The notes under the pieces are model-generated. The model was not told where the DNA came from and made no database searches. It was given only the letters and a program-made list of their open reading frames with translations. Below, piece by piece: positions 1 to 27,525 of a stretch of DNA of 27,525 bases; the stretch's first letter is position 1; every line of letters starts with the position of its first letter. Origin of the DNA: a virus; the IMG/VR virus record IMGVR_UViG_3300014933_000058, positions 1-27,525 of that record, one strand, 5' to 3'. The position numbers and the translations under genes were made by a program.

Positions 1-45
1 ACACAGGGTAGATCGTCGGCAGCGTCAGATGTGTATAAGAGACAG
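1..45 (+). other. Residual Illumina/Nextera library adapter
   Basis: Bases 27-45 are the Tn5 mosaic end AGATGTGTATAAGAGACAG, preceded at 13-26 by the Nextera read-1 primer segment TCGTCGGCAGCGTC. Bases 1-4 (ACAC) match the end of the P5 oligo, which leaves 5-12 as an 8-base sample index. The order P5 tail, index, read-1 primer, mosaic end is the architecture of a sequencing library oligo. This stretch is therefore artefact, and native sequence starts at about base 46. Confidence 0.97.
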
Positions 46-219
46 CCTTTAGGTAGCAGGGCTGTATTTGGCAGTTGCTACTTGTTAGGTGGAAAGCCGC
101 AAAAACCCTAACTTACTGCATCCTACATTGGCGGCTTAACGCCCTTAAATAAGGTGAGGCGGCAGGACTCCGTGATGTATGGTTGTGCAAAGGGGAAAGC
201 ACACCTACCGCCTCTTGAA
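46..219 (+). ncRNA. Hairpin-rich element, possible structured RNA (copy 1)
   Basis: No gene is seen between the adapter and the stop codon of the leftward exonuclease gene. The stretch folds into several local stems: GTAGCA/TGCTAC (53-58 with 76-81), GTTAGG/CCTAAC (84-89 with 107-112), GGCG/CGCC (about 130-142), TGTGC/GCACA (about 184-203) and an enclosing GAGGCGG/CCGCCTC (about 156-214). The order hairpin, 4-nt linker, TAGGTGG-AAGC hairpin, GGCGG..TTAA also occurs on the same strand at 3252-3335. I do not recognise the family. Strand is assigned only by that similarity. Because the element touches the contig end it may be truncated. Confidence 0.35.
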
Positions 220-966
220 TTAGTTTAACCCAGTTTTTAATTTGTAAATTTTCAATAAAGCCAAAAACATTTCATAGCCATTACGAAGGTCTTGCTCTTT
301 ATGCTCGTATATAGCAACCTCGCCAGTTTCGCCATTAATGTAGACATTGGCGCACCGTGCTGTAGGGGCTAAAACCTCTCTGTAGGCTGCTAATTGTAGG
401 GTATGCTCTAGGTAGGGTGTTAAATCACCAGGGCTTTTTTCTGTCGTTTTAAAGTCGATTACTACCCCAGCGAAGTCATGCTTTGGCTTGCAATAAAGGT
501 CACATTTACCGCCATAGCCTTCTTGATTGACTAGGCTCTGCTCTGCAATCCATAGCTGTGCCCCAAAATGAGCCGTTATAGCCTCATCTACCTTACGGAC
601 ATAGTCAGGTATTGCTGGTAAGTATTCTTGGGCGTAAAAGCTCTCTAAGAAGTCGTGTATTTGAGTACCCCTAGCCATAGCGTCTTGGGACTTTCTTTTA
701 GACAACTCCATGCAACGAGCTATGTAGTCTTTTTCTTCTTCACCTTCTTGGCGTGGATTTTCAATACAGGCTTTAATAGCCTCGCCTTGCAACCACGAAT
801 TAAGGCCATCCTTAGAAAGCTGTCCATTAATGGTGGACACAGACGGCACTAAAGTACCTGGCGCTGCTTTGGCATCACGCAAGGTTACTGACCGTTCCTT
901 GCCGTTTTTACCAGTCATGGTGTAGCGTGGTGCACCTGTTTTGGCGCAATACCAATGTTGTGACAT
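220..966 (-). CDS. RecB/Cas4-like PD-(D/E)XK exonuclease
   Basis: The 248-aa product looks like a phage recombination exonuclease of the PD-(D/E)XK superfamily. Visible motifs in order are RGTQIH..E (99-108, the His-containing helix of RecB-type nucleases), an acidic residue near E142, GGKCD (152-156), V-I-D-F-K (169-173, the D..DxK catalytic core) and QxxxY (191-195). In this family such nucleases resect double-strand ends to give single strands for an annealing protein. The ERF annealing protein encoded two genes upstream in the same leftward run fits that partnership. The start is supported by AAAGGGG at 972-978. It is the last gene of the operon, followed by the hairpin-rich stretch 46-219. 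The family call is firm; the direction of resection cannot be read from sequence. Confidence 0.85.
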   Translation of the reverse strand: MSQHWYCAKTGAPRYTMTGKNGKERSVTLRDAKAAPGTLVPSVSTINGQLSKDGLNSWLQGEAIKACIENPRQEGEEEKDYIARCMELSKRKSQDAMARGTQIHDFLESFYAQEYLPAIPDYVRKVDEAITAHFGAQLWIAEQSLVNQEGYGGKCDLYCKPKHDFAGVVIDFKTTEKSPGDLTPYLEHTLQLAAYREVLAPTARCANVYINGETGEVAIYEHKEQDLRNGYEMFLALLKIYKLKTGLN

Positions 967-1013
967 ATTTTCCCCTTTGAAAATGTGTAATATATACTAC
1001 ATATATACTAAAT

Positions 1014-1211
1014 TTAATTAAGTAATTCTAAAACTGCATTTCTGTCTGTTTCATTTAAACAACAATCAGCACAGGCTTGTATAACTTCACGAAGTACAGT
1101 AGCTAAGTCATTGACCTCAAATGCTATTAATTGTCTTTCTTCATCTACCCCAAAAGGCTCTGTAGAAATAATGGCTTTGTCGCCAATAACATCTTTGATA
1201 TGACTTAGCAT
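1014..1211 (-). CDS. Small acidic phage protein, function unknown
   Basis: This 65-aa protein is not recognised. It is acidic, with no membrane segment, and ends in a Cys-containing helix-like stretch (QACADCCLNETDR, about residues 46-58). The start is supported by an AGGAG-type SD about 6 nt upstream on the minus strand (CTCCT near 1219). It lies between the 80-aa gene and the exonuclease in the leftward recombination operon, so it may be an accessory factor, but nothing in the sequence shows a specific role. Confidence 0.7.
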   Translation of the reverse strand: MLSHIKDVIGDKAIISTEPFGVDEERQLIAFEVNDLATVLREVIQACADCCLNETDRNAVLELLN

Positions 1212-1220
1212 AACTATCTC

Positions 1221-1463
1221 CTAAAATGGTAAGTCAGAGTCTACAATTTCATCTGACCCTGCTGGTTTAAATGCTTTAGCTTCTTTTTCTTTGCCAATAG
1301 ATACGCTAAAGAATTTCCCTTTAGTGCCTTCTTTAACCCACGCAGATAGGTAATGTTCACGGTTATTGACCATAATGCTGCCTGTATAGTCTGGGTGATT
1401 CTCGGTGGTTTTTCTGTCATTTTTGAATAGCGAACCGCTACCCTCTTTTGGTACATAGGCCAT
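1221..1463 (-). CDS. Small phage protein next to ERF, possible nucleic-acid-binding accessory
   Basis: The 80-aa product begins MAYVPKEGSGSLFKND and has the pattern G-S-L-F-x(n)-Y-x-G-x-I-x(5)-Y-x-L-x-A-W-x(n)-F-x-S-V. This resembles short beta-rich phage proteins often found beside recombination genes. Its start codon overlaps the ERF stop by one base, so the two are probably translationally coupled. The C-terminus is acidic (DEIVDSDLPF), a tail reminiscent of single-strand-binding proteins. The SSB-like role is only an inference from the tail and the neighbours; homology to OB-fold SSBs is not evident. Confidence 0.75.
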   Translation of the reverse strand: MAYVPKEGSGSLFKNDRKTTENHPDYTGSIMVNNREHYLSAWVKEGTKGKFFSVSIGKEKEAKAFKPAGSDEIVDSDLPF

Positions 1464-1891
1464 TAGATTTCCTTTGCTTTTACTACTGGTTTAGGTGACG
1501 AAGCGGCATTACCGTCATCGTCTGCTTGTACTACTCCTACTACTGCTGCTAGGGCATAACGCCTCATGTAAGTTAAAGCTGACCCTGCTCCTTGTGGGTC
1601 TACTTTGCTGACAGGTACAGACATTTCTTGACTAATCCATTCGCCAGAAATATGAGTAAGAATGGTAGTTAAAGACATAGACTTGTCTAAATCGGAATAA
1701 GTCCCAGGGAATTGAGCCACAGCCAGACCATTACTAGCCAATAAATCACGGCAAGCATCCCAAACAGACTCAAGGTCTGCATACTTACTTTTGAAAAAAG
1801 GGTTTGCAGAGTCTTTTTTAGCATGGGTTAGTTTTCCTTGTACTATTGATAGCGCTTTGGCTAAGTTTGCAATGCTTTCAGACTGTTGCAT
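1463..1891 (-). CDS. erf: ERF-family single-strand annealing protein
   Basis: ERF-type recombinases anneal complementary single strands during phage recombination and circularisation. The 142-aa product carries the family hallmarks NPFFKSKYADLESVW (30-44), QGAGSALTYMRRYAL (100-114) and DDDG (124-127). An in-frame ATG exists 40 codons upstream, but I chose the start at 1891 because a perfect GGAGG SD lies just before it and the conserved N-terminal helix begins there. The longer reading would run through the preceding gene in another frame. The gene overlaps the upstream 67-aa gene by 14 bp and the downstream 80-aa gene by 1 bp, so it sits in the middle of a coupled operon with the exonuclease. 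At 142 aa it is short for ERF proteins and looks like little more than the core domain. Confidence 0.9.
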   Translation of the reverse strand: MQQSESIANLAKALSIVQGKLTHAKKDSANPFFKSKYADLESVWDACRDLLASNGLAVAQFPGTYSDLDKSMSLTTILTHISGEWISQEMSVPVSKVDPQGAGSALTYMRRYALAAVVGVVQADDDGNAASSPKPVVKAKEI

Positions 1892-2081
1892 TTTGACCTC
1901 CAAAAACATTACCAAAGTCGTCAAATACGGTTTGTAGTAAGACATTGCGTTTAGGTTTGCCACAAGCTGCACGAATAACATCAATGTCATCCTGTGCCAT
2001 TTCTGTGCCAAATTCCATGTTGTCTAGCGCTATTTCTAAGCGCTCTTCCATTTCCAGCATAAGTTGGTTTAATTCACCCAT
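1878..2081 (-). CDS. First gene of leftward recombination operon, small unknown protein
   Basis: This 67-aa protein has an acidic, helical N-terminus (GELNQLMLEMEERLEIALDN, 2-21) and a C-terminus ending DDFGNVFGGQNATV. It is not recognised. The open frame continues upstream to 2261, but the start at 2081 is chosen because AAGGGG (2088-2093) is well placed, and the longer version would read through the promoter region and add an implausible Tyr/Cys/Val-rich stretch. It overlaps the ERF gene start by 14 bp. Being first after the divergent promoter, it would be made early. Confidence 0.72.
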   Translation of the reverse strand: MGELNQLMLEMEERLEIALDNMEFGTEMAQDDIDVIRAACGKPKRNVLLQTVFDDFGNVFGGQNATV

Positions 2082-2100
2082 TTGAATCCCCTTAAATGGC

Positions 2101-2116
2101 ATAGCGAAATTGCTAT
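2101..2116. promoter_or_regulatory. Candidate operator palindrome
   Basis: ATAGC-N6-GCTAT forms perfect 5-bp arms around GAAATT. It lies between the putative leftward -10 box and the first leftward SD, where a bound repressor would block leftward transcription. The neighbouring Cro-like protein is a natural candidate ligand. No second copy of the site was found nearby, so this is tentative. Confidence 0.4.
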
Positions 2117-2122
2117 ATACGC

Positions 2123-2152
2123 ATATTAACACAAGAAAACAATAAATGTAAA
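2123..2152 (-). promoter_or_regulatory. Putative leftward promoter of the recombination operon
   Basis: Read on the minus strand, TTTACA (2147-2152) is followed after 18 bp by TAATAT (2123-2128). The predicted start of transcription falls in or next to the palindrome at 2101-2116. Boxes are 5/6 and 4/6 matches to sigma-70 consensus, so confidence is moderate. Confidence 0.35.
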
Positions 2153-2154
2153 CT
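2126..2154 (+). promoter_or_regulatory. Putative rightward promoter for the Cro-like gene
   Basis: TTAACA (2126-2131), a 17-bp spacer and TAAACT (2149-2154) form a sigma-70-like promoter pointing at the HTH gene that starts at 2192. It overlaps the leftward promoter almost completely, so polymerase could hardly occupy both at once. Confidence 0.4.
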
Positions 2155-2191
2155 GTATGCAAATAAACAACATTTAAGTTAAACTGCGTGA

Positions 2192-2464
2192 ATGGACAGA
2201 CAATTAAAACTAACCGATACCGCCATAATTGACTTGCTGGGTGGTACTGCAAAGGTAGCAAGAATGTGCAAAGTAGACCCAGCAGCCGTTTCTAATTGGC
2301 GCATCAGAGGAATACCAGCCGACAAATATATGCTACTAGGTGCAAGGATTGAAACTGAAAGTCATGGGCTAGTAACTCGCCAAGATTTGTTTCCTAAAAA
2401 CTTTTGGCTTATATGGCCTGAATTGTTGCCAAAAAACAACGCTTTCATACAAATTGAAGATTAA
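2192..2464 (+). CDS. Cro/YdaS-like helix-turn-helix regulator
   Basis: The 90-aa protein has a compact N-terminal HTH: IIDLLGGTAKVARMCKVDPA followed by AVSNWRIRGIPADK (about residues 12-45). This has the Cro-like pattern in which V-S-N-W-R lies in the recognition helix and is followed by G-I-P. Such proteins act as dimeric DNA-binding repressors. The gene faces the leftward recombination operon across a promoter region with a palindrome, so it probably sets the balance of the two directions. The SD is weak, which suits a low-level regulator. It ends 2 bp before the PP-loop gene and may be cotranscribed with it. No CI-type partner with a peptidase domain is seen. Confidence 0.8.
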   Translation: MDRQLKLTDTAIIDLLGGTAKVARMCKVDPAAVSNWRIRGIPADKYMLLGARIETESHGLVTRQDLFPKNFWLIWPELLPKNNAFIQIED

Positions 2465-2466
2465 AA

Positions 2467-3196
2467 ATGACTAGAGTTGTTTGTTGGTTTTCTTGTGGCG
2501 CTGCTAGTGCGGTAGCCACTAAATTAGCATTAAGTCATTTTAGGGGGGGGGTATGAGGTCATCATAGTTTATACAGAAGTTATTGAAGAACACCCTGACA
2601 ATAAGCGTTTTCTTGCCGATTGCGAAAAATGGTTTGGTCAAAAAATACTAATTTTAGGTAATGACCGTTATGAAAGGTCTATTTATAAGACTTTTGAAAA
2701 ATCAGCTATGAATATTAAAGGTGCAAGCCCATGTACTAGAAAGTTAAAAAAGGATGTTAGACTTAAATTTGAAAAACCTACAGACATTCAAGTATTTGGC
2801 TACACAATGGAAGAACAAGACCGCTATGACCGTTTTCTTGACGCTAACAACATTGACGCTATAGCGCCTTTAATTGACAAAGGGCTTAGTAAAGTAGATT
2901 GCCTGGCAATGCTTCAAAACGCTGGCATAGAGCTTCCAGTTATGTATAAGCTAGGCTACCATAACAACAACTGTATTGGCTGTGTAAAAGGCGGTAAAGG
3001 CTATTGGAATAAGATTAAAGTAGACTTCCCAATACAATTTGACCGCATGGCTAAATTGGAAAGATTTAAAAAACAAACAGTATTAAAAGATGTTTATTTA
3101 GATGAGTTACCTGCTGACGCTGGTAATTACCCACAAGAACAAGACATTCAATGCGGTATCTTTTGCCACATGGCAGAAGAAGATTTAAAGATGTAG
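2467..3196 (+). CDS. PAPS-reductase-like PP-loop protein, frameshifted at a G9 tract
   Basis: Reading from ATG 2467 gives MTRVVCWFSCGAASAVATKL, with the SCGAASA loop typical of phage PAPS-reductase/DndC-like PP-loop proteins. The frame stops at 2554-2556, just after nine Gs (2543-2551). One G fewer joins it seamlessly to YEVIIVYTEVIEEHPDN and the rest, giving 242 aa. The C-terminal part holds SPCTRKLKKD and a CIGC motif followed by GGKGYWNKI, possible metal or thiol residues of this family. Family members activate a substrate as an adenylate for sulfur chemistry or nucleotide modification; the substrate here is unknown. The break may be a sequencing error, a phase-variable tract or a true mutation. 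If the break is real, re-initiation at ATG 2708 would give a 162-aa product lacking the PP-loop. Confidence 0.8.
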
Positions 3197-3207
3197 TACA
3201 CTCACTT

Positions 3208-3411
3208 TCCTATCTCGAGGCTCTAACGACATACCAGGGGATAGGATTAACAGCGCTACTGGGGGTAATGGTTGAAACAGCGCAATATAGGTGGCGAAGC
3301 TAGTGCCTATACCATGAACGACTGGCGGGTTAAGCGATTCCTCATTGGAAAACTTATGAAGGCTACCTAGGTAGGGCTAGGTACGCTCAAACCTCTTGGA
3401 AGTGGTTTTTT
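3208..3411 (+). ncRNA. Hairpin-rich element with terminator, possible structured RNA (copy 2)
   Basis: This lies in the gene-free stretch 3197-3501. Stems seen in order are TCCTATC/GATAGGA (3208-3214 with 3240-3246), GCGCT/AGCGC (3253-3257 with 3279-3283), TATAGG/CCTATA (3286-3291 with 3306-3311), and TACCTAG/CTAGGTA (3364-3370 with 3377-3383). The last stem is followed by a terminator-like hairpin with a T-tract. There is no open frame of note. A run of local helices closing with a terminator suggests an independent small RNA rather than spacer. The middle part shares hairpin order and motifs with 53-140. It is not recognisable as tRNA, tmRNA, RNase P RNA or a known riboswitch. Confidence 0.4.
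3389..3411 (+). terminator. Rho-independent terminator
   Basis: AAACC-t-CTT/AAG-t-GGTTT forms an interrupted stem running straight into six Ts. It would end rightward transcription from the PP-loop gene or the structured element, separating them from the next operon at 3502. Confidence 0.55.
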
Positions 3412-3501
3412 AACAACTAAGTATAAATACTAATACAGCTTTTAAAGACTATGGGGCAAACTATAAGTACTCAATATCGAGTGACATTTAAGGGGATTTA
3501 A

Positions 3502-3813
3502 ATGAAAGACTTTATAGGTAGTTGTTTATTAGGCGCATTTTTTGCAGCTATGTTTTGTTACGGCATACCTGCTAAAGCACAAACTTATCCTGTAACAAAT
3601 GCAATGGGTTACAACCAAGGCACAGTACAAATAAACGGCAACACCGCACAGTTTGTAAACCCAATGGGTTACACCACTCAGACTGCTACAATATATCCTA
3701 ACCAAGTCGTAATCACGACACCAAATGGTTATACACAAAGCGTTGTTGGTAATACAGGCTATACAGTACCGCCTAGCCCACCAACACCTATGTCCCCAAG
3801 GGTGCTGCAATGA
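3502..3813 (+). CDS. Secreted repeat-containing small protein
   Basis: The 103-aa product starts with a clear Sec signal peptide: MKDF, a hydrophobic core IGSCLLGAFFAAMFCYGI, then AKA as probable cleavage site at about residues 24-26. The mature part is Asn/Thr/Gly/Tyr-rich and built from imperfect units of about 20 residues around the motif P/A-M/N-GY (NAMGY, NPMGY, TPNGY, GNTGY), then a Pro-rich tail. It has no catalytic motif and is not recognised. Export by a phage early gene suggests a periplasmic or envelope role, for example superinfection exclusion; this is inference. SD AAGGGG (3490-3495) is strong. The gene overlaps the next by an ATGA. Confidence 0.75.
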   Translation: MKDFIGSCLLGAFFAAMFCYGIPAKAQTYPVTNAMGYNQGTVQINGNTAQFVNPMGYTTQTATIYPNQVVITTPNGYTQSVVGNTGYTVPPSPPTPMSPRVLQ

Positions 3814-4490
3814 CCGCAAATGAATTAGCTGATTGGATAGATGAAGTTAATATTGCTGCTGTTGGTTCAAAAACAATGACCAAAGCATCAAATATGTTGC
3901 GTCAATTTGACCTTGCTGAAAGCATTGTTAAGCAACAAAAATTAGAATTAGATGCTTTGCATAAATTAGTTAAAGAGCAAGATAGAAAAATTATTGATTT
4001 AGCGTTTAAAAAAGTTTACGCAGAACGCAGTTTTGAATTAAAAGAGCCGTATAACAACGCAGTAGGCAAAACCATTAAAGGTGGCGCTGAATTAGTTTGT
4101 GATTCTTTTGTAGATTTTTCCAAATGGATTAGCCCTGTAAAAACTTTAACTGATGATGAAATTTTATGTTTATGGGATTATTGGAGTGGTGAAATCCTTG
4201 CTATTGACATTCTTGATTTTGCTGATAAATATAAGCGAGCAATATTGAACGAAGAAGGAATTATTGAATGGCATCAAGAATATTGCAAAAAAATGAATGA
4301 AGAGGATGCTAAAAAGGTTAATACCTATAAGTTACAAAACGGCAATCAAATTGATACCTATAAGTATAAAGAACTAACAGATGAGGAAATAAACCAAATA
4401 TTGAAGCAACATGATTGGTATAGCAAAACTTGGGTAGATATGGTTAGGTCTATTGAATCAACAATACTAAGAAAGGCACAAGAGAAATGA
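3810..4490 (+). CDS. Phage protein with N-terminal coiled coil, function unknown
   Basis: This 226-aa protein has an N-terminal helical/coiled-coil part (TANELADWIDE to EQDRKIIDL, about residues 2-65). A middle or C-terminal region follows with two acidic LTDEEI-type motifs (KTLTDDEILCLWDYWSG and KELTDEEINQILKQHDW), which resemble short phage modules that recur in otherwise unrelated early proteins. It has no enzyme motif. It looks modular, as if assembled from two such units. Its start overlaps the secreted-protein stop (ATGA) and its own stop overlaps a 33-aa membrane peptide gene, so it belongs to a coupled operon. I do not recognise a function. Confidence 0.7.
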   Translation: MTANELADWIDEVNIAAVGSKTMTKASNMLRQFDLAESIVKQQKLELDALHKLVKEQDRKIIDLAFKKVYAERSFELKEPYNNAVGKTIKGGAELVCDSFVDFSKWISPVKTLTDDEILCLWDYWSGEILAIDILDFADKYKRAILNEEGIIEWHQEYCKKMNEEDAKKVNTYKLQNGNQIDTYKYKELTDEEINQILKQHDWYSKTWVDMVRSIESTILRKAQEK

Positions 4491-4588
4491 ACGCAAATGA
4501 TTACTTAATGATTTCTGTGTATTTGCTTGGTTGGATTGTTGGGTTCTTTTTTGGTTATTGTTTTAGAAAGGCACGAGGTGATGTTTGA
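4487..4588 (+). CDS. 33-aa single-pass membrane peptide
   Basis: The frame starts with ATGA overlapping the stop of the upstream gene and ends inside the start of the downstream gene. The peptide is MNANDYLMISVYLLGWIVGF followed by FFGYCFRKARGDV: a short polar head, one strongly hydrophobic segment (about residues 7-26) and a basic tail, the usual design of tiny phage inner-membrane proteins. The double overlap with flanking genes argues it is real. Function unknown; a small membrane effector is an inference. Confidence 0.6.
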   Translation: MNANDYLMISVYLLGWIVGFFFGYCFRKARGDV

Positions 4589-4952
4589 TGAATTCTGGTC
4601 TTTATATCCACGAAAAATTGCTAAAGCAACTGCAAGAAAAGCCTGGTGCAAATTATCCGCAGAGCAACAACTTATGGCTGCAAAAGCTATTGACGCACAT
4701 TGCCAATACTGGAGCGCAAAAGAAACCGAGTTAGAATTTATCCCCCATGCAAGCTCATGGCTAAACCAAGAGCGTTGGGAAGATGAATTAGTAATAGAAC
4801 CCAAGAAAGAAAAGATTGACAAAAAGTGGATGTTTTCTAACGAAGGTATTGAGGCCAAAGCTAGAGAGCTTGGTGTTTTGGGTACTGGCTATGACTCTTA
4901 CGACAGTCTGAAAAAGAAATGTATGAGCAAGCTAAACATGAGTGCGGTGTAA
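4581..4952 (+). CDS. Replication-type phage protein (C-terminal replisome-organiser-like)
   Basis: The 123-aa product begins MFDEFWSLYPRKIAKATARKAW and continues with HCQYW and FIPHASSWLNQERWEDEL. FWxxYPRK and FIPHxSxWLNQxRW are hallmarks of the C-terminal region of many phage replication or primosome-like proteins. Here that region stands alone, without an N-terminal winged-helix origin-binding domain. An upstream in-frame start at 4527 exists, but 4581 is preferred because the motif begins there, GAGGTG precedes it and the earlier stretch overlaps the membrane peptide. A role in recruiting the host replisome is inferred from the family. The gene overlaps the next by 34 bp. Confidence 0.78.
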   Translation: MFDEFWSLYPRKIAKATARKAWCKLSAEQQLMAAKAIDAHCQYWSAKETELEFIPHASSWLNQERWEDELVIEPKKEKIDKKWMFSNEGIEAKARELGVLGTGYDSYDSLKKKCMSKLNMSAV

Positions 4953-5098
4953 GGTATTTATGTGCATTACGACACAAATTAGGTTTAAACAAGTTTAGAC
5001 TTTACATTAGCAAACATAATTTTAACGAACAGCTTTTGCGTGATTTTTATACGCAATATGAATTAGGAAACAGGGGAACATGGGGACATTGGGTTTAA
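4919..5098 (+). CDS. 59-aa protein, DUF7696-like
   Basis: The frame from ATG 4919 encodes MYEQAKHECGVRYLCALRHK and ends ELGNRGTWGHWV. The pattern H-E/R-C-x-V-R-x-L (7-14), then a helix, then GNRGxxGxW near the end is one I associate with a small phage family (DUF7696, from memory). It overlaps both the replication-type gene (34 bp) and the following membrane-protein gene (19 bp). Function is unknown. No strong SD is seen, so coupling to the upstream gene is likely. The conserved-looking ends make it a real gene despite its size. Confidence 0.65.
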   Translation: MYEQAKHECGVRYLCALRHKLGLNKFRLYISKHNFNEQLLRDFYTQYELGNRGTWGHWV

Positions 5099-5295
5099 TT
5101 AAATGGGTAGGGACAATTATTTGTTTGTTAGGCATTGGCCTGACAAGTTTTAATTATTACCCTGCAAACATTTACTTTGGGCTAATTGGAAGCGCTTTAT
5201 GGACTGCTGCTGCCGTAGCGCAAAAAGACTACGCATTGTTTTTAGTTGAGTTTGTAGCTTTAATTATGTATGCCGCAGGAATAATGTATATATGA
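5080..5295 (+). CDS. Small membrane protein with three predicted segments (DUF6552-like)
   Basis: The 71-aa product is almost entirely hydrophobic. Segments lie at about residues 8-25 (WVGTIICLLGIGLTSFNY), 28-46 and 52-70. The phrase LTSFNYYPANIYFGLIGSALW resembles a family of small phage or bacterial membrane proteins that I recall as DUF6552. The SD GGGGA is a few bases upstream. Its stop overlaps the next start (ATGA). It would sit in the inner membrane of the infected cell; its role is not known. Confidence 0.7.
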   Translation: MGTLGLIKWVGTIICLLGIGLTSFNYYPANIYFGLIGSALWTAAAVAQKDYALFLVEFVALIMYAAGIMYI

Positions 5296-5888
5296 AAGTG
5301 CTTGTAGCGTGTGAATTTAGCGGCACGGTGCGTGATGCTTTCCTCGGGGGGGGGCACGAAGCTATGAGTTGTGATTTAGAGCCTTGCGAAACCCCAGGGC
5401 CTCATTACAAAGGTAATGTTATGGACATTATTGGTGCTGGTTGGGATTTAATGATTGCACACCCACCATGCACACATTTAGCTGTAAGCGGTGCTAGGCA
5501 TTTTGCTAAAAAACAAGCAGACGGCAGGCAGCAACAAGGTATTGATTTTTTTATGGCGTTGGCTAATTCAAACATACCACGCTATGCTATTGAAAACCCA
5601 ATAGGAATTATGAGTAGTAAATGGCGAAAACCTGAGCAAATTATTCAACCTTGGGAACATGGTCATAGCGTTACCAAAGCTACTTGTTTATGGCTTAAAA
5701 ATTTACCGCCATTACGACCAACAAATGTAGTAGACAAAGGCACAATTTGGGTAGCCAAAAGCGGTAAACGCATGAGTCAATGGTATTACGACAGCAGTTG
5801 TTTGCCACCAAAAGAAAGGGAAAAAATGCGTAACAAAACATTTCAAGGTATTGCTGATGCTATGGCAGACCAATGGGGTAATTTATGA
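5292..5888 (+). CDS. Cytosine-methyltransferase-like phage protein
   Basis: The 198-aa product starts MKVLVACEFSGTVRDAFLGG, a Rossmann-type SAM-site-like strand and loop. It then shows SCDLEP (26-31), WDLMIAHPPCTHL (51-63) and IENP (100-103). The PPC and ENP motifs are the Cys loop and motif VI of C5-cytosine methyltransferases. The protein is much shorter than standard C5 enzymes and lacks an obvious target-recognition domain. Such proteins are widespread in phages and usually annotated as DNA methyltransferase, but activity is uncertain. Codons 19-21 are a run of nine Gs (5346-5354) read in frame as three Gly. The gene is coupled by ATGA to the membrane-protein gene upstream and to the next gene. 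Confidence 0.72.
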   Translation: MKVLVACEFSGTVRDAFLGGGHEAMSCDLEPCETPGPHYKGNVMDIIGAGWDLMIAHPPCTHLAVSGARHFAKKQADGRQQQGIDFFMALANSNIPRYAIENPIGIMSSKWRKPEQIIQPWEHGHSVTKATCLWLKNLPPLRPTNVVDKGTIWVAKSGKRMSQWYYDSSCLPPKEREKMRNKTFQGIADAMADQWGNL

Positions 5889-6214
5889 AAGACTATGACC
5901 CAAATGATGCTATTGACTTCATTTTCAAAACAGCGCCTTTATACGCAAAAGCGAAAGGTGAACTCGCTCAGTTCGAGGCGTTTAGGCACTCTCTCAAGGC
6001 TATTGAAATGTCTAAATCTACGGCAACCACTATTGGGGCGAAAGAGATGGATGCGTATAAGTCGCAGCCTTACCAAGAGTTATGTGAGGCCATTGGATTG
6101 GCGACAGAAGAAGCAGAAGCCCTTAAATGGCAATTAGAAGCCGCTAAGATGCGCTTTGAATTGTTTAGAACACAAGAAGCAAGCAACCGAAACATTGACA
6201 GGATGACTAGATGA
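5885..6214 (+). CDS. Helical phage protein, function unknown
   Basis: The 109-aa protein begins MKDYDPNDAIDFIFKTAPLY and ends FRTQEASNRNIDRMTR. It is a mostly helical protein of a type common in phages of Gram-negative bacteria: an N-terminal DAIxFI..AP.YAKAK helix, a lysine-rich middle and a coiled-coil C-terminus with SNRxxDR. No catalytic motif is visible. Start and stop both overlap neighbours by ATGA, placing it in a tightly coupled run between the methyltransferase-like gene and two nuclease genes. A role with those DNA enzymes is only suggested by position. Confidence 0.75.
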   Translation: MKDYDPNDAIDFIFKTAPLYAKAKGELAQFEAFRHSLKAIEMSKSTATTIGAKEMDAYKSQPYQELCEAIGLATEEAEALKWQLEAAKMRFELFRTQEASNRNIDRMTR

Positions 6215-6387
6215 CTGACTACTCTGAAAACTATTTGCGTATACAAAAGTTATTACGCTGTTATCACAATGCTACGCTTAAAAAACAATACGAAAAAGCT
6301 ACGCTAATAGCCAATGATTTAGCAGATGAAACCATAAAGCTAGAGTTTGCTACCTATGACCAAGTAAGGAAACAATGGCTGAGTTAA
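6211..6387 (+). CDS. 58-aa small phage protein
   Basis: The frame from ATG 6211 overlaps the previous stop (ATGA) and ends inside the next gene. It encodes MTDYSENYLRIQKLLRCYHN followed by a Lys/Glu-rich helix ending QVRKQWLS. It is helical and charged with no membrane segment. The arrangement of short overlaps on both sides, matching the style of this operon, supports it as a gene. Function is unknown. Confidence 0.6.
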   Translation: MTDYSENYLRIQKLLRCYHNATLKKQYEKATLIANDLADETIKLEFATYDQVRKQWLS

Positions 6388-6749
6388 TGCGTAACGCAAA
6401 TGCAGCACATAAGGATTATGGGGATTTCAAAGGTGTTATTGAGTCAAACCCTAATTTTGTGCCATGCGATTTAGACGGCATAGTAGAACGCAATGGGCAT
6501 TTTCTTGTAATGGAATGGAAACGCTTAGGTGAAGAAGTTAGTTTAGGCCAACAGCGTATGCTACAAGCGTTGGCTAAAACCCCTAAGTTTGCGGTTATTA
6601 TCATGGTTGGTGATACTGATAACGGTGTCAATTTAGACCATTACTGGTTGCTTGATGAAAAAGGCAAACCTTTTAAAAAAGGAAAAGACTTTAATGAATT
6701 TAAGCAATTTTATACATTGTGGTATGACTTAGTAAATGACCAAGAATGA
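6375..6749 (+). CDS. PD-(D/E)XK-like nuclease
   Basis: The 124-aa product contains PCDLDGIVERNGHFLVMEWK (30-49): an Asp before a beta hairpin, then E-x-K on the second strand, the core signature of small PD-(D/E)XK nucleases. It is followed by GQQRML (58-63) and a strand VIIMVG. Proteins of this size and pattern occur in phages as resolvase- or restriction-like enzymes of unknown specificity. An alternative start at 6387 (ATGCGT) would shorten it by four residues without touching the core. Its neighbour downstream is a Ref-like HNH nuclease whose start overlaps its stop by 14 bp. Confidence 0.68.
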   Translation: MAELMRNANAAHKDYGDFKGVIESNPNFVPCDLDGIVERNGHFLVMEWKRLGEEVSLGQQRMLQALAKTPKFAVIIMVGDTDNGVNLDHYWLLDEKGKPFKKGKDFNEFKQFYTLWYDLVNDQE

Positions 6750-7020
6750 AAAGAACGCTCTTAACAAGATTGCCGAACTCGGATGTATTCTCTGTTCCAC
6801 CATCCTTGGGTTTGAAGGCACTCCGTCAGAACTCCATCATATCCGCAGGTATGGAGGCAAACGGTCTACATCCCCTTGCATCCCACTTTGCCCAGAACAC
6901 CATCGTGGAAACTCTGGTGTTCACGGATTGGGTGCAAAAGGTTTTGAAAGTAAATGGGGAGTTACCCAGGCGTGGCTCTTGGAGCAAGTCAATAAAAGAC
7001 TTGGAAAGGTCAATGAGTGA
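6736..7020 (+). CDS. Ref-like HNH nuclease
   Basis: The 94-aa protein has C-I-L-C (17-20), LHHIRRYGGKR (33-43), PLCPEHHRG (50-58) and GVHGLG..GFE.KWG (61-75). This order matches the Ref family (recombination enhancement, RecA-dependent nuclease) described in phage P1, a beta-beta-alpha HNH fold with bound zinc. In P1 Ref cuts DNA at RecA-made displacement loops. Whether this short version needs RecA is not known. It belongs with the ERF, exonuclease and PD-(D/E)XK genes as DNA recombination and repair functions. The frame is clear and the +1-frame alternative at 6746-7024 is a shadow. Confidence 0.83.
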   Translation: MTKNEKNALNKIAELGCILCSTILGFEGTPSELHHIRRYGGKRSTSPCIPLCPEHHRGNSGVHGLGAKGFESKWGVTQAWLLEQVNKRLGKVNE

Positions 7021-7097
7021 ATGATATTTTGTTAGCTTTTGGTGTGTTAGTTATATTACTACCTATACTAGCCGTATGGATAAGCCTACAGTTCTAG
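7017..7097 (+). CDS. 26-aa membrane peptide, GTG start
   Basis: A GTG start overlapping the Ref-like stop gives a peptide with NDILLAFGVLVILLPILAVW, a single hydrophobic helix and almost nothing else. AAAGG lies about 10 nt upstream. It ends 12 bp inside the 3' end of the convergent protease gene. The size and single helix resemble tiny phage membrane peptides. Evidence is the overlap and composition only, so it is tentative. Confidence 0.4.
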   Translation: MNDILLAFGVLVILLPILAVWISLQF

Positions 7098-7433
7098 GGG
7101 GTCAAACCCCAACTCAGACGAGATACGGAGCGCTCTATTACGAAACTCCTTATCGTGGTGAGTCCACTTGTTTGTTCTGTGACGGCTCATGTGGATACAT
7201 TCATGGCATAAAACACGAATTACCGTGTCAAGATGACCACAACGAGCAGACGAAATAGTAATTGTGTGTTCAAAGTCCTCGCCTGTGTCGTAGGTGTAAC
7301 TACCCATAACGCCAGGGTCTTTGTCTATAATAAATTCCACTTCTTCTGGCAACGGCATATTCCAGCGATTAAAAGGCTGCATACAATAAATTGCCGAATA
7401 TAAATTCTGAAGAATAGCTGGAGTTAGTTTCAT
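7086..7433 (-). CDS. SprT-like zinc metalloprotease
   Basis: The 115-aa product carries HECIH (77-81), the zinc-binding HExxH motif with catalytic Glu, and a likely third ligand in THHDKEF (91-97). This is the layout of SprT/SPRTN-like and other small gluzincin-type peptidases. The cellular relatives cut proteins bound or crosslinked to DNA. In phages they are usually annotated as putative metallopeptidase. Its ATG overlaps the stop of the phosphoesterase gene by an ATGA, so both are made from one leftward message. A 60-aa frame on the opposite strand (7076-7258) is a shadow. Confidence 0.82.
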   Translation of the reverse strand: MKLTPAILQNLYSAIYCMQPFNRWNMPLPEEVEFIIDKDPGVMGSYTYDTGEDFEHTITISSARCGHLDTVIRVLCHECIHMSRHRTNKWTHHDKEFRNRALRISSELGFDPLEL

Positions 7434-8389
7434 ACTGAATGAATCTTGCCTCTAAACTCAACCTCATCCTCGCCCCATACTCTAATCATTTCAGGCTGAA
7501 GCAATTTAGAGCGCTCAAATGAAAGCATTACAAAACCACTATTCCAGTCTTTAGGCGTGTCCTCTGTATAGCTGAACTGTTGCCCATTAGGGTCAGCTAG
7601 TGTTCCTGTCTGAACACCCCAGCGTGTGCCGTTGTAGTCGTTAAAAGGTATAGCGGAAAGAACATGGGTGTGTCCTGTAATCATATTGACCCCTGAATTG
7701 ACAGCGTTGTTTCTACCGCCAGTCCAGCCACCTTTCCAACGATGCTTAATGCAAGTGTCCTCATTTAACCAAACACTCCAACATGGCAACCACATAGGGA
7801 AATAGTCTTTTAAGCTAGTGCCAGGTATGCCTTCAAAAGAAGGTAAATTAGCAACAATGTTGGCTTCTAAACGCTGGTCGTGGTTTCCCATAGGAAAAAA
7901 TAACTTAGCACCAACAGCAGCCGCTTCAATTTCGCCCAAATAATGCTGACAGGCCTCTAATTCTTCTTTCATTGTTGGCAGCTTATTCCAATCGGTGCGT
8001 GGAAAACGACTAATAGAAGCCCCATCTAGCGCATCGCCATTGCAAATCACCGCAGTTGGCTTGAACTCTTTAATCATTTCTATAAGCGCTTTAAACGCTG
8101 TGGTGGTTTCGTCAGGCCAAAAGTGTGCGTCAGAAAAGACAATGACTCGCCCTTTTTCTATTTCCATGCCTCTGCGAACATTGCCAGGGGTTTGTTGTAT
8201 TTTCTTTACATATGCAGGGTTTTGGCTATTAAATGTATCTAATACGATACCAAGCCTATTTTCTATTGACCTACGCCTAGCCATTACATTACGAATGGCA
8301 ATGCCATTGACTTTAGCAAATTCGCTTGGGCTACCAATCTTGTTCCAAGACTCGACCCATTGTTCATCGGTTAAATGATACCCAGCCAT
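7430..8389 (-). CDS. Calcineurin-like metallophosphoesterase with N-terminal helical domain
   Basis: The 319-aa protein shows the full metallophosphoesterase motif set: SDAH (86-89), NGDALD (117-122), GNHD (168-171) and TGHTH (238-242), which bind two metal ions. Such enzymes cleave phosphodiesters; SbcD/Mre11-type nucleases belong to the same fold, but no capping or Rad50-binding region is obvious here. Residues 1-50 (LTDEQWVESWNKIGSPSEFA to RRRSIENRLG) look like a small HTH or homeodomain-like domain seen in front of phage phosphoesterases, suggesting DNA targeting. SD AAGGGG (8396-8401) supports the start. It is first in a two-gene leftward operon with the protease. Confidence 0.85.
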   Translation of the reverse strand: MAGYHLTDEQWVESWNKIGSPSEFAKVNGIAIRNVMARRRSIENRLGIVLDTFNSQNPAYVKKIQQTPGNVRRGMEIEKGRVIVFSDAHFWPDETTTAFKALIEMIKEFKPTAVICNGDALDGASISRFPRTDWNKLPTMKEELEACQHYLGEIEAAAVGAKLFFPMGNHDQRLEANIVANLPSFEGIPGTSLKDYFPMWLPCWSVWLNEDTCIKHRWKGGWTGGRNNAVNSGVNMITGHTHVLSAIPFNDYNGTRWGVQTGTLADPNGQQFSYTEDTPKDWNSGFVMLSFERSKLLQPEMIRVWGEDEVEFRGKIHSV

Positions 8390-8434
8390 TAGATTCCCCT
8401 TATACTATAAGTTGCTAAACACTAACATAGAATT

Positions 8435-8716
8435 ATGTCTTATATTAAAAAAGTTGATAAAAATCAGAAGGATGTTGTAAAAGCACTACGAGATTATGGC
8501 GCTGATGTTTTCCTTCTACATATGGTTGGTGGAGGAATCCCTGACCTTATGGTGTGCTACGAAGAACAAACCATTTTAATGGAAGTTAAGGATGGAAAGG
8601 ACAAAAAGCTAACTCCCCAACAAATCACCCTATTTGCTAACTGGAGGGGTGGCCCATTACACAGGGTAAATTCCGTGCAAGAAGCTATAGAAGTGCTAAA
8701 ATTATATGAACTTTAA
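8435..8716 (+). CDS. VRR-NUC-like nuclease
   Basis: The 93-aa product has the small VRR-NUC arrangement: KNQKDVVKALRDYGADV (9-25), VGGGIPDLMV (31-40) with catalytic Asp, MEVKDG (49-54) giving E-x-K, and TPQQ (60-63). Phage VRR-NUC proteins are PD-(D/E)XK nucleases thought to act as resolvases or structure-specific nucleases. It is the first gene of a short rightward operon, 45 bp from the divergent phosphoesterase gene. No SD is visible before ATG 8435, so translation may start from a short leader. Confidence 0.82.
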   Translation: MSYIKKVDKNQKDVVKALRDYGADVFLLHMVGGGIPDLMVCYEEQTILMEVKDGKDKKLTPQQITLFANWRGGPLHRVNSVQEAIEVLKLYEL

Positions 8717-8725
8717 AGGTGTCCT

Positions 8726-9091
8726 ATGAATGAAACCAAAAATGTCGCTATGTTTGCCGCTACTTTGTTGCATAGCAGCACTAATACTCATTTCTTTCAT
8801 TGGAGCACAAATTCTTACTCACAGCATAAAGCTCTGGGCAATTACTATGATGAGATAATTGAACTTGTAGATGACTATGTAGAAGCCTATATGGGCTGCT
8901 ATGAGCAGATTAAAGAGTTTCCAAGTGTCTATCACCAGCCTAAAGAGCCACTTAAGTACTTGGAATCATTAAAGAATTTCGTGGCAGAAGCCAATAGCGA
9001 TTTGCCGCAAAAACAAGAATTGATTAATATTGTTGCAGAAATACAACAACTTATTGACTCTACCATCTACAAACTCAAATACCTCAAGTAA
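8726..9091 (+). CDS. DUF5856-like, ferritin-like helical phage protein
   Basis: The 121-aa protein is all-helical with TLLHSSTNTHFFHWSTNSYSQH early on (about residues 13-34), then ALGNYYDEIIELVDDYVEAY (36-55). His residues at regular spacing in the first helix and Asp/Glu in the second resemble the Dps/ferritin-like pattern of a phage family I recall as DUF5856. Iron binding is possible but not shown; the family role is unknown. AAAGGTG lies just upstream of the start. It is followed by two small basic proteins in the same operon. Confidence 0.72.
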   Translation: MNETKNVAMFAATLLHSSTNTHFFHWSTNSYSQHKALGNYYDEIIELVDDYVEAYMGCYEQIKEFPSVYHQPKEPLKYLESLKNFVAEANSDLPQKQELINIVAEIQQLIDSTIYKLKYLK

Positions 9092-9100
9092 GGAAGCATC

Positions 9101-9286
9101 ATGCCAATGGACAAATCAGGCTCGGCTCAATCAGTCGGCAAAAACTACAAGACAGAAGTTGCCGCAGGAAAGCCAAAGAAACAAGCTATGGCGATTGCAT
9201 TGTCCGAAGAGCGTACCCATGCTAAAGGTAAGCGTAAAGCAATGCTAGAAGAGCAGTATTCTAAGTATGTAAAGGCAAACGCATGA
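9101..9286 (+). CDS. Small basic phage protein with KQAMAIALSE motif
   Basis: The 61-aa protein is basic, with SVGKNYKTEVAAGKPKKQAM (11-30) followed by AIALSEERTHAKGKRK. The KPKKQAMAIALSE segment resembles a helix found in short DUF6496-type proteins of bacteria and phages, of unknown function. AAGGA precedes the start. The Lys content suggests nucleic-acid contact, which is only inference. Stop and next start overlap by ATGA (9283-9286). Confidence 0.65.
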   Translation: MPMDKSGSAQSVGKNYKTEVAAGKPKKQAMAIALSEERTHAKGKRKAMLEEQYSKYVKANA

Positions 9287-9513
9287 AACACATGACCAGA
9301 AGCTACCCACCTGAAAATGCTATGCTTAGGCCGCACAAAGAAAGTACGCTTGAGAAACAACAAAAAAAGCGCCAAGAGCATAACCCACCTTTAGAATTAG
9401 CAGAAGGCGGTAAAGGCGAAATGCTTAATAAGAAAGAAAATGCCAGAATGAGGCGTAAAGAAGCATTGTCTAAGGCTATGAACAAGTACCACGACCCTGA
9501 CATCGTAGGCTAA
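9283..9513 (+). CDS. Small basic phage protein, function unknown
   Basis: A 76-aa Lys/Arg/Glu-rich protein, mostly helical and probably disordered in part (KESTLEKQQKKRQEHNPPLE, 19-38; a second basic run NKKENARMRRKEALSKAMNK, 49-68). It is coupled to the previous gene by an ATGA overlap. I do not recognise it. It ends the rightward early operon; a cluster of A-rich direct repeats follows. Confidence 0.6.
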   Translation: MKHMTRSYPPENAMLRPHKESTLEKQQKKRQEHNPPLELAEGGKGEMLNKKENARMRRKEALSKAMNKYHDPDIVG

Positions 9514-9526
9514 AGTTCAAAAGTAT

Positions 9527-9588
9527 TTCAAAAAAATTGTGATTTTATTGTTGTAAATTTTCAAATTGGTTCAAAAAAATTGTGATTT
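9527..9588. repeat. Two 19-bp direct repeats, iteron-like
   Basis: TTCAAAAAAATTGTGATTT occurs at 9527-9545 and again, perfectly, at 9570-9588. Shorter relatives (TTCAAAA at 9516, TTTTCAAATTGG near 9559) lie before and between them. The stretch separates two convergent operons, where no promoter is expected, and it is strikingly A/T-rich. Iterons of an origin, protein-binding sites or a by-product of duplication are all possible. Confidence 0.75.
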
Positions 9589-9590
9589 CA

Positions 9591-9767
9591 CTATGCTTTT
9601 TTCATCATGTGCTTTAAAGATAGACAGGCCATGCCAATATGATTAGGGGGCTTTTGAGCCTTTGTTTCCCATCTGGTATATGTAACCCTATGCACCCCCA
9701 AAAGCCTCGCAGCGCTCGATTGTGTAAGCCCTAGCCCTATCCTCCATTGTAGAAGGTTATATTCCAT
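9591..9767 (-). CDS. Minimal XRE-type HTH regulator
   Basis: The 58-aa product is little more than one helix-turn-helix: LLQWRIGLGLTQSSAARLLG (5-24), then VHRVTYTRWETKAQKPP (25-41). LTQ..AA..LGV....Y.RWE is the XRE/Cro pattern, with Q on the first helix and RWE in the recognition part. A longer reading to 9818 would run through a terminator hairpin, so 9767 is chosen, with GGAG at 9774-9777. It lies downstream of that terminator, which suggests expression depends on read-through or a local promoter. It likely regulates a nearby promoter as a dimer. Confidence 0.8.
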   Translation of the reverse strand: MEYNLLQWRIGLGLTQSSAARLLGVHRVTYTRWETKAQKPPNHIGMACLSLKHMMKKA

Positions 9768-9779
9768 AAAATGCTCCGC

Positions 9780-9804
9780 AAAAAGAAAAGGGGGCGAACC
9801 CCCC
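9780..9804 (-). terminator. Leftward terminator abutting the XRE gene SD
   Basis: On the minus strand GGGGG-TTCG-CCCCC is followed by TTTTCTTTTT. The T-tract (9780-9789) ends 2 bp before the GGAG ribosome site of the HTH gene. It would stop transcripts from the leftward genes above unless read through. Confidence 0.75.
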
Positions 9805-9824
9805 TCATGGTTAATCAATAGTGC

Positions 9825-10076
9825 TTAATACTCTAGCCCTGCCATATCCATCATGGCGCATTGATTAGCAATCATAAGAGTACGCATAGCCTTGAGAGCA
9901 TTTCGCACTTGGTACTTGCTAAAGTCGTCTTTTTCCATGTCGGCTAAGATGAACTGTAAGATAGAAAACATATTGTCATAGTCTTCATAGGCCTCATAGA
10001 TTGCATAGGCATAAATATCCTCTTTAGCCATAGGCTTAAACTTGGTCTTTTTTGGTTTTACTGTGGTTTCTGTCAT
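9825..10076 (-). CDS. Small phage protein, function unknown
   Basis: The 83-aa protein starts with a basic stretch (ETTVKPKKTKFKPMAKED) and continues with a helical, acidic body (YAYAIYEAYEDYDNMFSILQ, about 22-41), ending CAMMDMAGLEY. It has no recognised motif. AAGGGG at 10085-10090 supports the start. It is the last gene before the leftward terminator at 9780-9804. Confidence 0.7.
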   Translation of the reverse strand: MTETTVKPKKTKFKPMAKEDIYAYAIYEAYEDYDNMFSILQFILADMEKDDFSKYQVRNALKAMRTLMIANQCAMMDMAGLEY

Positions 10077-10088
10077 GGTTTATTCCCC

Positions 10089-10313
10089 TTAATTGTTTAA
10101 ATAAAACTGAACATACTTTTTAACTTCATTCAAAGACTTAAAATTGAAATGCCCTAATAAGTCCCCTTGGCTATCAGTTACGGCATAAGTCCAAGCGCTA
10201 TGGTCAAAAACAAAGGTATAGACCTCATCTTTAAACTCCATTTGCCCATCTTTAGCCTTTGCAGCCATACCCCTAGCTTTGTTTAAAAGCCTGTCACTTA
10301 TGATTGTTTGCAT
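10089..10313 (-). CDS. Small phage protein, function unknown
   Basis: The 74-aa protein starts MQTIISDRLLNKARGMAAKA. The rest suggests a small alpha/beta fold with strands around EVYTFVFDHS and AWTYAVTDSQGDLLGHF, ending in a helix SLNEVKKYVQFYL. The longer frame to 10391 is rejected because AAAGGA sits just upstream of ATG 10313 and the extra part overlaps another gene. It is 3 bp downstream of the 54-aa gene. Function is not recognised. Confidence 0.68.
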   Translation of the reverse strand: MQTIISDRLLNKARGMAAKAKDGQMEFKDEVYTFVFDHSAWTYAVTDSQGDLLGHFNFKSLNEVKKYVQFYLNN

Positions 10314-10315
10314 AA

Positions 10316-10480
10316 TTAGTCCTTTGCAAAATTGGCTACAAATTGAAATGATGGGTGAATTTCTTGTGCTGCTTGAATTGCATCCTTGCACCTTTTATAG
10401 GCATTTGTAGACCAGGCATAACACAAACCATTCTCACGCTTGTAATAAACATGGATTTTTTTTGTATATACTTTAAACAT
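10316..10480 (-). CDS. 54-aa small phage protein
   Basis: The frame from ATG 10480 encodes MFKVYTKKIHVYYKRENGLC, then YAWSTNAYKRCKDAIQAAQE, ending FQFVANFAKD. The alternating Tyr/Lys/Val start looks like paired beta strands, with YAWSTNAYKRCKDA leading into a helix. AAAGG is positioned a few bases upstream, and the gene fits exactly between its neighbours (2 bp on each side). This accounts for the only apparent gap in the leftward operon. Function unknown. Confidence 0.68.
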   Translation of the reverse strand: MFKVYTKKIHVYYKRENGLCYAWSTNAYKRCKDAIQAAQEIHPSFQFVANFAKD

Positions 10481-10482
10481 GA

Positions 10483-10668
10483 TTAAGCCTTTCTGTCGTA
10501 TGAGTTTTCTATAATTTGCTGAATGAGTAGCAAATCTTCTTTTTCAATGTTTAGCCATTTAGTCGAACCAAAAAAGCCAGAAACCTTAATTTTTAGGTCT
10601 AAATCTGTGCCTTTTAAAATTGGCTCAGGTAAGACGCTAAAAAACTCATTTTGTATGTATTGACTCAT
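10483..10668 (-). CDS. Small phage protein, function unknown
   Basis: A 61-aa protein with alternating hydrophobic and polar residues (LDLKIKVSGFFGSTKWLNIE, 23-42) and a C-terminal helix EDLLLIQQIIENSYDRKA. It probably forms a small beta-sheet plus helix. The start is supported by AAGGGG (10675-10680), which directly follows a terminator T-tract. Not recognised. Confidence 0.68.
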   Translation of the reverse strand: MSQYIQNEFFSVLPEPILKGTDLDLKIKVSGFFGSTKWLNIEKEDLLLIQQIIENSYDRKA

Positions 10669-10680
10669 GTATTTCCCCTT

Positions 10681-10702
10681 TAAAAATGGGCTGATTTAGC
10701 CC
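10681..10702 (-). terminator. Leftward terminator/attenuator abutting an SD
   Basis: On the minus strand GGGCT-AAATC-AGCCC is followed by ATTTTTA, and the next bases are the AAGGGG ribosome site of the 61-aa gene (10675-10680). The stem is short and the T-tract is moderate, so partial termination is likely. Confidence 0.5.
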
Positions 10703-10712
10703 TTAAAACTGT

Positions 10713-10802
10713 TTAGATTGCATGGATAGCGGTTAAATACCAAATAAAGTAGAAAATTCCGCCAAGAAGTAAAGATAAGACCAACGCTTGCCAATTCTTC
10801 AT
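10713..10802 (-). CDS. 29-aa single-pass membrane peptide
   Basis: ATG 10802 overlaps the stop of the upstream 83-aa gene by an ATGA. The peptide starts MKNWQALVLSLLLGGIFYFI and ends WYLTAIHAI: a short polar head and one hydrophobic helix of about 20 residues. This is the same design as the 33-aa peptide at 4487. Coupling by overlap is the main reason to accept it. Function unknown. Confidence 0.55.
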   Translation of the reverse strand: MKNWQALVLSLLLGGIFYFIWYLTAIHAI

Positions 10803-11050
10803 ATAGACACCTTAGAGTCTTTAAAGCAAAACACCATGCCATTAGGTGTGCCTCCATATGTCATTTCATCAATAGGCCATTGCAGGTTATATTTCTTCAC
10901 TAATGCTTGTACGGCTCTAAAATAGACCATTGGTTCACTATCACCATATGAATAAGGAATAGTGATATGAATGTCTTTATTAGCCCATGCCTTGATTCTT
11001 GAACCTCTAGTATTTGTAGGCCCAATGTATTTAGTTTGTATACCTAGCAT
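10799..11050 (-). CDS. Conserved-looking small phage protein, first gene of leftward operon
   Basis: The 83-aa protein begins MLGIQTKYIGPTNTRGSRIK and continues AWANKDIHITIPYSYGDSEP, with a helix AVQALVKKY and an end rich in Gly/Met. The GIQTKxxGPTNxRGSRIKA opening is one I have seen in small phage and plasmid proteins of unknown function. AAAGGGG (11058-11064) marks the start. As first gene after the divergent control region it should be expressed early. Confidence 0.75.
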   Translation of the reverse strand: MLGIQTKYIGPTNTRGSRIKAWANKDIHITIPYSYGDSEPMVYFRAVQALVKKYNLQWPIDEMTYGGTPNGMVFCFKDSKVSI

Positions 11051-11083
11051 TTTGATTCCCCTTTAAAACAGTTGATAAATAGG

Positions 11084-11207
11084 TGCAGTAGGTTAGAACG
11101 CTGACTTGTTTTTATCTAGGCTTGTTGCTACCTAGCTTTCTCACCCTTGAACCTGTCATATAGACTTCGTCTAGTGTTTTCCTGTCAAACTAATAAAACC
11201 TACTGCA
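11084..11207. ncRNA. Element closed by an 11-bp long-range stem, possible leader RNA
   Basis: TGCAGTAGGTT (11084-11094) pairs perfectly with AACCTACTGCA (11197-11207) across 102 nt. Inside are two hairpins, CTAGG/CCTAG (11116-11120 with 11131-11135) and TAGAC/GTCTA (11161-11165 with 11169-11173), and a direct repeat CCTGTCA. No open frame is present. A leftward transcript from the promoter proposed at 11239-11267 would carry it as 5' leader of the small-gene operon, so the minus strand is the likelier RNA. I do not recognise the fold. Confidence 0.4.
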
Positions 11208-11238
11208 TGAATGAATTGTAGCGCTGTGTTACATGATG

Positions 11239-11267
11239 TGTATAGGTATATTCCCTATGTTTGCTAA
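11239..11267 (-). promoter_or_regulatory. Putative leftward promoter of the small-gene operon
   Basis: On the minus strand TTAGCA (11262-11267) is followed after 17 bp by TATACA (11239-11244). It would transcribe through the long-range stem into the gene at 11050. Each box matches consensus at 4 of 6 positions. Confidence 0.3.
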
Positions 11268-11299
11268 TTATTTTAATTTGTGTTGCTTTTATACAAATG

Positions 11300-11308
11300 T
11301 GCTATATT
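11300..11308 (+). promoter_or_regulatory. Putative late promoter, extended -10 type
   Basis: TGC-TATATT at 11300-11308 is an extended -10 element about 58 bp before the first packaging gene. No good -35 box precedes it, which is usual for extended -10 promoters or those needing an activator. The surrounding region 11209-11365 is strongly AT-rich and otherwise empty. Confidence 0.35.
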
Positions 11309-11365
11309 GCACCTATATAAATCAATGACTTATATTTATTGATAACAATTTAATGCTGTTTTAGA

Positions 11366-11797
11366 ATGGAAACCTCCAAAGCTATGACAAAAAGTTATAA
11401 AGAAATAACCATTAATGAAGATGGTTCGTCAGTTCAAACCCCTAAGAAATACCCTGGTTTAACTCATGCTGGCAAAGGAAGACCACCAGGAACACCCAAC
11501 AAAGTAACCAATATAGCTAGAGAGGCCATTGCGAAATTTGTTGATAAGAATTCCCCAAGGATGCAAACCTGGCTGGAAGATGTAGCGCATGGCGTACCAA
11601 AGACAGACAAAGAGGGATGTATTAAGTATGACAAAGAGGGAAACACTATATGGCTGGTGCAGCCTAACCCCGAAAAAGCCTTTTTAATGTTGCAAGCTGT
11701 GATGGAATACCACTTACCCAAGCTAGCAAGGCAGGAAGTAGTAGGAGATGAGGCAGCACCTCAACGCATGGTTATATCCTGGAAGCGCCCAGAATGA
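11366..11797 (+). CDS. terS: Terminase small subunit
   Basis: The 143-aa protein precedes and overlaps the large terminase gene, the classic position of the DNA-recognition subunit of the packaging motor. It contains GRPPGTPNKVTNIAREAI (36-53), a basic opening leading into a helix as in many phage small terminases, and a conserved-type C-terminal part NPEKAFLMLQAVMEYHLPKL (about 100-119). The small subunit binds the packaging site and hands DNA to TerL. The start at 11366 lacks a good SD; ATG 11384 (MTKSYKE) is an alternative with similarly little support. Packaging strategy (cos or headful) cannot be read here. Confidence 0.8.
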   Translation: METSKAMTKSYKEITINEDGSSVQTPKKYPGLTHAGKGRPPGTPNKVTNIAREAIAKFVDKNSPRMQTWLEDVAHGVPKTDKEGCIKYDKEGNTIWLVQPNPEKAFLMLQAVMEYHLPKLARQEVVGDEAAPQRMVISWKRPE

Positions 11798-13143
11798 GTG
11801 ATGAGGGGCTATTAGAGGTAGAGATGGACTATTGCCCTCGGAAAGTCTTTGAGGACTTCCACGACAGGAAAGAGCGCTGGTCGGTGATAGTAGCCCATAG
11901 GCGGTGCGGTAAGACTGTCCTCTGCATCAATGACCTGATATACAGGGCGCTCATGGATGGTAAGGAGAATGGGCGCTATGCCTATGTCGCACCTTATATG
12001 AGCATGGCTAAACAAATTGCCTTCGACTACTTACTAAGCTACTCCAGGCCTGTAATGGCTAAAGCCAATCAATCCGAGCTATGGGTAGAGCTAGTCAATG
12101 GGGCTAGGATAAGGCTATTCGGAGCAGATAACCCTGACACCCTTCGAGGCCTTTACTTAGATGGGGTAGTGTTAGACGAATACGCAGATATGAAACCTAG
12201 TATCTTTGGTAGCGTCATACGCCCACTATTAACAGATAGGGGGGGTTGGGCTACCTTCATCGGTACTCCTAAAGGTCATAACGCCTTCTGGGAAGTCTAT
12301 AACAATGCTACTCAAGACCCTTCCTGGTATGTCAAAGTCCTTAGGGCTAGTCAAACAGGGCTACTCGATAAGGGGGAGCTAGAGGATGCTGCAAAGACAA
12401 TGACTGAAGACCAATATCTTCAAGAGTTTGAATGCGACTTTGAATCAGCAATCCTTGGCGCTTATTTTGGCAAAGAAATGAGGCAGCTTACAGATGACGG
12501 CAGAATAAGGGAGGTGGAGTATGACCCCCTATTCCCTGTGCATACCGCATGGGACTTAGGGTACTCTGATGACACCGCTATATGGTTCTTTCAAGTAGTG
12601 CATGGGGAAATTAGATGTTTAGACTATCACTCCTCTAACGGACAGCCTGTCGCTTTTTATGCGGGGATTATTCAGGCTAGAGAGAAAGAGAGGGGCTATG
12701 TGTACGGAACACATTGGCTACCTCATGACGCTAGAGCTAAAACCCTATCTTCTAATCGTAGCGTTATTGAACAGCTTGGCGATAAAATCCCCCTAAAATC
12801 AATCAAAATAACCCCCAACCTTAAACTACAAGACGGCATCCAAGCGAGCCGCCTCGCCCTAACTAGAACTTGGTTTGACCATAAATGTGCGGATGGCATA
12901 GAGTGCCTTCGCCAATACCAACGGGAGTACGATGAAGATAAAAAAGTATTCAGGGATAAGCCTCGCCATGATTGGACTTCTCATGGTGCTGATGCTTTTA
13001 GATATTTGGCGCTAACTTGGAAAGATGAAGCAAAAATTGTCACCGCAGAAGACCCTATCAGGGGGGTGTTTGTTGGTCAAACTGATGTCAGTCTTAATGA
13101 CTTATGGAAAGAAACTAAAACAAAGTCAAACAATAGAATATAA
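11794..13143 (+). CDS. terL: Terminase large subunit
   Basis: The 449-aa product is the ATP-driven packaging motor and nuclease. Visible motifs are Walker A AHRRCGKT (34-41), Walker B GVVLDE (124-129), the coupling-type GTPKG (157-161) and the RNase H-like nuclease core: D254 in HTAWDLGYSDDT (250-261), with HDWTSHGADAFRY near the C-terminus giving the last acidic ligand. The length is typical. Its start overlaps terS by an ATGA. A run of seven Gs (12239-12245) falls within DRGGWAT and leaves the frame intact. The identification is secure; the phage lineage would need a tree. Confidence 0.96.
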   Translation: MSDEGLLEVEMDYCPRKVFEDFHDRKERWSVIVAHRRCGKTVLCINDLIYRALMDGKENGRYAYVAPYMSMAKQIAFDYLLSYSRPVMAKANQSELWVELVNGARIRLFGADNPDTLRGLYLDGVVLDEYADMKPSIFGSVIRPLLTDRGGWATFIGTPKGHNAFWEVYNNATQDPSWYVKVLRASQTGLLDKGELEDAAKTMTEDQYLQEFECDFESAILGAYFGKEMRQLTDDGRIREVEYDPLFPVHTAWDLGYSDDTAIWFFQVVHGEIRCLDYHSSNGQPVAFYAGIIQAREKERGYVYGTHWLPHDARAKTLSSNRSVIEQLGDKIPLKSIKITPNLKLQDGIQASRLALTRTWFDHKCADGIECLRQYQREYDEDKKVFRDKPRHDWTSHGADAFRYLALTWKDEAKIVTAEDPIRGVFVGQTDVSLNDLWKETKTKSNNRI

Positions 13144-13197
13144 AAAAGGTAAAATAAGCAAACATTTCGCCAAATATTCAAACATTAAGGCAACTCT

Positions 13198-15471
13198 ATG
13201 GCAAACGATAAAGCAACAGTCAATCACACATACGAAGATTGGTACAAAACAATTATGGGCTATGAGCGCTCATATAAGCGTTGGGAAGCCAGAGTAGACC
13301 GCATAGTTAAGAAGTATAAAGATGACTCTCGTTACGACAGAAACCCTAATGCTCGGTTTAATATTCTTTGGTCAAATGTTCAAACCATTCAGCCAGCTAT
13401 CTTTGCAAGACTCCCAAGACCTGATGTAAGCCGTAGATTTAGGGACAATGACCCAATAGGCCGTGTCGCCTCAATGATGCTTGAGCGTGCTTTAGAGTTT
13501 GAATTAGAACACTATGGCGACTATAAGTCTGCTATGAACAATGCAGTATTAGACCGCCTCCTTGGTGGTCGTGGTGTAGCCTGGGTTCGTTATGAGCCGC
13601 ATATTATTGGCGAACAAGAAGAATCTGCCGATGTACCTGAAGACGGCTTAGAAATCACCGAAGACACCGATGAAGCCGAAACCGAAGGCGGCATGGAGAA
13701 TGAAGACCCAGAGCGCATTGAGTATGAGTGCTGCCCTGTAGACTATGTTCATTGGCGTGATTTTGGACACACAGTCGCTAGGACTTGGGAAGAAGTAACC
13801 GCAGTATGGCGCAGAGTCTATATGAACCGCCCTGCATTGGTTGAGCGTTTTGGCGAAGAATTAGGTTACAAAATCCCTTTAGACACAAAGCCTGATGATT
13901 TAAAACAATCCTACAAATCTGATGACGGAGTATATGAGGCGCTGATATATGAAATATGGGATAAAGAAACTGGCAAAGTGCTGTGGATTTCTAAGTCACT
14001 CGGCAAAATACTTGATGAGCGAGATGACCCTCTTGGTTTGGAAAACTTTTGGCCTTGTCCAAAACCTTTGTATGCGACTCTTACTACCGACAGCCTTGAG
14101 CCAATCCCTGATTTCGTTATCTACCAAGACCAGGCAAGAGAATTAGATGTTCTGTGCGACAGAATTGATGGACTGATTAACGCCCTTAAAGTCAGGGGTG
14201 TGTATGATGCCTCTGCAACAGAACTACAGCGTCTGTTCTCTGAAGGCGAAAACAACACCATGATTCCAGTACACAACTGGATGGCATTTGCTGAAAAACA
14301 AGGCATGAAAGGCGCTATTGATTTAGTTGATTTAGCCCCATTTGCAAGCGCATTAATGTCTTGCTATCAGGCAATGGAGCAAGTTAAGGGTCAAATATAC
14401 GAATTAATGGGTATTGCTGACATTCAAAGAGGTCAAACTGACCCTAATGAAACCCTTGGCGCACAAATTATTAAGTCAAACAATGCTGCTGGCAGACTAA
14501 AAACTCAACAACACGCAGTCGTAGACTTTGCTACCTCGCTTTTAACCATTAAAGCGCAGATTATTTGCAATCATTTTACAGACGAAACGCTAGTTAAGAT
14601 TTCTGGTGCAATGCAACTGTCCGAACAAGACAGACAACTTGTCCCACAAGCGCTTTTATTGTTAAGGGATGAAGCGGCTAAGAATTTCCGCATAGAAGTC
14701 ACCTCTGACTCCATGATTTACCAAGATGAGCAACAAGAAAAAGCCGACAGAACCGCATTTTTAGCTGCTGTTGGTCAATTTATTGCAATGGCTCTTCCTA
14801 CGGCTCAAGCTGCACCTGAATTAGCCCCAATGTTGATGGAAATGCTGAAGTTTGGCGTAACTTCCTTTAAAGCTGGTAAACAACTTGAAGGAATTATTGA
14901 CCAAACTGCTGATGATATGCGTAAACAGTACGAAGCTAGTAAAGGTCAGCAAAAACCGCCTCCTCCAGAGATTCAAAAGGCGCAAATGGACAACCAGTCT
15001 AAAATGCAACAGATTCAAATGCAAGCACAGGTTGAACAAGCTAAGCTACAAGGTCAAATGCAGCTTGAAAAAGCTAAACAAGAGTACCAGGCGCAAGAAA
15101 ACCAACTTAAATTCCAACTTGAAGAGCAGCGCAATCAAATGGATAGAGAAATGGAGCTTAAAGTAGCCCAAATGAAAATGATGACAGAGCGTAACACTCA
15201 AGTATTGCTTGCTCATATTAACAATGGCGCAAAAATTGAAGTAGCTCGTATTGGTTCTGATGATTCAACAGGTGAACAAGCGTATATGTCTGAAGAAGAA
15301 TATGTTAGAGCGCAAGAACACCCAATGCAACCTATTGCCAACGCTATTGGTCAAGGAAACGAACAAATGGCACAAGCAATTTCAGCACTTGTAGAAACAA
15401 TTAATGCACAACATAACAGGCCAAAGACTGTAGTTCGAGGTGCTGACGGCAAAATCATCGGAGTTCAATAA
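13198..15471 (+). CDS. P22-type portal protein
   Basis: The 757-aa protein forms the dodecameric ring at the capsid vertex through which DNA enters and leaves. Length and features match large podovirus portals: NARFNILWSNVQTIQPAIFA near residue 45, CPVDYVHWRDFGHT near 180 and a hub region QARELDVLCDRIDGLINALK at about 306-325. IYELMGIADIQRGQTDPNET follows in the region after it. Residues about 140-175 are very acidic. Residues about 590-665 form a long Gln/Lys/Glu-rich coiled coil, reminiscent of the P22 portal barrel. The end, VVRGADGKIIGVQ, reads like a structural tail. It is followed directly (1-bp overlap, TAATG) by the fibre-like gene. Confidence 0.88.
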   Translation: MANDKATVNHTYEDWYKTIMGYERSYKRWEARVDRIVKKYKDDSRYDRNPNARFNILWSNVQTIQPAIFARLPRPDVSRRFRDNDPIGRVASMMLERALEFELEHYGDYKSAMNNAVLDRLLGGRGVAWVRYEPHIIGEQEESADVPEDGLEITEDTDEAETEGGMENEDPERIEYECCPVDYVHWRDFGHTVARTWEEVTAVWRRVYMNRPALVERFGEELGYKIPLDTKPDDLKQSYKSDDGVYEALIYEIWDKETGKVLWISKSLGKILDERDDPLGLENFWPCPKPLYATLTTDSLEPIPDFVIYQDQARELDVLCDRIDGLINALKVRGVYDASATELQRLFSEGENNTMIPVHNWMAFAEKQGMKGAIDLVDLAPFASALMSCYQAMEQVKGQIYELMGIADIQRGQTDPNETLGAQIIKSNNAAGRLKTQQHAVVDFATSLLTIKAQIICNHFTDETLVKISGAMQLSEQDRQLVPQALLLLRDEAAKNFRIEVTSDSMIYQDEQQEKADRTAFLAAVGQFIAMALPTAQAAPELAPMLMEMLKFGVTSFKAGKQLEGIIDQTADDMRKQYEASKGQQKPPPPEIQKAQMDNQSKMQQIQMQAQVEQAKLQGQMQLEKAKQEYQAQENQLKFQLEEQRNQMDREMELKVAQMKMMTERNTQVLLAHINNGAKIEVARIGSDDSTGEQAYMSEEEYVRAQEHPMQPIANAIGQGNEQMAQAISALVETINAQHNRPKTVVRGADGKIIGVQ

Positions 15472-17066
15472 TGGCTATTACAGTCAAGCACAATAAGGTT
15501 TCAACGATACCTGACGGTACAGACACATCCGTTGTCCGCCCAAGTGATTGGAATGATGACCATGTATTAACAGGAACTATTCCTATAGCTAATGGCGGTA
15601 CTGGTCAGGCTACAGCAACAGACGCTTTTAATGCCCTTGCTCCTAGTCAAACAGGCAATACAGGTAAATACCTGACAACGGATGGCACTAATTCTTCTTG
15701 GGCAGCAAACCCATTAGGAACGGTGACTTCTGTAGCGGCAACTGCGGGAACAGGAATTTCTGTAACTGGCAGCCCTATTACAACTAGCGGTACATTAAAC
15801 ATTACCAATACTGCGCCTGACCAAACAGTAGTTTTAACCGCTGGTACTGGGATTTCAACCAGCGGTACTTACCCTAACTTTACAATCACAAACACTAGCC
15901 CATCTAGCGGTGGTACTGTCACTAGCGTTACTGGTACAAGTCCAGTAGTTTCTAGTGGTGGAACAACTCCTGCTATATCCATGCCAGCCGCTACGATTTC
16001 TGTAAATGGTTATTTGACTTCTACAGACTGGACTACATTTAATAACAAAGGTAGTGGCTCAGTAACTAGCGTTGCAGCAACAGTACCTTCTGTTTTTTCT
16101 ATTGCTGGTAGCCCAATTACTACAAGTGGCACTTTAGCCATTACTTATTCGGGGACTGCTTTGCCCGTGCTTAATGGTGGTACGGGAGTAACAACCTCTA
16201 CAGGCACTACAAATGTAGTATTAAGTGGCAGCCCTACTATTGTTACCCCAGTAATAGCACAAATTAACGATGCCAATGGAAACGCTGAATTAAAATTTTC
16301 AACTATTGCAAGCGCAGTTAATCAAGTAACTATAGAAAACGCTGCAACTGGCAATCCTGTTCATATATATGCAACAGGTACAGATACAAGTATTGGCATT
16401 CATTTAGCCCCCAAAGGTGCTAGTGGTTATGTCAATGTTCAGGGCGGTGTAGACAGCACTAAACGATTTATGTTTAACCCTGATGGCGGTACTACTAATA
16501 CTAGAACTATGCTTTCAACAAGTCAAACCGTAGATAGGACTTTGACATTACCTGATGCTACAGATACCTTGGTTGGCAAAGCAACAACAGATACCTTTAC
16601 CAATAAGTCTATTTCAGGGTCTACAAATACTTTAAGCAATATCGGCAACGCAAGCCTTACTAATTCAGCCATTACTATTAATGGTACAAGCACAAGTCTT
16701 GGTGGCTCAATTTCAGTAGGAACTGTAACAAGCGTAACTGGCACAAGCCCTGTCGTATCTTCAGGTGGTAATACCCCCGCTATTTCAATGCCTGCTGCTA
16801 CAACTTCTGTCAGCGGTTACCTTACAAGCACCGATTGGACAACTTTTAATAGCAAGGGAAGTGGCTCAGTTACTTCTGTTAGCGGTACAGGTACAGTAAA
16901 TGGACTGACCTTAACAGGCACAGTTACAACTACAGGAAGCCTGACTTTAGGTGGTACTTTAGACTTGTCTAGTCCACCTGCTATTGGCGGTACAGCAGCC
17001 GCAGCTATAACAGGAACAACCATTACAGCGACTAAGTATGTAGGAGTTTCTGGAGGCACTTTCTAA
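15471..17066 (+). CDS. Fibre-like repeat protein with internal duplication
   Basis: The 531-aa product is Gly/Thr/Ser-rich and low-complexity. Its N-terminus (MAITVKHNKVSTIPDGTDTS, then IPIANGGTGQATATDAFNAL at 37-56) is the NGGTGQxTxxxAFNAL module of many phage tail or head fibres. It is followed by repeated TSVTGTSP..ISMP..YLTSTDWTTFN units, with two near-identical 54-residue copies at 148-201 and 417-470. No C-terminal chaperone or receptor domain is recognised, so it may be a shaft, a decoration fibre or one part of a split fibre. It sits between portal and scaffold, an uncommon place for a host-range fibre. Coupling is tight on both sides. Confidence 0.8.
   Translation: MAITVKHNKVSTIPDGTDTSVVRPSDWNDDHVLTGTIPIANGGTGQATATDAFNALAPSQTGNTGKYLTTDGTNSSWAANPLGTVTSVAATAGTGISVTGSPITTSGTLNITNTAPDQTVVLTAGTGISTSGTYPNFTITNTSPSSGGTVTSVTGTSPVVSSGGTTPAISMPAATISVNGYLTSTDWTTFNNKGSGSVTSVAATVPSVFSIAGSPITTSGTLAITYSGTALPVLNGGTGVTTSTGTTNVVLSGSPTIVTPVIAQINDANGNAELKFSTIASAVNQVTIENAATGNPVHIYATGTDTSIGIHLAPKGASGYVNVQGGVDSTKRFMFNPDGGTTNTRTMLSTSQTVDRTLTLPDATDTLVGKATTDTFTNKSISGSTNTLSNIGNASLTNSAITINGTSTSLGGSISVGTVTSVTGTSPVVSSGGNTPAISMPAATTSVSGYLTSTDWTTFNSKGSGSVTSVSGTGTVNGLTLTGTVTTTGSLTLGGTLDLSSPPAIGGTAAAAITGTTITATKYVGVSGGTF
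15912..16880 (+). repeat. Protein-level duplication in the fibre-like gene
   Basis: The two copies are 15912-16073 and 16719-16880, each 162 bp. They encode 54 residues that differ at only four positions, yet 31 of the 50 identical residues use different synonymous codons and only 19 codons are the same. The protein repeat is therefore strongly kept while the DNA has diverged. Confidence 0.9.
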
Positions 17067-17546
17067 GTGTTTCAAACAGCTTTTCAACCTAATGCGTTTC
17101 AAAATGACGCATTTCAAATTGTTATTACTCCTGTTGAACCTACAAAGTTTGGCGGTGATGACGCACCTTGGACAAGGGAAGAGTTAAAGCGTTACAAAGC
17201 TATACAAAAGAAACTGCGTAAAGCAGAAGAAAAACGCATAGCTGAACTTAAAGCAGACCAAGAAGCTAGAAAGCAAACTATTGCGGATTTAATTGACCCT
17301 CCAAAAGTCAGCAAACGCAAACAAAATAATATACAATCCAATCAAGAAGTTAGCGTTGATATACCGTCAAACCTAGCAAACATTGACCGATACATCGCTA
17401 ATCTTGTTAAACAGCAACAAGACCTGCAAACCGCAGTAGCAATGAGAGCAGCAAAACTCCGCCTAGAGCAAGAGTTAGCAATCTTAGAAGCAAAACGGCA
17501 AGCAGAATTAGACGATGAAGAGGCCCTATTAGCACTTATCCTGTAA
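17067..17546 (+). CDS. Phage protein with FQxxAFQ N-terminus and coiled coil, GTG start
   Basis: The 159-aa protein begins with a triplicated motif, FQTAFQPNAFQNDAFQIV, a type of N-terminal tag I have seen in other phage virion-region proteins. A long charged helix follows (TREELKRYKAIQKKLRKAEE, about 36-55), then a basic linker and a second coiled coil ending DDEEALLALIL. GTG is the start, directly after the fibre stop, with GGAGG about 10 nt upstream. It is probably a structural or assembly accessory, possibly linking to the fibre; this is inferred from position. The next gene's frame opens within its last codons. Confidence 0.7.
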   Translation: MFQTAFQPNAFQNDAFQIVITPVEPTKFGGDDAPWTREELKRYKAIQKKLRKAEEKRIAELKADQEARKQTIADLIDPPKVSKRKQNNIQSNQEVSVDIPSNLANIDRYIANLVKQQQDLQTAVAMRAAKLRLEQELAILEAKRQAELDDEEALLALIL

Positions 17547-17581
17547 ACCCACACGCAAAATACAAAGAAGCCTACGAGCAT

Positions 17582-18439
17582 TTGCACCAAGGTCGCTATG
17601 ACGCTGGTTTTAGGCTGTTTGAATACCGTTGGCATCCTGAAGTTCTTGCTAACCAAGTAAGCGAATACACTAAAAAGCCACCAAAGCCAGAAATATGGCG
17701 TGGTCAATGTCTTTTAGGTAAGTCTATTGTCATTCAAATGGAACAAGGCTTTGGCGACATCTTTATGTTTGCCAGGTTCTTACCGTTTCTTAAGGTAATG
17801 GGCGCACAAAAGGTTGTGTTGCTGACTCATGGTTCATTGCTTGGAGTTTTAGGGCAATTTGAGTGCGTTGATATTCTTACAAACCAGCCAGAATGTCCAG
17901 AGGTAACTCTTTGTGATTACTGGATTGGCGACATGAGCCTTCCTTACTATATTTCATGCGCTGACAAATACGCAAAGGCGTTATTCCCTGTAACAACTAA
18001 GAAAATAGTAGGCTCTGAAGGGTATATGGATGCTAAACCTTCCAATATTGAGCCAAAAATAGGGGTAAATTGGGGCGCAAGTCGCAACATTTTATTTCAT
18101 ATTAAGTCTATTCCTGACCATGAAATGTACAAGCTAGTAGGGGATAACTGCTATTCCTTATCACCAGACCATGACGGCTTTTTCCACCCTTTGCCTAATG
18201 ATGGTTGGAAAACAGACTGGAGAGTCACAGCAAGCCACATGAAAGCTATGAAAGGCATTGTGACAGTAGACACAGGCACAGCCCACCTTGCAGGTGCGTT
18301 GGGCGTTAAAACGATTGTCTTACTACCTAAAGAAGAATATGTCTGTTGGCGCTGGAAAAACGGCAAATGGTATGACTCCGTTATTGCATTGCGTCAAGAT
18401 GAATACTACAAAGTACCTGACCTTATAAGGAGAATGTGA
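17582..18439 (+). CDS. TPR/GT9-like glycosyltransferase in the virion cluster, start uncertain
   Basis: The 285 aa read from TTG 17582 match the TPR-glycosyltransferase pattern: GRYDAGFRLFEYRW (a TPR helix), W-RGQCLLGKSIVIQMEQGFGD then FMFARFLP, and near the end GIVTVDTGTAHLAGALGVKT then LLPKEEYVCWRW. These are nucleotide-sugar-type GT-B motifs as in heptosyltransferase relatives. It may modify virion proteins or host surface sugar. There is no ATG. The frame stays open to 17519 and upstream residues (NPHAKYKEAYEHL) complete the TPR helix, so the true start may be ATT 17528 behind GAAGAGG, or a frameshift from the previous gene. The call of family is good; the start is not settled. Confidence 0.72.
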   Translation: MHQGRYDAGFRLFEYRWHPEVLANQVSEYTKKPPKPEIWRGQCLLGKSIVIQMEQGFGDIFMFARFLPFLKVMGAQKVVLLTHGSLLGVLGQFECVDILTNQPECPEVTLCDYWIGDMSLPYYISCADKYAKALFPVTTKKIVGSEGYMDAKPSNIEPKIGVNWGASRNILFHIKSIPDHEMYKLVGDNCYSLSPDHDGFFHPLPNDGWKTDWRVTASHMKAMKGIVTVDTGTAHLAGALGVKTIVLLPKEEYVCWRWKNGKWYDSVIALRQDEYYKVPDLIRRM

Positions 18440-18816
18440 TGAATTGCCCTAATTGTGGATGGAGCGAAAGCAACCATATTGAAGCCAAAAAAACTGATGA
18501 AGAGTTTTTTTTAGAGTGGTGGACACCGACTATTGGCGAAGAAGCTGCAAAGGCTTCTTGGCAAGACAAAGTTGCTATGAAGTCAAGAGAAGCTCCTATG
18601 GTCATTTCTGACATACCAGGGCATATTTCTATGGCTGATGGCACATGGGTAGACAGTCGGTCTAAACATAGAGAAAACCTAAAACGCAACGGTTGTGTTG
18701 AATTAGGCAACGATGTACCAATGCAGCGCAAAGAAGCACAAATCAGCACCAAGTCCCAAGAAGCAAGAAAGCGTCAAATTGCGGAACTGGCTTATGCAAA
18801 ACTTAACTATAGATAG
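18439..18816 (+). CDS. Zinc-ribbon-like small phage protein upstream of scaffold
   Basis: The 125-aa product opens MNCPNCGWSES, with a CxxC pair that could be half a zinc ribbon. It later has ISMADGTWVDSRSKHRENLK then RNGCVELGND, the SRSKHRExLKxxGxxExGN motif of a small family often found before scaffold and capsid genes. The role is unknown. A GTG at 18436 is possible, but ATG 18439 with AAGGAG 5-10 nt upstream and a TGATG overlap with the glycosyltransferase stop is preferred. Confidence 0.72.
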   Translation: MNCPNCGWSESNHIEAKKTDEEFFLEWWTPTIGEEAAKASWQDKVAMKSREAPMVISDIPGHISMADGTWVDSRSKHRENLKRNGCVELGNDVPMQRKEAQISTKSQEARKRQIAELAYAKLNYR

Positions 18817-18824
18817 GAAAAACC

Positions 18825-19862
18825 ATGTCAGAAGAACAATTAGACCGCAGAGCATTATTAGAACAAGCAATGGAGTCGGCAGATGAGCAAGAACCCTTGG
18901 AAAATGAAGAGGTTTTGGAAGAAAGTAATGCCGAGGAGCCCCCTGAAGAGGAAACTAGCTTTGCAGACGACAAAGAACCTACCGAAAATGTTTCATCTGA
19001 TGAACCTACGAAGTCGTATGAAGAACCGCAGGAGGAAAAGCCTGTAGGTCGCCCTTCTACTTGGAAAAAGGAATATGTCACCATTTGGGACAAAATGGAA
19101 AAAGGCGAGCAGATTAGCAAAGAAGATTTTACCAAATTTGCAGAATATGCCAACCAGCGTGAGTCTGAATATAAAAAGGGTGTATCGACTTATAAAGCCG
19201 AAGCTGACCGTGCTAAATCTTATGAAAACGTTATTGCGCCCTATGCTCAAGACTTACAAAGACGCAATATTCAGCCTACGCAATACATTGAAAACTTAGT
19301 CCGTGCAGAGCAAATTTTGTCTAATGCACCGTATAACCAAAAAGTCCAAGTATTTCAGAAACTTGCGGCAGATTATGGTATACAATTAAATGGTGGACAA
19401 GCAACACAGCTTGACCCATACACGCAACAACTGATGAACCAGTTAAATCAGGTCAATCAGGAAGTTTCAAGCATTAAAGGTCGATTTGCCCAAGAGGAAA
19501 ATCAACGCTTAATGGGTGAAATTGAAAGAGTAAGAAGTAATGTGGAGAAGTTTCCACATTTTGATGTGGTAAGGGAAGAAATGGCTCAACTACTTGAGCT
19601 AGGGAAAGCCCAAGACCTAGAAACGGCCTACAAGAAAGCCGTGCGTATGAATGATGATGTTTGGGAATTAGAACAGGAAAGACTCCTTAGTACAGCCAAA
19701 CAACAAGCATCCAAAGCACAGCAAGTAGCGAAGGCTAAGGCGGCAGCAGTAAGTCCTAAATCCGTTACTCCTAGCGGAAAAGTGACAGAACCTGGCGATA
19801 AAAAGGATAGACGGTCTTTAATTGCAGAACAATTAGGTGATGCAATGGGCCGCAGGGTTTAA
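18825..19862 (+). CDS. Scaffold-like protein
   Basis: The 345-aa protein precedes the major capsid gene and has scaffold character. Residues 1-75 are very acidic and disordered (Glu/Asp/Pro-rich), followed by RPSTWKKEYVTIWDKMEKGE and a coiled-coil middle (about 105-290). The last part is an Ala/Lys-rich basic tail (AKQQASKAQQVAKAKAAAVS, then RRSLIAEQLGDAMGRRV). Scaffold proteins use a basic C-terminus to bind coat proteins and leave the shell afterwards. No protease domain is seen. Identification rests on position and composition rather than sequence match. Confidence 0.78.
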   Translation: MSEEQLDRRALLEQAMESADEQEPLENEEVLEESNAEEPPEEETSFADDKEPTENVSSDEPTKSYEEPQEEKPVGRPSTWKKEYVTIWDKMEKGEQISKEDFTKFAEYANQRESEYKKGVSTYKAEADRAKSYENVIAPYAQDLQRRNIQPTQYIENLVRAEQILSNAPYNQKVQVFQKLAADYGIQLNGGQATQLDPYTQQLMNQLNQVNQEVSSIKGRFAQEENQRLMGEIERVRSNVEKFPHFDVVREEMAQLLELGKAQDLETAYKKAVRMNDDVWELEQERLLSTAKQQASKAQQVAKAKAAAVSPKSVTPSGKVTEPGDKKDRRSLIAEQLGDAMGRRV

Positions 19863-19865
19863 CTA

Positions 19866-19886
19866 GCCATTTTGGCACATTTTTTT
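19866..19886 (+). terminator. Weak terminator/attenuator before the capsid gene
   Basis: GCCA-TTT-TGGC is followed by ACATTTTTTT, whose T-tract (19880-19886) joins directly to the AAGG ribosome site of the capsid gene (19887-19890). The stem is only 4 bp, so it may be weak or chance. Confidence 0.3.
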
Positions 19887-19899
19887 AAGGATAATAATC

Positions 19900-20874
19900 A
19901 TGGCATTTGCTAACTCAGCAATCACCGATATTATCGCTACCACTATTCAAAGTCGTAGCGGTGAATTGGCAGACAACTTAACACAAAACAACGCAATTCT
20001 TCAGCGCTTGAACCAGAAAGGCAATGTACGCCCATTCTCAGGCGGTAATGTGATTTTGGAAGAAATCATGTATGACGATGCGTCTACAAACAACGCTAAC
20101 TCTTATAGCGGATATGAAGTATTGAACATTGCTCCAGATAGCCCTATCTCTGCTGCTCAGTTCAAAATTGCTCAATACGCAGACTCAGTAACAATGTCTG
20201 GTCTTGAAATGTTACAAAACAGCAGCAAAGAAGCAATCATCGACTTGTTAGATGGTCGTATGCAAGTTTCTGAAGCTCGCTTGTTGAACCGCATTTCTGG
20301 TGACTTGTACGGTGATGGTACTGGTAACGGTGGTAAGAACTTGGATGGTTTGGGCGCTGCTGTTGCTGCTGTTCCAACTTCAGGTACATACGGTGGTATT
20401 AACCGTGCTACTTGGACTTTCTGGCAGAACCAAATCACTACTGGCGCTACTTCTGCAAACATTTTGGCTTCTATGACTACTGCTGCTATCAAGCAGATTC
20501 GTGGTACTGACAAAGCTGACTTGATTGTTGCTGGTAACACTATGTATCAATACTATGTAGGCGCATTGCAGTCTATTCAGCGTATTGCTGCTGAAGAATC
20601 AGGCGCTGCTGGTTTTGCTTCCCTCAAATTCTACGGTGGCGGTACATCTGCTGACGTAGTATTGGGTGGTGGTTATGGTTCACAAGAAACAGCTACTTAT
20701 ATGTATATGTTGAACACCAACTACATTTTCTTACGCCCACACAAAGAGCGTAACTTTGTACCTATTGGTGGTGAGCGTCAATCTATTAACCAAGACGCAA
20801 TCGTGAAGTTATACGGTTGGGCTGGTAATTTGACAACTTCTAACAGCTTCCTACAAGGCTTATTGACAACTTAA
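19900..20874 (+). CDS. Major capsid protein
   Basis: The 324-aa product matches a known phage coat type. It starts MAFANSAITDIIATTIQSRS and has VRPFSGGNVILEEI, YADSVTMSGLEMLQNSSKEA (about 89-108), RLLNRISGDLYGDGTGNGGK then NLDGLGAA (130-157), GTYGGINRATWTFWQNQ and, near the end, QSINQDAIVKLYGWAGNLTT. I associate this set with HK97-fold coat proteins of podo- and siphoviruses. GGT/GCT-rich codon choice sets it apart from its neighbours, as for a very highly expressed gene. It lies between scaffold and a small head protein, and a GAAA-loop terminator follows. Confidence 0.9.
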   Translation: MAFANSAITDIIATTIQSRSGELADNLTQNNAILQRLNQKGNVRPFSGGNVILEEIMYDDASTNNANSYSGYEVLNIAPDSPISAAQFKIAQYADSVTMSGLEMLQNSSKEAIIDLLDGRMQVSEARLLNRISGDLYGDGTGNGGKNLDGLGAAVAAVPTSGTYGGINRATWTFWQNQITTGATSANILASMTTAAIKQIRGTDKADLIVAGNTMYQYYVGALQSIQRIAAEESGAAGFASLKFYGGGTSADVVLGGGYGSQETATYMYMLNTNYIFLRPHKERNFVPIGGERQSINQDAIVKLYGWAGNLTTSNSFLQGLLTT

Positions 20875-20878
20875 TAGT

Positions 20879-20899
20879 TAGGGCGAAAGCCCTACTTTT
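20879..20899 (+). terminator. Terminator-like hairpin after the capsid gene
   Basis: TAGGGC-GAAA-GCCCTA is a perfect 6-bp stem with a stable GNRA loop, followed by CTTTTAA. The short T-run suggests partial termination, or an mRNA-stabilising end, just 4 bp past the capsid stop. Confidence 0.65.
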
Positions 20900-20932
20900 A
20901 ATAGTCTAATTAATTAATAAAGGAAATAAATC

Positions 20933-21232
20933 ATGGCATTTACAACACTACCTATTGCAGGCATTGACCTGACAGATACACAAACTGTTGCAGAACAAGC
21001 TACCAATGGTGGCACAGTTCCAACTTTTGGCCCACTCGGAACAGAAACATTTGCCTCTGACGGTAAGCGTTATGTTTGGGCTAAAGCTGGCGAAACTATT
21101 GCTGCTTCAACAGCAACTTGTTCTATTAACACTACGACTTTCGTAGCAACTGGTTCTGCTGGTACTTATACTGGCCCAACCGTAGCTATGGGTTCTGGTG
21201 ACTATGGCTGGTTCAGCAAGGCTTCAGTCTAA
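20933..21232 (+). CDS. Small beta-rich protein, possible capsid decoration protein
   Basis: The 99-aa protein is Thr/Gly/Ala-rich with alternating hydrophobic residues, suggesting a compact beta sandwich (GTVPTFGPLGTETFASDGKR, 28-47, then YVWAKAGETIAAS and FVATGSAGTYTGPTVAMGSG). It lies directly behind the major capsid gene and is flanked by two terminators, as expected of an abundant head protein. AAAGGAAA precedes the start. A decoration or cement role is inferred from position and composition. Confidence 0.65.
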   Translation: MAFTTLPIAGIDLTDTQTVAEQATNGGTVPTFGPLGTETFASDGKRYVWAKAGETIAASTATCSINTTTFVATGSAGTYTGPTVAMGSGDYGWFSKASV

Positions 21233-21253
21233 AAATTGAAGAAGTAGTAAAGA

Positions 21254-21292
21254 CTGGGATTCCCTCACAAGGGGAGTCCCTTTTATTTTTTT
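21254..21292 (+). terminator. Strong rho-independent terminator
   Basis: GGGA-TT-CCCT pairs with AGGGGAGTCCC around a CACA loop, followed by TTTTATTTTTTT. This is the clearest terminator in the window and ends the capsid transcription unit. Confidence 0.85.
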
Positions 21293-21326
21293 AAACCGTA
21301 ACAACCTAACCACTTAGGAGATTTAC

Positions 21327-21950
21327 ATGGCTATTGATAGCGATACACAAGGTGCAGATGCACGACTAGCAGTCCAATTCTATAAAAAAAGCGTTAAGCA
21401 AGATATTGCCTCTGATGAAGCTGGCAGACCGATTTTTAAAGAATTTGATTTTGTCCGTATTATGATTCCTGGCGATAATTTGACAGAAATTGACACATAC
21501 GCTCAAGAGTCCCATAAACAGCGTTTTCCACGCCAATGGGCGCATTATCAAAACCAAGTAGCAAACCATGAAGATATTATTGGTACTCCTTTAGAGCAAT
21601 GGCCTCAAATTACTCGTAGCCAAGCCGATGAATTGCGTGGATTAAAGTTCCACACAGTAGAGTCTATTGCAGACTGTTCTGACCAACAACTTCAGCGTAT
21701 TGGCATGGTAGCAGGAATGTCACCATATAATTTCCGCTTAAAAGCCAAGGCTTTCTTGAATTTAGCCAATGATTCTGCCGAAGTAGCACACAGAGAAGCA
21801 GAAATGCAAGCATTACGCCAAGAAAATGATAAAATCAAGGCAGAAACAGATGCGAAGCTGGCTGCTATGCAAGAGCAGATGTCAGCGCTACTTGCGGCTG
21901 TTGCGGAAAAGACCCCAAAAACACGCAAAACAAAAGTAGCCGAGGCTTAA
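21327..21950 (+). CDS. Virion-region phage protein with helix-hairpin-helix-like segment and coiled coil
   Basis: The 207-aa product has RPIFKEFDFVRIMIPGDNLT (34-53), then RFPRQWAHYQNQ, IGTPLEQWPQITRSQADELR and LKFHTVESIADCSDQQLQRI followed by GMVAGM. The last part resembles a helix-hairpin-helix fold. The C-terminus is a coiled coil (EMQALRQENDKIKAETDAKL) ending in a basic tail. This whole pattern recurs in phages after the capsid gene, without assigned function. A role in head-to-tail assembly or DNA contact inside the virion is possible. TAGGAG precedes the start. Confidence 0.72.
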   Translation: MAIDSDTQGADARLAVQFYKKSVKQDIASDEAGRPIFKEFDFVRIMIPGDNLTEIDTYAQESHKQRFPRQWAHYQNQVANHEDIIGTPLEQWPQITRSQADELRGLKFHTVESIADCSDQQLQRIGMVAGMSPYNFRLKAKAFLNLANDSAEVAHREAEMQALRQENDKIKAETDAKLAAMQEQMSALLAAVAEKTPKTRKTKVAEA

Positions 21951-21951
21951 T

Positions 21952-22863
21952 ATGTCCCAAACAATGCTCCAAATGGTGCAACAAGTAGCAGCCGAGTTAA
22001 ACTTGGCTGTTCCTACTTATGTTGTAGGTAATACTTCTCAAGATGTTCAACAAATCCTAGCCTTAATGAATGGCTCAGGATATGACCTTCTTAAAGAGTA
22101 TGATTGGCAAGCATTGCAGGTACAGTACCGCTTCTATACTCAATCTTTAACCGCCAACGCCACAACTGTCAATGGTTCGTATAACTTGACTTTTGCGGCT
22201 GGCACAGATTTAAGCGCTGTTGATAGCCAATGGCAATTAACAGGCTATAACATTCCTCAAGACACTTATGTAGTGTCCGCTAATAACACTACAAAAGTAG
22301 TAGTTATGAGCCAAATGGCTACTGGCGATGGCGTACAGTCTGTTGTATGCGCTCAAACCGCTTATGACCTTCCTGATGACTTTGAAACTATTACTGACAG
22401 AACTCAATGGGACAAGTCAAAACATTGGGAAATGTTAGGGCCAGAAGATGCACAACAATGGCAATGGCTAAAGTCTGGTTATATTTCAACAGGGCCTAGA
22501 GTTCGTTGGAGAATACTAGACAACCAATTCCAAATATGGCCTGTAATGAATACCAATGAGTATTTAGGTTGGGAATACAGAAGCAAAGGCTGGGCAAGAA
22601 GCGCTGCTGGTGATGTAAAGAACAGTTTTACTGCCGACTCAGACACCACAGTTTTTGATGACCGCTTAATGGTTTTGTTTACCAAAATGAAATATTGGGG
22701 CATTAAAGGCTTTGACACTACAGTCGTTTCTCAAGACTATCAGCGTATATTGACTATTGCTAAAGCTAATGACAAAGGTGCGCCTAACCTTAGCTTTGCT
22801 CCATACCCAAGCAAAGTATTAATTGGTTACGCTAATATTCCTGACACAGGCTATGGTTCATAA
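21952..22863 (+). CDS. Head-completion/tail-adaptor protein (gp4-like)
   Basis: The 303-aa protein starts MSQTMLQMVQQVAAELNLAV, followed by NTSQDVQQILALMNGSGYDL then LKEYDWQALQ. This helical opening with YDWQ/W is usual in P22 gp4-like and tail-tube-A-like adaptors. The middle (FAAGTDLSAVDSQWQLTGYN) is beta-rich, and VRWRILDNQFQIWPVM and YRSKGWARSA lie in the last third. Such proteins bind beneath the portal and form the top of the short tail. Its stop overlaps the next start by TAATG. Assignment to adaptor is by pattern and order and is not exact. Confidence 0.75.
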   Translation: MSQTMLQMVQQVAAELNLAVPTYVVGNTSQDVQQILALMNGSGYDLLKEYDWQALQVQYRFYTQSLTANATTVNGSYNLTFAAGTDLSAVDSQWQLTGYNIPQDTYVVSANNTTKVVVMSQMATGDGVQSVVCAQTAYDLPDDFETITDRTQWDKSKHWEMLGPEDAQQWQWLKSGYISTGPRVRWRILDNQFQIWPVMNTNEYLGWEYRSKGWARSAAGDVKNSFTADSDTTVFDDRLMVLFTKMKYWGIKGFDTTVVSQDYQRILTIAKANDKGAPNLSFAPYPSKVLIGYANIPDTGYGS

Positions 22864-24869
22864 TGCTGTTACAAAAAGCTAAACAAAATACCGCTAAAAC
22901 AGCCTCTGTACCAGCGCCTATAGGTGGTTGGAACGCTAGGGATTCATTAGCAAATATGGAGCCAATGGATGCTGTTCAGTTAGTGAATTGGTATCCTACG
23001 CCTACTGATGTCACTATGCGCAAGGGTTATGCTGTATCGTCTATTTTGACTACTTCTACTGGCGTTAAAACCATTAGCAGTATTACCCATGTAAACGCAG
23101 TAGCAACTTTAACCACGGCTACAGTACATGGTTTAACTACAGGTGCTTATGTGTCTATTACAGGGACTACCCCTGCGGCATATAGCGGTGTATTTAAGAT
23201 TATTGTTACTAGCTCTACAACATTTACTTATACAATGGCGACTACGCCTGGCACTAACGCTACTGTAGTTGGGACATACTTAAATCAAGCATCAACCCCT
23301 ATAAATACGCTGATGAATTACACCACCAGCGCAGGGTATAAATTATTTGCAGTCGCAGGAACAGACATTTGGGAAACTACTACAAACCCTGCTACTAAAG
23401 TATTTAGTGGTATTACTAGCGACAAACTGCAAGCAGTTAATTTAACTAATACCGCAGGACACTTTTTAGTAGCTTGTAATGGTGTAGACCCTGTAATGAT
23501 TTATGACGGTAGCGCATGGTTTTATGTAGCCACAACTACAACTGCTGCTACAATTAGCACAATTACCCATGTAGGTGCTGTAGCTACTTTAACTACCGCA
23601 ACTGCACATGGACTTGTAACAGGCAATAGAGTTACTATTTCAGGGGCAAGCTCTAGCGAATATAATGGTACTTATGTCATTACAGTAACAGGGGCAAACG
23701 CCTTTACTTACACAATGGCTTCAACGCCTGCCCTTAATGCTACTGTAGTAGGAAGCTATACCACTATAGGTATAACTGGCGTAAATTCAAATACATTTAT
23801 TAATGTCAATTTGTTTAAAAACCGCCTATATTTTACGCAAAAAGACACATTAAATTGCTGGTATTTGCCAGTAGACTCTATTGGTGGCGTTGCTTCTCCT
23901 TTATATTTTGGCAGTATTGCTAGAAATTCAGGCTATTTACAAGCAATGGGTACTTGGACACTTGACGCTGGTCAAGGCGCTGACGACTACGCAGTATTCG
24001 TAACTAGTATGGGTGAAGTTATTGTTTATAACGGTACTGACCCTTCTTCTGCAACTACTTGGGCATTAAAAGGCGTATGGCAATTAGGTCAAACCTTTAA
24101 CCGCAGATGTTTCTTTAAATGGTCAGGTGACTTGCTTCTTTTAACTCAAGACGGTTTAGTACCTCTTGCTTCTGCTCTGCAATCTAGCCGATTAGACCCT
24201 AGAGTAAACCTTACAGACAAGATTTATTACGCTGTTTCTCAAGCGGCAACCCTTTACTATGCTCAATTTGGATGGCAAATTAACTATTTTGCTTCTGAAA
24301 ATATGCTTATTCTTAATATTCCTATTCCTAATGGAATGGAGCAATATGTAATGCACACCATTACAAAGTCTTGGGCTAGATTTACAGGTATTCAAGGATA
24401 TTGCTGGGAAGTTTCAGGTAATTCTGATATGCACTTTGGCGGCAATGGTTTTGTAGGTAGTTTTTATACAGCTACTGCTGATGACGAAAACAACATTACT
24501 GCAACTGCACAACAGGCTTACAGTTATTTTGACAATCCTGGTCAGTTAAAGCGATTTACATTAGTAAGGCCTATTCTACAGTCTACAGGTGGCGTACCCA
24601 ATGTTTTATGCGGTATTAGCGTGGATTTTGACACTCAATCCCAGCTTGGGGCTGTGTCATTTAACCCCAATACGCAAACAGAAGGTATTTGGGACACGGC
24701 TAAATGGGATGGAAATGTATGGGCTGGTGGTCTTATTACCACAAAAATTTGGCAAGGTGTTACAGGAATAGGCTATACAGGCTCTGTAAACTTAAATGCT
24801 GCCAGCAGAGGAATTGAGTTGCATTGGGCTTCTACCGATTATGTAATGGAGGCTGGAGGTGTTGTTTGA
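22863..24869 (+). CDS. Tail nozzle/tube-like protein with tandem inserted domains
   Basis: The 668-aa protein opens with APIGGWNARDSLANMEPMDA then VQLVNWYPTPTDVTMRKGYA, the GGWNARD..A.M.P.DA..L.N..P....V..R.G motif of podovirus nozzle or tail-stabilising proteins. DYAVFVTSMGEVIVYNGTDP and WSGDLLLLTQDGLVPLASAL follow, suggesting beta-propeller-like blades. Two copies of a roughly 70-residue domain (70-139 and 229-299) are inserted. The C-terminal part carries more beta structure (GIELHWAST). It would form the distal tail below the adaptor. A GGAGG inside its last codons serves the next gene. Confidence 0.8.
   Translation: MLLQKAKQNTAKTASVPAPIGGWNARDSLANMEPMDAVQLVNWYPTPTDVTMRKGYAVSSILTTSTGVKTISSITHVNAVATLTTATVHGLTTGAYVSITGTTPAAYSGVFKIIVTSSTTFTYTMATTPGTNATVVGTYLNQASTPINTLMNYTTSAGYKLFAVAGTDIWETTTNPATKVFSGITSDKLQAVNLTNTAGHFLVACNGVDPVMIYDGSAWFYVATTTTAATISTITHVGAVATLTTATAHGLVTGNRVTISGASSSEYNGTYVITVTGANAFTYTMASTPALNATVVGSYTTIGITGVNSNTFINVNLFKNRLYFTQKDTLNCWYLPVDSIGGVASPLYFGSIARNSGYLQAMGTWTLDAGQGADDYAVFVTSMGEVIVYNGTDPSSATTWALKGVWQLGQTFNRRCFFKWSGDLLLLTQDGLVPLASALQSSRLDPRVNLTDKIYYAVSQAATLYYAQFGWQINYFASENMLILNIPIPNGMEQYVMHTITKSWARFTGIQGYCWEVSGNSDMHFGGNGFVGSFYTATADDENNITATAQQAYSYFDNPGQLKRFTLVRPILQSTGGVPNVLCGISVDFDTQSQLGAVSFNPNTQTEGIWDTAKWDGNVWAGGLITTKIWQGVTGIGYTGSVNLNAASRGIELHWASTDYVMEAGGVV
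23070..23760 (+). repeat. Two homologous inserted domains in the nozzle-like gene
   Basis: 23070-23280 and 23549-23760 encode ISSITHVNAVATLTTATVHG and ISTITHVGAVATLTTATAHG openings, then HGL-T-G..V-I-G.....Y-G.....V......FTYTMA-TP..NATVVG. The pattern HGLxTGxxVxIxG...YnG....V.....FTY is a small all-beta module common in phage tail proteins. Confidence 0.85.
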
Positions 24870-25258
24870 TATTGCTTAATGAGCAAAGTCTTAAAGATTG
24901 GGCTATTAAACATAAAATGCCTACTCCAGATGGCGCACATTATTTAGGTCAAGTATTAGATGGACAGATTAGAGCAGTTGTAGTTTATTGTGGTTTTTTT
25001 GGTAAATCTTGCATGATTCATGTAGGGTCAGAAGGGCAGCATTGGGCAACTAAAGACTTCCTTAAAGAGGTTTTTAATTACCCTTTTAACACCTTGAAAT
25101 TAAAGGTTATAATTGGCACAGTTGCAGGGAGTAATGAAAAAGCCCTAAAACTAGACCGACACCTTGGTTTCAAAGATGTTGCCTACATTCCTGACGCACA
25201 TGACGAAGGGGATTTGGTCATTTTAGAAATGCGCCCAGAATATTGTAAATGGGCATAG
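24866..25258 (+). CDS. GNAT-like acetyltransferase, TTG start
   Basis: The 130-aa product resembles phage GNAT proteins: MILLNEQSLKDWAIKHKMPT, then GQIRAVVVYCGFFGKSCMIH, FLKEVFNYPFNTLKLKVIIG and NEKALKLDRHLGFKDVAYIP. The last is the motif A/B ending NxxAxxLxxxLGF of the acetyl-CoA fold. TTG 24866 is chosen because GGAGG (24855-24859) sits exactly 6 nt before it; the open frame reaches further upstream without such a site. GNATs in this position are common in short-tailed phages; the acceptor is unknown. Start overlaps the nozzle stop by 4 bp. Confidence 0.75.
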   Translation: MILLNEQSLKDWAIKHKMPTPDGAHYLGQVLDGQIRAVVVYCGFFGKSCMIHVGSEGQHWATKDFLKEVFNYPFNTLKLKVIIGTVAGSNEKALKLDRHLGFKDVAYIPDAHDEGDLVILEMRPEYCKWA

Positions 25259-25267
25259 GAGAAGGTT

Positions 25268-26281
25268 ATGGGAGCAGGAGCATCAATTCAAGCGCCAACA
25301 TCTGCTGGTAATCCAACAGGTGCAGCAGTGCCAATGGCACAAAATTTGTCTACATTAGGGACTGGTCAAACAAGTAACCCTTTTCAGGCTTCGTCTAATC
25401 CTTATGTTCAAGCTGCACAAGCTACCACTTTAGGTAATTTGGCAGGGGCGCAATCAGCTACACAAGCTAACCGCATTAATCAAAATACCCCTTACGGTTC
25501 ATTAAATTACACCCAAGGCGTAGACCAATACGGAAATCCTACATGGACAGCTAATCAGCAATTAAGCCAGCCATTACAAGATTTAACTAATACTTCATTA
25601 CAAGGATTGCAACAAAGTTTGCAAAACCCTGCTTATGGTATTAACCCTGGACAAACATATAGCGATGCCATTATGCAACGCTTGCAACCACAATTAGCTC
25701 AACAAAAAGAGTCAAACACAGCACAATTAGCTAACCAAGGAATTGTCCCTGGTACACAGGCTTATGACAATGCTATGAGGACTTTCCAGCAAGGTCAAAA
25801 TGATTTATTGACAAGCGCACAAATTCAAGGCATGAATACAGGTTTGCAAGCACAACAATTGCAAAATACCCAAGCTGCCAACATTAAGTCTTTAGGTACA
25901 CCTAATTATGTAAACCCATACACTCAAGCTGCTGTTGCTGGGCCTGATTACCTTGGTGCTTACACTACAGGAAATGCTGCCAATATTGCCGCACAAAATG
26001 CTGCAAATGCTAAAACTGCTAATTTGCAAAATGGTTTGTTTGGATTAGGTTCAAGCGCTATTTTAGGTGCTGGTGGTCTTGGTAATTTAGGTTCAAGCGT
26101 ATTAAATGGAGCTACTACATTAGGTGGTTTATTGGGATTAGGCTCTTCTGCTGCCCCAGGATTAGGACAAACTACTAATTGGTTAGGTCAAGTAGTAACA
26201 GACCCTACTTATGGACAAGGTGGTAGTGCAATAGATTATGCTAGTCAGTTAGGCGACCCTGGCAATTTGTTAGGCATATAA
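25268..26281 (+). CDS. Gln/Asn/Gly-rich virion-region protein
   Basis: The 337-aa protein has NRINQNTPYGSLNYTQGVDQ then YGNPTWTANQQLSQPLQDLT (about 66-105), a pattern I associate with podovirus proteins near the ejection genes. Then QLANQGIVPGTQAYDNAMRT follows (about 153-172). The C-terminal third is an Ala/Gly/Leu-rich hydrophobic stretch (LFGLGSSAILGAGGLGNLGS, then VLNGATTLGGLLGLGSSAAP) that could insert into membranes. This suits a protein injected with the genome, but that is inference. SD GGAGAAGG precedes the start. Low-complexity codon pattern differs from neighbours. Confidence 0.7.
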   Translation: MGAGASIQAPTSAGNPTGAAVPMAQNLSTLGTGQTSNPFQASSNPYVQAAQATTLGNLAGAQSATQANRINQNTPYGSLNYTQGVDQYGNPTWTANQQLSQPLQDLTNTSLQGLQQSLQNPAYGINPGQTYSDAIMQRLQPQLAQQKESNTAQLANQGIVPGTQAYDNAMRTFQQGQNDLLTSAQIQGMNTGLQAQQLQNTQAANIKSLGTPNYVNPYTQAAVAGPDYLGAYTTGNAANIAAQNAANAKTANLQNGLFGLGSSAILGAGGLGNLGSSVLNGATTLGGLLGLGSSAAPGLGQTTNWLGQVVTDPTYGQGGSAIDYASQLGDPGNLLGI

Positions 26282-27352
26282 ATGAGCATATTAAGATACT
26301 TCAATAAACACGAAGGTTGGTATGACGGCAAGCGCACCCCTTTTGGGGGTGGCGGTGGTAGCTGGAATCCTGTAAATATTGTTTCTGATGCAGTTTCTTC
26401 AGTTGGCGATGCTTTAGCTTCTATTGACCCAGGCCCTGCTATTGGAAGTGGATTAGCGTCTGTAGACCAAGCAGTAAATAATGCTATTCCTGGAGGATGG
26501 ATTACTGTAGCTGGAATTGCTGCAGGTGGCGCTGCCCTTGCCTATGCACCCGAAGTAATGGCTTTATCTGCTTCTGAGGGAATTACACCTGAAGCTGCCG
26601 CTATTGCAACTGGTACAGCGCCTATTGATGTTGCTACAGGCGCAACTGTTCCTCTTGACAGTTTAGCTGCTGATGTAGCTGTTTCAGCGCCCGCAACTGT
26701 TACTCCTGGGGCAGATGCTATTTTAGCAGCGCCTGATGTTGCGCCTTCTGTAGCCCCTTCAACCGGTGGTTCTTTTGGTTCTATTACAGCCCCCGCTACA
26801 GGTTCAGGTGCAATTCCTGGTGCTGGCGCTACAACATTAGGCGGTGGTGGTTTAACTGGCGCTTTACCTGCTGGTGTTGTTGTTGGTGATGGAACACTAG
26901 GAACTACAGTTGGTGCTACTTATATGGCGACTGATGCTGGCACATTAGCAACCGATATGTTTGGTAATGCTATTCCAGCTAGTTCTACAGGGGTTGGCGG
27001 ATTTGCAGCAGATACAGGTCTTTCTGCTTCTGATATTGCTAATAATGCAAAACGATTACAAAGTATTGCCAAATTATTGGGAACAGGTAGTTCTGCTGTG
27101 TCTGGAAGGGCTGCACCTACAGCACAACAATGGAATCAACAAGCTACATCAAATCTTGCACAATCTACTCCTCAGCAATTTGGTGGTTTGTATGAAATGA
27201 ATAAATCCCCATTCACATTTCAAAATCCTTTGGCAAATGCTTTAGCAGGAAATAAACCAGCAACAGGTTTAGATGTTTCTGGTACACCAGGCACAGCTTT
27301 AAATACTGGGCAACAAAATCAAATTTATTCTAGTTTATTGAGGTCAGCATAA
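26282..27352 (+). CDS. Ala/Gly-rich virion-region protein, possible ejection protein
   Basis: The 356-aa protein starts MSILRYFNKHEGWYDGKRTP then FGGGGGSWNPVNIVSDAVSS. The rest is Ala/Gly/Pro/Thr-rich with a hydrophobic run (WITVAGIAAGGAALAYAPEV, about 73-92) and repeated AP..APD..APS and GGSF/GSGA stretches. A helix-like segment with NNAKRLQSIAKLLG lies near residue 255-268. It is not recognised with certainty. Glycine-rich, weakly hydrophobic proteins between nozzle and internal genes are usual in podoviruses and may be ejected. It starts directly after the previous stop and overlaps the next start by TAATG. Confidence 0.62.
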   Translation: MSILRYFNKHEGWYDGKRTPFGGGGGSWNPVNIVSDAVSSVGDALASIDPGPAIGSGLASVDQAVNNAIPGGWITVAGIAAGGAALAYAPEVMALSASEGITPEAAAIATGTAPIDVATGATVPLDSLAADVAVSAPATVTPGADAILAAPDVAPSVAPSTGGSFGSITAPATGSGAIPGAGATTLGGGGLTGALPAGVVVGDGTLGTTVGATYMATDAGTLATDMFGNAIPASSTGVGGFAADTGLSASDIANNAKRLQSIAKLLGTGSSAVSGRAAPTAQQWNQQATSNLAQSTPQQFGGLYEMNKSPFTFQNPLANALAGNKPATGLDVSGTPGTALNTGQQNQIYSSLLRSA

Positions 27353-27525
27353 TGGCACTTACAGCAGAACAACAAGCAATGGACTTTAATCCTGAATTAC
27401 AGGATGTTAGCCGCCAAAGAAAATTGGCTGAACTACTTATGTCCCAAGGTTTAGACCAACCACAAGGTCAAATGATTAGTGGTCATTATGTTGCTCCTTC
27501 TTGGGCGCAACAATTAAACCCTTTA
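27352..27525 (+). CDS. Internal-virion-type protein, truncated by window end
   Basis: The first 58 codons encode MALTAEQQAMDFNPELQDVS, then RQRKLAELLMSQGLDQPQGQ and MISGHYVAPSWAQQLNPL. RQRxLAxxLxxQGxxxPQGQMxSGxYVAPSW is the N-terminus of a phage protein type often found near the ejection/internal proteins, usually longer than this fragment. The start overlaps the previous stop (TAATG). No stop is reached before the window ends, so its length and domains cannot be judged. Confidence 0.75.
   Translation, partial: MALTAEQQAMDFNPELQDVSRQRKLAELLMSQGLDQPQGQMISGHYVAPSWAQQLNPL

Follow-up and report, generated by a model that had tools for sequence, protein, structure and literature searches.

The two stretches that an initial annotation had described as same-strand copies of one structured RNA are two different, unrelated structured RNAs, carried on opposite strands by a freshwater bacterial virus. 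Within the window, by which we mean the whole 27,525-nt stretch of DNA that was analysed, one of them (RNA 1) is an 86-nt pseudoknotted RNA and the other (RNA 2) is the Betaproteobacteria-1 RNA, Rfam RF02932. The best explanation for their arrangement is that the phage is lambda/P22-like and that each RNA sits on one of its two divergent early transcripts (Table 1). The annotation was right that functional structured RNAs are present here, and right that both stretches are non-coding; the decoy and packaged roles it offered for them found no support in our analysis. Positions 13-45 of the plus strand we take to be a Nextera transposase adapter, a sequencing contamination, with the real contig sequence starting at about position 46. 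No tRNA or tmRNA was found in the window.

The idea that both stretches are related plus-strand copies of a single RNA, with compensatory changes between them, draws on the strings TAGGTGG, AAGC and GGCGG followed by TTAA, which are common to both; we give it next to no credence. The functional strands are opposite, as judged by the strand test described below, and neither RNA is recognised by the model of the other: the RNA 1 model (R1), run on 91 RF02932-bearing loci, matched no RF02932 element and returned only true RNA 1 sequences plus a few weak matches (E 0.18 or worse), while the RF02932 model gave no match to RNA 1 on either strand at E<=10. TAGGTGG itself is at chance frequency, with five occurrences on the plus strand of the window against 3.2 expected, a number that 23 of 100 shuffles reach, and the proposed succession of this motif and an AAGC in its loop (TAGGTGG N3-8 AAGC) was not found.

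Table 1. Coordinates of the two RNAs, their helices and the neighbouring genes in the window.
Feature	Position	Strand	Pairing, sequence or evidence
RNA 1, uncatalogued 86-nt pseudoknotted RNA	59-144	-	read 144 to 59: GGGC GUUAA GCCGC CAA UGUA GGAU GCAGU AA GUUAGG GUUUUU GCGGC UUUCCA CCUAAC AAGUAGCA ACUGC CAAA UACA GCCC
RNA 1 closing helix P1, GGGC	141-144	-	pairs with 59-62 GCCC; relatives
RNA 1 pseudoknot strand J, GCCGC	131-135	-	pairs with 96-100; relatives
RNA 1 helix P2, UGUA	124-127	-	pairs with 63-66 UACA; both sides change together, e.g. L010, L022, L024
RNA 1 helix P3, GCAGU	115-119	-	pairs with 71-75 ACUGC; relatives
RNA 1 hairpin i, 5' arm GUUAGG	107-112	-	pairs with 84-89; relatives
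RNA 1 pseudoknot strand J', GCGGC	96-100	-	within the loop of hairpin i; relatives
RNA 1 hairpin i, 3' arm CCUAAC	84-89	-	relatives
Element 3, variable hairpin GAGGCGG...CCGCCUC	157-215	-	between exonuclease stop and RNA 1
PD-(D/E)XK exonuclease gene	220-966	-	Pfam PF12705, PHROG 298
Single-strand DNA-binding protein (SSB) gene, same operon as exonuclease and Erf	1221-1463	-	PHROG 18154
Erf ssDNA-annealing protein gene, same operon as SSB and exonuclease	1463-1897	-	PF04404, PHROG 2324
Cro/YdaS-like regulator gene, at the head of the rightward early operon	2192-2464	+	PF15943, PHROG 8008
RNA 2, Betaproteobacteria-1 RNA, Rfam RF02932	3207-3330	+	95.7 bits, E 5.1e-17, cut-off 49.4
RNA 2 stem k, P2-loop strand AUGGU	3268-3272	+	pairs with 3311-3315 ACCAU; swap test: own 93% vs swapped 31%
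RNA 2 pseudoknot stem i, AUAGG	3287-3291	+	pairs with 3306-3310 CCUAU; swap test: own 89% vs swapped 23%
RNA 2 stem j, GCUAGU	3299-3304	+	pairs with 3321-3326 ACUGGC; drawn in the Rfam model
RNA 2 conserved 3' domain past the Rfam model	3327-3411	+	P4 3330-3334/3353-3357; P6 ~3362-3371/3377-3386
RNA 2 direct-repeat segments in the 3' domain	R1 ~3339-3352; R2 ~3391-3403	+	

RNA 1 consists of four nested helices and one fold-back pseudoknot, formed when the inner hairpin's loop bends back to the 5' side and pairs there, beside the closing helix. Among 150 distinct sequences, all 750 cells of the pseudoknot J/J' are paired (734 Watson-Crick and 16 G.U), and J' appears in relatives as GUGGC, CCCCA, UCCAG or GCUAA, each with a matching partner. 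Compensatory changes occur at 20 of the 24 pairs in this set. In two fold tests on relatives, 99.9% and 97.7% of cells were paired, with both-side changes at 10 and 20 pairs. None of 500 shuffles reached the observed number of pairs changed on both sides, pairing fell to 26-49% when the register was slid, and a further set of relatives also agrees with the fold. The structure of RNA 1 is secure. The minimum-energy fold of the single sequence, which is pseudoknot-free, does not reproduce it.

The functional strand of RNA 1 is the minus strand and not, as had been claimed, the plus strand, because wobble-type changes are legal G.U pairs there and A.C mismatches on the other strand. In 57 relatives, 27 such changes were all G.U on the minus strand, with no A.C, and all were A.C on the plus strand; in the 150 sequences the minus strand gave 89 G.U vs 6 A.C. 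Of the pieces listed in the initial annotation, GTTAGG/CCTAAC (84-89/107-112) in RNA 1 and GCGCT/AGCGC and TATAGG/CCTATA in RNA 2 are real paired elements supported by relatives. The proposed first hairpin of RNA 1, GTAGCA/TGCTAC, fared differently: positions 53-58, its outer arm, belong to flanking sequence that is not conserved, and all six pairs form in only 10 of 123 distinct arm pairs of relatives. Pseudoknots had been overlooked in both stretches, although they are built partly from the listed pieces (GCCGC...GCGGC and GCTAGT...ACTGGC).

The shape of RNA 1 is preserved in about 200 viral sequences. A comparison with the 4227 families of Rfam 15 gave nothing near a curated cut-off, the only hit being SgrS at 6.5 bits (E 9.1), and no convincing blastn match was seen in 50,697 records of cultured phages. 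RNA 1 was also not found in 300 genomes of Burkholderiales, the order of the Ottowia genome G015; as a control, the same search recovered it in 5/5 phage records, and RF02932 was matched in seven of the same 300 genomes. That RNA 1 represents a new family, absent from Rfam 15, is well supported, and the initial statement that no known class could be matched holds for RNA 1 but not for RNA 2. A twister-like reading of CCUAAC..ACUGCCAAAU in RNA 1 turned out to be a resemblance only, with no model match.

In most of 103 loci, RNA 1 follows the exonuclease ORF of a leftward Erf-SSB-exonuclease operon in the same orientation, at a distance of 1-190 nt, and in two of them (L202, L248) it starts 1 nt past the exonuclease stop. 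A further 47 loci, fetched via a distant exonuclease, carry it complete or nearly so. Of 147 distinct flanks, 70 have a T5 run within 25 nt downstream of the RNA and 7 an A5 run, and the gene that follows can have its own sigma70-type promoter (for example TTGACA-17-TAAACT in L088). Element 3 is replaced by a tRNA-Asn gene in three loci (L074, L075, L139).

RNA 2, as RF02932, lies in sense in the rightward (cro) operon. For RNA 1 we favour, tentatively and with less than even confidence, the reading that it makes up the 3'-end region of the leftward Erf-SSB-exonuclease message and most likely works on that message in cis. We infer that RNA 1 is transcribed with this message; its knotted fold just before a U-run would make or protect the mRNA 3' end, which would in turn set the lifetime of the recombination mRNA. 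The near-invariance of many unpaired bases among the 150 sequences (GUUAA, AGGAU, UUUU, UUUC, CAAAU) speaks against such a role, since it points to a site of binding or catalysis more than to a simple 3' end, and the message may end earlier in the many phages that have the hairpin-like element 3 between the stop codon and RNA 1. In three loci (L110, L118, L144) RNA 1 comes after a terminator and a TATACT-like box, as would a free-standing gene, and in the window itself no U-run is present in the 3' flank of the RNA; both observations were counted against a 3'-end role.

The same placement and the conserved unpaired bases fit an independent small RNA, acting in trans on a host or phage protein or RNA, that sits behind the exonuclease only because it is transcribed or processed there. 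This is a realistic though doubtful possibility: in L129 and L179 the RNA persists with a different gene immediately before it, once more in sense and at a 3' end, a position that suits the 3'-end reading as well, and the flanking sequence is conserved on neither side, but the main groups have no conserved promoter just upstream and the link to one gene position is strong. An undescribed class of catalytic or ligand-binding RNA, either a self-cleaving ribozyme or a riboswitch-like aptamer, appears improbable to us. By analogy with several small ribozymes, the small closed core with near-invariant loops, the internal fold-back pseudoknot and the variable outer P1 might point in this direction, as might the lack of a match to any Rfam ribozyme or riboswitch; however, no conserved cleavage-site neighbour was found, and the genes downstream vary, which is a poor fit to a riboswitch.

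RNA 2 is the already catalogued RF02932: it covers positions 1-120 of the 120-position model, above the curated gathering cut-off, with the hairpins in the same order; its conserved core, GGUGGCGAAGCUAG.GCC, and all three stems of the model are seen in its alignment to the model and in a set of 94 distinct relatives. None of the papers searched names RF02932 or the motif as an RNA, and RF02932 gave no match in plasmids. Where the printed structure of the model shows three plain hairpins, the hairpins are joined to one another by stems i and k, which gives linked pseudoknots, and the 'second hairpin' of the initial annotation is one of these stems (i). The RNA also runs about 75 conserved nt beyond the model, into a 3' domain whose direct repeat differs between phages; no partner pairing with R1/R2 was found inside RF02932. 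With the 3' domain missing from it and the pseudoknots not drawn in its printed structure, the catalogued model describes only part of the molecule, and functional studies based on it would be misled. The terminator proposed for the end of this element (AACCTCTTGGAAGTGGTTTTTT, 3390-3411) is terminator-like, yet close relatives do not retain the 3' arm. Two further pairings were rejected: a P5 helix (GUGG/CCAC) within the 3' part, which scored 42% vs 39% in the swap test, and 'm', a pairing of the P1 loop with P2 seen by eye, which was poorly separated from chance (85% vs 70%).

RF02932 stands in sense within the early operon, with both neighbours on the same strand, in 86 loci. It commonly follows a Cro-like gene at a distance of about 150-160 nt, or comes right after a primase-like gene, and its placement in Acidovorax phage AP1 is the same. 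This would suit a putative cis-acting antitermination element of the early rightward operon, at the nutR/put place of lambda-like phages. We nonetheless consider that role somewhat unlikely, as RF02932, at about 200 nt, greatly exceeds the known nut and put sites in size, is also more complex, and in some phages lies about 1 kb inside the operon.

A bolder combination of both RNAs can be put forward, which we regard as unlikely: RNA 1 would be the first described example of a new class, that of small pseudoknotted RNAs of phages with a putative biochemical activity of their own (catalysis, or the binding of a ligand or protein) linked to phage recombination, while RF02932 would be an RNA of about 200 nt whose linked pseudoknots and covarying direct repeat hint at a novel guide- or exchange-type pairing. 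Irrespective of its role, RNA 1 combines five covarying helices, including a pseudoknot, with a tie to a freshwater phage recombination operon, is new to Rfam 15, and is of a size that permits direct structure work and activity tests.

Among known systems, RNA 2 resembles HK022 put and lambda nut in being a structured RNA in sense in the early operon near cro; it differs from them in length and, as far as known, in sequence. Twister and pistol are small, compact pseudoknotted ribozymes in which the terminal loop pairs back to a segment beside the closing helix. RNA 1 is likewise compact and folds back in this way; its pairing order and conserved bases differ, and no Rfam ribozyme model matches it at E<=10. 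In phage lambda, transcription reading through the leftward operon reaches the sib retroregulator, a structured element that follows an early recombination gene. RNA 1 likewise stands in sense behind an early recombination gene, in its case the exonuclease, and forms a pseudoknot whose loops are invariant; sib, located after int, is a simple hairpin cut by RNase III.

Read on the minus strand, the left end of the window folds into a pseudoknotted RNA of 86 nt, in which 24 base pairs in five helices are kept among 57 distinct sequences. No Rfam family matched it with any weight, even when the search space was cut to 186 bases; relatives were obtained via the adjoining exonuclease gene and via a DNA pattern, and E-values from our home-made models are rough. 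Among these relatives, which are not independent events, pairing was seen in 99.9% of cells with both-side changes at 10 pairs (57 sequences), and in 97.7% of cells with both-side changes at 20 of the 24 pairs once distant relatives were included (67 sequences). None of 500 shuffles reached the observed values, and shifting the partner by 1-3 columns left only 26-49% pairing; a set of relatives retrieved through a distant exonuclease and picked out by model R2 did not change this picture. Pseudoknot J is paired in 750 of 750 cells (150 distinct sequences), its variants including GCCGC/GCGGC, GCCAC/GUGGC, UGGGG/CCCCA, CGGGG/CCCCG, CUGGA/UCCAG and UUAGC/GCUAA; the models used in fitting alignments A2 and A3 lacked J, so that the fitting did not favour this pairing.

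Features of the window, with the helices of the 86-nt RNA read from 144 to 59
Feature	Position	Strand	Sequence or description
Nextera transposase adapter	13-45		left over at contig 5' end
86-nt RNA	59-144	minus	pseudoknotted
P1		minus	GGGC/GCCC
P2		minus	UGUA/UACA
P3		minus	GCAGU/ACUGC
Hairpin i		minus	GUUAGG/CCUAAC
Pseudoknot J		minus	GCCGC close to P1 + GCGGC in hairpin i loop
Element 3	157-215 and same place in relatives	minus	variable hairpin
G run	2544-2552		breaks frame of PAPS-reductase-like gene
RF02932 RNA	3207-3330	plus	Betaproteobacteria-1 RNA
R1/R2 repeat	3339-3403		direct repeat

On the minus strand the 57 sequences give 1339 Watson-Crick, 27 G.U, 2 other and no A.C cells, and the same 27 would be A.C mismatches on the plus strand; in 150 distinct sequences there are 89 G.U against 6 A.C. 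This excess, the opposite of what a plus-strand RNA would show, argues for a minus-strand RNA, the existence of which we regard as virtually certain from the comparison.

The initial annotation described two same-strand copies of one RNA, the second at 3252-3335, and found no known class for it. The second is a structured plus-strand element and forms the latter half of an RNA of a known family, RF02932 (cmscan score 95.7 bits, cut-off 49.4). The RF02932 model does not match the 86-nt RNA, nor our model of the latter RF02932, and the G.U/A.C count places the two on opposite strands. TAGGTGG, the word they share, is found 5 times across the window where 3.2 would be expected, so the likeness can be put down to chance. 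One arm of the hairpin GTAGCA/TGCTAC proposed for the first copy lies outside the conserved 86-nt RNA, and only 10 of 123 distinct arm pairs make all six pairs; the neighbouring hairpin is genuinely paired, being hairpin i, but had been assigned to the wrong strand. As had been stated, neither stretch codes for protein, and no tRNA was found at either.

The TATAGG/CCTATA stem proposed in RF02932 (stem i) holds up, pairing in 89% against 23% with arms swapped between RNAs (97 distinct relatives), as does stem k, between the second hairpin loop and a segment past i' (93% against 31%, same set). Compared with the printed structure of the Rfam model, both would cross its stems, giving linked pseudoknots. 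Conservation continues for ~75 nt beyond the model end, with helix P4 (91% against 23% swapped) and hairpin P6 (84% against 64%), and by this comparison the RNA is larger than its catalogue entry. In this 3' part the repeat segments R1 (~3339-3352) and R2 (~3391-3403) vary among phages and are identical inside each RNA (86 loci); 47% of RNAs show a shared run of at least 7 identical bases, compared with 5% after swapping, and no pairing partner for them was found inside the RF02932 RNA.

The 86-nt RNA occurs at 197 viral-contig loci, some sharing a contig; it was not found in the cultured phages searched, and a search of 300 host-order genomes, for which five phage records served as positive control, likewise gave none. 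RF02932 ranges more widely, over phages and Burkholderiales and Rhodocyclales genomes. In the source record (IMG/VR, 27,525 bases) the phage sequence starts near base 46, because of the adapter, and the 86-nt RNA lies at the contig edge; the 12 bases before the adapter are probably adapter or barcode as well.

The 86-nt RNA lies in sense downstream of the exonuclease, and its nearest upstream gene is on its own strand at 97 of 103 loci, being the exonuclease in most of the 103 (gap 1-190 nt); a different gene precedes it, still in sense, in L129 and L179, and a terminator and TATACT-like box in L110, L118 and L144. Element 3 lies between the exonuclease stop codon and the RNA, its hairpins carrying the recurring words CUUUCCCC / GGGGGAAAGC + UCACGG, and is replaced by a tRNA-Asn gene in L074, L075 and L139. 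In L117 a separate opposite-strand ORF (9693-10190, possibly an HNH-type endonuclease) between a SprT-like gene and the RNA is probably an insertion. Several relatives have a clear promoter and then the next gene downstream; in L088, L106, L132 and others a short TAGGG-N4/5-CCCTA-type inverted repeat, perhaps a phage operator, lies 20-45 nt downstream of the RNA and directly upstream of the next promoter.

Within 25 nt past the RNA, T5 runs occur in 70 of 147 distinct flanks and A5 in 7. On the basis of its position and this U-run we tentatively suggest that the RNA might act in cis at the 3' end of the recombination message; its near-invariant loop bases (GUUAA, AGGAU, UUUU, UUUC and CAAAU; 150 distinct sequences) suggest that it would be more than a plain terminator. 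That it is instead a trans-acting RNA seems somewhat doubtful to us, and a ribozyme or aptamer would be improbable.

The early region of the window is arranged like that of lambda or P22, with a leftward operon of Erf, single-strand binding protein and PD-(D/E)XK exonuclease and a rightward one opening with a Cro/YdaS-like gene; promoter-like sites between them are no commoner than in shuffles. Both RNAs lie in sense in these opposing operons, and would therefore be on two divergent transcripts. RF02932 has both neighbours on its strand in 86 loci, is likewise in sense in the early operon of Acidovorax phage AP1, and often follows genes that read as Cro-like, primase-like or PAPS-reductase-like. 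The last of these, intact in close relatives (~242-248 aa), is broken in the window at a G run that could be a sequencing error or slippage site. RF02932 might be an antitermination element, an idea that we consider rather unlikely and that comes from its spot, which is where nutR or put stand in other phages.
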